Assembly: GCA_029210875.1 (NCBI GenBank) | Contig: JARGFJ010000017.1 | Span: 1-48,760, forward strand | DNA: 48,760 nt | From: Gammaproteobacteria bacterium | GTDB taxonomy: Bacteria > Pseudomonadota > Gammaproteobacteria > Nitrosococcales > Methylophagaceae | Reading direction: 5' to 3' | In this document: positions 1 to 48,760 of the stretch, in pieces | Layout of the letters: each line of letters begins with the position of its first letter | Numbering within the stretch: position 1 is the stretch's first letter | Notes under the pieces: generated by a model | What the model saw: the letters and a program-made list of their open reading frames with translations, nothing else | The model's database searches: none | Told to the model about the DNA's origin: nothing | Program-made: the position numbers and the translations under genes

Positions 1-1504
1 AGCCTTATTACCTGTGACTCAAAACTTTATCTTCTTGGAAGAAGGTGACGTTGCCAAGCTGACGCGTGAGGCAGTTGAAATTCACGATGTAACTGGACAA
101 AAAGTCGAACGTCCAATCAAGCAGTCTAATCTCAGTATTACTGCTGTCGAACTAGGCGAACATCGCCATTTCATGCACAAGGAAATTTTTGAACAGCCGC
201 AAGCGGTTATTGACACACTTGAAGGGCGTATTACCCAAGATAAAGTCTTGGTTTCCAGCTTTGGACCACAAGCAGAGGCTATTTTTCAAACAATCGAACG
301 ACTACACATTATTGCCTGTGGCACCAGCTACCATGCAGGGCTCGTCGCCAAATACTGGGCTGAAGACATTATAGGTTTACCTTGCCAGGTCGAAGTGGCG
401 AGTGAATATCGCTATCGCAACCCGGTTATTCAAAACAACACCTTGTTTGTTACCATCAGCCAATCAGGGGAAACGGCTGATACGTTAGCGGCGTTGCAAC
501 AAATTAAAGCGCTATCGGTAGCTCGTACTGTAGGTCGTACCGTAGGTTGGACTTCAGTCCAACAAGAAGCCCAGGCCAAATGTTCGACTAAAGTCGAACC
601 TACAAAAGAAACTACCGTAGGTTGGACTTCAGTCCAACAAGATCAACGCCAAGCCAAATGTTCGACTAAAGTCGAACCTACAAAAGAAACTACTGTAGGT
701 TGGACTTCAGTCCAACAAGATCAACACCAAACCAAATGTTCGACTAAAGTCGAACCTACACTGCGACTAAACCTCCCAACGCTGACTATTTGTAATGTTG
801 CCGAAAGTAGCTTAACCAGAGAATCTGACTTGGTCTTTCTGACACACGCTGGCCCAGAAATCGGCGTGGCATCAACCAAAGCATTTACTACACAACTGGT
901 TGCATTGGCATTACTTATTACCAGTATCGGAAAAGCGCAACAATCATTAAACGAACACCGTGAAGCGATGATCGTAAGCGGATTACAGAAAATACCCAGT
1001 CTGATCAGCAATGCACTGAACCACGAAGATGAAATTAAGCAAGTTTCTCAACTGTTTGCTGATAAACAACATGCCTTATTTTTAGGTCGAGGCACAATGT
1101 ACCCGATCGCAATGGAAGGCGCATTGAAGCTGAAAGAAATCAGCTACATTCATGCCGAAGCGTATCCAGCAGGCGAACTCAAACATGGCCCATTGGCATT
1201 AATAGATGAAAATATGCCGGTTATTGCCATTGCCCCATTAGATGATTTGTTAGAAAAACTTAAATCAAACTTACAAGAAGTCAAAGCACGTGGTGGGCAA
1301 ATGATTGTATTTGAAGATGAATTGTCAGATATTAGTTCAGAACCCAGTTTCAAAGTGATCAAAGCAACAACAAATGTAGGTCGGATTACAGCGCCGATAA
1401 CGTATAACATCTTATTGCAACTGCTGAGTTATCATGTCGCCTTGATCAAAGGTACCGATGTTGATCAACCGAGAAATTTAGCAAAATCAGTGACTGTTGA
1501 GTAG
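1..1504 (+). CDS. glmS: Glutamine--fructose-6-phosphate aminotransferase (isomerizing), 5' partial, with in-frame repeat insertion
   Basis: GlmS makes glucosamine-6-phosphate from fructose-6-phosphate and glutamine, the first step toward UDP-GlcNAc for peptidoglycan and LPS. The window opens inside the gene (reading frame from base 2), so the N-terminal glutaminase domain lies off the left edge. Both SIS sugar-isomerase domains are visible: CGTSYH near 314-331, SQSGETADT near 458-484, the [14 protein letters not shown]...ELKHGP region near 1126-1190 with the lysine, glutamate and histidine expected for the isomerase site, and the family-typical ending SVTVE. Between KAL (about 508) and LPTLTICN (about 773) lie about 85 residues that normal GlmS lacks. 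They are encoded by three tandem palindromic units (542-759) with no stop or frameshift. Downstream residues align normally, so I infer the protein is made. A fragment of rmlB begins directly after the stop codon. Identity is certain; tolerance of the insert is inferred. Confidence 0.96.
542..759. repeat. Three tandem REP/BIME units inside glmS
   Basis: Each unit has a left arm with a GTAGG head and stem TTGGACT/AGTCCAA, a short linker, then a right arm with stem TTCGACT/AGTCGAA ending in CCTAC. The outer ends GTAGGTT and AACCTAC are also complementary. Arms lie at 542-563/582-603, 617-638/660-681 and 695-716/738-759. Unit starts are 75 and 78 bases apart, both multiples of three. The units are read as TVGWTSVQQ then KCSTKVEPT. 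The GTAG head plus imperfect hairpin is the known layout of REP elements handled by RAYT transposases; paired opposite arms form a BIME. Just upstream, at about 519-546, are short partial copies (GTAGCTCGTAC, GTAGGTCGTAC, GTAGG). Confidence 0.93.
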
Positions 1505-1796
1505 CTACAGCTTTGAACATGTTGATATTTGTGATGCCAAAGAAATACACCGTGTTTTTAATGAATATCAACCAGGCATTATCATGCACCTTGCTGCCAA
1601 ATCGCATGTTGCTCCATCCATTGATAGGCCTGGTGACTTTATTCAAACCAATATCGTTGGAACTTATACCTTGCTAGAACAAGCGAGAGCTTACTGGACT
1701 ATGCTTGGACCTGAAAACAAAGCCGGTTTCCGTTTTCACCATATCTCCACAGATGAAGTCTATGGCCATCTTCCACATCCAGATGAAATTAATAAT

Positions 1797-1851
1797 GTCG
1801 GACTGAAGTCCGATCTACCAGCACAAACCGTAGGTTGGACTTCAGTCCAAC
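1797..1851. repeat. REP pair inside rmlB remnant
   Basis: Two facing arms. The left arm (1797-1818) is inverted, with stem TCGGACT/AGTCCGA and a CTAC end. The right arm (1830-1851) has the GTAGG head and stem TTGGACT/AGTCCAA, identical to the glmS arms. The pair replaces the central part of rmlB, and the right arm is again read in the TVGWTSVQQ phase. Confidence 0.85.
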
Positions 1852-2014
1852 AACAAACTCCAAGAAGCTACAAGACCTGATTACCTTCGTAAAAGACCGT
1901 CTAGGGCATGATGTTCGCTACGCAATCGACGCCAGCAAAATAGCCAAAGAACTCAACTGGCAACCACAAGAAACCTTTGAAAGCGGCATACGCAAAACCG
2001 TACAGTGATATTTA

Positions 2015-2103
2015 ACCTGAATCCTGGATAAGGAATAGTGCAAGACTCTATTTCCCTAATGTAATCAGGCTGCTGAGTGCTGTTTCTTATCCAGGATTCA
2101 GGT
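2015..2103. mobile_element. Miniature inverted-repeat element, copy 1 (in rmlB remnant)
   Basis: An 89-base non-coding element with perfect terminal inverted repeats AACCTGAATCCTGGATAAG and its complement. It is flanked by TATTTA on both sides (2009-2014 and 2104-2109). Removing the element and one TATTTA restores the rmlB reading from KTVQ into YLDNQAWC, which strongly supports insertion with a target duplication of about 4-6 bases. No transposase is encoded, so it would need a partner elsewhere. Confidence 0.85.
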
Positions 2104-2172
2104 TATTTAGATAATCAAGCCTGGTGTCAGCATGTGTTGGATGGTAGTTATCACTATGATTTAACAAGCTAA

Positions 2173-2297
2173 TAATGGATAATAACTAAAGATAAAAATA
2201 CATGTTGTAATGACTTTGCAGGTAAAATTGTATGTCAAAAAACACAGTCAGATATTCTTGAAAATAAAAATTATGTAGGTTGGACTTCAGACCAACG
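2173..2297. other. Non-coding debris with one REP arm
   Basis: Between the rmlB and gmd remnants lie about 125 AT-rich bases with no recognisable coding content. They include one REP arm (2275-2296: GTAGG head, stem TTGGACT paired with the imperfect AGACCAA). The arm abuts the first recognisable gmd codons at 2298, so it probably marks the breakpoint where the rest of gmd was lost. Confidence 0.6.
2275..2296 (+). repeat. Single REP arm, imperfect
   Basis: GTAGG head followed by TTGGACT-TC-AGACCAA. One stem base differs from the consensus arm. It lies immediately upstream of the gmd remnant. Confidence 0.8.
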
Positions 2298-2315
2298 GAA
2301 GTTGAAACCTTACTT

Positions 2316-2424
2316 TAACTGAATTCTGGATAAGGGATAGTGCAAGACTCTATTTCCCTAATGTAATCAGACTGTTAAGCTCACCAGGGTTGCTGAGCGC
2401 TGTTTCTTATCCAGGGTCAGGTTA
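2316..2424. mobile_element. Miniature inverted-repeat element, copy 2 (in gmd remnant)
   Basis: A second, diverged copy of the element at 2015-2103. It shares the internal string ATAGTGCAAGACTCTATTTC and the TGCTGAG-GCTGTTTCTTATCC stretch. Its ends are less perfect (TAACTGAATTCTGGATAAG versus the complement of CTTATCCAGGGTCAGGTTA), and it has about 20 extra internal bases. It splits gmd between EVETLL and GDPSK. Confidence 0.8.
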
Positions 2425-2466
2425 ATTAGGCGATCCAAGTAAAACAAAAGCTAGGCTGGATACCTA

Positions 2467-2626
2467 TACCCGTGGTCATTGGATTTGCTGTTTTTCTAGT
2501 GTAGATAATGGCTGGGATAGCAAGGCATATTATTGATGTAATAGTCATTCTATTGCTCAATAATATAACGCAGCTAGCGCGGTCAGTATGTGTGCTATAA
2601 ATCTGTAAATTCATTGATTACGGGTA
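2467..2626. mobile_element. 160-base inverted-repeat element at a TA target (in gmd remnant)
   Basis: The ends are TACCCGTGGTCATTGGATTT and the complement of AAATTCATTGATTACGGGTA, with 16 of 20 positions matching. TA dinucleotides flank it on both sides (2465-2466 and 2627-2628). Removing the element and one TA restores the codons for LGWIP-KITFQ of Gmd exactly. TA duplication is the signature of IS630/Tc1-mariner-type transposition. It has no coding capacity and is unrelated in sequence to the 89/109-base element. Confidence 0.75.
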
Positions 2627-2780
2627 TAAAATTACTTTCCAAGAGCTTGTCTCAGAAATGGCTAGGGAAGACTTTAAGCCAGCAACGTGATGCTTTAGTG
2701 AAAAAGTATGGCTACCAGGCTATGGATTATCATGAATAAGTTATCTAGGTCATATAACGTATCTAGTGGGGTTTGTTCTA

Positions 2781-3080
2781 ATGCGACTTACAGCACAACA
2801 AATTAAACGTATAGCTGAACTTGTTCAGGCTGTGGCTGGAACTCAGGCACGGGTCTATGTGTTTGGATCAAGGCTAGACGATGATGCGCGTGGTGGAGAT
2901 CTTGATCTTATGCTTGAACTCAGTGAGCCGATAGATAACCCCGCTTTATTGTCTGCCCAGTTGTCAGCGAAAATATCGCGAGCTATGCATGGACGAAGGG
3001 TAGATGTCTTATTAAGCGCACCTAACCTGGCACGATTACCAATTCACGACATTGCTGTTAATGAGGGGCAGTTGATATGA
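2781..3080 (+). CDS. mntA: MntA-type nucleotidyltransferase antitoxin
   Basis: A 99-residue minimal nucleotidyltransferase. In characterised MntA/HepT pairs the MntA enzyme AMPylates a tyrosine of the HepT toxin and so inactivates it. Visible here are the fold signature G29-S30-R31, the acidic pair D40/D42 in GGDLDLML, and a later RRVDVLLS strand with the third acidic position. ATG at 2781 (MRLTAQQIKR) is chosen because it matches the usual family start and has GGGG about ten bases upstream; a GTG at 2766 is the alternative. The stop overlaps the next gene's start by four bases (ATGA), a typical toxin-antitoxin arrangement. It sits 41 bases after the dead gmd. Confidence 0.85.
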   Translation: MRLTAQQIKRIAELVQAVAGTQARVYVFGSRLDDDARGGDLDLMLELSEPIDNPALLSAQLSAKISRAMHGRRVDVLLSAPNLARLPIHDIAVNEGQLI

Positions 3081-3556
3081 CGATTGAGTCTAAACTTTTA
3101 TTGCGATTACAGTTTTTAACGCGGGTGATACGTAAAGAGAGTCAACATTTGGCCACAACTGATCAACGATTGTTTTCTGAAACCACCTCAATAGCGGATT
3201 TTAGCAAGCTTGATTCAGATATTGATCTGGCAGAGCGAGTTGAAGCATTTGTGAGTCGATTCTGTAGGTTACAAGACACGCTAGGCGATAAACTATTGCC
3301 AATACTTCTAACGGCACTTGGTGAAAAAACCGCATCTGTGATTGATAATCTTGATCGTGCAGAACGCTTGAGTTTAATAGCATCTGCTGAAGAATGGATG
3401 ACGATGAGACATCTTAGAAATCAAATGGTGCATGAATATGTTGAAGATAACCTGGTTTTAACAAGCGCGTTGAAAACAGGCCATTTATTTGTTTCTACAT
3501 TGATTGCAACTGCTAACACTATGATTAATGAAATAGAACGTAGAGGTTGGGCGTAA
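3077..3556 (+). CDS. hepT: HepT-like HEPN ribonuclease toxin
   Basis: A 159-residue, mostly helical protein of the HEPN/HepT family, overlapping the MntA-like gene by four bases. The HEPN catalytic motif Rx4HxY is present as R114-NQMV-H119-E-Y121; the tyrosine is the residue AMPylated by MntA in studied systems. Expected role: an RNase held inactive by the upstream antitoxin. The catalytic motif is intact, so the module may be functional. It is longer than many HepT proteins (110-140 residues), with the extra length mainly N-terminal. No promoter is clear upstream of the pair. Confidence 0.85.
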   Translation: MTIESKLLLRLQFLTRVIRKESQHLATTDQRLFSETTSIADFSKLDSDIDLAERVEAFVSRFCRLQDTLGDKLLPILLTALGEKTASVIDNLDRAERLSLIASAEEWMTMRHLRNQMVHEYVEDNLVLTSALKTGHLFVSTLIATANTMINEIERRGWA

Positions 3557-3578
3557 GCACTCCTTGAACTTAAAAAAC

Positions 3579-3647
3579 AATATGAACCTAAATGCAAAAA
3601 TCAATGCAGTGAACACGATCTGTGACTTACTTGACATGAAGCACAAT
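3579..3647 (+). pseudogene. Detached NDP-sugar dehydratase fragment (rmlB-like)
   Basis: The frame from 3579 reads NAKINAVNTICDLLDMK. This resembles the stretch EK.NIDVV.TICDLLDE near residue 280 of RmlB, a part missing from the remnant at 1505-2172. The match is short (about 16 residues), so confidence is moderate. The likeness stops where the repeat at 3646 begins. It could be a displaced piece of the same gene or the last trace of a second copy. Confidence 0.45.
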
Positions 3648-3727
3648 TCATTCCCGTAAAAGCGGGGATCCAACGACGGTGAATCGTTCTCACTGCCCAT
3701 GGAACCCCACATACGTGGGGATGACAA
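3646..3727. repeat. Dispersed inverted-repeat element with two hairpins
   Basis: The left half has ATTCATTCCCG and a CCCG/CGGG hairpin followed by GATCCA. The right half is its approximate inverse, with hairpin CCCCAC/GTGGGG followed by ATGACAA. This TCATTCCCG...GGGATCCA pattern is a commonly seen intergenic repeat in many proteobacteria. It is non-coding. Confidence 0.6.
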
Positions 3728-3783
3728 CATGTTTGAGATAAGGTACGCACTCTAACGTATTTGGTATTTATTCTTAATCTATT

Positions 3784-3812
3784 GTTGGGACTCATGCTTG
3801 ACCCCAACCTAC
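3784..3812 (-). repeat. Degenerate REP arm with enlarged loop
   Basis: On the minus strand: GTAGG head, stem GTTGGG/CCCAAC with an 11-13 base loop instead of two bases. It belongs to the same head-and-stem design as the other arms but is decayed or a separate subfamily. Confidence 0.55.
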
Positions 3813-3931
3813 GTTATCTCGCAAAAAGTTGATTTTTTTAAATACGATTTGCCATACAAAATAAATTGAATTACTCTTTGTATGCAACCCATTGAAATGG
3901 TTGTTTAAATTAACAAGGAGATATGGAAATT

Positions 3932-4204
3932 ATGTTTAAGAAATTATTTTTAGCGTTTGCTTTGGCATTCGCGTTATCAACTGGCGCAGCAATGGCTGCC
4001 GACAAAATCGATATCAATACCGCGACCAAGACTGAGCTGCAATCCTTAAATGGAGTTGGTGATGCAACTGCAGAGGCTATTATTGAATATCGAACTCAAA
4101 ACGGGCCTTTTTTACGTGTGTCAGATTTAGAAAAAGTGAAAGGCATTGGTCAAAAAAAGGCCGAGAAGTTAGCTGAATCAGTCACTGTTTCAAAAGCTGA
4201 ATAA
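3932..4204 (+). CDS. ComEA-like secreted helix-hairpin-helix protein, copy 1
   Basis: A 90-residue protein with a signal peptide (MFKKLFLAFALAFALS..AAMA, cleavage probably before ADK) and a ComEA-type domain: INTATKTELQSLNGVGDATAEAI, then the second hairpin VKGIGQKKAEKL. These two HhH motifs bind DNA without sequence specificity; ComEA family members receive DNA in the periplasm during transformation. As a short stand-alone version its role in competence is unproven. ATG 3932 is preferred over ATG 3923 because AAGGAG at 3915-3920 is only two bases from the earlier ATG, and the later start gives a cleaner signal peptide. Repeated exactly at 6074-6346. Confidence 0.85.
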   Translation: MFKKLFLAFALAFALSTGAAMAADKIDINTATKTELQSLNGVGDATAEAIIEYRTQNGPFLRVSDLEKVKGIGQKKAEKLAESVTVSKAE

Positions 4205-4224
4205 GTTAGAAAGTAGTGCGTTCA

Positions 4225-4266
4225 AATGACATGCTTCCAATTTAGTTGGGGCATGTCATTTTTTTT
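4225..4266 (+). terminator. Rho-independent terminator of comEA-like copy 1
   Basis: Ten-base stem AATGACATGC/GCATGTCATT around a 16-base loop, followed by a run of T. Confidence 0.9.
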
Positions 4267-4283
4267 GGGTGGTTTCACGTGCT

Positions 4284-4336
4284 GTGGGTTCGGTTTTGAC
4301 CGAACGGTTGGGTTGTCGAGTTAAAACTCGACCTAC
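4284..4336. repeat. REP pair (BIME) downstream of comEA-like copy 1
   Basis: Forward arm 4284-4305 with a GTGGG head and stem TTCGGT/ACCGAA; inverted arm 4315-4336 with stem TCGAGTT/AACTCGA and CCTAC end. The duplication with 5965-6460 ends within the second arm. Confidence 0.8.
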
Positions 4337-4388
4337 AACGAGTGAAAAAGTAAAAAATAGCGGAAATATATTTGAATAAGCATAAGCT

Positions 4389-4417
4389 TTGATTGTTACG
4401 AGTTATATGTTTATACT
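4389..4417 (+). promoter_or_regulatory. Sigma-70 promoter for mazEF
   Basis: TTGATT (4389-4394), a 17-base spacer, then TATACT (4412-4417), 36 bases before the MazE start. The fit to consensus and spacing is good. MazE/MazF pairs usually repress their own promoter. Confidence 0.6.
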
Positions 4418-4452
4418 TGCGTTTATACATTAAGGGCCGACTGGGTGCTGAT

Positions 4453-4707
4453 ATGACAGAAGTAACATTAGATATAAAAAAGTGGGGCAATAGTTTAGGG
4501 GTGAGATTGCCTGCTGCAATTGCTCGGGAAGCCCATTTGCATAGTGATCAACGAGTGCGAATTTCGGTTATAGACAAGCAAATTATTATCACACCTATTG
4601 TAACTGAGCAAATGACGTTGGAGGAGAGGCTAGCTAATTTCAACCCTGATATTCATGGTGGTGAAGTTATGACTGTGTCAGAATCTGTGGGTGTTGAAAC
4701 GTGGTAA
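4453..4707 (+). CDS. mazE: MazE-type antitoxin (AbrB/SpoVT fold)
   Basis: An 84-residue antitoxin. The N-terminal DNA-binding swapped-hairpin motif reads IKKWGNSLGVRLPAAIARE (residues about 7-25), followed by QRVRISVIDKQIIITP. The acidic C-terminal tail should bind and block the MazF toxin. ATG 4453 is chosen because the family motif starts six residues later and the upstream frame extension has no family similarity. The gene overlaps mazF by seven bases. Confidence 0.9.
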   Translation: MTEVTLDIKKWGNSLGVRLPAAIAREAHLHSDQRVRISVIDKQIIITPIVTEQMTLEERLANFNPDIHGGEVMTVSESVGVETW

Positions 4708-5078
4708 AAAAAACGGATAAATGGTCACCACATCGACAGGATATTATTTGGATTGACTGCAATCCTCAGTTGGGTCATGAAATGAGGAATATTCATCCCT
4801 TTTTAGTGCTCAGCCCGAAAAGTTTTAATGATAAAACATCACTGGTGATTGGCTTACCTATGACAACTGCTGAATATAATGCGGATAACCCTTTTGCAGT
4901 TGCAGTGGGCAATGTGTCTGGCAAAAAGGTAAATAAAACAAGTTATGTGCTTTGTCATCAACCTAAATCGTTTGATTGGCGTGCTCGTGGTGCAAAGCCA
5001 CATCCATTAGGTGTAATGAATGACGCATTATTTTTTGACGTTTGTGACCGGCTTAATCAGATTATTCAACTTAAATGA
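4701..5078 (+). CDS. mazF: MazF/PemK-type mRNA interferase toxin
   Basis: A 125-residue PemK-family endoribonuclease toxin, translated from GTG overlapping the mazE end. Family landmarks: DIIWIDCNPQLGHE, the HPFLVLSPKSFN strand, GLPMTTAE with the catalytic-region threonine, and DWRARGAK near the C terminus. The position that is Arg in the E. coli MazF GHRP motif is His here (IHPF), a variant I have seen in one PemK subfamily, so it need not mean loss of activity. No frameshift or truncation is seen. Confidence 0.9.
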   Translation: MVKKTDKWSPHRQDIIWIDCNPQLGHEMRNIHPFLVLSPKSFNDKTSLVIGLPMTTAEYNADNPFAVAVGNVSGKKVNKTSYVLCHQPKSFDWRARGAKPHPLGVMNDALFFDVCDRLNQIIQLK

Positions 5079-5258
5079 AAATATTTTTTTGATCTCCCAT
5101 TGGTCTTGATGACTAGCAGTGTTGTCGGACTAAAGCCCAACTACGTTCATAAAATGTGGTCTGCAAGGGTTAGTTTGTTTAAAACGTAGCTGTTTGTAGT
5201 GCCCTTGTGATAGTCACTGTGCTAAGATGCTTTTAAAAGTACTATTAAGGATACGAAT
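5079..5258. other. Gap between TA modules with a REP arm
   Basis: Contains one imperfect inverted REP arm at 5124-5144 (GTCGGACT...CCAACTAC). The Shine-Dalgarno AAGGA for the next gene lies at 5248-5252. A TAAGAT hexamer near 5224-5229 could be a -10 box, but no well-spaced -35 box was found. Confidence 0.5.
5124..5144 (-). repeat. REP arm, imperfect
   Basis: Inverted arm GTCGGACT-AA-AGCCCAA ending CTAC; two stem mismatches, loop as in the other arms. Confidence 0.65.
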
Positions 5259-5513
5259 ATGATTGTTTCTGCGAATGAGGTTAAGACACGGGGAGTCGCT
5301 TTTTTTGGAAAAATGCTAGAAAAAGCTGATGAGCTCATCATTAATGTGCGAGGTAAAAATAAGTATGTAGTTTTGGATATTGAACGCTATAACGAGTTTA
5401 GGCAGAATGAACTTGATTTGGCGCACATGAGAGTGATGCAAGATATCAAAGACGGTCGCTATAAAGTACAAACTGCGGCAGAGCATACAAAAGAGTTGAT
5501 GGATGAATTATAA
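5259..5513 (+). CDS. Phd/YefM-family antitoxin
   Basis: An 84-residue antitoxin. The N-terminal part (MIVSANEVKTRGVAFFGKML) has the layout of the Phd/YefM DNA-binding fold, followed by KNKYVVLDIERYNEF, and a C-terminal segment (HTKELMDEL) likely to wrap the toxin. AAGGA lies seven bases before the ATG. It overlaps the toxin gene by 11 bases, so the two are translationally coupled. Such proteins normally repress their own operon. Confidence 0.88.
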   Translation: MIVSANEVKTRGVAFFGKMLEKADELIINVRGKNKYVVLDIERYNEFRQNELDLAHMRVMQDIKDGRYKVQTAAEHTKELMDEL

Positions 5514-5778
5514 AATCATTCGGACTGATGAGTATTTTAAGAAGTTAAAAAAGTTTATTAAAAAGCACCCTGACGCTTTAGAAAGATATGTCAAAACCAT
5601 TGAGTTGCTTGAGCTAGATCCTTTTCACCCGTCACTGCGTTTGCACAAGCTTCAAGGTAAATTAAATGATTATCATAGTGTTTCAATTACTATGAGCTAT
5701 CGAATTGTGATTGATTTTATTTTTAAAGAAAAAGAGATTATCCCGATTGATGTTGGTACACATGACGAGATCTATTGA
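5503..5778 (+). CDS. RelE/ParE-superfamily toxin
   Basis: A 91-residue toxin with the RelE-like core: a first strand and basic helix (TDEYFKKLKKFIKKHP), DPFHPSLRLHKLQGKLNDYHSVSI, SYRIVIDFIF and the ending IPIDVGTHDEIY. The DPFHPSLRLHKL and GTHDEIY pattern belongs to the RelE/StbE plasmid-stabilisation branch, probably a ribosome-dependent mRNA endonuclease. The sequence is full length and unbroken. It forms a coupled pair with the Phd-like gene before it. Confidence 0.88.
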   Translation: MNYKIIRTDEYFKKLKKFIKKHPDALERYVKTIELLELDPFHPSLRLHKLQGKLNDYHSVSITMSYRIVIDFIFKEKEIIPIDVGTHDEIY

Positions 5779-5786
5779 GTTGGTTT

Positions 5787-5843
5787 GTCGAGTTAAAATA
5801 GGACCTACAGAGATCCTTAGCGTGGGTTGGACTTCAGTCCAAC
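5787..5843. repeat. REP pair after the RelE-type toxin
   Basis: Degenerate inverted arm 5787-5808 (GTCGAGTTAAAATAGGAC then CTAC) and forward arm 5822-5843 with a GTGGG head and the perfect stem TTGGACT/AGTCCAA. Confidence 0.75.
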
Positions 5844-5876
5844 GTCAACCTGACCTACGTACGATAGTCGATAGCA

Positions 5877-5966
5877 ACACATTTGTTAGCCGATCCTAAA
5901 AGCGTATTGACGCCTATTGGCAATTTTGTTCGTAAATCAAGTTTAGATGAGTTGCCTATCCCTTAA
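5877..5966 (+). pseudogene. Lipid-linked sugar-phosphate transferase fragment
   Basis: The frame through 5886-5966 reads LADPKSVLTPIGNFVRKSSL then DELPIP and stop. This matches the conserved block of PglC/WcaJ-type initiating sugar transferases (.LT..G.F.RK.SLDELPQL.NV..GDMS). The fragment ends after DELP, exactly where the second comEA-like duplication begins, so its stop codon is shared with the junction. It is the third polysaccharide-synthesis remnant in this region. About 26 residues remain. Confidence 0.72.
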
Positions 5967-6073
5967 AAAGTTGATTTTTTTAAATACGATTTGCCATACA
6001 AAGTAAATTGAATTACTCTTTGTATGCAACCCATTGAAATGGTTGTTTAAATTAACAAGGAGATATGGAAATT

Positions 6074-6346
6074 ATGTTTAAGAAATTATTTTTAGCGTTT
6101 GCTTTGGCATTCGCGTTATCAACTGGCGCAGCAATGGCTGCCGACAAAATCGATATCAATACCGCGACCAAGACTGAGCTGCAATCCTTAAATGGAGTTG
6201 GTGATGCAACTGCAGAGGCTATTATTGAATATCGAACTCAAAACGGGCCTTTTTTACGTGTGTCAGATTTAGAAAAAGTGAAAGGCATTGGTCAAAAAAA
6301 GGCCGAGAAGTTAGCTGAATCAGTCACTGTTTCAAAAGCTGAATAA
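6074..6346 (+). CDS. ComEA-like secreted helix-hairpin-helix protein, copy 2
   Basis: Identical in protein, and by eye in DNA, to the copy at 3932-4204: signal peptide and two helix-hairpin-helix motifs (LNGVGDATA and VKGIGQKKA). The same Shine-Dalgarno AAGGAG and the same two candidate ATGs are present (6065 or 6074; 6074 preferred). It is convergent with glnD, separated by a terminator and a REP pair. The perfect identity of two functional-looking copies points to a recent duplication or ongoing gene conversion. Confidence 0.85.
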   Translation: MFKKLFLAFALAFALSTGAAMAADKIDINTATKTELQSLNGVGDATAEAIIEYRTQNGPFLRVSDLEKVKGIGQKKAEKLAESVTVSKAE

Positions 6347-6366
6347 GTTAGAAAGTAGTGCGTTCA

Positions 6367-6408
6367 AATGACATGCTTCCAATTTAGTTGGGGCATGTCA
6401 TTTTTTTT
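6367..6408 (+). terminator. Rho-independent terminator of comEA-like copy 2
   Basis: Same hairpin as at 4225-4266: stem AATGACATGC/GCATGTCATT with a T run. Confidence 0.9.
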
Positions 6409-6425
6409 GGGTGGTTTCAAGTGCT

Positions 6426-6478
6426 GTGGGTTCGGTTTTGACCGAACGGTTGGGTTGTCGGACTAAAGACCGACCTAC
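6426..6478. repeat. REP pair (BIME) between comEA-like copy 2 and glnD
   Basis: Forward arm 6426-6447 (GTGGG head, stem TTCGGT/ACCGAA) and inverted arm 6457-6478 (TCGGACT paired imperfectly with AGACCGA, CCTAC end). It sits between convergent genes, a usual position for REP elements. Confidence 0.8.
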
Positions 6479-6514
6479 GATGATGGTGATGTGTGTTCGG
6501 TTTAACGATGAATT

Positions 6515-9133
6515 TTAACTCGCTGTTAATCCTGAGATGAGTGCCTGTTTTAATTGCTCTTGTTGAATCTCGCTTAAGGGTTCATTTTGTGATGAGGTGA
6601 CAAAAAACACGTCTTCTACCTGATCGCCAAGTGTCGTTAATTTGGCATTGACAACTTGTATGTCACATTGCAGAAAGACTCGAGCGATAGATGATAATAA
6701 CCCTGGTCTGTCATGTGTATTTAATTCCATTACGGTATGACTTTGTTGTGTGTTGATTCGGAAATTGATTGTGGGTTTGGTTTCAAACAATTTCATCGCT
6801 CTTGGTGTGATGCCGGAGAAAGATGTGCTAATTTTGTCCAAATTTTCCAGGCTATGATTGAGTGTCATAATGATTTCTGTTGGATTGTCGATCGAGCCAT
6901 TAACGATATAGGTATTGAGTGTGTTGCCATCATGAGTTGCATTAATTTTAGCATCAAGCACATCCAGATCGAGTCGTCCCAGACATGCTGTAACGGCAGC
7001 GAATATGTGCGGTCTATCTTGAGTCGCGAAAAATAGTTCCAGGGTATTATGGCTAAGTGGGCGTGATGTCAGTAAGGTTTTTTTATCAGGATTTTCAAGG
7101 CGATATTGAGTTTGCCAGACGATGTCTTCGACAGTATGACGTGAGAAATAATGATAATCATACGATTGCCAAAGCGCCTCAATTTGTTGTTCTGGCCATG
7201 ATGAATTAACTAATACAGTTAATGCCTGTTGACGAATTTTAGCTGCTTTTTCCTGCGAATTCTTTGCCAGTTGTTCACTTTGTTCCAGCCATTGTTTGGT
7301 ATTTTGATATAGCTGTTTTAATAATGAATCGCGCCAGCCATTCCATAAATTATTATTGGTTGCTCTAATATCAGCAACGGTAAGTAGGTAGAGGTAATTT
7401 AAACGATTAATTGTTTGAACTGTTTTGGCAAATAGTTTTATAACCTCTGGATCGTGTATATCCGATTTTTGAGCTACCAATGACATTGAGAGATGATTTC
7501 TGACTAAAAATGTGACAATGTCAGTATCAAATGAACTGAGAGAGTGACGTTGACAAAAAGCGGTGGCATCGGCAACACCTAAAATACTGTGATCACCGCC
7601 GCGCCCTTTTGCTATGTCATGAAATAAGCCGGCAATATAGAGTAGTTCATGCTTGGATAGTTGCTTAAACACATCTGAACAAAGTGGGAATTCATCCTGG
7701 AATTCGGGGCATGAAAAACGGCGCAGATTACGTACTAAAAATAAGGTGTGTTCATCTACAGTATAAGCGTGGAACAAATCATGCTGCATTTGTCCAACGA
7801 TTTGCCCAAATTCTGGTAAATAAGCACCTAATACCCCAAGTGCATTCATTCTACGAAACTCGTGCGTTATGCCTTTAGGTTGTCGTATGATCTCCATAAA
7901 TAACGCCTGGTTCTTTATATCATTTCGAAAGCGTTGATCTATCAGGTGGATATGTGCATGAATTTGTCGGATTGTATCTGCCCGAACCCCTTTTATTTCC
8001 GGGTGTTGTTGCAAGATCAGAAACAGTTCCAGCATTGCATAGGGATAATAAGCAAAAATGCCATGATTGATTGTCTCCAGATAACCATTGTGAACTTGAA
8101 AGCGACGATTAACCGGGGTTATATGGCTCGGCTTATCAGCCAAAATAATATTTTCTTCAAATAATTGAAGTAATAGTTCATTCATTTGTCCAATTGAACG
8201 AGCACATAGATAATAATCTTTCATGAAATGTTCGACTGCGAGTCGATTATCACAATCAACATAACCAAGCTGTGTAGCTATGTCACGCTGGTAATTAATC
8301 ATCAATTTTTCTTGTTTGCGTTTAGCAAGACAATGCAGTACAAATCGAACACGCCATAGAAAACGCTGTGCTTTGTCTAAAACATCATATTCACTGTTTG
8401 AGATAAAGCCTTTATCGTTAAGCCCTTGCAGATCATTTACATTAAAGTGCTGTTGGGCAACCCAGTTAATGATATGAATATCTCTTAATCCGCCTGGCGA
8501 TTCTTTAATATTTGGCTCGAGATTATTGGCAGTGTCATTATATTTTTGGTGGCGTTGTAATTGTTCTTGACGCTTTGCTTGATAAAAAAGGCGGGTATCC
8601 CAGGTTTTATGATCGGTCGTTAATTTATGTAATGCGTTATACAGTGAGTTATCACCATATAACAAGCGAGTTTCTAGCAAATTGGTTGCAATAGTTATGT
8701 CTTGTGCCGATTGCTGGCGACATTCTTCAACGGTACGAACACTGTGCCCAATGTCAAGGCCTATATCCCAAAGTTGAGTTAAAAAGTGGGTTAATCCCGA
8801 TGGTGGTTGTTCGGATACAGATTGATCCAGCAGGATCAGTAAATCAATATCAGAGTAGGGGTGTAGTTCGCCTCGACCATAGCCTCCGACGGCAAGTAGG
8901 CTTATTTTGTCATCTTGACCGACATGTTGCTGCCAAAGTGCTTTTAATACCTGGTCAACAAAATGAGAACGAAACTGAACCAGATCGACCACATCAACAT
9001 TTAAGTCGAACTGCTGTTGAAGAAACAGTTGACCTTGTTGTAGTGCTTTACGGAAATAGACTGTTTTACTGGCGTAGTTGTTTGGTGACAGATCGTGAGT
9101 AATATCCCAAAGTGAGGGTGGGGAATCAGGCAT
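6515..9133 (-). CDS. glnD: [Protein-PII] uridylyltransferase / uridylyl-removing enzyme
   Basis: GlnD senses glutamine and adds or removes UMP on PII proteins, setting nitrogen control of glutamine synthetase and NtrBC. The 872-residue protein is close to the usual length (about 890). The nucleotidyltransferase site is LLAVGGYGRGEL..SDIDLLIL (about 79-101, with the metal-binding DxD). The HD domain (AGLFHDIAKGRGGDHS, about 497-512) removes uridylyl groups. Two C-terminal ACT domains (about 690 and 798 onward, the second with ELNTHDRPGLLS) sense glutamine. It lies three bases downstream of map on the same strand and is probably cotranscribed with it. No clear Shine-Dalgarno is visible before its ATG. 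Very sure. Confidence 0.98.
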   Translation of the reverse strand: MPDSPPSLWDITHDLSPNNYASKTVYFRKALQQGQLFLQQQFDLNVDVVDLVQFRSHFVDQVLKALWQQHVGQDDKISLLAVGGYGRGELHPYSDIDLLILLDQSVSEQPPSGLTHFLTQLWDIGLDIGHSVRTVEECRQQSAQDITIATNLLETRLLYGDNSLYNALHKLTTDHKTWDTRLFYQAKRQEQLQRHQKYNDTANNLEPNIKESPGGLRDIHIINWVAQQHFNVNDLQGLNDKGFISNSEYDVLDKAQRFLWRVRFVLHCLAKRKQEKLMINYQRDIATQLGYVDCDNRLAVEHFMKDYYLCARSIGQMNELLLQLFEENIILADKPSHITPVNRRFQVHNGYLETINHGIFAYYPYAMLELFLILQQHPEIKGVRADTIRQIHAHIHLIDQRFRNDIKNQALFMEIIRQPKGITHEFRRMNALGVLGAYLPEFGQIVGQMQHDLFHAYTVDEHTLFLVRNLRRFSCPEFQDEFPLCSDVFKQLSKHELLYIAGLFHDIAKGRGGDHSILGVADATAFCQRHSLSSFDTDIVTFLVRNHLSMSLVAQKSDIHDPEVIKLFAKTVQTINRLNYLYLLTVADIRATNNNLWNGWRDSLLKQLYQNTKQWLEQSEQLAKNSQEKAAKIRQQALTVLVNSSWPEQQIEALWQSYDYHYFSRHTVEDIVWQTQYRLENPDKKTLLTSRPLSHNTLELFFATQDRPHIFAAVTACLGRLDLDVLDAKINATHDGNTLNTYIVNGSIDNPTEIIMTLNHSLENLDKISTSFSGITPRAMKLFETKPTINFRINTQQSHTVMELNTHDRPGLLSSIARVFLQCDIQVVNAKLTTLGDQVEDVFFVTSSQNEPLSEIQQEQLKQALISGLTAS

Positions 9134-9136
9134 AAT

Positions 9137-9904
9137 TTAAATTACTTCATCTTCACGTAGTGTTAAAATTTCATGACCATCATCAGTCACCAATATCGTG
9201 TGTTCCCACTGGGCGGATAAAGAGCGATCCTTGGTTACAACTGTCCAGTTATCGGGCAATTGTTTAATATGACGTTTGCCGGCATTAATCATTGGCTCAA
9301 TCGTAAATGTCATACCTGCTTCAAGTATCAGCCCCGTTCCCGGTGTGCCATAATGTAAAACTTGTGGTTCTTCATGAAACACCTTGCCGATACCATGACC
9401 ACAATATTCACGCACGATCGAAAAGTTTTGGGCTTCGCCATGTTTCTGAATAGCATGACCAATATCGCCTAATTGAATACCGGGTTTGACCATGCTGATA
9501 CCGATCAACATTGCTTCACGCGCTGTATTGCATAAGCGTTGTGCCAAAATCGATGTTTTACCGACAATAAACATCATGCTGGTGTCGCCATGATAGCCAT
9601 CTTTGATAACTGTGATATCAATATTGATGATATCGCCATTTTTGAGCTTTTTGTTACCAGGAATACCATGACAAATAACATGATTGACCGAGGTGCAAAT
9701 AGATTTAGGAAAACCATGATAATTCAGTGGGGCGGGAATAGCCTGTTGTTCATTCACGATATAGTTATGGCAAATTTGGTCTAACTCATCGGTTGTAATG
9801 CCTGCTTTAACATGTGGGGTGATCATGGTCAAAACATCAGCGGCAAGACGACCCGCGACCCGCATTTTTTCGATCTCATCAGCAGTTTTTATGCTTACAG
9901 CCAT
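9137..9904 (-). CDS. map: Type I methionine aminopeptidase
   Basis: Removes the initiator methionine from nascent proteins in the cytoplasm. In the 255-residue protein all five metal ligands are in place: D96 and D107 (NIDITVIKDGYHGDTS), H170 (YCGHGIG), E203 (FTIEPM) and E234 (QWEHT); H79 (VICHGIP) is the substrate-site histidine. There is no N-terminal extension, as expected for type Ia. It is divergent from rpsB, the common gammaproteobacterial arrangement, and leads the map-glnD pair. Confidence 0.98.
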   Translation of the reverse strand: MAVSIKTADEIEKMRVAGRLAADVLTMITPHVKAGITTDELDQICHNYIVNEQQAIPAPLNYHGFPKSICTSVNHVICHGIPGNKKLKNGDIINIDITVIKDGYHGDTSMMFIVGKTSILAQRLCNTAREAMLIGISMVKPGIQLGDIGHAIQKHGEAQNFSIVREYCGHGIGKVFHEEPQVLHYGTPGTGLILEAGMTFTIEPMINAGKRHIKQLPDNWTVVTKDRSLSAQWEHTILVTDDGHEILTLREDEVI

Positions 9905-9938
9905 TATGAACGTTATCCCAGATAGTCAGTATTGATGG

Positions 9939-9969
9939 TGTATAGTTTGCCGTAAAATAACACTAACAA
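9939..9969 (-). promoter_or_regulatory. Possible map-glnD promoter
   Basis: On the minus strand: TTGTTA, a 19-base spacer, then TATACA, about 35 bases before the map ATG. The spacer is slightly long, so this is tentative. Confidence 0.4.
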
Positions 9970-10055
9970 CCACATCTGTCTTTTTCACACACTATTTGTA
10001 TTGAAATAAACCCCCGCTTTAGCTTCTGGACGTTAAGATAGATAAATCAAATACA

Positions 10056-10084
10056 TTGTTTTAACTAGCGTTTTATGGTATAAA
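10056..10084 (+). promoter_or_regulatory. rpsB-tsf promoter with GC-rich discriminator
   Basis: TTGTTT (10056-10061), a 17-base spacer, and TATAAA (10079-10084), followed directly by GCGCGCC. A GC-rich stretch between the -10 box and the start site is typical of promoters under stringent (ppGpp/DksA) control, as for the E. coli rpsB promoter. Confidence 0.75.
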
Positions 10085-10109
10085 ATGCGCGCCTTTTAAG
10101 GCAGAAATC

Positions 10110-10185
10110 ACACATGCACCGGCACGAATATCGGGGTGCTAATTGCTTATGCAATTTAGTCGATACTTGGGGTGTGTGGAGGTTT
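10110..10185 (+). promoter_or_regulatory. Structured rpsB 5' leader (S2 autoregulation candidate)
   Basis: The leader can close with CACACA (about 10110) against TGTGTG (about 10174-10179) and contains inner pairings such as GCACC/GGTGC and GCAATT/AATTGC-type segments. Gammaproteobacterial rpsB mRNAs carry a conserved leader through which ribosomal protein S2 represses rpsB-tsf. Position and overall shape agree, but I could not align it to the known family. Confidence 0.5.
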
Positions 10186-10218
10186 AACCCCAATTTTTAT
10201 ACAAGGTAGAATTTAATA

Positions 10219-10968
10219 ATGGCAAAAACAACTATGCGCCAAATGCTTGAAGCAGGCGTTCATTTCGGTCACCAAACACGTTACTGGAATCCAAAAATGG
10301 GTCCATTTATTTTTGGTAAACGTAACAATATTCACATCATCAACCTTGAGCACAGCTTACCAATGTTTAACGATGCGTTAAACTTCGTTGGTAAATTAGC
10401 GTCTAAAAAAGGTCGTATCCTGTTTGTAGGTACTAAACGTGCGGCTCAAGATGCAATCCGTGATGATGCAACTCGTGCAGGCATGCCTTTTGTTAACCGT
10501 CGCTGGTTAGGTGGTATGTTGACTAACTATCAAACAGTGCGTCAATCAATCAAACGTCTAGATTCAATTCAAGCAATGATCGAATCAGGTAAGTTAGAAG
10601 GTTTGAAAAAGAAAGAAGTATTAAATCTGACACGTGAACAAGAAAAATTAGAAAAAAGCATCGGCGGTATCCGCAAAATGGGTGGCTTACCGGATGCATT
10701 ATTTGTAATTGACGTTGACCACGAACGCATTGCAATCAAAGAAGCAAACAACTTGGGTATCCCTGTTATTGCTGTTGTTGATAGCAATAGCAACCCAGAT
10801 GGCGTTGACTATGTTATTCCTGGTAATGACGATTCTATGCGCGCAATCAAGCTTTATACAGCAAGTATGGCTGATGCCGTTTTAGAAGGTCGTGCATCTG
10901 TAGCGACAGGTGATACTGAAGAGTTTGTAGAAGTTACAACAGAAAGCACAGAAACTGCTGCTGAGTAA
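10219..10968 (+). CDS. rpsB: 30S ribosomal protein S2
   Basis: Binds the small subunit late in assembly near S1 and is needed for translation initiation. 249 residues. Recognised from [20 protein letters not shown] at the start, [24 protein letters not shown] and the core [20 protein letters not shown]; the C terminus is an acidic tail. It is transcribed from the strong promoter upstream, and tsf follows after a hairpin. Length and sequence are standard. Confidence 0.99.
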
Positions 10969-10981
10969 CATTTATATAGAA

Positions 10982-11021
10982 ACAATGTGCAGGCTCGCTA
11001 TCACTAGCGGGCCTGTATTGT
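10982..11021 (+). promoter_or_regulatory. rpsB-tsf intergenic hairpin
   Basis: A long stem (ACAAT...GCAGGCTCGCTA with TAGCGGGCCTG...ATTGT) around a four-base loop, with no T run. It probably acts as a partial attenuator or mRNA-protecting structure between S2 and EF-Ts rather than as a full terminator. Confidence 0.6.
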
Positions 11022-11075
11022 ATGTATCGCCAGCGATTGGTTGATACAGAGATACAGTTATAAAGGGTGAGTGAA

Positions 11076-11963
11076 ATGGCAACAATTACTGCTGCACTAG
11101 TAAAAGAACTGCGTGAACGTACAGGTTCAGGCATGATGGAATGTAAAAAAGCATTGGTAGAATCTGATGGCGACATCGATGCTGCAATCGAAGCAATGCG
11201 TAAGTCTGGTTTAGCGAAAGCGGATAAAAAATCAGATCGAATCGCCGCTGAAGGCATTATCGCAATTGAAACAAGTGCTGATGGCAAGCGTGCTGTCATG
11301 ATCGAAGTTAATTCAGAAACAGACTTTGTCGCAAAAGCAGAAGACTTCACTAATTTTGTTAAACAAGTGGCTAATAAGGTGCTAGAAGCACAACCAGCGT
11401 CAGTAGAAGAATTAATGACATTAGCATTAAATGATGCGGGCGATAGTATTGAGACAGTGCGTCAGGCACTGGTTGCAAAAATTGGTGAAAACATTCAGGT
11501 TCGTCGTTTTGAATTAATGACATCTGAAGAGGGTGTGATTGGTTCATATCGTCATGGCGATCGTATCGGTACTATGGTTAAGTTGACAGGTGGTGATTTA
11601 GCCCTGGCGAAAGACTTGGCGATGCATGTCGCTGCAAGTCGTCCACAAGCGGTGTCAGCAGCGGATCTACCTGCAGCGTTACTTGAAAAAGAACGTGATA
11701 TCGTGGCGACACAAGCGCGTGATAGCGGTAAACCAGAAGCGATCATTGAAAAAATGGTTGAAGGCCGTATGCAAAAATTCGTTAACGAAATCAGTTTATT
11801 AGGTCAATCTTTTGTTAAAGATCCTGATGTCACAATTGAAAAACTGATTAAACAAGCAAACGCAACAGTTGATGCATTCTCATTCTTTGAAGTAGGTGAA
11901 GGTATTGAGAAAGCGGCTGATAACTTTGTAGAAGAAGTTATGGCACAAGCGAAAGGAAACTAA
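11076..11963 (+). CDS. tsf: Translation elongation factor Ts
   Basis: Guanine-nucleotide exchange factor that recycles EF-Tu-GDP. With ATG 11076 the protein is 295 residues and begins [20 protein letters not shown], the normal family start; the in-frame GTG at 11067 would add only three residues and is not needed. The Shine-Dalgarno is AAAGGG nearby. The N-terminal UBA-like domain is followed by the EF-Tu-contacting [12 protein letters not shown] segment (about 78-89) and the dimerisation domains. It sits between rpsB and pyrH as in most gammaproteobacteria. Confidence 0.98.
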
Positions 11964-11966
11964 GTA

Positions 11967-12692
11967 ATGACCGAAACGGGAAAAAAGCCAGCATATAAAC
12001 GTATTCTGCTTAAATTAAGTGGTGAGGCGTTAATGGGTACTGCTGAATACGGTATTCAACCTGAGGTTATTTCTCGTTTTGCTAAAGAAATCTCTGAGCT
12101 CAGTGCCCAAGGCATTGAGCTCGGGATTGTTATCGGCGGAGGCAATATCTTCCGTGGTGCCGGTTTAGCCGCTAGTGGCATGGATCGTGTTAGTGCAGAT
12201 CATATGGGAATGTTGGCTACGGTCATGAATGCCCTTGCATTACAAGATGCATTGGAACGTCATGGTGCTTTTTGTCGCGTGATGTCTGCCATACGCATCA
12301 ATGAAGTGTGTGAAGATTATCTTCGCCGTCGCGCGATTAGACACCTTGAAAAAGGCCGTGTTGTTATTTTTGCTGCTGGAACGGGTAATCCTTTTTTCAC
12401 AACTGATTCGGCCGCCAGTTTACGGGCCGTTGAGATTGGTGCAGATCTGATGCTTAAAGCAACACAGGTTGATGGCGTTTATAATGCGGATCCCAAAAAA
12501 GATCCTAATGCTATTCGTTATGATGAACTTAGCTATGATGAGGTGATTAATCAACGTCTGGCTGTTATGGATACAACAGCAGTTGTGATGTGTCAGGAAC
12601 AAAAAATGCCGTTACGTGTATTTGATGTTCATCAAACTGGGAATTTAACAAAAATTGTTTATGGCGAAGCAATTGGCACATTAGTTAAATAG
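11967..12692 (+). CDS. pyrH: UMP kinase
   Basis: Hexameric kinase forming UDP from UMP and ATP, feeding RNA, DNA and UDP-sugar synthesis; usually activated by GTP and inhibited by UTP. 241 residues, the same length as the E. coli enzyme. Amino-acid-kinase landmarks: [10 protein letters not shown] (phosphate binding), [27 protein letters not shown] (UMP site), and [11 protein letters not shown]. Starts three bases after tsf stops. Confidence 0.98.
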
Positions 12693-12709
12693 CTTAAGTA
12701 GGAAAAAAC

Positions 12710-13267
12710 ATGATTGAAGATATCAAAAAAGATGCAGCACAACGCATGAAAAAAAGTGTTAACGCACTGGAAATATCAATGGCAAAAATTCGTGCTGGTC
12801 GCGCTCATACCAGTTTATTAGACCATGTTACCGTGCCTTATTATGGTTCTGACGTTCCCTTAAGTCAGGTTGCAAATGTGGGTGTGGAAGATTCACGTAC
12901 CTTAACTGTGACACCCTGGGAAAAACCAATGTTGCCGGTTGTTGAAAAAGCAATTATGACCTCGGACTTAGGTGTTAATCCTAATAGTGCTGGCATGACG
13001 ATCCGAATTCCGATCCCACCTTTAACAGAAGAACGTCGTCGTGATTTGGTCAAAGTTGCTCGTAATGAAGCTGAAGGTGCCCGTGTTGCTATCCGTAATA
13101 TTAGACGTGATGCCAACAGCACCTTAAAAGATTTACTAAAAGAAAAAGAAATTTCAGAAGATCAACAGCGTGGTGCTGAAGATGATATTCAGAAATTGAC
13201 GGATGCGACAATTAAAGAAGTCGATGGCGTGTTATCCGAAAAAGAAACTGATTTGATGGAAGTGTAA
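12710..13267 (+). CDS. frr: Ribosome recycling factor
   Basis: Splits post-termination ribosomes together with EF-G. 185 residues, the standard length, with the long three-helix bundle and the conserved stretch [20 protein letters not shown] (about 109-128), plus [17 protein letters not shown] near the N terminus. AGGA lies eight bases upstream of the ATG. Part of the tsf-pyrH-frr-uppS run. Confidence 0.98.
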
Positions 13268-13293
13268 GGTAGCTTAACACTACCTTATTTAAC

Positions 13294-14031
13294 ATGACTG
13301 CGGATAATACGCATGTTCCACAGCATATTGCCATTATCATGGACGGTAACGGTCGTTGGGCAAAGCAGCGACACCAACCTCGATTTATGGGGCATCGTGC
13401 TGGTCTGAAAGCGGTTGAAAATATTGTTAAACAGTGTGTTGAACGTAATGTTTCTGTACTCAGTTTATTTGCTTTTAGTAGTGAAAATTGGCGTCGACCT
13501 TCAAAAGAAGTGAGTTTGTTGATGGAATTGTTTGCTTTAGCGTTGAAGCAGCAAGTAAAACGACTCAATGACAATAATATCCAACTTCGTATTATTGGTG
13601 ATATCTCAAAGTTTAGTAATGGTTTACAAAAACAAATTACGCACGCAACCGAATTGACTAAAGATAATACGAGCTTAATCATTAATATCGCTGCAAATTA
13701 TGGCGGACGTTGGGATATCACCCAAGCTGTTCAGCAGATTGCAGTCAAAGTAAAATCACACGAATTAGCTGTTTCAGACATTACAGAAGCGTTGATCACT
13801 AACCACCTGAGTACGGCAAACTTGCCTGAGCCTGATTTATATATACGCACCGGCGGTGAGCAACGTGTCAGTAACTTCCTGTTATGGCAGTTGGCTTATA
13901 CCGAGTTTTATTTTACGGATACCTTGTGGCCTGATTTTGATGGAAAAGCATTAGATCAGGCAATTGATTCATTCAATCATCGTGAACGTCGATTTGGTCG
14001 CACTTCAGAGCAGTTACAGGAGAGAGAGTAA
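13294..14031 (+). CDS. uppS: Undecaprenyl diphosphate synthase (cis-prenyltransferase)
   Basis: Extends farnesyl diphosphate with eight isopentenyl units to C55 undecaprenyl diphosphate, the lipid carrier for peptidoglycan and O-antigen. 245 residues. Motifs: IMDGNGRWAKQR with the catalytic Asp at residue 17, GHRAGLKAV, FAFSSENWRRP, and the C-terminal LYIRTGGEQRVSNFLLWQ with the IPP-binding arginines, followed by the TEFYF segment. Its product chain connects to dxr further down the cluster. Confidence 0.98.
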   Translation: MTADNTHVPQHIAIIMDGNGRWAKQRHQPRFMGHRAGLKAVENIVKQCVERNVSVLSLFAFSSENWRRPSKEVSLLMELFALALKQQVKRLNDNNIQLRIIGDISKFSNGLQKQITHATELTKDNTSLIINIAANYGGRWDITQAVQQIAVKVKSHELAVSDITEALITNHLSTANLPEPDLYIRTGGEQRVSNFLLWQLAYTEFYFTDTLWPDFDGKALDQAIDSFNHRERRFGRTSEQLQERE

Positions 14032-14033
14032 CA

Positions 14034-14852
14034 ATGCTAAAACAACGTTTGCTGACAGCTATAGGCCTAATTCCACTAGTATTATGGACAATATTGTATG
14101 TGCCAACATCAATTGTGCAGTGGTTTGTTCTGCTAGTGACGGTGCTGGCTGCAATTGAGTGGTTGACTATTGTTGACGTCAGAACAGTTGTTGCAAAATG
14201 TGTGTTGGTAATAGTGATTGCCATATTGGCATTGGTGTTTTATAACGCTGTAGCCTTATTGCTGGCATTAGCCTTATCAGTCTGGTTGTTGGCGGGGTTA
14301 TTGGTTGTGCGCTATGCACATTCTCCTCTACCAATAAGTATTAAGGCGTTATTTTACAATAAATACTTTGGTTGTCTGAATGCTATTGTGATGTTGACAT
14401 TGTTCTTGTTGTCGACCATCTGGCTACATCATTCTGAAACAGGTCCTGTTCTGGTAGTTTATGTATTGATTTCTGTCTGGCTGGCTGACACTGGTGGGTA
14501 TTTTGCCGGAAAGCGCTGGGGCAAGCATAAACTAGCCAGTGTGATTAGTCCGAATAAAACTTGGGAAGGTGTTTATGGCGCATTGGTATTGACGTTTATA
14601 TGGGCGTCAATAGCGTATTGGCTTGAATTCAATGCTGATATTCCAGCGCTAGTCTGGTTTGGACTGACCTTGGTGACTGTTTTGATTTCTGTGATCGGTG
14701 ATTTATTTGAAAGTCTGTTTAAACGTGCTCACCAGGTCAAAGATAGTGGCAATTTGCTACCGGGCCATGGTGGCATGTTGGATCGTGTAGATAGTCTGCT
14801 TGCTGCAGTACCGGTGTTTACTGCAGGTCTTTATTTTCTGGGAGCCCTATGA
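14034..14852 (+). CDS. cdsA: Phosphatidate cytidylyltransferase (CDP-diglyceride synthase)
   Basis: Inner-membrane enzyme converting phosphatidic acid and CTP to CDP-diacylglycerol, the branch point to all membrane phospholipids. 272 residues with about seven or eight hydrophobic segments. The C-terminal CdsA signature is present: SPNKTWEG, then [19 protein letters not shown] and [15 protein letters not shown], with the metal-binding acidic residues. Starts two bases after uppS; its stop overlaps the dxr start (ATGA). Confidence 0.97.
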
Positions 14853-16027
14853 TGCAGCTGGTGACGATACTTGGTTCAACGGGATCTATCGGCATCAGTA
14901 CATTAGATGTCATTGGACGTCATCCTGATAAATATAAGATCTATGCATTAACGGCTAATCGCTCTGTAGATAGTCTGTTTAAGCAGTGTCAGCAATGCAA
15001 TCCTGAGGTAGCTGTCATGCTTGATCAGGCGGCGGCTGAGCAGTTGCAGCAAAAAATAATAAAAGCAGGCCTGGCTACTGAAGTAATGTCTGGCGTGAAT
15101 GCTTTAGAATTAGTGGCAAGTCAGACACGGGTGGATTGTGTCGTCGCTGCAATAGTGGGTGCTGCTGGTCTAATGCCTACTTTAGCTGCCGCTAAATCGG
15201 GTAAACGTATTCTATTAGCAAACAAAGAAGCACTGGTAATGAGTGGTGCATTATTTATGCGTGAAGTTGAAGCGAATGGTGCGACCTTATTACCGGTAGA
15301 CAGTGAACATAATGCCATTTGGCAATGTCTGCCTGTAGGTGGAAAGCAGCGACACCATTTTAATGACAAAGGTGTCAGACGATTGATTCTGACTGCATCA
15401 GGTGGCCCGTTCCGAGATTTTGATACGACACAACTTGAACATGTCACTCCTGAACAAGCGGTAGCTCACCCTAATTGGTCTATGGGCCAAAAAATATCGG
15501 TCGATTCAGCCACGATGATGAATAAAGGTCTGGAAGTGATTGAGGCACATTGGCTATTTGGAATGCCTGCGAATCAAATCGATGTGATTTTGCATCGACA
15601 AAGTATTATTCACTCTATGGTTGATTATGATGATGGTTCAGTTTTAGCTCAAATGGGTAATCCAGATATGCGAACGCCAATTGCCAATGCCTTGGCATGG
15701 CCTGAGCGAATTGATTCAGGTGTGACACCACTTGATTTAGTTGCTGTTGGCAGACTCGATTTTACTAAAGCAGACTTTAATCATTTCCCATGTTTAGCGT
15801 TAGCGTATAGAGCCTTAGAAGCCGGTGGCACCAGCACTGCAATTCTCAATGCCGCTAATGAAGTTGCTGTTGATGCATTTTTAAATCATCAAATTGGTTT
15901 TACACACATAGCTAAAATAATCGACAAAGTATTGACGGAACTGCCTTCACATCATGGCGACACACTTGAGCAGGTACTAGCCGATGATCAACACGCACGT
16001 CAGTTTGCCAAAACATTGCTTAACTAA
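14849..16027 (+). CDS. dxr: 1-deoxy-D-xylulose 5-phosphate reductoisomerase
   Basis: Second enzyme of the MEP isoprenoid pathway; makes methylerythritol 4-phosphate using NADPH. 392 residues. NADPH-binding [14 protein letters not shown] (about 8-21), the metal and substrate region [10 protein letters not shown], the GGPFRDF segment of the flexible loop, and [21 protein letters not shown] are all present. Overlaps cdsA by four bases and rseP by one, so the three are probably translationally coupled. Confidence 0.98.
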
Positions 16028-17370
16028 TGTATTCAGCTTTTTACTTTATTGTAGCGTTAGCCATTTTAGTTGTTGTTCATGAATTTGGACACTTTTGGGT
16101 TGCACGCCGTTGTGGCGTAAAAGTGCTGAAGTTTTCAGTTGGTTTTGGTCGGGCCTTGTGGCAAAAAACAGGAAAAGATGGGACAAAATACATTGTTGCC
16201 ATGATACCGCTCGGCGGTTATGTCAAAATGCTTGATGAGCGCGAAGGACCTGTAAATGACACTGAACTCGCCTATAGTTTCAACAGGCAGCCCTTACGAT
16301 CTCGAGTAGCAATCGTTGCTGCTGGGCCAATTGCTAATTTAGTGTTTGCCATTGCAGCCTATTGGTTGATTTTTGTGATGGGTATACCGGGTATAAAACC
16401 GATTATTGATAACATTGATCCGGAAACACCGGCATACCAGGCACAACTGGTTGTTGGTGATGAAATTCTAGCCATAAACACTAAACCAACGCCAACCTGG
16501 CAAAGTGTATATAAAGAATTTGCTGTTGTATCTGAGCACGGTGGTACGGTCAATTTAACGATTGTTTCTGGCACTATTCAGCAACAGCGTCAGATCACAG
16601 TACCCAAAAGAGATCTGGAACAAAAGCCACAACAGTCATTGTTTGAACAGCTTGGAATGACACCAGTACGTATTAAGTTGTTACCGATACTTGATAGTGT
16701 AGTTGCTGGTGGCGCAGCGGATAGGGCAGGTTTAAAAAAGGGTGACTTACTGTTATCACATAACGATCACTATATTGATGACTGGAACGGATGGGTTGAG
16801 TTGATAAAATCGTCAGCCGAAAGATCACTCAATATAACGATTGAACGTAATAAGCAGCAAATAGATTTAGTACTAACGCCAGCGAAAGGCGATGATAATA
16901 GTGGGTTTATAGGTGCCCGTGTTAATGCCAATGCAACACTTATCCCAGAAGAGTTGCAGGCTGAACTACGTCATGGGCCAATCGATGCCTTATATTATGC
17001 ATGTAAGGAAACATGGCAATTTACATCATCAACATTGAAAAGCCTTGGTGGCATGCTTGTTGGGACAGTGTCGACTAAAAATTTAGGTGGTCCTATCAGT
17101 ATCGCGCAATATGCAGGTTCATCTGCGGAACAAGGTGCGATTACATTTATCAGTTTTTTAGCAATGATAAGTATTAGCCTGGGAATATTAAATCTATTAC
17201 CAATCCCGATATTAGATGGTGGACATTTAATGTTGTATTTAATTGAAGGCATAAAAGGTTCGCCAGTATCGGAAACACACCAGCAGTCAGCTCAAAAACT
17301 GGGCATCATGTTGTTACTGGCATTGATGATTCTTGCTTTTTTCAATGACTTAACAAGACTGTTTGGATAA
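16027..17370 (+). CDS. rseP: Site-2 intramembrane zinc metalloprotease RseP
   Basis: Cleaves the anti-sigma factor RseA within the membrane during the sigma-E envelope stress response, and clears signal peptides. 447 residues. Zinc motif HEFGH at 18-22 in the first membrane helix; two PDZ domains in the periplasmic region (about 115-300); the third zinc ligand in ILDGGH (about 397-402) in a later helix. Its position directly before bamA and after dxr is conserved in gammaproteobacteria. Confidence 0.97.
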   Translation: MYSAFYFIVALAILVVVHEFGHFWVARRCGVKVLKFSVGFGRALWQKTGKDGTKYIVAMIPLGGYVKMLDEREGPVNDTELAYSFNRQPLRSRVAIVAAGPIANLVFAIAAYWLIFVMGIPGIKPIIDNIDPETPAYQAQLVVGDEILAINTKPTPTWQSVYKEFAVVSEHGGTVNLTIVSGTIQQQRQITVPKRDLEQKPQQSLFEQLGMTPVRIKLLPILDSVVAGGAADRAGLKKGDLLLSHNDHYIDDWNGWVELIKSSAERSLNITIERNKQQIDLVLTPAKGDDNSGFIGARVNANATLIPEELQAELRHGPIDALYYACKETWQFTSSTLKSLGGMLVGTVSTKNLGGPISIAQYAGSSAEQGAITFISFLAMISISLGILNLLPIPILDGGHLMLYLIEGIKGSPVSETHQQSAQKLGIMLLLALMILAFFNDLTRLFG

Positions 17371-17426
17371 TCAGAATATTGCAGGTACACTAACAGCTTC
17401 GTCCGACAATTTTTATCGAATTTAAA

Positions 17427-19703
17427 ATGAAAAAATTACTCATTACCATCGCAACACTGTTTCTTTCTAGTGCAGTTTTTGCTGAAAGTTTCGTGATTAA
17501 GGACATACGTGTTGAAGGCTTACAAAGAATTTCTGCGGGTACAGTTTTTAATTTTCTACCGGTAAACGTCGGTGATGAAATGGACGAGACTGATGCTAAA
17601 AGTATTATTCGTTCACTATACAAATCAAAGTATTTCAATGATGTCGGGGTTGAACACCAAGATGGTGTGTTAGTTATTAATGTAACCGAGCGTTCTGCGA
17701 TTTCCAGTATTGAATTTGTTGGCAATAAAGATCTTGATAGCAAGGAGCTGTTGAAGTCATTGCGTCAGATTGGTTTTGCAGAAGGTCAAGTATATGAAAA
17801 AGCGATGCTTGAGCGTGTTGAACTTGAATTACAACGTCAGTATTTTAGTCGCGGAAAGTATGGTGTAAATATCGCATCAGAAGTAACGCCACTATCACGT
17901 AATCGTGTATCGATTCGGATCACAATGGCTGAAGGAATTATCGCGACTATCGGCGCGATCAATATTGTAGGTAACAATGCGTTCGATGAAGATGATTTGT
18001 TAGAACAATTTCAGTCTACAACAGGCACCATGCTTTCAATCTTTACCCATGATAATCAGTATTCTCGTCAAAAATTATCGGCAGATCTGGAAACCTTACG
18101 TTCCTATTATTTAGATCGCGGTTATGTTGATTTTGCGGTTGAATCAACACAGGTTTCGATTACTGATGATAAAAAGCATATGTTTATTACCATCAATATT
18201 TCTGAAGGCGAACGTTATAAAGTTCAAGAAGTTCGCTTGGCAGGTGATTTGATTGTGCCTGAACAAGAGCTATTTGAAATGGTGGCCATTAAAAAAGATT
18301 CAATATTCTCACGTAAAGCGATTACCAAAAGCACAGAATTATTAACCAATCGTTTGGGTGATGATGGCTATGCGTTCGCTAACGTTAATGCTGTGCCAAC
18401 AATTGATCGTGATAACAAACAGGTTGTATTAACATTCTTTGTTGATCCAGGTCGACGCGCTTATGTCAGACGGATCAATATCTCAGGTAATAGTAAAACG
18501 CGAGATGAAGTTTTACGTCGTGAAATGCGCCAGCAAGAAGCTTCCTGGATTTCAACAACAAAAGTTGAGCAGTCACGTTCACGCATTAGTCGTTTAGGCT
18601 ACTTTGAAGATGTTAATGTTGAAACTGTTCCTGTTGCAGGAACAGCAGATCAGGTTGATCTAGACTTTAATGTGAGCGAGTTGGCATCAGGTAGTTTGTC
18701 TGCCGGTATTGGTTTCTCACAAACAGATGGTCTTCTTTTGAATGCTAATGTGACTCAAAAGAACTTTTTGGGTAGTGGTAAGCATATTAACTTTGGTTTT
18801 AACAATAGTAGTTCTAACACAGTATATAGCTTTGGTTATACCAACCCGTTTGCTACAGTTGATGGTATCAGTCAAGGCTTTAATGCCTATTTTCGTCAAA
18901 CAGATGCGGCCAAGGCTAATATTGCCAGTTTCAACACCGATGTATATGGTGGTGATATCAATTTTGGTATTCCAATTTCAGAAAATAATCGTATTCGATT
19001 GGCATTAGGTTACGAAAATACGCAACTTGATTTACCAAGAGAAAACACAATTCAGCGCTATCAGGACTTTGTTGATAAAGAAGGTAATGATTTTGATACA
19101 TTTACGCTTTCATTCGGATGGTCGAGTGACAGTAGGGACAACGCTGTGTTGCCAACACGAGGTATGTCACAAAGTGTCACGGCAGAAGTCGCTGTGCCAG
19201 TTGGTGACTTACAATACTATAAGCTTCGATATAAAAATAATTGGTTCCATCCATTGTTAGACTCACTCACATTATCACTTAATGGTGAATTGGGATATGG
19301 AGAAGGCTATGGTAATACTGACGATCTACCATTCTTCAAAAACTTTTTTGGTGGTGGTATTCGTAGTGTTAGAGGCTACAAAGCGAATACATTAGGCTTT
19401 AAAGAAGATGGTCAGTCATTGGGTGGCAATATGTTGGTCACCGGTGGTGTAGAAGTGATATTCCCTATTCCATTTTTGAAGAAGACACTTAAATCAGTAC
19501 GTCTAAGTACCTTTGTTGACGTTGGTAATGTCTATGATATCAATGAAGATTTTGATGCTGGTTTATTGCGTTATTCTGCGGGTTTGTCAGCGATATGGAT
19601 TTCACCTTTTGGTGCAATGTCATTTGCTGTAGCACAACCATTTAATGATCAAACAGGTGATGAAACGGAAACTTTCCAATTCTCGCTTGGATCAACATTT
19701 TAG
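17427..19703 (+). CDS. bamA: Outer membrane protein assembly factor BamA
   Basis: Central Omp85 protein of the BAM complex, folding beta-barrel proteins into the outer membrane. 758 residues, slightly shorter than in E. coli. Signal peptide (MKKLLITIATLFLSSAVFA) with cleavage before ESF; five POTRA domains to about residue 415; then a 16-strand barrel. The conserved lid-loop motif SVRGYK is present, and the chain ends in Phe (SLGSTF), the usual barrel signal. BamB and Skp, which act in the same pathway, are also in this window. Confidence 0.97.
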   Translation: MKKLLITIATLFLSSAVFAESFVIKDIRVEGLQRISAGTVFNFLPVNVGDEMDETDAKSIIRSLYKSKYFNDVGVEHQDGVLVINVTERSAISSIEFVGNKDLDSKELLKSLRQIGFAEGQVYEKAMLERVELELQRQYFSRGKYGVNIASEVTPLSRNRVSIRITMAEGIIATIGAINIVGNNAFDEDDLLEQFQSTTGTMLSIFTHDNQYSRQKLSADLETLRSYYLDRGYVDFAVESTQVSITDDKKHMFITINISEGERYKVQEVRLAGDLIVPEQELFEMVAIKKDSIFSRKAITKSTELLTNRLGDDGYAFANVNAVPTIDRDNKQVVLTFFVDPGRRAYVRRINISGNSKTRDEVLRREMRQQEASWISTTKVEQSRSRISRLGYFEDVNVETVPVAGTADQVDLDFNVSELASGSLSAGIGFSQTDGLLLNANVTQKNFLGSGKHINFGFNNSSSNTVYSFGYTNPFATVDGISQGFNAYFRQTDAAKANIASFNTDVYGGDINFGIPISENNRIRLALGYENTQLDLPRENTIQRYQDFVDKEGNDFDTFTLSFGWSSDSRDNAVLPTRGMSQSVTAEVAVPVGDLQYYKLRYKNNWFHPLLDSLTLSLNGELGYGEGYGNTDDLPFFKNFFGGGIRSVRGYKANTLGFKEDGQSLGGNMLVTGGVEVIFPIPFLKKTLKSVRLSTFVDVGNVYDINEDFDAGLLRYSAGLSAIWISPFGAMSFAVAQPFNDQTGDETETFQFSLGSTF

Positions 19704-19725
19704 TTAAATTTTTTTGGAGATGAGA

Positions 19726-20229
19726 GTGAAAAAAATGAAATTTGTCTGCTTGCTATTGGCTTTAGGCTTAGGTATGACATCACTTAATGCAGCAGAATTA
19801 AAAATTGGTGTAGTAAATGCTGCGGCAGTACTTGAGCAATCACCTCAAAAGGCACAAGCATTAGCTCGACTTGAAAAGGAATTTTCATCCAGAAGTAAAT
19901 CCCTGGAACAAAAACACAAAGATTTACTGGCAAAACAAGAAAAATTGACAAAAGATGGTGCGATTCTTGGTGCTGAAGAACGTCAAAGTAAAGAGCGCGC
20001 ATTATTAAGTGATCAACGAGATCTTAAGCGCCTACAGGATGAATATAGTGAAGATCTTTCAATACGTAGAAATGAAGAATTACGTAAATTAGAAAAAGAA
20101 ATCGCACAAGCAATTGTAGAGTTAGCCAAGAAAGAATCATACGACCTCGTGTTGTATCAGGGTGTGATTTACGCAAGTGATCGTACAGATTTGACTGCTA
20201 AGGTATTAGAACAGCTTAAAGCGAAATAA
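19726..20229 (+). CDS. skp: Periplasmic chaperone Skp (OmpH)
   Basis: Trimeric periplasmic holdase that carries unfolded outer-membrane proteins to BAM. About 167 residues from GTG 19726, chosen because GGAG at 19716-19719 is six bases upstream; ATG 19735 or in-frame codons further upstream are alternatives. Signal peptide KFVCLLLALGLGMTSLNA, mature start AELKIGVVNAAAVLEQSPQ, then a long charged coiled-coil (tentacles) and the returning strand ESYDLVLYQGVIYAS. Placed between bamA and lpxD as usual. Confidence 0.93.
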   Translation: MKKMKFVCLLLALGLGMTSLNAAELKIGVVNAAAVLEQSPQKAQALARLEKEFSSRSKSLEQKHKDLLAKQEKLTKDGAILGAEERQSKERALLSDQRDLKRLQDEYSEDLSIRRNEELRKLEKEIAQAIVELAKKESYDLVLYQGVIYASDRTDLTAKVLEQLKAK

Positions 20230-20255
20230 ACTGGATAGTTTTGGCACGAACAATT

Positions 20256-21266
20256 ATGACATGGGCACTTAAGCAAATTGCTGATCATGTTGCTGGAAGC
20301 GTAAAGGGAAATAGTGAATTTGAGATTGATAGTGTAGGCACACTCCAACATGCAAATTCAAACCAAATTACATTTTTAGCAAATGCAAAATATAAAAAGT
20401 ACTTGGCTACAACTCAAGCCGGTGCAGTTATAGTTGAACATCAGTTTGCCTATCTTGTATCTAATAATGCAATCATAGTGTCTGATCCTTATGTTGCTTA
20501 TGCCAAAATTGCCACATTGATGTACCCTCAGAAATCGAGTAACTCTGGTATCGATGTAACAGCAAGTGTCCATAAAGACAGTGTTATACATCCAACAGCA
20601 TCAATTGCGGCTCATGTTGTCATTGAAGAGCAAGTGACTATTGGTGAGAGCGTTTCAATTGGCCCTGGTTGTATTATAAAACGTGGGTGCATACTGGAAG
20701 AGGGCACCTATCTTGTTGCGAATGTAACATTATGTGACTCAGTAAAAATAGGCAAACATTGTATTATTCATCCTGGCGTTGTTATTGGTGCTGATGGTTT
20801 TGGTATAGCCAACGATAAAGGTAAATGGATAAAAATCCCACAAATAGGACGTGTCATTATTGGCAATGATGTCGAAATAGGTGCCAATACAACGATCGAT
20901 CGAGGTGCAATTGAAGACACCGTTATCGGTAATGGTGTTAAATTAGATAACCAAATACAAATTGGTCACAATACAATCATTGGTGACAATACTGTGATTG
21001 CAGGCTGTGTTGGTATAGCTGGTAGTACAACAATAGGGAAAAACTGTGCTATTGGTGGAGGAGCTGGGTTAGGTGGGCATCTTGAAATTGTCGATGGTGT
21101 TCAGTTAACGGGCATGACAATGGTAACAAAATCTATCCTGACTCCTGGTGTCTATTCTTCTGGTATACCAGCTGAACCAACACAACAATGGCATAAAAAT
21201 GTTGTTCGATATCGACATTTGGAACAACTCAATGATCGTGTTAAGAAATTAGAAAATACGCAATAA
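20256..21266 (+). CDS. lpxD: UDP-3-O-(3-hydroxyacyl)glucosamine N-acyltransferase
   Basis: Third lipid A step: adds a hydroxyacyl chain from ACP to the 2-amino group. About 336 residues. N-terminal uridine-binding domain (SVGTLQHANSNQITFLANAKY), then left-handed beta-helix hexapeptide repeats (residues about 95-290) with QIGHN carrying the catalytic histidine, and a C-terminal helix. ATG 20256 (MTWALKQIADHV) best matches family starts; TTG 20241, five residues earlier, has a slightly better ribosome site (GGA) and cannot be excluded. Confidence 0.96.
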   Translation: MTWALKQIADHVAGSVKGNSEFEIDSVGTLQHANSNQITFLANAKYKKYLATTQAGAVIVEHQFAYLVSNNAIIVSDPYVAYAKIATLMYPQKSSNSGIDVTASVHKDSVIHPTASIAAHVVIEEQVTIGESVSIGPGCIIKRGCILEEGTYLVANVTLCDSVKIGKHCIIHPGVVIGADGFGIANDKGKWIKIPQIGRVIIGNDVEIGANTTIDRGAIEDTVIGNGVKLDNQIQIGHNTIIGDNTVIAGCVGIAGSTTIGKNCAIGGGAGLGGHLEIVDGVQLTGMTMVTKSILTPGVYSSGIPAEPTQQWHKNVVRYRHLEQLNDRVKKLENTQ

Positions 21267-21322
21267 AGGCTGCTACTGCTGTAAAATAGTCTAGCTGATC
21301 ATTAATAAATTAAGGATACAAT

Positions 21323-21772
21323 TTGAATACTATTGATATACATGAAATTCAACGATACCTGCCTCACAGGTATCCCTTTTTATTGATTGATCGCGTGATA
21401 GATTATACTCCTGGCGAGCGTTTGGTCGGAATTAAAAATATTAGCTATAACGAGCCACAATTTACCGGACATTTTCCACAGCGTGTGATTATGCCTGGTG
21501 TACTCATTCTTGAGGCACTAGCACAAGCCACTGGTTTATTAGCATTCAAAACTACGGATGATATACGTTCAGATAATGCTTTATATTATCTTGCGGGTAT
21601 AGATAATGCGCGCTTCAAAAAGCCAGTAGAGCCGGGTGATCAATTGCGTTTAGATGTTAAATTAGTTAAAAATAAGCGTAATCTATGGAAGTTCAGTGGT
21701 GAAGCAAGTGTTGACGGTGAGGTTGTCGTTACTGCTGATATTATGTGTGTTAATCAAGAAATGCCTAAATGA
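21323..21772 (+). CDS. fabZ: 3-hydroxyacyl-ACP dehydratase FabZ
   Basis: Dehydrates 3-hydroxyacyl-ACP in fatty acid elongation and, with LpxA/LpxD, competes for the hydroxyacyl pool used for lipid A. 149 residues, hot-dog fold. [13 protein letters not shown], and [20 protein letters not shown] with the catalytic His and Glu. It starts with TTG: AAGGA is six bases upstream and no ATG gives a complete protein. It overlaps lpxA by four bases (ATGA). Confidence 0.97.
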
Positions 21773-22539
21773 TCCACCGCACAGCCATTATTGATCCTAC
21801 CGCTAACATTGCCGATGATGTGCGTATTGGCCCATACTCGGTAATCGGTCCACATGTTGAAATTGGGCAGGGTTGCATTATTAAATCTCATGTTGTGATA
21901 AATGGTCCGACCAAGATAGGTGCTAATAACCAGTTTTATCAATTCTGCTCGGTAGGTGAGGATCCACAAGATAAAAAATATGCTGGCGAAGCAACAACTT
22001 TGGAAATTGGCAATAATAATCTTATTCGTGAAAACGTTACGATAAACCGTGGCACAGTCCAGGGTGGTGGTATCACCAAGATAGGCGATAATAACTGGAT
22101 TATGGCTTATGTTCATATCGCACATGATTGCATTATTGGTAATAATAATATTTTTGCCAACAATGCATCACTAGCGGGTCACGTTAAGATCGATGATCAT
22201 GTCATTCTTGGTGGCTTTTCTCTGGTTAGCCAGTTCAACTATATTGGTTCTCATGCCTTTAGTGCGATGGGAAGTGTGATATCAAGAAATATTCCGCCCT
22301 ACGTCTTGGTTTCTGGTCATATGGCTAAACCAGTAGGTGTCAATGTAGAAGGGCTCAAACGCCGACAATTTTCGCCAACTCAAATTAAAAATATCAAAAC
22401 TGCCTATAAGATTACATATCGTTCTTCATTGCTTATTGAGCAAGCACAACAACGATTATCAGAATTACCGCAGCAAGAGGGTGAGATTGACTGTTTTATA
22501 GACTTCTTAAATCTACAGGAAGGTGGCATTATCAGGTAA
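21769..22539 (+). CDS. lpxA: UDP-N-acetylglucosamine acyltransferase
   Basis: First committed lipid A enzyme; moves a hydroxyacyl group from ACP to UDP-GlcNAc. 256 residues, hexapeptide left-handed helix from the N terminus ([21 protein letters not shown]), catalytic histidine in [26 protein letters not shown], and a C-terminal helical part. In E. coli lpxB follows directly; here the next gene is yfgM, so lpxB must lie elsewhere. Confidence 0.97.
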
Positions 22540-22805
22540 CTATCAATTGTCACCTGAGTAACCTGTTTATCTCACGACGATCATTCCTGCGTCTTGACTG
22601 ACGTTTTTTAAACACGCAACAATACTACTCCAACGTTAACTTGTCCTGATACAAACGCATAGTGTGCTGAAGTTGAGTGTAGGTTCTGCTACCAACAACA
22701 CTACATTGATATCGATATTAACGTATAATCTGCGTTTTGAATTTAGAGTAGCATCAGTACTATCGCTTGCTATTTACATAGAAACTAAAATTATGGAGTA
22801 ACGGT
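22540..22805. other. lpxA-yfgM junction
   Basis: 266 bases without a gene where lpxB would be expected. No lpxB remnant was recognised. It contains a TATAAT box at 22724-22729 and GGAG at 22795-22798. Confidence 0.6.
22707..22729 (+). promoter_or_regulatory. Possible yfgM-bamB-der promoter
   Basis: A perfect TATAAT (22724-22729) about 75 bases before yfgM; the -35 region at normal spacing is poor (CTACAT), while TTGATA sits too close. Suggests that a new transcription unit starts here. Confidence 0.4.
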
Positions 22806-23447
22806 GTGGATATATACGCATCTGATGATGAAAAAGGTGAAGAAATTAAACAATGGTGGCGGGATAATGGTCTTGCCGTCGCTGTTGCTTGTGTATTAGT
22901 GATAGCAGGTATTATTGGTGGCCGTTATTGGATCGCACACAATGCCACACAGACTGAAATAGCTTCACTCCGTTATCAAGCTGTAGTTAATGCGATTGCA
23001 CAAGACGATAGTGAAACAGCAGAAGATACTACTACCCAGCTATTAAGCGAGTTTACAAAAACACCCTATGCCGTATTTTCTGCCTTTGAAATGGTAAAAT
23101 ACAGTGCATCTAACGACGATTTAACGTCAAGTAAAACCTACCTTAACTGGATTATTGAACATGCTAAATTAAGTGGTCAAATCGATGTTGCACGCTTGAG
23201 ACTGGCACAAATTTTATTAAGTGAAAAGCAATATCAGGAAGCGATTATCCTGACACAACAATCAGACTCATCAGCGTTTGCTTCATTATTCTCGGAGTTA
23301 CGCGGTGATATTTACGTAGCCCAAGACCAAAAGCAAGAAGCGCGTGTAGCCTATCAAACAGCATTATCAACACTGGCCCAAGGTGAGTCACGCCAACAAG
23401 TATTACAGCTTAAATTAGATGATGTGGCTGGTGGACATGATAGCTAA
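22806..23447 (+). CDS. yfgM: YfgM-family inner-membrane TPR protein
   Basis: In E. coli YfgM is an ancillary SecYEG translocon subunit that works with PpiD and passes clients to periplasmic chaperones. 213 residues: cytoplasmic start (DDEKGEEIKQWWRDNG), one membrane helix (LAVAVACVLVIAGIIGG, about 22-38), and a periplasmic TPR-like domain to the end. GTG start at 22806 with GGAG seven bases before it. It precedes bamB and der as in E. coli, although hisS, usually upstream, is missing here. Confidence 0.88.
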   Translation: MDIYASDDEKGEEIKQWWRDNGLAVAVACVLVIAGIIGGRYWIAHNATQTEIASLRYQAVVNAIAQDDSETAEDTTTQLLSEFTKTPYAVFSAFEMVKYSASNDDLTSSKTYLNWIIEHAKLSGQIDVARLRLAQILLSEKQYQEAIILTQQSDSSAFASLFSELRGDIYVAQDQKQEARVAYQTALSTLAQGESRQQVLQLKLDDVAGGHDS

Positions 23448-24606
23448 ACTTTACCGTCTCACTGTTACGATATTACTTAGCTGTTTTTTGGCTGGATGTG
23501 GCACGGTAGCCGGCTGGCTGCAGGATGATGTTTATGTCATGCCACCATCAGAATTAGTTGACTTTCCCCATGAGTTTGAACCTCAGGTGCTTTGGGCAGT
23601 AGATACGGGTGATGGCGCACCTGATGAATACAGTGATCTTGCGGTTTGGATCCACGGTGAGTCAGTTGTTACGGTTGATTATGAAGGTACGGTCACAAGC
23701 TACAATAAGCAATCAGGTAAAAGTGTTTGGAAATCCAAGTTAGATGTGCCCGTCGCGGCTGGTGCTGGCGGTGGTGAAGGTCTGATTTATATTGGCACGG
23801 TTAAAGGTGCGATAATCGCTTTAGATGAACGCAACGGTAAAGTGAAATGGCAACAGAAATTAACGAGTGAGGTTCTGGCTCCACCTAAAACAGCAAAAGG
23901 TATTGTTGTTGTGAGGACGGCAGATGGACGTATGAGTGGTCTATCAGTTGAAGATGGCAACGTCCTGTGGAACTACCAGCGAACAGTGCCTTTGTTGAGT
24001 TTGCGTGGTGCTAGCGCGCCTGTATTAATCGATGACAAAGTCATTGCGGGTTATGACAATGGTAAATTGGTTGCATTATCACTTTTAGATGGATCTGTGT
24101 TGTGGGAAAAAAGCGTAGCTGTACCGAGAGGGAGAACAGAGCTGGATCGTTTGGTCGATATTGATGCGGATCCTGTTGTTGTTAATGATGTCGTTTATGT
24201 TGTGGCATTTCATGGTCGTATGGCAGCTATAAGAGTTGATACCGGAGACATTGTTTGGGCGAGAGATATGTCATCACAAACCGGTCTTGATGTCGATCAA
24301 TTCAATGCTGTTTATGTCACAGATGATGAAGACAATGTCTGGGCTGTACAAGATGGATCTGGCGATGGGCTTTGGAGACAAACACGTTTACTTCGTCGTA
24401 AAGTAACGGCCCCGGCTATTGTGGCAAATAATGTGATCGTAGGTGATTTCGAAGGCTATGTTCATTGGCTTTCTCGAGATGATGGACGATTTGTAAGTCG
24501 ATTAAAAATAGCTGATTCAGCCATTCGAAGTAAACCAGTTGTTAAAGATAGCATCGTGTATGTAATAGCAAACGACGGCACATTAACAGCATTGAGAGTC
24601 CAATAA
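23437..24606 (+). CDS. bamB: Outer membrane assembly lipoprotein BamB
   Basis: Beta-propeller lipoprotein of the BAM complex that docks on BamA POTRA domains. About 389 residues from ATG 23437. Lipoprotein signal MIAKLYRLTVTILLSCFLAGC with lipobox LAGC, then PQQ-like blades (repeated DG.V.W and G.VYVG patterns, for example NGKVKWQQKL, DGSVLWEKSV, TGDIVWARDM). ATG 23419 is an alternative start; the later one gives a normal lipoprotein signal. Overlaps yfgM by 11 bases. Confidence 0.95.
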   Translation: MIAKLYRLTVTILLSCFLAGCGTVAGWLQDDVYVMPPSELVDFPHEFEPQVLWAVDTGDGAPDEYSDLAVWIHGESVVTVDYEGTVTSYNKQSGKSVWKSKLDVPVAAGAGGGEGLIYIGTVKGAIIALDERNGKVKWQQKLTSEVLAPPKTAKGIVVVRTADGRMSGLSVEDGNVLWNYQRTVPLLSLRGASAPVLIDDKVIAGYDNGKLVALSLLDGSVLWEKSVAVPRGRTELDRLVDIDADPVVVNDVVYVVAFHGRMAAIRVDTGDIVWARDMSSQTGLDVDQFNAVYVTDDEDNVWAVQDGSGDGLWRQTRLLRRKVTAPAIVANNVIVGDFEGYVHWLSRDDGRFVSRLKIADSAIRSKPVVKDSIVYVIANDGTLTALRVQ

Positions 24607-24610
24607 ATAA

Positions 24611-26008
24611 ATGAAACCCATTATTGCTTTAGTTGGACGACCCAATGTCGGAAAATCTACATTATTTAATCGATTAACTCGAAGTAGAGATGCTTTGGTT
24701 GCTGATTTTTCAGGGCTGACCAGAGATCGTATCTATGGCACAGTGAATAGCGATGACTGTTCATTCATACTGATTGATACCGGCGGTCTAACCGAACAAT
24801 CTGACGATATGTCAGATTTAATGCGTAAACAGGCTAAACTCGCCATTGAAGAATCGGATCTTGTTTTGTTTTTAGTTGATGGTCGTGCTGGATTGACAGC
24901 AGCCGATCAGAACATTGCTAAAGAGCTTCGCAATGTTGATAAACCTATTTTGTTAGTTGTAAATAAAAGTGAAGGTGAACAGCGTGAAGTCATTGCTGCT
25001 GAATTTTATGCACTAGGGTTTGGGGAGCCACAGGTCATTTCTGCATCGCAAGGTCGCGGTATTACAAACTTGATCGATGGCTTGAAGCAAGTGCTTCCAA
25101 GCATTGAACTAACAGAAGAAGAGGTTGTTCCTGAAGATACTTCTCATGTGATTCGACTCGCTGTGTTGGGTCGCCCTAATGTCGGTAAATCAACACTTAT
25201 TAATCGAATTTTGGGTGAAGAACGTGTTGTTGCCTTTGATGAGCCAGGGACAACGCGAGATAGTATTCATATTCCTTTTGAAAAAGATGGAACAGAGTAT
25301 ATTTTAATCGATACTGCTGGAGTACGCCGACGCTCCAAAGTGTCTGAAATGTTAGAAAAGTTCAGCATTGTCAAAACACTACAAGCATTAGAAGATGCCA
25401 ATGTCGTGATATTGGTTTTGGATGCGCATGAAGGTATTGTTGAACAAGATCTGCATCTTGCCGGCTTGATTATCCAAAGTGGTCGTGCAGTAGTCATTGC
25501 TGTAAATAAATGGGACGGCTTGGATAAGTCTGAACGTGAATGGGTTGCAAGCAATATCGAACGTCGGTTGCCGTTCCTAAATTTTGCACAAACACATTTC
25601 ATTTCGGCCTTACATGGCAGTGGTGTCGGCTTACTATTTAAATCGGTCAAACAAGCATACAACTCAGCGATGGCCCAATTACCAACACCTAGATTGACCC
25701 GCGTGTTGGAAGATGCGGTATCAGATCACCCGCCACCACTTATTCATGGTCGACGGATCAAATTCCGCTATGCTCATTTGGGTGGTAAAAATCCGCCACG
25801 AATTATCATTCATGGAAATCAGACCGAAGCAACGCCAAATAGTTATCGACGCTATTTGGAAAATACATTCAGAGAAGTGCTTAAACTCCATGGTACGCCA
25901 ATTATGGTTGAATTTAAGCAGGGCGATAATCCATTTAAAGATCGAAAAAACAAATTGACTGATCGTCAAGTTGAGAAACGTCAGAGAATGATTAAACGCT
26001 CAAAATAG
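24611..26008 (+). CDS. der: Ribosome-assembly GTPase Der (EngA)
   Basis: Essential GTPase in 50S subunit maturation. 465 residues with the unique tandem G domains: P-loops GRPNVGKST at about 8-16 and again near 189-197, G3 boxes DTGG and DTAG, NKSE and NKWD base-recognition motifs, then a C-terminal KH-like domain (IKFRYAHLGGKNPPRIIIHG) and a basic tail. Four bases after bamB; its 3' end meets a convergent small gene. Confidence 0.98.
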   Translation: MKPIIALVGRPNVGKSTLFNRLTRSRDALVADFSGLTRDRIYGTVNSDDCSFILIDTGGLTEQSDDMSDLMRKQAKLAIEESDLVLFLVDGRAGLTAADQNIAKELRNVDKPILLVVNKSEGEQREVIAAEFYALGFGEPQVISASQGRGITNLIDGLKQVLPSIELTEEEVVPEDTSHVIRLAVLGRPNVGKSTLINRILGEERVVAFDEPGTTRDSIHIPFEKDGTEYILIDTAGVRRRSKVSEMLEKFSIVKTLQALEDANVVILVLDAHEGIVEQDLHLAGLIIQSGRAVVIAVNKWDGLDKSEREWVASNIERRLPFLNFAQTHFISALHGSGVGLLFKSVKQAYNSAMAQLPTPRLTRVLEDAVSDHPPPLIHGRRIKFRYAHLGGKNPPRIIIHGNQTEATPNSYRRYLENTFREVLKLHGTPIMVEFKQGDNPFKDRKNKLTDRQVEKRQRMIKRSK

Positions 26009-26016
26009 ATACGGTT

Positions 26017-26355
26017 TTATAATATACCTTCATCCTCGCCCATCAGATCAGCAAGACTGTTTAAATGACCACGAATTTTTTCGCGATTTGATAATTTTTC
26101 TCGTGCGGCCATGGGTAAATCGGTAAATAGAATCACTTTTTTATCGATTAAGGTATTGATGAGATCTTCTAAAACACGTATCAGTGCCACATCTGATGTA
26201 GACAAGGCAGCTTGTACATCTTTTTTGCTGGCAGAGTTGATTAGAAACTCAGTGAGTTCGGGTGAATCGATAGCCAAAAACTCTTGGGCATTGCTCTGTT
26301 GTGTTTCGTGTGCAGCAATGATTTGTCCCTGACTATTGCGTTCAACATATGCCAT
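26017..26355 (-). CDS. Conserved small protein of unknown function (112 aa)
   Basis: Begins MAYVERNSQGQIIAAHE, has a mid segment typical of a helical pair (ALIRVLEDLINTLIDKKVILFTDLP) and an acidic end GEDEGIL. I recognise a family of short gammaproteobacterial proteins with this layout that is often mislabelled as a tryptophan synthase beta subunit; it has no PLP enzyme features at this size. No signal peptide or membrane segment. Convergent with der (8 bases apart). Function unknown. Confidence 0.75.
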   Translation of the reverse strand: MAYVERNSQGQIIAAHETQQSNAQEFLAIDSPELTEFLINSASKKDVQAALSTSDVALIRVLEDLINTLIDKKVILFTDLPMAAREKLSNREKIRGHLNSLADLMGEDEGIL

Positions 26356-26489
26356 AGTATTTTTCCTTATTTATCGTTTGGGCGACATTAACATAATCGT
26401 GATAAATCATGGAAGTATTAATGATCAGGGCTTTACATAAATAGAAAAAACTGTGACACTCAGCACACTTAATTTTGATGCAGTAGTAT

Positions 26490-28670
26490 ATGGAATCTGA
26501 TTACGATATAGCGCAGGAAGAGCGGCCTCAATGGAAGGCGGCAGATAACCAAAACACGGTAGACGATCCGTTATTAGGTTGCCTGGAACTTCTTGCCAAA
26601 ATTTTGCATAAACCGCACAGTGGTCAGTCACTTATCGCTGGTTTACCTTTGGTGAACAACAAACTAACCCCTAAGTTATTTTCGCGCGCTGCAGAACGCG
26701 CAGGATTATCGTCTAAAGTTGTTAACAGACCGCTCCGAAAAATTTCTAATTTAGTTTTACCTGCGGTGTTGTTGCTTGAAAATAGTACGGCTTGTGTTGT
26801 AGTTCAATTTAACCGAAAGACAGCATTGGTTGTTTTTCCTGAAACAGGCGAAGGTGAAACAGAAGTTCCATTAAAAGAATTAATCAACCAATACACGGGT
26901 TATGCCATTTTTGTTAAGCCGGTTCATCAATTTGATCAACGTACTCAACATAGCGAAATACCTCGAACCAAACATTGGTTTTGGGGAACAATTCTGCGCT
27001 TTTGGCCTATTTATGGCGAAGTGTTTATCGCATCCATTTTAGTGAACAGTTTTGCATTGGCCTCGCCACTATTTATCATGAATGTCTATGATCGTGTTGT
27101 GCCTAACCATGCGATTGAAACATTGTGGGTGTTGGCGATAGGTGTTGGAACAGTATTTATATTTGATTTATTACTACGGACATTGCGTGGTTACTTTATT
27201 GATATGGCTGGTAAAAAAGCCGACGTTATTTTATCAGCAACCATATTTGAAAAAGTGATGGGAGTTAAAATGGCTTCCCGCTCAAATTCGGTTGGTTCTT
27301 TTGCAAACAATATGCATGAGTTTGAATCGTTTCGAGAATTTTTTACATCAGCAACATTGACGACGTTGATAGACCTCCCATTTATGTTTTTATTTATATT
27401 CGTGATTTGGTCTATTGCAGGAGAGTTGGCCTATGTACCCCTTGCTGTCATTCCTTTGGCGATTTTGGTTAGTCTTATTATTCAAATTCCCCTAGGTCGT
27501 ACAATTAAACATTTGTTTCAGCATTCAGGGCAAAAAAGTGCAACGCTGATAGAAACCTTAACGGGCTTGGAAACAATTAAGAGTTTAGGTGCTGAATCAC
27601 CCGTGCAACGCAAATGGGAGCAAACAATAGGCTTTATCTCTAAATACAGTCAACGTGCTCGAATTCTTTCTTCGACAGCGGTCAATTTTACCTCTTTCTT
27701 ACAACAAATGGCCTCAGTCGCTGTTGTTGTGTTTGGCGTTTATAAAATCACCGAAGGTGACATTACAATGGGAGCCTTGATTGCCAGCACCATATTAACG
27801 GGGCGAGCTTTGGCTCCGATGGGGCAAGTTGCTGGCATATTGACACGCTATCATCAGTCTCGGGCAGCGTTGAGTTCACTCAATACCTTGATGAATTTAC
27901 CTGTTGAACGTCCTAGTGGAAGAGAATTTTTGCATCGCCCTGAATTCAAAGGTGGCATTGAGTTCAAAAATGTCAGCTTTCGATATCCTGAACAGCCCAT
28001 GGATGCGTTGTCTGACGTATCATTTTCAATCAAGGCTGGTGAAAAAGTAGCGTTTATAGGTCGAATTGGTTCGGGAAAAAGTACCATTGAGAAATTGGTG
28101 TTGGGACTGTATGAACCAGCTGATGGTGCAATTTTGCTGGATGGCACCGATATTCGCCAAATTGATCCGGTAGATTTACGACGTAATGTCGGTTACGCGC
28201 CACAAGATGTAGTGCTGTTCTTTGGAAGTATTCGAGATAATATTGCTTTAGGTAAACCCTTTGCTGATGATGAGTCTGTATTAAAAGCGGCAGAAACAGC
28301 GGGTGTGACCGAGTTTGTTAATCGACACCCATCAGGATTTGATATGCAAGTGGGTGAGCGTGGTGAGGGATTATCTGGCGGTCAACGCCAAAGCGTAACC
28401 GTAGCTCGCGCATTATTAATGGATCCTCCCGTGCTGGTGTTAGATGAGCCAACCAATGCCATGGACAATAGTACGGAAGAACGTTTTAAAATGAAGTTAA
28501 CAGCGACATTAGACGATAAAACCTTATTATTGGTAACACATAAAGCGTCATTATTAAGTTTAGTAGATCGTATTATTGTTATGGATCAAGCAAGAATAGT
28601 AGCTGATGGCCCGCGTGACCAAGTGTTGGCCGCGCTTAAGAAAGGTCACATCAAAGTGACAAAAGGATAA
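26490..28670 (+). CDS. lapB: Type I secretion ABC transporter, LapB type
   Basis: Inner-membrane permease/ATPase of a type I system exporting large adhesins or RTX proteins. 726 residues: N-terminal C39-like domain (about 25-150) apparently without the peptidase cysteine, so a binding rather than cleaving domain; six membrane helices (about 175-450); then the ATPase with Walker A GRIGSGKST (about 523-531), signature LSGGQRQ (about 627) and Walker B VLVLDEPT. First gene of a four-gene run with a membrane fusion protein, a regulator and a TolC-like channel. Exporters of this layout (LapB/RtxB) usually carry biofilm adhesins; the cargo gene is not in the window. Confidence 0.92.
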   Translation: MESDYDIAQEERPQWKAADNQNTVDDPLLGCLELLAKILHKPHSGQSLIAGLPLVNNKLTPKLFSRAAERAGLSSKVVNRPLRKISNLVLPAVLLLENSTACVVVQFNRKTALVVFPETGEGETEVPLKELINQYTGYAIFVKPVHQFDQRTQHSEIPRTKHWFWGTILRFWPIYGEVFIASILVNSFALASPLFIMNVYDRVVPNHAIETLWVLAIGVGTVFIFDLLLRTLRGYFIDMAGKKADVILSATIFEKVMGVKMASRSNSVGSFANNMHEFESFREFFTSATLTTLIDLPFMFLFIFVIWSIAGELAYVPLAVIPLAILVSLIIQIPLGRTIKHLFQHSGQKSATLIETLTGLETIKSLGAESPVQRKWEQTIGFISKYSQRARILSSTAVNFTSFLQQMASVAVVVFGVYKITEGDITMGALIASTILTGRALAPMGQVAGILTRYHQSRAALSSLNTLMNLPVERPSGREFLHRPEFKGGIEFKNVSFRYPEQPMDALSDVSFSIKAGEKVAFIGRIGSGKSTIEKLVLGLYEPADGAILLDGTDIRQIDPVDLRRNVGYAPQDVVLFFGSIRDNIALGKPFADDESVLKAAETAGVTEFVNRHPSGFDMQVGERGEGLSGGQRQSVTVARALLMDPPVLVLDEPTNAMDNSTEERFKMKLTATLDDKTLLLVTHKASLLSLVDRIIVMDQARIVADGPRDQVLAALKKGHIKVTKG

Positions 28671-28675
28671 GGGCA

Positions 28676-30010
28676 ATGGGCTGGTTAAAACGGACACATC
28701 CAGATGATGCTGAATTTATGTCAGAAGTCAGTGCGGCTACACTTGAATCTGCACATCGCACGGGTCACTCCTTACTGTTTTTAACGTTATTATTTTTTAT
28801 TGCTGCCGGCTGGTGGGCTAAAACTACATCGCTCGATGAAGTGACACGAGGAGAAGGAAAAATTATTCCTTCAAGTAAAGTTCAGGTAATACAGAACCTG
28901 GAAGGCGGTATTTTGGCTGAAGTGTTAATTGCAGAAGGTCAGATCGTGGAAAAGGGCCAGCCACTCCTTAAAATAGATGACACACGTTTTTCATCCTCAT
29001 TCAGGGAAACGCAGCTTAAATATTATGAATTGCTTGCCAGAACGGCACGATTAGAAGCAGAAGTTGATGGACATGACTTTGTTGCACCACAAGAGGTTAT
29101 TGATAATCAGCCTGCTTTAGCGGCTGACGAAAAGGCACTTTATGACTCGCATCAATTAGAGTTGGAATCTGCCATAAAAGTACTTAAACAACAAGAGATC
29201 CAGCGTCGGCAGGAGTTAATTGAACGTCAAGCTAAACAATCACAATTACAACGCGGTTATGAATTAAGTGATCAAGAATTAAAAATGTCTGAACCGCTGG
29301 TTAAGGCCGGTGTCATGTCCGAAGTTGAGTTATTGAGATTGAAGCGAACCGTTAATGAACTTCGCGGTGAAATGGATTCAAACCGACTTGCCATGCCACG
29401 AATTCAGGCAGCACTGAATGAAGTGAGTCAGAAGATAAATGAGCAAACAATACAGTTTAAAACAGATGCGGCAAGGCAATTATCAGAGGTTAAGGCTGAA
29501 CTGGCCAGAACAAAGGAGATGATCTTCTCTTTGAAAGATAGAGTCACACGTACTCAGGTTCGGTCACCGGTTAAAGGTACAATTAAACAGCTGAAAATTA
29601 ATACAGTAGGGGGTATTATTCAACCTGGTATGGACATTGTTGAGATAGTACCGATTGAAGATAATTTATTAGTAGAAGCTAAAATCAGACCAGCAGATAT
29701 TGCCTTTTTGAGACCGGGGCAAGAGGCAATGATTAAATTAACAGCCTATGATTTTTCTATTTATGGCGGCTTGCCAGCTAAATTAGAACGTATTAGTGCT
29801 GATACTATCACCGATGATAAAGATGAAAGTTTTTATTTAATTTACTTACGAACAGATAAAAACTATATTGAGAGTAATAGTAAAGGACGACTTGAAATTA
29901 TTCCTGGTATGACAACAACGGTTGATATTTTAACGGGTAAAAAAACGGTGTTGGATTATTTGCTTAAACCAATATTGAAGGCAAAAAATGAAGCTTTACG
30001 TGAACGCTGA
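28676..30010 (+). CDS. lapC: Type I secretion membrane fusion protein, LapC/HlyD type
   Basis: Periplasmic adaptor joining the ABC exporter to the outer-membrane channel. 444 residues: one N-terminal membrane helix (LLFLTLLFFIAAGWWAKT, about 35-52), a lipoyl half (EGKIIPSSKVQVIQNLEGGI), a long coiled-coil (about 130-300), the second lipoyl half (RTQVRSPVKGTIKQLKINTV) and a beta-barrel C terminus ending with the typical MTTTVDILTGKKTVLDYLLK. Five bases after the ABC gene. Confidence 0.93.
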   Translation: MGWLKRTHPDDAEFMSEVSAATLESAHRTGHSLLFLTLLFFIAAGWWAKTTSLDEVTRGEGKIIPSSKVQVIQNLEGGILAEVLIAEGQIVEKGQPLLKIDDTRFSSSFRETQLKYYELLARTARLEAEVDGHDFVAPQEVIDNQPALAADEKALYDSHQLELESAIKVLKQQEIQRRQELIERQAKQSQLQRGYELSDQELKMSEPLVKAGVMSEVELLRLKRTVNELRGEMDSNRLAMPRIQAALNEVSQKINEQTIQFKTDAARQLSEVKAELARTKEMIFSLKDRVTRTQVRSPVKGTIKQLKINTVGGIIQPGMDIVEIVPIEDNLLVEAKIRPADIAFLRPGQEAMIKLTAYDFSIYGGLPAKLERISADTITDDKDESFYLIYLRTDKNYIESNSKGRLEIIPGMTTTVDILTGKKTVLDYLLKPILKAKNEALRER

Positions 30011-30025
30011 GGATGAACGAATATA

Positions 30026-30670
30026 ATGAATGCGATAACTAAAACCACGCTAGCATTATTAATGCCTGATAGCGTGTTACGTAGTTCAATTTTAACCAAT
30101 TTATCAAGTCAGTTTGATATAAAAACATATGATAGTGTTCAATCATTTATAGACGCTGGGCAAGAAAGACCGGTAGAGCTGTTATTGTGCGATCAAACAT
30201 TATTAGAAACGCAGCAATCAGTAATATTAGCGTCGCTCAAAACGACAAGCCCAAACTCGCAAATTTTAGTGATAGGGCCCAGTAGACCGATGGCAGCTCA
30301 AATAGCGGCATTACGTCATGGCGCCAGAGGCTATTTTGATAGTTCCTTATCAACGGATAAACTTTCAGAGGCATTAAATAGCATTCTCCACGGTGAAGCG
30401 TGGGTTGAGCGTCATGTTATTTCAGGGTTGATAGATGAGTTAACACATATTCCAGAAATAACAGAACAGCAGCGTCAAGCGGTTGAATCGTTATCACCAA
30501 AGGAGCTGGAAGTTGCCAAATTAGTTAGTCACGGTGCTACCAATAAAATGATAGCGGATAAAATGGCTATAACAGAGCGAACAGTAAAAGCACATTTAAC
30601 AACTATTTTTAATAAGATGGATTTGCCAGACAGACTGTCATTGGCTATTTTCTTCCGTGATTTACGCTAG
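30026..30670 (+). CDS. LuxR-family response regulator within the secretion operon
   Basis: 214 residues: an N-terminal receiver-like domain and a C-terminal LuxR helix-turn-helix (LSPKELEVAKLVSHGATNKM, then ITERTVKAHLTTIFNKM). The receiver keeps an aspartate at the phosphorylation strand (LLLCDQTLL), but the usual conserved lysine region reads GYFDSS and the Ser/Thr switch region reads IGPSRP, so ordinary phosphorelay control is doubtful. Its placement between the adaptor and the outer-membrane channel suggests a local role in controlling secretion or its cargo; this is inference. Confidence 0.85.
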   Translation: MNAITKTTLALLMPDSVLRSSILTNLSSQFDIKTYDSVQSFIDAGQERPVELLLCDQTLLETQQSVILASLKTTSPNSQILVIGPSRPMAAQIAALRHGARGYFDSSLSTDKLSEALNSILHGEAWVERHVISGLIDELTHIPEITEQQRQAVESLSPKELEVAKLVSHGATNKMIADKMAITERTVKAHLTTIFNKMDLPDRLSLAIFFRDLR

Positions 30671-30804
30671 TGGTAATTAAAGAAGATATGTTGTAATACA
30701 TGAACTTATGATGTATTGTCAATAGCAAAATTACAAAAAGTTATGTCGCGTGAGGGGATGCCGCATGCGCGCACTGATAATATAGTTTCCAGGAAATAAA
30801 GAAG
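30671..30804. promoter_or_regulatory. Gap before tolC-like gene, possible promoter
   Basis: 134 bases. TTGTCA near 30716 with TTATGT 19 bases later is a weak promoter candidate, so the channel gene may also be transcribed on its own. A Shine-Dalgarno-like AGGAAA lies just before the gene. Confidence 0.3.
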
Positions 30805-32136
30805 ATGAAATTAAAGTCACTATCAATTAGCATCCCTTTGTTATTAGGGCTTTCCACAGATGTATCAGCAACTACATTACAACAAGCAGTTGATATCACC
30901 GTTAAAACCAATCCCGATATTTTAGCTGCTAGTAATGAAAGAAATGCTGTAGCTGAAGAAGTGAATCAAGCGCGTGCCGGCTATCTTCCAACGATTGATC
31001 TGGCTGTTGGTACCGGTTGGGAATCCAGTGACAATCCGACTTCACGTAATAGCACAACGCCTTCGAATCATAAAAATATTCATATGAATCGGGATGAAGC
31101 CAGTATTCAACTTCGTCAAATGATATTTGATGGTATGGCAACTCAAAGTGAAGTTAAACGCCAACAAGCTAGAACTCAATCACGTGCCTTCGGTGTTTTT
31201 GGTGCTTCAGAAAATACGGCTTTAGAAGCCACAAAAGCTTATACCGATGTGCTAAGAGTGCAAAAATTAGTAGATTTAGCAGCAACAAATTTTGAAGCGC
31301 ATGAACGCACACATGATCAAATTAAATTACGTAGTGACCGTGGTGTTGGTCGAAAAGCTGACTTGGATCAAAGTCAAGGTCGTCTGGCATTAGCCAGGGC
31401 AAACCTGATTGCAGAACAAAGTAATCTGCGCGATGCAGAAACAAATTATTTGCGTGTTGTTGGTATTGTGCCTGAGTCATTATCTGATCCCGAGTCTCCA
31501 GGTTCATTGATTCCGGAAACATTAGATGAAGCTATTGGTCAAGCTCTTGGTAATCATCCAACATTAAAATCTGCAGAGGCAGATGTTCAATCTGCTCATT
31601 CCCAGTATGATACTGCGCAATCACCATTTTATCCGCGCATCGACTTGGAATTAGGTGCAACAGCAGATAATGATCTTGATGGCGTTAATGGTCATAACAA
31701 TGATGTTACGGCCATGATTCGTCTTCGTTACAACTTATTGAATGGCGGTAAAGATAGTGCTCGTAGTGAAGAAACTGCGTATTTGATTAATCAAGCGGCT
31801 GAGATACGTAATAATACACATCGTCAAGTTGAGCAAAGCGTTCGTTTGTCTTGGAATGCATTACAAACTGTGAACAATCAAATTAGCTACTTCGAACAAC
31901 ATGTTGATTCAAGTGAAAAGTCACGTAACGCCTATCAACAACAATTTAGTTTGGGTCAACGTACTTTATTAGATTTGTTAGATTCTGAAAATGAAGTATT
32001 CACTGCTCGTCAAAATTTAGTCAATGCACGTTATGATCAACTGTTTGCAATGTACCGAATTCTTAATAGTATGGGGGCTTTGTTACAAGGTCTAGAGGTT
32101 GGTCTGCCTGATGCGGCAAAAGTTGTTAGTAACTAA
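30805..32136 (+). CDS. TolC-family outer membrane channel of the type I system
   Basis: 443 residues. Signal peptide (KLKSLSISIPLLLGLSTDVSA), then two repeats of the outer-membrane efflux domain: LQQAVDITVKTNPDILAAS...NQARAGYLPTIDL and ALGNHPTLKSAEADVQSAHS...YDTAQSPFYPRIDL, with the periplasmic helical barrel parts between. This is the AggA/LapE branch found with LapB/LapC exporters. It completes a three-component channel; a terminator follows at 32161. Confidence 0.92.
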   Translation: MKLKSLSISIPLLLGLSTDVSATTLQQAVDITVKTNPDILAASNERNAVAEEVNQARAGYLPTIDLAVGTGWESSDNPTSRNSTTPSNHKNIHMNRDEASIQLRQMIFDGMATQSEVKRQQARTQSRAFGVFGASENTALEATKAYTDVLRVQKLVDLAATNFEAHERTHDQIKLRSDRGVGRKADLDQSQGRLALARANLIAEQSNLRDAETNYLRVVGIVPESLSDPESPGSLIPETLDEAIGQALGNHPTLKSAEADVQSAHSQYDTAQSPFYPRIDLELGATADNDLDGVNGHNNDVTAMIRLRYNLLNGGKDSARSEETAYLINQAAEIRNNTHRQVEQSVRLSWNALQTVNNQISYFEQHVDSSEKSRNAYQQQFSLGQRTLLDLLDSENEVFTARQNLVNARYDQLFAMYRILNSMGALLQGLEVGLPDAAKVVSN

Positions 32137-32160
32137 ATTAATCTAAAATTAAATATCTAG

Positions 32161-32189
32161 AGCCACGACAATAATGTCGTGGCTTTTTT
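32161..32189 (+). terminator. Rho-independent terminator after the type I secretion operon
   Basis: Stem AGCCACGACA/TGTCGTGGCT with a short loop (ATAA) and a run of six T. Marks the end of the lapB-lapC-regulator-tolC unit. Confidence 0.93.
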
Positions 32190-32285
32190 GCGTTTAAGAA
32201 ATAAATAACTCACGATTTTTTCTCGTTTTTATAAGGTCGTGATATCATAAGCAATTGCCAATCTGAGGCGTTTAAAGAAGAATTC

Positions 32286-32801
32286 ATGAGCAAACAATCA
32301 TCTTTTACATACCAAGAACTTTTGCAATGTGGTCGAGGCGAAATGTTTGGCCCAGGTAATGCCCAATTACCGGCTCCTAATATGCTAATGATGGATCGGG
32401 TAGTCCATATATCCAATACCGGTGGTGACTATGGTAAAGGTGAAATTATAGCTGAACTGGATATTTCTCCTGATTTATGGTTTTTTGGCTGTCATTTCCC
32501 AGGTGATCCTGTAATGCCTGGTTGTCTTGGCTTAGATGCTATGTGGCAGCTAGTTGGTTTTTTCTTGGCTTGGAATGGAAATCCTGGTCGTGGACGGGCT
32601 TTAGGTTCAGGTGACGTCAAGTTTTCAGGGCAGGTCTTACCAACAGCTAAAAAAGTAACCTATAGATTAAGCTTAAAACGTGTTATCGCACGTAAATTAG
32701 TGCTCGCGATTGCTGATGGAACAATGTCTGTTGATGGTCGTGAAATTTATGCAGCAAAAGACCTTCGAGTAGGTTTGTTTACTTCTACAGATGATTTTTA
32801 G
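32286..32801 (+). CDS. fabA: 3-hydroxydecanoyl-ACP dehydratase/isomerase
   Basis: Introduces the double bond for anaerobic unsaturated fatty acid synthesis. 171 residues, the usual length. Hot-dog enzyme with catalytic His in [12 protein letters not shown] and Asp in CLGLDAMWQ, and the family-specific [12 protein letters not shown] and [17 protein letters not shown]. Followed six bases later by fabB, the partner condensing enzyme; the fabA-fabB pair is diagnostic for gammaproteobacterial unsaturated fatty acid synthesis (often FabR/FadR regulated, but no operator was identified). Confidence 0.98.
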
Positions 32802-32807
32802 GAAACA

Positions 32808-34028
32808 ATGATGAGACGTGTTGTAGTTACAGGTTTAGGTATCACATCTTGTTTAGGACTCGATGCTAAAACGGTTACAGAGTCACTACGTTTAGGCCGA
32901 TCAGGTATACGCTTTAAACAAGACTATGCTGATATGGGATTCCGTAGTCAGGTCGCGGGAAGTGTAGATATCGATTTTAAAGAGCATATCGATCGTAAAA
33001 TATTACGTTTTATGGGTGATGCAGCCGGATATGCCTACATTTCGATGCAGCAGGCTATCGTAGATGCTGGACTGACTGATGAACATGTTTCAAATCCGCG
33101 TACTGGCTTAGTTATGGGATCAGGTGGTGCATCATCATCAAATCAAGTTGAAGCCGCCGATATTCTTCGCGATAAAGGTGTAAAACGTGTTGGACCATAT
33201 CGTGTGACGCAAGTTATGGGTAGTACAACATCTGCCTGTTTAGCGACACCATTCAAAATTAAAGGTGTGAATTATTCTATGTCTTCAGCATGTGCAACCA
33301 GCGCACATTGCATAGGTAATGCCATGGAGCAAATTCAATTAGGTAAACAGGATATTGTTTTTGCTGGCGGTGCTGAAGAAGAGCATTGGACGATGAGTTC
33401 GTTATTTGATGCAATGGGCGCATTGTCAACTAAATACAACGATACACCGGGGAAAGCGTCACGCGCATATGATGCTGATCGCGATGGGTTTGTAATTGCT
33501 GGTGGTGGTGGTGTACTTGTTCTTGAAGAATATGAACATGCAAAAGCGCGTGGTGCAAAAATATATGCTGAATTAACCGGCTATGGTGCCACATCAGATG
33601 GTTATGACATGGTTGCACCATCGGGAGAAGGCGCTGTCCGTTGTATGGAGTTGGCTACAGCAACAGTTAAAGCGCCTATCGATTACATTAACGCACATGG
33701 TACAAGTACACCAGTAGGCGATCTTGCTGAATTAGGCGCAATCAAAAAAGCCTTTGGTAACACTATTCCATTGGTAGGATCAACTAAATCACTGTCAGGC
33801 CATTCTTTAGGTGCCGCCGGTGTACAAGAAGCAATTTATTGCTTGTTAATGATGGAAAATGATTTTGTAGCAGCATCTGCTAACATTGAAAATCTTGATC
33901 CTGAAGCGCAAGGCGTACCAATTGTTCGTGAACGCAAAGATAATGCCGGCTTGAAAACGGTCATGTCTAACAGTTTCGGTTTTGGTGGAACAAATGCATG
34001 TCTAGTGTTCGAAAAACTAGCAGATTAG
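32808..34028 (+). CDS. fabB: 3-oxoacyl-ACP synthase I
   Basis: Condensing enzyme that elongates cis-3-decenoyl-ACP made by FabA. 406 residues. Catalytic triad: Cys in [10 protein letters not shown], His in [11 protein letters not shown] and His in SGHSLGAAG. The KAS I rather than KAS II assignment rests on FabA linkage and the FabB-like motifs [10 protein letters not shown] and [13 protein letters not shown]. The start may be the second ATG (32811). Ends 25 bases before a bidirectional terminator. Confidence 0.97.
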
Positions 34029-34053
34029 TTATATTGAATTACTCATTATGTAT

Positions 34054-34085
34054 AAAAAAGCCACCTGAACAGGTGGCTTTTTTTA
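34054..34085. terminator. Bidirectional terminator between fabB and a convergent small gene
   Basis: Symmetric: A-run, GCCACCTG-AA-CAGGTGGC, T-run. The stop codon of the minus-strand gene lies within its right side. Confidence 0.93.
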
Positions 34086-34268
34086 TTGTAAATCGTCGTC
34101 AGTGACTGGCCCACGTTTGCCTGAGATGGCTTCTTGGATCAAACTAATTAATTGTGCTTTTTTATTAGGATCATCCAGATGTTTTGAGCTAAATGTAATA
34201 CCATATTTTGCGGCATATTGCTGAACGATCATGACTAGGACGGTTTCATCTTCCACATTTTTCTCCAT
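34083..34268 (-). CDS. Small protein of unknown function (61 aa)
   Basis: An acidic small protein starting MEKNVEDETVLVMIVQQYA and ending GPVTDDDLQ. No membrane segment, cysteine cluster or known motif is visible. It is supported as a gene by its position between a shared terminator and the divergent ybfF-like gene, with GGAG-free but otherwise clear spacing, and by the end of its frame inside the terminator. Not recognised; function unknown. Confidence 0.5.
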   Translation of the reverse strand: MEKNVEDETVLVMIVQQYAAKYGITFSSKHLDDPNKKAQLISLIQEAISGKRGPVTDDDLQ

Positions 34269-34320
34269 ATTGAATAAAATGCATGCATTATAAACGTCAT
34301 CTCGATCAAGCAGTCAAACA

Positions 34321-35088
34321 ATGACATTACATTATCACACTTTTGGACAGGGTCAGCCTGTAGTTATTTTACATGGCTTATTTGGATCATCAGATAATTG
34401 GCGAGGTATTGCCCAAAAATTAGCTAATAATGGTTTTCAGGTTGTCACTGTTGATTTAGCAAACCACGGTCGTTCACCGCATACAACGGAAGTTAGCTTC
34501 AAGTCTATGGCTGCAGATCTCGTACTATTAATTGACCGATTACAATTAACTAAAATTTATCTTATTGGTCATTCTGTTGGTGGTAAAGTCGCAATGGTCT
34601 TCAGTGAAGATTATTCTGAACGTATTGAAAAATTAGCAGTGATAGATATCGCGCCCAAAGCCTATTCAGATCAGCATTCCGACCTATTTGATGCCTTGAC
34701 CAGTTTAGATTTATCCAATTTTGCAAGCAGAAATGAAGTCAGTCATGCACTGGCATCAGCAATTCCAGATCTAGGTGTTCGCCAGTTCTTATTAATGAAT
34801 TTAGAGATTAAAGATCAGCAATTTAGATGGAAATTAAACCTCAATTCGCTCGCTGCCCACTATGATAATTTGTTGGTTTCGGTTTGTACCGATAGCGTGA
34901 TAACAATACCGACGTGTTTTATCCGTGGTGATCAATCAGATTATATTTTAGATAATGATGCTGAATTGATTAATGATATCTTTACTAATGCGGTCATAAT
35001 AACCATCAAAGGTGCAGGTCATTGGGTTCATGCCGATGCGCCTGAACTATTTTTAACTCATATAACAGAATTTTTTGATAATGATTAA
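34321..35088 (+). CDS. ybfF: Alpha/beta-hydrolase, YbfF-like esterase
   Basis: 255 residues. Oxyanion region VILHGLFGSSDNWRG, conserved VDLANHGRSPH, nucleophile elbow GHSVGGKVAM, acid in FIRGDQSDYI, catalytic His in GAGHWVHADAPE. The NWRG...NHGRS...GHSVGGK pattern is that of YbfF, an acyl-CoA/carboxyl esterase of unclear physiological substrate. Cytoplasmic. Its last eight bases overlap the next gene, so the two are coupled. Confidence 0.88.
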   Translation: MTLHYHTFGQGQPVVILHGLFGSSDNWRGIAQKLANNGFQVVTVDLANHGRSPHTTEVSFKSMAADLVLLIDRLQLTKIYLIGHSVGGKVAMVFSEDYSERIEKLAVIDIAPKAYSDQHSDLFDALTSLDLSNFASRNEVSHALASAIPDLGVRQFLLMNLEIKDQQFRWKLNLNSLAAHYDNLLVSVCTDSVITIPTCFIRGDQSDYILDNDAELINDIFTNAVIITIKGAGHWVHADAPELFLTHITEFFDND

Positions 35089-35428
35089 ACCTGATGTATT
35101 ACAACGTTTGATTGATTTTAGAAAAGAACGCGATTGGGAGCAATTTCATACGCCTAAGGATTTAGCTATTTCTTTATCGATTGAAGCGGCTGAATTACTA
35201 GAATGGTTTCAATGGCGAACTAATGATGAAATTAACGCACAACTTCAAACCGATAAACGTATAGCACTAGAAGATGAACTTGCTGATGTGGCAGTCTATT
35301 TGAGTTATCTTTGTCATGATCTTGGTATAGATTTGAATCAGGCAATAGCCAATAAAGTCGCTAAAAATGCTCAAAAATATCCGGTTGAAAAGGTCAAAGG
35401 TCGAGCAGACAAATATAATGAATACTAG
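35081..35428 (+). CDS. MazG-like nucleotide pyrophosphohydrolase
   Basis: 115 residues from ATG 35081. All-alpha NTP pyrophosphatase fold with the paired acidic motifs EAAELLEWFQW and EDELADVAVYL (ExxE followed by ExxD) that bind magnesium. Related to RS21-C6/iMazG enzymes that clean up abnormal dNTPs; the substrate is unknown. A TTG two codons earlier is possible but less likely. The stop codon TAG is formed at the junction with the short inverted-repeat element that follows. Confidence 0.87.
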   Translation: MIKPDVLQRLIDFRKERDWEQFHTPKDLAISLSIEAAELLEWFQWRTNDEINAQLQTDKRIALEDELADVAVYLSYLCHDLGIDLNQAIANKVAKNAQKYPVEKVKGRADKYNEY

Positions 35429-35511
35429 GGTCTGTTTATCTTTCATCGCCCACCTCTGCTGGAGACTGTTTTTGCGTCCAACAATGCGGCTATGAAAGAT
35501 AAACAGACCCT
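35427..35511. mobile_element. 85-base miniature inverted-repeat element
   Basis: Perfect 20-base inverted ends AGGGTCTGTTTATCTTTCAT and complement, around a 45-base non-coding centre. The left end supplies part of the stop codon of the MazG-like gene. The GGGTCTGTT-type end recalls IS5-group elements (IS427-like), suggesting a MITE mobilised in trans. The long hairpin may also terminate transcription. Confidence 0.78.
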
Positions 35512-35573
35512 CATATCTTCTGCTACGATATGCGAGTTGCAATGTACTTATTCTTTAAAGGTCTTACCGCTAT

Positions 35574-36431
35574 ATGAACTCAATTGTTTTTCTAATCCAA
35601 TGTCCTGATCAAAAAGGCCTTGTTGCAGGGATTACAGGCTTTTTTGCTGAACGTGATTTTAATATTTTGCACTGCCAACAATACACGGATGTGCAAGATG
35701 GTCAGTATTTTATGCGAATTAAGCTAGAAGATCATACTGGCATTGAACGTACAGTATTACAAACGCAATTTAGCGAGTTTGCAAAAACCTTAGGTCTTAC
35801 CTGGTCGGTACGTTATTCAGATCAACCTTATCGGGTTGCACTATTAGTTACCCGAGCATCACATTGTCCCTATGATTTATTGCTACGTGAATTAGAAGGT
35901 GAATTGAAATGTGATATTCCGGTCATCATTGGCAACCATAATGATCTTGAAACCATGGCCAAACAGTTTGATAAACCGTTTTATCACCTGCCTATTACCA
36001 AAGAAACCAAGGCTCAGCAAGAAGCTCAGATTAAGGCGCTTTTATCAGAATACAATATTGATTTGGTCGTAATGGCGCGTTATATGCAAATCCTGTCACA
36101 ACAGTTTGTTGAAGAATTCGCTGGCCGTGTTATCAATATTCATCATGGTTTTTTACCCGCATTCCAAGGTGCCAAACCCTATCATCAGGCCTATGATCGT
36201 GGTGTTAAGATCATTGGTGCAACCTCACATTATGCAACAGCGGATCTTGATGAAGGCCCGATTATTGAACAAGGCGTTGAACGGGTAATGCATGATAATA
36301 GCCCCGAAGATCTTGTGATGATTGGCAAAGATATCGAACGTTTGGTGCTTGCCCGAGCAGTCAAGGCGCATATAGAGCATCGTATTATTATTTCAGGGCG
36401 ACGTACCATTGTTTTTTCTGAAGGCGCATAA
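35574..36431 (+). CDS. purU: Formyltetrahydrofolate deformylase
   Basis: Hydrolyses 10-formyl-THF to formate and THF, balancing one-carbon pools and supplying formate to PurT. 285 residues: N-terminal ACT domain (FLIQCPDQKGLVAGITGFFA, about 5-24) and C-terminal formyltransferase-like domain with the Asn-His-Asp site: VINIHHGFLPAF and DLDEGPIIEQ. Matches family length. Lies just after the 85-base element; its own promoter was not identified. Confidence 0.97.
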   Translation: MNSIVFLIQCPDQKGLVAGITGFFAERDFNILHCQQYTDVQDGQYFMRIKLEDHTGIERTVLQTQFSEFAKTLGLTWSVRYSDQPYRVALLVTRASHCPYDLLLRELEGELKCDIPVIIGNHNDLETMAKQFDKPFYHLPITKETKAQQEAQIKALLSEYNIDLVVMARYMQILSQQFVEEFAGRVINIHHGFLPAFQGAKPYHQAYDRGVKIIGATSHYATADLDEGPIIEQGVERVMHDNSPEDLVMIGKDIERLVLARAVKAHIEHRIIISGRRTIVFSEGA

Positions 36432-36530
36432 GTTTAATTACTTATTATGAGTACGGTCATTTGCTTGACCTCGATAGTTATGCACTTCACACTGTATCGT
36501 CGAGCTAAATAGAGATAGTTAGGAAATGTT

Positions 36531-37394
36531 ATGAGTTTAGAAGCGGCAACACTGCCATTAGAGCTGCAACAGTTTGAGCAAATGTTACAACAGCAAATAG
36601 ATGCTGGCGATATCGATGTTCCAATGCTACCGGAAGTTGCAAATAGAGCACTTTTATTAGCTCAAAATCCGGATTCTGATGCCAGCGAAATGGCCAAGCT
36701 TATTCAAAGTGATCAATCCTTAGCCGGCCATGTCATGCGGATTGCTAATTCGGTAGCATACACGCCAATGTCTAACTTGGTTTCTCTCCAGCAAGCAATT
36801 GCCCGGCTTGGTATGCGCGTTATCAGTGAAATTGCGCTGACGGCAGCCATCGGTGCCAAACTATTCCATACACCGGGTTATGAACCGTATGTTGCTAGTG
36901 TTTGGAGACATGCACTTGCCACGTCATTATGGTCTAAAGAAATTGCTCGTCATTGCCGCAGTAATGTTGAAGTGGCATTTTTAGCTGGGTTATTGCATTC
37001 AATTGGTCGTCCAGCGATTCTGCAAGTGATATTGGATTTAGCCAAACAACAGCAGATTGAACTTACTCCAGATCTCGTTCATCAGCTAGAACAAAACTAT
37101 TGTCAGCAAATTACGGAACAGGTTGTTTTTAAATGGAAAATGCCGCAACTAGTCATAGATGCAATACGTTGGAATAGTGAAGATGATGACACCACTATAA
37201 CGGCTAAAGTCGCTGCGGTTGTCAGTACAAGTGCGGCTTTTTCTGTTTATATGCTTGGATCTGACAAGATCGATAAAGCCAGTTTATATACATTACCTGA
37301 ACTGACCATCTTGAATGTATATCAAGATGAAGTTGAGTCTTTGCTCAATAAAGTTGACGAGATTAAGCAAGGTTTAGAAGGACTTTCATCATGA
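36531..37394 (+). CDS. HDOD-domain protein
   Basis: 287 residues, mostly one HDOD domain (about 25-220), recognised from LPEVANRALLLAQNPDSDAS, LIQSDQSLAGHVMRIANS, SLQQAIARLGMRVISEIAL, and WRHALATSLWSKEIARH..AFLAGLLHSIGRP. HDOD domains are HD-like folds that usually lack hydrolase activity and act as signalling adaptors. No attached GGDEF, EAL or receiver domain. Its stop overlaps the next gene by four bases (ATGA), so the two are coupled. Confidence 0.88.
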   Translation: MSLEAATLPLELQQFEQMLQQQIDAGDIDVPMLPEVANRALLLAQNPDSDASEMAKLIQSDQSLAGHVMRIANSVAYTPMSNLVSLQQAIARLGMRVISEIALTAAIGAKLFHTPGYEPYVASVWRHALATSLWSKEIARHCRSNVEVAFLAGLLHSIGRPAILQVILDLAKQQQIELTPDLVHQLEQNYCQQITEQVVFKWKMPQLVIDAIRWNSEDDDTTITAKVAAVVSTSAAFSVYMLGSDKIDKASLYTLPELTILNVYQDEVESLLNKVDEIKQGLEGLSS

Positions 37395-38782
37395 CCATTG
37401 ATATGTTTGATTATGATGTTGTTGTTATTGGTAGTGGACCTGCTGGTCAAAAAGCTGCAATACAAGCAGCAAAATCAGGGCAACGTGTCGCTATTATTGA
37501 ACGTGATAGTTTGTTTGGAGGAGCCTGCGTACATCGTGGTACGATTCCATCAAAAACCTTGAGAGAGAATGCGCTTCGCGTTAATCATATGCGACAGAAT
37601 GCAGCCTTGGCTAATTTTCAGCTTGATGAAGACACTGAAATGGTCACATTGATTGACCGTTTGGACGAAGTGCTTAAATCTCATGATAGCTATATGCGTC
37701 AGCAAATTGATCGAAATAAGGTTGAGCGTATACATGGCCGTGCCAGTTTTGTAGATAATCACACCTTGGCCGTCACTATGGTGAGTGGGAAAGTGAATAC
37801 ACTTCGGGCTAATAACATCATTATCGCGACAGGATCATATCCACGCAAACCCGATAATATTCCAATTGATCATGAACATATCTTTGATAGCGACTCGATT
37901 TTGTCGATGCTCTATCTGCCCTCAAGTTTGACTGTATTAGGTGGCGGTGTAATTGCGAGTGAATATGCCTCAATATTTCAGGCTTTAGGGGTCAAAGTGA
38001 CCATGATTGATCGTTATCCAAATCCATTAGGTTTTCTTGATAAAGATATGACCGATACCTTTGTTAGTGCTTTTGAAGCAATGGGCGGCACTTGGCTAGG
38101 TAGCGAAGAGGTTGAGAATGTCTATTGGGATGGTGTTAGTCAGGTTATCACCGAGTGTAAAAGTGGCAAAGTAATCACCAGTCAAAAATTATTGTGTGCG
38201 GCGGGTCGTGTTGCCAATATTGATAATCTTGACTTGGATAAAGCTGGTTTGGCATTAAACGAGCGTGGTGTGATGCCGGTTGATGAGCAATTAACAACGC
38301 AAGTGCCCAATATTTTTGCGGCAGGGGATGTCATTGGACCACCATCCCTGGCATCAGCATCAATGGAACAAGGTCGTAGAGCGAGCTGTAATGCATTAGG
38401 GATCAAAACAGGGCAGTTTAGTCAGCTAATTCCAGCGGGTATCTATTCTATTCCTGAACTATCTTCAGTTGGCTTAACTGAAGATCAGGCAAGTCAACAA
38501 TATGGTGAGATCACTGTCGGAAGAGCGCGATTTTCTGAAGTAGCACGCGGTCTTATTTCTGGCAATACCGAAGGTATGCTTAAGATTATCGCAGATAAAG
38601 AGGGTAAGAAAATTCTTGGTGTCACGGTAGTGGGTGAGGGTGCGACAGAAGTTGTCCATGTCGGTCATATGGCGATGTTATGTGATGCTGATGTTGATAT
38701 CTTTGTTGAGAGTACCTTTAATTTTCCTACGCTTGCTGAAGCCTACCGTATTGCAGCCCTGGAAATTATGGCACAACGTTAA
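37391..38782 (+). CDS. sthA: Soluble pyridine nucleotide transhydrogenase-like flavoprotein
   Basis: 463 residues, group I pyridine nucleotide-disulfide oxidoreductase fold. FAD motif VVVIGSGPAGQKAA, NAD(P) motif LTVLGGGVIASEYASIF, second FAD motif AAGDVIGPPSLASAS, C-terminal interface TFNFPTLAEAYRIAA. The redox centre reads GGACVHRGTIPSKTL: one cysteine, the second replaced by Thr, exactly as in SthA (GGGCTHWGTIPSKAL), which rules out lipoamide dehydrogenase or mercuric reductase. Likely balances NADPH and NADH. Coupled to the HDOD gene. Confidence 0.88.
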   Translation: MTIDMFDYDVVVIGSGPAGQKAAIQAAKSGQRVAIIERDSLFGGACVHRGTIPSKTLRENALRVNHMRQNAALANFQLDEDTEMVTLIDRLDEVLKSHDSYMRQQIDRNKVERIHGRASFVDNHTLAVTMVSGKVNTLRANNIIIATGSYPRKPDNIPIDHEHIFDSDSILSMLYLPSSLTVLGGGVIASEYASIFQALGVKVTMIDRYPNPLGFLDKDMTDTFVSAFEAMGGTWLGSEEVENVYWDGVSQVITECKSGKVITSQKLLCAAGRVANIDNLDLDKAGLALNERGVMPVDEQLTTQVPNIFAAGDVIGPPSLASASMEQGRRASCNALGIKTGQFSQLIPAGIYSIPELSSVGLTEDQASQQYGEITVGRARFSEVARGLISGNTEGMLKIIADKEGKKILGVTVVGEGATEVVHVGHMAMLCDADVDIFVESTFNFPTLAEAYRIAALEIMAQR

Positions 38783-38800
38783 CAATATAAAGATGACGCG

Positions 38801-39559
38801 ATGAAAACGATTCTAATTACGGGTGCTACTTCGGGGTTTGGAGAAGCTATTGCACGACTTTTTGCAAAAAATGGCTGGCAGTTAATCCTGACAGGGCGAC
38901 GTCAACCACGTTTAGATAAGCTTCAAACCGAGTTGGGTGGATCTGAAAAACTACATACCTGCTGTTTTGATATTACTGACAGAAATGCAGTTAAAAGCGC
39001 GATTGATACCTTGCCAGCTCAGTTTAGTGATATTGATGTGTTAATCAATAATGCGGGCCTTGCACTTGGTTTAGAGCCTGCGGATCAAACTAATCTTGAT
39101 GATTGGGAAGCTATGGTTGATACCAATATCAAAGGTGTGATGTATTGCACTCGAACCGTGTTGCCGATAATGAAACAAAAGCAGCGTGGTTATATCATCA
39201 ATATTGGCTCTGTCGCGGGTAATTGGCCCTATCCTGGAGGCAATGTCTATTGTGGAACCAAAGCCTTTGTCAGGCAGTTTTCATTAGCGATTCGTGCTGA
39301 TTTATTAGGCTCTGGTATTCGAGTCAGCAATATTGAACCCGGGAATGCTGAAACCGAATTTTCGATGATACGGTTTAAAGATAATGAACAACGTGCTAAA
39401 AGTGTTTATAAAAATACCAAGGCGCTAACGGCACATGATATTGCTGATACTATTTGGTGGCTAGTTAATACACCGCAACACGTTAATATCACTACGATGG
39501 AAATAATGCCAACGGAACAAGCGAATGGTCCATTGGCGATATATCGCGATCAAGACTAA
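38801..39559 (+). CDS. Short-chain dehydrogenase/reductase, YdfG-like
   Basis: 252 residues, classical SDR. Cofactor loop TGATSGFG (about 7-14), NNAG, catalytic Ser in NIGSVAGNWPYPGG and YxxxK in YCGTKAF. The sequence around NVYCGTKAFVRQFSLAIRAD and ISN-type IEPG..ETEFS is that of YdfG/serine 3-dehydrogenase-like enzymes (3-hydroxy acids, malonic semialdehyde). The substrate cannot be set from sequence. It follows sthA by 18 bases and may share its transcript. Confidence 0.9.
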   Translation: MKTILITGATSGFGEAIARLFAKNGWQLILTGRRQPRLDKLQTELGGSEKLHTCCFDITDRNAVKSAIDTLPAQFSDIDVLINNAGLALGLEPADQTNLDDWEAMVDTNIKGVMYCTRTVLPIMKQKQRGYIINIGSVAGNWPYPGGNVYCGTKAFVRQFSLAIRADLLGSGIRVSNIEPGNAETEFSMIRFKDNEQRAKSVYKNTKALTAHDIADTIWWLVNTPQHVNITTMEIMPTEQANGPLAIYRDQD

Positions 39560-39574
39560 TTTTTTTAACCCTTT

Positions 39575-39913
39575 TTAGTCAAACATCCAGGCACCTGGGT
39601 TAGGATGTGCCTGCTGATTATCTAAGTATTTCATACCTTTAACACAGCGAATAATAATCCAGAACGCGGTAAATAAAAGGATGAAATAACCAATTAGAAT
39701 GATAGTGAGTAGCATACCCAATAAAACATAGGCTAGCCCAAACCAGAATGTGCGAATTTGAAACTGATAATGGCTTTGTAGCCATTCCGGAGCATCATCT
39801 TTATTCACATAGGCCATAACTACACCGATAATGCCTAAAAATGGTACTAAGATATTCACCAGAAATAAGATATAAACTAAACGACAGCTTGTTATTGCAC
39901 TTGAGTTATCCAA
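39575..39913 (-). CDS. Small membrane protein, DUF4870-like
   Basis: 112 residues with about three membrane segments (LVYILFLVNILVPFLGIIGVV, FWFGLAYVLLGMLLTIILIG, FILLFTAFWIII). Typical family pieces: YVNKDDAPEWLQSHYQFQIRTFW in the first loop and RCVKGMKYL..HPNPGAWMFD at the end. Function unknown. Last gene on the minus strand after the metal permease (25 bases away), so possibly cotranscribed with it. Confidence 0.75.
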   Translation of the reverse strand: MDNSSAITSCRLVYILFLVNILVPFLGIIGVVMAYVNKDDAPEWLQSHYQFQIRTFWFGLAYVLLGMLLTIILIGYFILLFTAFWIIIRCVKGMKYLDNQQAHPNPGAWMFD

Positions 39914-39938
39914 CGTTATGGTCCTTATAAAATAAAAA

Positions 39939-40718
39939 TTACCTGAGCCATTTTGCCATAAATTTCCTGCTTGTTACGTGATGAATCAAAAATCCACTCA
40001 GCAGTAATGTCCATACAATAATCGCGCCTGTAGGCAAATCAAAGAGTAGTGAAGCAACCAAGCCAGCTAGATAGCCGGTTAAACCGATACTATAAGCAAC
40101 AAATAACCTAGTGTTGCTATTCTGTATTTTGCGCGTCGCCAGTGCCGGTAAAATTAAACTGGCAAAGACCAGATAGATGCCGACTAATTGTACGGAAGCC
40201 GTTACAGCCAATGAGAACAGCAGATAAAACAACATAGGATGCTGTGCGCGTTTGATAATGAACCAAATCAGTAATAGCGGAATATAAAGCGTCAATACAG
40301 CTAATAATTGTTCGCTATTGACCCATAAAATCTGGCCAACCAGTAAATCATGCAGTAACTCGTCACTATTCGGCGCATAACTGGCTAATAATAAACCAGC
40401 ACTTGCAGCCAAAACAAAAAGCAAACCAATTAATGCTTCTAAAATAGCGCCATGATTTTTTTCTAACCAATGAATAAAAGCAGCACCGGCAACTGCACTT
40501 AATCCTGCAAACAGTTGTATTTGCCAGGAATGTAATTCACCACCGAACACAGTGGCAGCAATTACCCCCAAAGCAGCAATTTGAGCAATGGCAATATCAA
40601 TAAAGATAATGCCACGCTTAAGTACTTCTTGCCCTAACGGTACATGTGTGGATAACACAAGTGTACCTGCCAGAAAGGCAGGCACAACAAGCATTACATC
40701 AAAATCAGCTCCGATCAT
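39939..40718 (-). CDS. Metal ABC transporter permease, ZnuB-like
   Basis: 259 residues, seven or eight membrane helices. ABC-3 family features: PLGQEVLKRGIIFIDIAIAQ near the start (the usual PLG..V..RG..F..DA..H pattern), LEALIGLLFVLAASAG, and the late VGIYLVFASLILPALAT segment. Partner of the binding protein upstream, overlapping its stop by four bases. The expected ATPase gene is not on either side; either an ATPase is encoded elsewhere or the system is incomplete. Confidence 0.87.
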   Translation of the reverse strand: MIGADFDVMLVVPAFLAGTLVLSTHVPLGQEVLKRGIIFIDIAIAQIAALGVIAATVFGGELHSWQIQLFAGLSAVAGAAFIHWLEKNHGAILEALIGLLFVLAASAGLLLASYAPNSDELLHDLLVGQILWVNSEQLLAVLTLYIPLLLIWFIIKRAQHPMLFYLLFSLAVTASVQLVGIYLVFASLILPALATRKIQNSNTRLFVAYSIGLTGYLAGLVASLLFDLPTGAIIVWTLLLSGFLIHHVTSRKFMAKWLR

Positions 40719-41614
40719 TGCTTAGCGGCATCCAGCAAACGCTGAATAGTGTTATCAAACAAGCTGAACAAATCCTTGCTTTGCTCATTACCACCAATGG
40801 TAAAAGGTAACGTAACAGATGTGATGGCTGTTTTATCGACCAGCCAATCACTTGCTTTACTTGATTGATAAGCCGCATGAATCACCATTTTTGCTGGCGT
40901 AGTTTTGAGTTGATTTAGGGTGTTATTTAAATCAGATACCGTTGGCGGCACGCCTGGTTTCGATTCGAGTACAGTCACTTTATTTAAACCTAACCAATCA
41001 AATAGATAGCCCCAACTATTGTGTTGGACAACAACATTTACCCCTTTAAGTGGTGCTGCTTGTTGTTGCCAGTTATCAATAGCGGCTTGCCAGCGCTGAT
41101 TAAAATCATCAAAACGTTGTTGATAGAAGACGGCATTAACCCTATCAATTTCTTGCATGCGTTGAGACAATGCCTGTGCAACTTTCACTATATTTAATGG
41201 ACTGGTTTGAATATGTGGGTTACCAGCCGCATGAATATGACCTTGGCTACGATCAAGTGATGTTGGAATATCGATCAATGTGACATAGTTGCTCACCATA
41301 AAATAACCAGAAGCACCAGTTTGAATTACTGAATTACCGGCTTTAGCTTGTAATAGTGGCAACCATCCAGATTCCAGTTCTGCTCCAGTACAAACCAATA
41401 AATCAGCACGTCTGGCTTTAGCAATGAGACTAGGACGGGCTTGAATATAATGTGGATCTTGCAGACCTGTAGTGGCAGAAAAAACACTGACTTTATCACC
41501 TCCCAATTCTTCGCTTAATGAAGCCCATTCAGGTTCACAGGCAAAAATAGTCAGATCAGCCTGCACCGCAGAGCTGAATACACTTAAAAATACTATTATG
41601 TATAAAAATTTCAT
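40715..41614 (-). CDS. Periplasmic metal-binding protein, ZnuA-like
   Basis: 299 residues. Signal peptide MKFLYIIVFLSVFSSAVQA; cluster A-I fold. Candidate zinc ligands: His in QDPHYIQ, His in AAGNPHIQTS, His in VVQHNSWGY and a late acidic position; the short histidine patch SQGHIHAAGNPH stands in for the longer His-rich loop of classical ZnuA. Zinc (or manganese) capture is inferred from family. Twelve bases after the outer-membrane protein gene. Confidence 0.87.
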   Translation of the reverse strand: MKFLYIIVFLSVFSSAVQADLTIFACEPEWASLSEELGGDKVSVFSATTGLQDPHYIQARPSLIAKARRADLLVCTGAELESGWLPLLQAKAGNSVIQTGASGYFMVSNYVTLIDIPTSLDRSQGHIHAAGNPHIQTSPLNIVKVAQALSQRMQEIDRVNAVFYQQRFDDFNQRWQAAIDNWQQQAAPLKGVNVVVQHNSWGYLFDWLGLNKVTVLESKPGVPPTVSDLNNTLNQLKTTPAKMVIHAAYQSSKASDWLVDKTAITSVTLPFTIGGNEQSKDLFSLFDNTIQRLLDAAKQ

Positions 41615-41626
41615 TTTGTTCGTCCT

Positions 41627-42991
41627 TTAAAAGCTATGAGCACCATGGGCACCGATACTAACGGTATATTGTAAGAACAATTGCGTGTCATCGTTGCGCG
41701 AAGATTTATCACGATTGACCTGAGCGCGAACACGGCTGAATTCGCTTGGTAGCCACTCCAACATTAAACTGTAACGTTGTGGATGGAAGCCTGAGAAATC
41801 CAGATCGGCATCAGTCAGTAATTCATTATCGGAAGCGCGCAATTTACTGCCTAACCAGTCATAACGTGCACCAGTACGCCAGCGAGGCGCAAATTGATAA
41901 ATACCTTCAATAAAGCCACCGTATTGTTTAGCATCGTATTGTGCTAATTCAGCACTATTATTGAGTTGACCATCTTCATTGAGATAAAAATATTCTCCTA
42001 ATAAGGTGATATTTTTTTGTTTGAAATTACCATTAGGTGCCCATTTATAAATCAAAGACACATTACTGATATCCGTGTCACCGTTGAAAAGCACAGGATC
42101 AGCGACAGCATCACCGCCGTGATTATGACCACCAGCATACTCGCGATCTTTTGGACTAGATTGCCAATGTGACGCACTGGCTTGCCAACTATGATTAGTG
42201 CCTATATCGCCACCTGTCCGCGCATAGATTAACCAGTCACCAATGCCACTGTTGGTGCCAGCACCTGGATGCTGATCACCACTACCAACCGTACCTCCTA
42301 ATTCGATCATCTGATCAGTCGGTAATAAATACGAAAATTTAACACCATCTGTGGTCAGTTGATTGCCAAATAGCCCACGATAAATCAGTGGTGCATCGGC
42401 AAAGTTCCATGCATGGATGTGTTTTTCATTCAGGTAGCCCATTGGTGAATAAAAGCGACCCGCTCGAACTGTGATGCCATTGCCTAGGCCCAAGGTTTGT
42501 ATAAAGGCTTCTTCAATGCCCACTTCTGTCGTGCCAGCATCATCATGCAAGGCAATGGTTGATTGACCAAAGAATAGTTGATCTATACTTGCACTCACAG
42601 TGATCTCACTTTCACCTAATGACAACCCTTCTGGCGCCAAACCACCTTCGTCCTGAAGTGCAAAACCACTCAGTTCATAGTTGTCTGGCGAGTCACTATA
42701 GTCACTGAACTGACCATTCAATACCATACTAATTGCTGGGTTGAAGCTGTTATTGTTACGTGTTGTCGCTGTTGATGTCGATGTTGCTTTAACACTAGCT
42801 ACCTCAGTTTTAACGGCATTCGTTGTGACTTCAGTTTGAGCGAGACGTTGTTCTAATTGCTCAATTCTTTGCTCATAGTCAGCTCTCATTTGTAAAAACT
42901 CGGCTTTTAGATCGCTGATTTGATCAGCATGTGCAGATATAGACGTGCCTAAGCTTGCTGCGATAAGCAGCGCTAATTTTAATGGTTTCAT
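41627..42991 (-). CDS. Porin-like outer membrane protein with N-terminal coiled coil
   Basis: 454 residues. Signal peptide (KPLKLALLIAASLGTSISAHA), a short coiled coil (LKAEFLQMRADYEQRIEQLE), a Thr/Ser-rich linker, then a barrel with alternating aromatic strands (GITVRAGRFYSPMGYLNEKH, NITLLGEYFYLNEDG, TQLFLQYTVSIG). Histidine/glycine patches (GGHNHGGD, GAHGAHSF) fit a metal-related role. It sits first or second in the metal uptake operon and may pass zinc across the outer membrane. No TonB box or plug domain is visible, so it is not a TonB receptor. Function is inferred from neighbours. Confidence 0.8.
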   Translation of the reverse strand: MKPLKLALLIAASLGTSISAHADQISDLKAEFLQMRADYEQRIEQLEQRLAQTEVTTNAVKTEVASVKATSTSTATTRNNNSFNPAISMVLNGQFSDYSDSPDNYELSGFALQDEGGLAPEGLSLGESEITVSASIDQLFFGQSTIALHDDAGTTEVGIEEAFIQTLGLGNGITVRAGRFYSPMGYLNEKHIHAWNFADAPLIYRGLFGNQLTTDGVKFSYLLPTDQMIELGGTVGSGDQHPGAGTNSGIGDWLIYARTGGDIGTNHSWQASASHWQSSPKDREYAGGHNHGGDAVADPVLFNGDTDISNVSLIYKWAPNGNFKQKNITLLGEYFYLNEDGQLNNSAELAQYDAKQYGGFIEGIYQFAPRWRTGARYDWLGSKLRASDNELLTDADLDFSGFHPQRYSLMLEWLPSEFSRVRAQVNRDKSSRNDDTQLFLQYTVSIGAHGAHSF

Positions 42992-43068
42992 TGTGTTTCC
43001 TCATAGCATACAGATAGGAAAAGAATGTCAATAAGACGGATCTTTCCTGTTACGTTTTTGTTAGGGGG

Positions 43069-43359
43069 CTATGCGTATTGAGGTGGAGCACGGATAGGAT
43101 GATTCGACTCGATATAAGTTTGTAACAACAGTGTTGTTACAACAACGTCGATCAATACGATCGAGATTGAGTGAAACAATTCGGGAACTGTAGTGAGACT
43201 AGCAGTAGGAGTATGACTTACTGCCTCATATTTAGAACATTCCTGAGTAGCTTGATGAAATGGATGTGAGGTATCATGCCAAACAGCAAACGCCTGCATT
43301 AACAGCAAAATAGCTGTTAAGGCATATAGTAAGCGATGTGAAGGCATGGATTTTATCAT
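43069..43359 (-). CDS. Small His-containing membrane protein (96 aa)
   Basis: Starts MIKSMPSHRLLYALTAILLL; one N-terminal hydrophobic segment, a histidine/cysteine-containing middle (WHDTSHPFHQATQECSKYE), and a second hydrophobic stretch (SISIVLIDVVVTTLLLQTYI). The layout recalls the short DUF2946-like proteins encoded next to metal transport genes. It lies 77 bases upstream of the outer-membrane protein on the same strand. Possibly metal-responsive; function unknown. Confidence 0.55.
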   Translation of the reverse strand: MIKSMPSHRLLYALTAILLLMQAFAVWHDTSHPFHQATQECSKYEAVSHTPTASLTTVPELFHSISIVLIDVVVTTLLLQTYIESNHPIRAPPQYA

Positions 43360-43437
43360 TGGAGAGCACAGTGCTGTTTGTAATGCGATGAGATTCTACA
43401 CACAAAGATCTGATTGATAAATGAAATCCATTTGCAA

Positions 43438-44577
<1,140 letters not shown>

Positions 44578-44583
44578 TTAGTG

Positions 44584-44931
44584 TTATTTGACAAAATGTG
44601 CGGCATAATCCGCTTGTTTGAACCCAACCAGACACGTTGAATGATCGATCAATACGGGTCGCTTGATTAACGTGGGATTAGCTAACATTAATTCAATAGC
44701 GATGACTTGATCAAGCTGTTCTTTACGAAAATCGTCCAATTGCTTCCATGTAGTGCTACGTTTATTGAGCAAGGTTTGCCATGACACGGATGTTAACAAA
44801 TGATCCATTGTTGCTTCGTCAAGTCCATCAACGCGAAAATCATGAAATTGAAAAGCCACGCCATTGGCTTCTAACCAACGGCGGGCTTTTTTTACGGTAT
44901 CGCAATTTTTAATGCCGTAAACCGTGATCAT
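44584..44931 (-). CDS. yffB: ArsC/Spx-family protein YffB
   Basis: 115 residues, thioredoxin-like ArsC family. Single N-terminal cysteine in YGIKNCDTVKKARRWL, and LIKRPVLID before the C terminus. Widely found beside dapE in gammaproteobacteria (E. coli yffB-dapE); biochemical role not settled, not an arsenate reductase as far as is known. Overlaps the dapD stop by one base. Confidence 0.93.
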   Translation of the reverse strand: MITVYGIKNCDTVKKARRWLEANGVAFQFHDFRVDGLDEATMDHLLTSVSWQTLLNKRSTTWKQLDDFRKEQLDQVIAIELMLANPTLIKRPVLIDHSTCLVGFKQADYAAHFVK

Positions 44932-45752
44932 TAAATATCGCGTAATAATTCGTTAATGCCTACTTTACCGCGTGTTTTAGCATCAACTTGTTTGACGATA
45001 ACTGCACAGTAAAGGCTATAAGACCCATCTTTAGAAGGTAGACTGCCTGATACGACAACCGAACCAGCAGGAACGCGGCCATAGCTGATTTCGCCAGTCA
45101 TACGGTTAAAGATTTTAGTACTTTGTCCAATGAAAACACCCATTGAAATAACGGAACCTTCTTCGACGATGACACCTTCAACCACTTCAGAACGGGCACC
45201 GATGAAACAGTTATCTTCAATGATAGTTGGGCCTGCTTGTAATGGTTCTAATACGCCACCAATACCAACACCGCCAGAAAGATGAACGTTTTTACCAATT
45301 TGTGCACATGAACCTACGGTTGCCCATGTGTCAACCATAGTGCCTGAGTCAACATACGCACCGATGTTGACATAAGAAGGCATTAATACGACGCCTGGTG
45401 CAACATACGAACCACGACGTGCCATCGCTGGTGGCACGACCCGAACACCGGCAGTATTAAAGTCTGCTTCGCTGAAACTGGCAAATTTAGGGTCAACTTT
45501 ATCAAAGTAGTTGGTTTCGCCACCCGGCATGATTTTGTTGTCATTTAAACGGAATGAAAGTAATACCGCTTTTTTCAACCATTGGTTAACAACCCAGTCA
45601 CCATTTTGTTTTTCAGCAACACGTGCTGTGCCATTATCAAGCATTGCTAATGCTTCATTCACCGCATTACGGACAGTAGCATCGGCATTTTTAGGATTGA
45701 TTTCAGCTCTGTTTTCAAAAGCCTGTTCAATAATGTGTTGGATATCGCTCAT
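44931..45752 (-). CDS. dapD: Tetrahydrodipicolinate N-succinyltransferase
   Basis: Transfers succinyl from succinyl-CoA to tetrahydrodipicolinate. 273 residues. N-terminal helical domain ([20 protein letters not shown]), then hexapeptide-repeat left-handed helix including [54 protein letters not shown], and a C-terminal [21 protein letters not shown]. Standard length. Confidence 0.98.
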
Positions 45753-45776
45753 TTTAGAATTTCTCCAGTTGGAATT

Positions 45777-46973
45777 TTATAAGTTTTCAATCATATGTTT
45801 GATACGGTATGCAGCTTCAACACACTCTTCAAGTGGTGCCACCAGGGCCATACGAATTCGATTTTGACCAGGGTTACCGTTTTCAGTATCTCGTGCTAGA
45901 TAACTGCCAGGTAATACGGTGACATTTTGCTGATCAAATAATTGGCGCGCAAAGTCAGTGTCAGCAATGGGCGTTTCAGCCCATAAATAAAAACTTGCTT
46001 CTGGCAAACTAACATTCATTACCGGAGATAAAATCTCTAATACAGCATTGAATTTTTGGGTATACAGTTCGCGGTTATAGCGAACATGATTTTCATCATT
46101 CCATGCCACAATCGAAGCGGACTGTGTTGATGGTGGCATTGCACAACCGTGGTAAGTACGGTAGCGAAGGAAGTCTTTTAGCACCTTGGCATCGCCAGCA
46201 ACAAAACCAGAACGTAGACCAGGGGCATTTGAACGTTTAGATAAGCTATGAAATACGACACAGCGACTTAAATCGGTATAACCCGCAGCAATGGCTGCTT
46301 GTAAAAGTCCAACAGGCGGTTCGCCTCCATCGGGATAGATTTCGGAATAACATTCATCACAAGCAATAATGAAATCATAGTGATGCGCTAATTCAATTAG
46401 CTTTGTTAAGGTCGCCTGATCAATAACGGCACCTGTAGGGTTGCCCGGGCTACATAAATAAAGCAGTTGACAGCGTTGCCAGATCTCCGGACTGATACTG
46501 GCAAAATCTGGGATAAAGTTATTGCTAACGTCACAGTTAACAAAGTGAGGTTGTGCGCCCGCTAAAATCGTTGCACCTTCATAAATTTGATAAAAAGGAT
46601 TGGGTATAACAACAACAGGATCAGCTTTATTTCTATCAATCACCGCTTGTGCAAATGCAAATAACGCCTCACGTGACCCATTTACAGGTAGAATTTGTGA
46701 TGCGATATCGATATGACCTGATAACTGAAAGCGTTTATCTAACCACTGTGCAATAGCTTGCCTGAGTTCAAGCGTGCCTGCTGTTGTTGGGTAGCTTGAT
46801 AAACCATGTAGATGCTCAATGACTGCCTCAGTAATAAAGCCAGGTGTTGGGTGCTTGGGCTCTCCGATTGATAATGCAATATGGGCTAACTCCTTTGGCG
46901 GAGTGCATCCTGCTTTTAATTCAGCAAGCTTTTCAAACGGATAAGGGTGCAGTTGAGCTAAGTCAGGGTTCAT
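45777..46973 (-). CDS. dapC: Succinyldiaminopimelate aminotransferase
   Basis: PLP-dependent class I/II aminotransferase of the succinylase DAP pathway. 398 residues. PLP-site motifs: CSPGNPTGAV, ACDECYSEIY, and the Schiff-base lysine in HSLSKRSNAPGLRSGF; a conserved Arg near QNRIRMAL binds the substrate carboxylate. The N terminus MNPDLAQLHPYPFEKLAEL is typical of DapC. First gene of the dap operon, 24 bases before dapD, divergent from the DMT transporter. E. coli lacks a dedicated dapC at this place, so this layout points to other gammaproteobacterial lineages. Confidence 0.94.
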   Translation of the reverse strand: MNPDLAQLHPYPFEKLAELKAGCTPPKELAHIALSIGEPKHPTPGFITEAVIEHLHGLSSYPTTAGTLELRQAIAQWLDKRFQLSGHIDIASQILPVNGSREALFAFAQAVIDRNKADPVVVIPNPFYQIYEGATILAGAQPHFVNCDVSNNFIPDFASISPEIWQRCQLLYLCSPGNPTGAVIDQATLTKLIELAHHYDFIIACDECYSEIYPDGGEPPVGLLQAAIAAGYTDLSRCVVFHSLSKRSNAPGLRSGFVAGDAKVLKDFLRYRTYHGCAMPPSTQSASIVAWNDENHVRYNRELYTQKFNAVLEILSPVMNVSLPEASFYLWAETPIADTDFARQLFDQQNVTVLPGSYLARDTENGNPGQNRIRMALVAPLEECVEAAYRIKHMIENL

Positions 46974-47084
46974 AACAGATTAAATAACTGAAAAATCCGA
47001 CTATTATAGCGGGTTATAGACAATAATCGAAAACTGAATAACGACAGAGTCGTTAGCTGATATTTTCGGTTGAACCATTGAGGC

Positions 47085-47987
47085 ATGATAAAACAGGCGT
47101 ATATGTTAATTAAAACAATTCCAGAAAATTATTTGGCTGTCGCCGCTGTACTGTTTTCTTCTGCAATGTGGGGGCTGATTTGGTACCCCATGCGCATATT
47201 AGATCAAGCAGGTATGTCTGCGGTATGGGCGTCGCTTGTCATGTATATAGCTGCAGGTAGTGTGGCATTACCCTTTATGATCAAAAAGCGGTTTTTTAGC
47301 AACATCACAGCTGATTTAATCTGGATTTCGCTTGCGGCGGGTGTGACAAATGTTGCCTTTTTGACAGCTCTGATTGAAGGTGAAGTGATGCGAGTGATGT
47401 TGCTGTTTTATTTATCACCTATTTGGTCCGTGTTATTAGGTCGCTGGTGGTTAGGTGAACGGTTATCACCAATGGCTATTGTAATGTTTTGCCTTGCTAT
47501 AGTGGGTTCACTCATCATGTTGTGGGATCCGTCAATAGGTTGGCCATGGCCAAGCGGCTTAGGTGATTGGTTAGCGATAATTGGCAGTATCGCATTCTCT
47601 ATCAATAATGTGTTGGCGCGTAAATTAGGTGATGTATCGATGACAATGAAAGTAGGCGGTATCTGGTGGGGTGTGGTCTTGGTATCTGCTGTTATCCTGT
47701 TGATACAAAGTGCAGCTTTGCCAGTGGTGACACCCTCTGTATGGTTAGGTGCAGCAGGGATAGGGTTGTTTGGCATGATCGCGATGAATATTGCTGTTTT
47801 GTATGGTCTGGCTAGAATGCCTGTGTATCGAGCAGCAGTAATCATGCTGTTTGAATTGATTGTGGCGGCACTCTCGGCATGGTGGCTAACAGAGGAAGTG
47901 ATGTCACTGCAAGAATGGATTGGTGGCGCTTTGATACTGGTTGCCGGTTACGGTGTCACAAAATTTGAAATCGCTGTGAATGAATAG
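47085..47987 (+). CDS. DMT-superfamily (EamA) transporter
   Basis: 300 residues, ten predicted membrane helices in two EamA repeats (about 18-148 and 165-296). Typical pieces: LFSSAMWGLIWYPMRIL, LFYLSPIWSVLLGRWWLGER with LAIVGSLIML, and AVIMLFELIVAALSAWWLTEE near the end. Probably an inner-membrane exporter of a small metabolite; substrate unknown. The ATG at 47085 is used; ATG 47103 is possible since GAGG sits too close to the first. Confidence 0.88.
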   Translation: MIKQAYMLIKTIPENYLAVAAVLFSSAMWGLIWYPMRILDQAGMSAVWASLVMYIAAGSVALPFMIKKRFFSNITADLIWISLAAGVTNVAFLTALIEGEVMRVMLLFYLSPIWSVLLGRWWLGERLSPMAIVMFCLAIVGSLIMLWDPSIGWPWPSGLGDWLAIIGSIAFSINNVLARKLGDVSMTMKVGGIWWGVVLVSAVILLIQSAALPVVTPSVWLGAAGIGLFGMIAMNIAVLYGLARMPVYRAAVIMLFELIVAALSAWWLTEEVMSLQEWIGGALILVAGYGVTKFEIAVNE

Positions 47988-48041
47988 TGACAGTGTTATC
48001 ATTTCGTATCGAAGAAAATTTAATTTTGGAGGATTAAATAA

Positions 48042-48428
48042 GTGATCAAATCTATTGCCCACGCTAGTTTCCTTGTTGAAGATGTTCAACGATCATTAGC
48101 TTTTTATTGTGGCGTATTACAAATTAAACAAAACATGTCTCGCCCCAACTTTCCATTTGATGGTGCGTGGTTAGATCTCGGTGACAGTGGCCAACAGCTC
48201 CATTTAATGCAATTGCCTAACCCTGACTCAAAAGAGGGTAGACCTGAGCATGGTGGTAAAGATAAACATGTGGCTTTGGTGGTAGAAGATCTAGAGGAAT
48301 TAGCCAAACGTCTCGATGCTGCCAATATTACTTTTTCTAGAAGTAAATCAGGACGAGCTGCCTTTTTTTGCCGTGATCCAGATGGTAACGCTTTGGAATT
48401 TGCTGAAAATTTTATTCCACAAAACTGA
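48042..48428 (+). CDS. VOC-family (glyoxalase-like) protein
   Basis: 128 residues with one vicinal-oxygen-chelate fold: paired beta-alpha-beta-beta-beta modules IAHASFLVEDVQRSLAFYCG and KHVALVVEDLEELAKRLDAA, and FFCRDPDGNALEFAEN at the end. Candidate metal ligands are the histidines near the start of each module and the final Glu. GTG start with a strong GGAGG nine bases upstream. Could be glyoxalase-like or a dioxygenase/resistance relative; the substrate is unknown. Confidence 0.9.
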   Translation: MIKSIAHASFLVEDVQRSLAFYCGVLQIKQNMSRPNFPFDGAWLDLGDSGQQLHLMQLPNPDSKEGRPEHGGKDKHVALVVEDLEELAKRLDAANITFSRSKSGRAAFFCRDPDGNALEFAENFIPQN

Positions 48429-48470
48429 GCTATTTGCAGCCCAAAAATTACAATTCAATGAGTTACAGAG

Positions 48471-48505
48471 TTACCCACATTTTCTGTGGATAACTCTGTG
48501 GTTAA
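48471..48505. promoter_or_regulatory. Cluster of three DnaA-box-like sequences
   Basis: TTACCCACA (48471-48479), TGTGGATAA (48485-48493, the inverse of the perfect box TTATCCACA) and TGTGGTTAA (48497-48505). The first two form an inverted repeat GAGTTACCCACA/TGTGGATAACTC. AT-rich DNA follows. It may bind DnaA, either for replication or for gene control. Confidence 0.45.
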
Positions 48506-48675
48506 AATCAGGGAAAATCGCTAAGTTGTTATTCTATAACAAGCATACTTAAATTGGTTAAAATTTAACCATAATCACAATATCTATATAAATCAATTAT
48601 TTATAGATGTATCAATAAAGATCAATGACTTAACAAGGCTTGTTATTAACACAGATTAATAATGGCAATTAATCG

Positions 48676-48760
48676 TGCATAACTTGTCAACAACACTTTA
48701 AAATTGACCCCTTTTGGCTTTAAAACACCGGTTTAAATTTGACCCCCTTGAGCAGGATCT
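48676..48760. mobile_element. Possible IS21-type element end at window edge
   Basis: Two related repeats, TTAAAATTGACCCCTTTT (about 48698) and TTAAATTTGACCCCCTTG (about 48733), followed by AGCAGGATCT. Short repeats with TTGACCCC near an end, preceding istA, are familiar from IS21-family elements. No transposase is in view, so this is tentative; the boundary is a guess. Confidence 0.4.

Follow-up and report, generated by a model that had tools for sequence, protein, structure and literature searches.

Gene content of the locus

In the window, by which is meant the whole stretch of 48,760 nucleotides analysed from a member of the Methylophagaceae, positions 43359 to 39575 hold five genes, all on the minus strand and just where the original prediction had placed them. 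Read in order, they are a leader ORF of 96 aa and then the genes for a porin, for a substrate-binding protein (SBP) of ZnuA type, for a permease of the ABC-3 (ZnuB) type and for a small protein resembling DUF4870. The features are as follows.

43069..43359, minus strand: leader ORF (uORF), 96 aa, with a hydrophobic N-terminus, H28/H32/H35/C41 and a C-terminal R90-A-P-P
43081..43092, minus strand: codons for RAPP, where ribosomes are predicted to arrest; relatives retain the motif
42992..43068, minus strand: leader-porin intergenic region, with CTATGAGGAAA or a near variant ahead of the porin start in an alignment of the window and 18 relatives
41627..42991, minus strand: porin, 454 aa, with a signal-like start, an N-terminal helix (22-67) and invariant H191, H193, H449 and H452
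40715..41614, minus strand: ZnuA-type substrate-binding protein (PF01297, 5.6e-39; PDB relatives), with invariant H55, H128, H134 and H198 (80 rows)
39939..40718, minus strand: ABC-3/ZnuB-type permease without the coupling segment (PF00950, 1.3e-21), with invariant D41, Q46 and E94 (75 rows)
40239..40256, minus strand: six-residue permease loop IKRAQH (155-160), which in the model joins helix 135-154 to helix 161-179
39575..39913, minus strand: DUF4870-like membrane protein, 112 aa, TTG start, seen behind the cluster at many loci, all of them Methylophaga-like

No ATPase gene lies inside the operon, and the proposal of a zinc uptake operon lacking one has held up, as has that of the barrel as a possible dedicated outer-membrane zinc channel, at the level of prediction. 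However, the znuA- and znuB-like genes are not fused, as had been stated, but separate with a 4-base overlap (40715-40718), and of the supposed 'small membrane proteins' the 96-aa ORF instead has features typical of regulatory leader peptides, while the 112-aa product is a lineage-specific DUF4870-like membrane protein. The earlier interpretation was thus right in part; what it had missed was the loss of the permease coupling segment, the CruR-like leader, and Zur boxes elsewhere. The 112-aa gene was rejected as a core member: it is probably not one because its score is below the Pfam cut-off (19.9 against 25 bits) and tblastn finds it confined to Methylophaga-like loci (L010-L031), some of which are without it.

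Porin and binding protein

No Pfam family scores above its cut-off for the porin. Its model (pLDDT 82.8) is that of a porin barrel with, by our count, 16 long strands, and is predicted to have an inward-folded loop and to form a trimer; the long loop, 182-212, holds H191 and H193, and the N-terminal helix is of low confidence and coiled-coil-like. H191, H193, H449 and H452 are invariant over 76 rows. Among the nearest structures are OprP (Z 29.1) and DcaP (Z 24.2), but identity to OprP/OprO and DcaP is only 12-13%, and the porin has invariant histidines rather than the arginine ladder of OprP.

The SBP matches PF01297 above the cut-off (134.6 bits, E 5.6e-39). With that profile match and three histidines, H55, H134 and H198, invariant in 80 rows, it is placed in the ZnuA family and predicted to bind metal. 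Binding proteins of zinc uptake head its list of PDB relatives, and manganese, iron and adhesin entries rank below them. A likely member of the module, judging by sequence, has already been met experimentally. In Vibrio parahaemolyticus, vpa1307, regarded as an extra ZnuA of a 'novel ZnuA subfamily', is reported to be required for growth under the zinc chelator TPEN, as are its two tested histidines (PMC3794297). The primers of that paper (PMC3794297), as read, specify an SBP with DKQDPHYVQAR and AHGNPHVQFA, a preceding gene ending GAHGAHAF and a next gene beginning MTEY, and a Vibrio campbellii locus (L175) closely matches these primer-derived sequences. Its main text speaks neither of a porin or permease gene at the vpa1307 locus nor of the absence of an ATPase there (PMC3794297).

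Leader peptide, Zur boxes and the metal

The 96-aa ORF looks like a CruR-like arrest peptide and not a membrane subunit. CruR, a DUF2946 protein of Bordetella, has a C-terminal RAPP and a distance of 49 from C90 to R139; such leaders are copper-responsive and head copper operons (PMC9426467). The window leader shares the C-terminal RAPP, the first cysteine 49 residues before it, and the place at the head of an operon for an outer-membrane transporter; the spacing is 48-50 in all 52 leaders measured. It differs from CruR in heading a zinc-type module and, with the rest of the Methylophaga group, in having HxxxHxxH followed by a single cysteine in place of CxxC, which is absent from it and from all 17 leaders of that group compared. 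H28, H32, H35 and C41 are possible metal ligands. No DUF2946 match was found in Pfam for the window leader, and those in relatives' leaders (7 of 10) are below the cut-off. There is also a dyad within the leader gene. Under the rule of a cysteine, 48-50 residues, and RAPP or a near variant, a leader is present at 66 of 83 loci, the same rule being satisfied at 11 of 2326 pseudo-anchors.

What controls the loci with no such leader? Seven of the 83 have a Zur box, counted if no more than 150 nt from where the porin begins, ten have neither element and none has both, relatedness among loci being ignored. As judged from these sequences, leader and Zur box alternate across loci, the exclusivity being imperfect in that with a 700-nt span one locus (L026) has both a leader and a two-mismatch Zur site at -467. 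At up to two mismatches, the 61.5 kb that precede porins contain 11 Zur boxes and 1.10 Mb elsewhere contains one, again with relatedness ignored and with the locus that prompted the Zur hypothesis, L175, itself among the data. The window's own operon has no Zur box nearby at up to three mismatches. No enrichment of Zur boxes was found in the 250 nt ahead of 52 leaders. A Zur-like gene is present in 14 of 25 cluster-bearing Methylophaga-family genomes; the window's own genome has Fur and no Zur-like match.

The metal points to zinc because of the Zur boxes at some loci and the requirement for the likely member under a zinc chelator. Could it nevertheless be copper, entering by a histidine-rich path under a CruR-type leader? 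TPEN binds other metals too, and most leaders outside the Methylophaga group retain CxxC. As CruR itself senses copper and its kind heads copper operons (PMC9426467), the leader could report copper. Against this are the seven loci with Zur boxes near the porin start, the ZnuA-type SBP with zinc-uptake binding proteins as its top PDB relatives, and the single cysteine after HxxxHxxH, in place of CxxC, in the Methylophaga leaders; copper is thus an unlikely substrate, and zinc is retained in what follows.

The module and its permease

The genes occur together too regularly for coincidence: among the best 80 loci, porin and permease are each present in 79, the two exceptions (L011 and L050) being at contig ends, and the one for the permease, L050, being interrupted by its contig end. 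These loci are mostly from Gamma- and Betaproteobacteria, with some from Alphaproteobacteria, one from Zetaproteobacteria and one from a Desulfocapsaceae MAG; a Sulfurovum locus was found separately.

The permease belongs to the ABC-3 family (PF00950, 77.8 bits against a cut-off of 20.1, E 1.3e-21), and its model (pLDDT 91.4) has the ABC-3 fold (PsaB, Z 24.2, rmsd 3.2, 247 residues aligned). Where canonical ABC-3 permeases have the TM2 motif GD..AH, the ATPase-less ones have F.D.A.AQ.A. The cluster encodes no energy source and, we infer, a zinc-loaded SBP by itself could buffer the periplasm, so that porin and SBP might serve only to feed periplasmic proteins, with the permease a mere site of SBP docking and release and nothing imported to the cytoplasm. 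However, D41, Q46 and E94 are polar residues invariant in 75 rows and lie in predicted membrane helices, and the permease is kept in all but the truncated one of those 80 loci, which makes purely periplasmic supply decidedly unlikely and leaves import through the permease as the preferred reading.

Absence of an ATPase and of the segment that would engage it

An ATPase gene in the cluster of relatives would have told against the original prediction, but across 111 related loci no ZnuC-type gene was found there, whereas at each of 34 canonical ABC-3 loci an ABC ATPase is encoded no more than 1.5 kb away. The loss of the ATPase is not an accident of a single contig. Nor is there a recurring partner ATPase near the family loci examined: the one near L038 is CcmA, that near L081 is ModC-like, 1.45 kb off and on the opposite strand, and that near L180 is part of an adjoining canonical znuBC.

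The permease itself has changed correspondingly. Measured between fixed anchors, all 35 canonical permeases span 70 residues and 109 of 110 ATPase-less ones span 49-59, the 110th (L072) being masked across the segment measured. About 19 residues fewer than in canonical permeases are present at the position of the ATPase-coupling loop, where the model has the six-residue loop; from BtuC-like structures we take the missing segment to be the coupling helix. The Pfam match is broken at this place in 22 of 25 Methylophaga-family members, by our count, and bridged in G002, G005 and G019. Even with the segment columns excluded, a single tree branch separates canonical from ATPase-less permeases (support 99), in a tree made by a quick method and with long branches flagged.

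Could the permease borrow an ATPase encoded elsewhere, FhuC/BtuD-like or another, as some sugar importers share the ATPase MsmK? The window's own genome (2.44 Mb, 99.99% complete), in which the operon's is the one ABC-3 permease found and which also encodes a ZIP-type permease, has 33 ABC ATPase proteins as collected with six weak partial PF00005 matches left aside. The suggested search for an orphan ZnuC found no ZnuC-type ATPase among them. In a ZnuC profile test the best single-domain ATPase, FhuC/BtuD-like, scored 173.6 bits, not far below the lowest true ZnuC-type (188); two-domain ATPases, up to 220 because the scores of two domains sum, were set aside. A second PF00950 match, on C18, proves to be of FecCD type (PF01032, 315 bits) and belongs to a set of BtuF/FhuC-like genes, and the ATPase of that set, the best ZnuC-model match, was rejected as an orphan ZnuC: its best NCBIfam matches, below cut-off, are heme, corrinoid and FhuC ATPases, ahead of AztA (129 bits) and ZnuC (107). 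Ten further ATPases were scanned: four score above the NCBIfam cut-off of a different system (LolD, nitrate, PhnC, sulfate), and for the other six even the best match stays below cut-off; NosF-, TupC- and ABC-2-like ones were assigned by neighbouring genes, and the remainder (LptB, SufC, PstB, FtsE, ModC, ABC-F and others) by sequence reading alone. Assignable ATPases thus serve other systems, no partner recurs near the loci, and the coupling segment is gone from 109 of 110 permeases, so that an orphan ZnuC elsewhere is an unlikely answer and borrowing in general quite improbable.

A search of relatives with the E. coli ZnuC protein gave a high score only for an ATPase in G015, but is a weak test since in G035 and G036 it failed to pick up the ATPases that adjoin canonical permeases. 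Canonical ZnuABC is also present in some relatives (G020, G035, G036, G092), where it may serve the module's SBP, and the Vibrio phenotype is perhaps of that kind. That the whole is a relic of ZnuABC after loss of znuC, as the joint absence of gene and segment might suggest, can be virtually dismissed given the single branch common to several classes, the low permease dN/dS (0.05-0.22 in three pairs) and a four-gene order kept in three loci of a branch about 30% identical.

Proposed mechanism

With the motor gone, and the part presumed to grip the motor gone too, zinc probably enters without ATP. The reading we consider probable is of a porin/SBP/permease zinc importer that works without an ABC ATPase and is under the control either of an arrest peptide that senses metal or of Zur. 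Zinc would pass the outer membrane by the dedicated histidine-bearing porin and be bound in the periplasm by the ZnuA-type SBP, which would hand it to the ABC-3-fold permease. The drive is likely to come from the membrane potential, negative inside, possibly together with an exchange of protons, and the SBP would confer affinity and direction, as in TRAP transporters. At low metal, ribosomes would stall at RAPP and the operon be expressed; plentiful metal would bind the nascent chain, release the stall and turn the operon off, as with a CruR-like leader, and in some lineages lacking the leader Zur boxes would take over. The gene content and its conservation, the missing coupling segment and the way leader and Zur box alternate are read directly from the sequences, whereas independence from ATP, the driving force, the arrest activity and the choice of zinc as this organism's ligand are what we infer.

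Relation to known systems and meaning

ABC importers are defined by their ATPase. The module resembles importers of the ZnuABC/PsaBC type in SBP family and in permease family and fold, but has no ATPase gene, has lost the coupling segment and has a porin of its own, and so falls outside them as canonically delimited. TRAP and TTT transporters carry out SBP-dependent uptake without an ATPase, as is proposed here, but their membrane subunits are unrelated: the module's is an ABC-3 permease by match and fold, with no Pfam match of DctM/TctA type. We put at an even chance the broader proposition that this is a class of metal transporter not described before, dependent on an SBP but not on ATP, with the ABC-importer fold minus motor and docking site, together with a zinc-selective porin and the first zinc-sensing arrest peptide to replace Zur. 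Searches of open-access papers turned up no description of such a module without an ATPase, nor of any RAPP leader that senses zinc, and 'zinc' is absent from the main text of a survey of RAPP peptides (PMC12992588).

In one annotated record the genes are labelled 'zinc ABC transporter substrate-binding protein' and 'metal ABC transporter permease', and ATP-driven import may therefore be wrongly inferred wherever the module occurs. If the proposal is true, it names a dedicated outer-membrane zinc porin, and a nascent-peptide sensor can replace Zur. A conserved family with SBP and fold but no motor or docking segment makes it testable whether the ABC fold works as a secondary transporter or facilitator, and comparison with such a family could show what the motor adds.

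Layout of the operon

The operon, originally predicted to serve metal uptake with ZnuA-like, ZnuB-like and His-patch barrel genes but no ATPase, lies in a genome of 2.44 Mb (completeness 99.99%), of which the window is one entire contig (C8). Its genes, in order, are:

43359-43069, minus strand: 96-aa ORF (P0005), first
42991-41627, minus strand: 454-aa porin, second
41614-40715, minus strand: 299-aa ZnuA-type substrate-binding protein (SBP), third, PF01297 match
40718-39939, minus strand: 259-aa ABC-3 permease (P0002), fourth, PF00950 match, 4-base overlap with the SBP gene
39913-39575, minus strand: 112-aa DUF4870-like protein, last

Both Pfam matches score well above their cut-offs. The SBP is 95% identical to that of the nearest gammaproteobacterium and then ~66-75% identical to others, mostly from Methylophaga and Methylophagaceae, which would make Methylophagaceae the family of the window's genome. 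Compared with its nearest relative, locus L010, the region is a mosaic: DNA identity is 93-98% in the porin and SBP genes, ~76% in part of the permease gene (40000-40400), 54-63% in the leader region (43330-43510) and ~54% in neighbouring genes near 44.6-44.8 kb (44570-44830), which suggests recombination.

A permease without its coupling segment

The stretch missing from the permease is, we assume from BtuC-like structures, what serves type II importers as their coupling helix. The Pfam match is broken there in 22 of 25 family members by manual count, being split into 4-144 and 170-248 in the window's permease, and is bridged in G002, G005 and G019; the phmmer alignment to a solved ZnuB (9oko chain B) has its gap at the same place. 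With segment length taken as the residues between two conserved anchors, all 35 canonical permeases have exactly 70, while 109 of 110 ATPase-less ones have 49-59 (51 in 72 of them), the remaining one, L072, being masked (N) at that position. A model of P0002 (pLDDT 91.4) has the ABC-3 fold, matching PsaB with Z 24.2 over 247 aligned residues at rmsd 3.2, and in it just six residues join helices 135-154 and 161-179. Judged by sequence, the ATPase-less permease is one that lacks the coupling segment.

Where canonical permeases have the TM2 motif GD..AH, the ATPase-less ones have instead F.D.A.AQ.A, and their D41, Q46 and E94 are invariant over 75 rows. A tree made by a quick method, with coupling-segment columns removed, two ATPase-less rows dropped as too short and long branches flagged, parts all 108 ATPase-less rows from all 35 canonical ones (SH-aLRT 99). 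Permease dN/dS is 0.05-0.22 in three pairs.

Spread of the module

A scan of genome contigs yielded 285 SBP relatives; among the best 80 of these, porin and permease are each present at 79 by tblastn, in identical order, and the two exceptions are clusters cut by contig ends. Outer flanking genes vary between groups of loci. With 29 loci from a phylum-wide search and two plasmid-collection records the total is 111, partly non-independent as L068 is identical to L181; some clusters lie near a contig end. Among 299 genomes from the phylum, a match of more than 100 bits occurs in 41 by manual count, with the window's own genome among them; the remaining matches are at ~50 bits or less plus one partial match at 61. 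Three loci fetched from a branch ~30% identical have the order leader with RAPP, porin, SBP, permease, again with no ATPase, and their porins end in GPHGAHPY or GPHRPHSY. The module is also on a Sulfurovum plasmid, where its genes are annotated as those of a zinc SBP and a metal ABC permease. Within one family, five genomes (G073, G081, G104, G168, G268) have two ATPase-less-type permease matches on separate contigs, and in L044 (3133-3423) and L045 an extra small ORF with a lipoprotein-like start sits between SBP and permease.

Is the ATPase elsewhere?

Some ABC ATPase is found in the DNA around 15 of the 111 loci, a ZnuC belonging to the cluster in none; the identical scan, run on canonical ABC-3 loci, finds an ABC ATPase no more than 1.5 kb away at 34 of 34. 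The ATPases within that distance of the permease at three ATPase-less loci are CcmA (L038), a ModC-like protein on the opposite strand (L081) and part of a separate canonical znuBC (L180).

The genome itself has 44 PF00005 matches. The best by the ZnuC model reaches 105 bits, where the cut-off is 306. Its gene lies next to those of a FecCD permease and of a Peripla_BP_2 protein, and its nearest relatives are heme, corrinoid and FhuC ATPases. Four of ten further ATPases scanned exceed the cut-off for another system, and the remainder were assigned by gene neighbours or sequence reading only. On a ZnuC-type profile built from 33 ATPases adjoining canonical ABC-3 permeases, the top single-domain ATPase of the genome scores 173.6 against 188-373 for the true ones, each left out in turn, a narrow margin. 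An ABC ATPase domain (ZnuC model, 58.5 bits) also lies in a 727-aa open frame at ~27960-28590, 11 kb from the operon.

The SBP is present in 25 of the 57 genomes of the family, and a strong full-length canonical ABC-3 match in four (G015, G020, G035, G036); 22 of the 25 SBP-bearing genomes, some of them incomplete, have no canonical match. Canonical systems are thus mostly absent in the family. Outside it both kinds can co-occur, e.g., in G092.

A probable leader peptide, and Zur boxes

P0005 has a hydrophobic N-terminal start, H28, H32, H35 and C41, and RAPP at 90-93. A small ORF with terminal RAPP or RGPP precedes the porin gene at 52 of 69 loci, and in all 52 a Cys lies 48-50 residues ahead of the motif. 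Of the 3394 other ORFs with a length of 60-250 aa at the same loci, 9 have such an ending. In CruR, the DUF2946-type leader peptide of Bordetella, a CXXC is followed by 45 residues and then RAPP; its stalling is proposed there to allow operon expression and copper to relieve the stall (PMC9426467), and arrest by CruR in vitro is shown in PMC12992588. DUF2946 matches, all under cut-off, occur in the leaders of 7 of 10 relatives, with none by Pfam in P0005. The first ORF is probably, from these features, a leader peptide. Given CruR, the main alternative to zinc as its ligand is copper.

Within the leader gene, ahead of its RAPP codons, is a perfect 11-base inverted repeat with a one-base centre (43120-43142). 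In the L015 leader (6218-6535) RAPL replaces RAPP and the end is shifted, possibly by natural loss or sequencing error. The Sulfurovum leader (L176, ~2410-2790) has a CxxC and its DNA reads as ending DPHAPPYTFS, a HAPP variant that falls outside the leader rule and so is uncounted.

Zur boxes were scanned for with a consensus that we take to be theirs. Published Caulobacter sites, as given in PMC4176598, resemble it. With up to two mismatches there are 11 in the 61.5 kb of DNA that precedes 89 porin genes, including the two of L175 that prompted the hypothesis, versus 1 in 1.10 Mb elsewhere. Under a looser leader rule (RAPP-like motif, Cys 46-52 residues ahead), satisfied at 11 of 2326 pseudo-anchors, the motifs are 49 RAPP, 13 RGPP, 3 RSPP and 1 QAPP. 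Among 83 loci with sufficient upstream DNA, and with boxes counted to 150 nt from the porin start, 66 have a leader, 7 a Zur box, none both and 10 neither (Fisher p 4.7e-6, which ignores relatedness of loci); with sites up to 700 nt away, 65 have just a leader and 8 just a Zur box, one locus (L026) has both and 9 have neither. At L175, L245, L246, L062, L064, L081 and L089 no leader ORF was found and the boxes lie at the porin start or a short way before it, in tandem in L175 and L064 and overlapping the start as called in L089.

No Zur site was found near the window's own operon. A Zur-box-like site with one mismatch is at 48527-48541, near the contig end. The genome's one Fur-family gene is Fur by NCBIfam (197 bits, cut-off 146), and there is no match to the Zur model at E 1e-15. 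By manual count a Zur-like match is present in 14 of the 25 cluster-bearing genomes and absent from 11.

A probable route for zinc

Vibrio parahaemolyticus vpa1307 is described in PMC3794297 as detected only with TPEN, its deletion as lowering growth under TPEN by ~70%, and H69A/H148A as abolishing its function; the main text of that paper, as consulted, has no evident zinc add-back. The SBP, as read from the primers listed there, matches that of Vibrio campbellii L175, as do the flanks, the preceding gene ending GAHGAHAF and the next starting MTEY, from which we infer that vpa1307 belongs to the ATPase-less module.

The porin model (pLDDT 82.8) is a barrel of 16 long strands by manual count, closest to OprP (Z 29.1) and OprO, with DcaP at Z 24.2. 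Four histidines are invariant over 76 rows: H191 and H193, which lie within a long loop (182-212), and the C-terminal H449 and H452. The pattern is compatible with, though no proof of, a metal-selective pore.

In the open-access literature searched we found neither a description of an ABC-3 module that lacks its ATPase nor one of a RAPP leader that senses zinc, and term searches of a Zur-regulon review (PMC6103462) and a transporter review (PMC8276074) gave nothing alike. As far as that literature and those terms go, the components are known and the motorless combination is new. Probably, zinc would enter via the porin, be captured by the SBP and be admitted by the motorless permease, driven, we infer, by membrane potential or protons. 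As the genome also encodes a ZIP permease, the operon may be one of two zinc routes in this bacterium.
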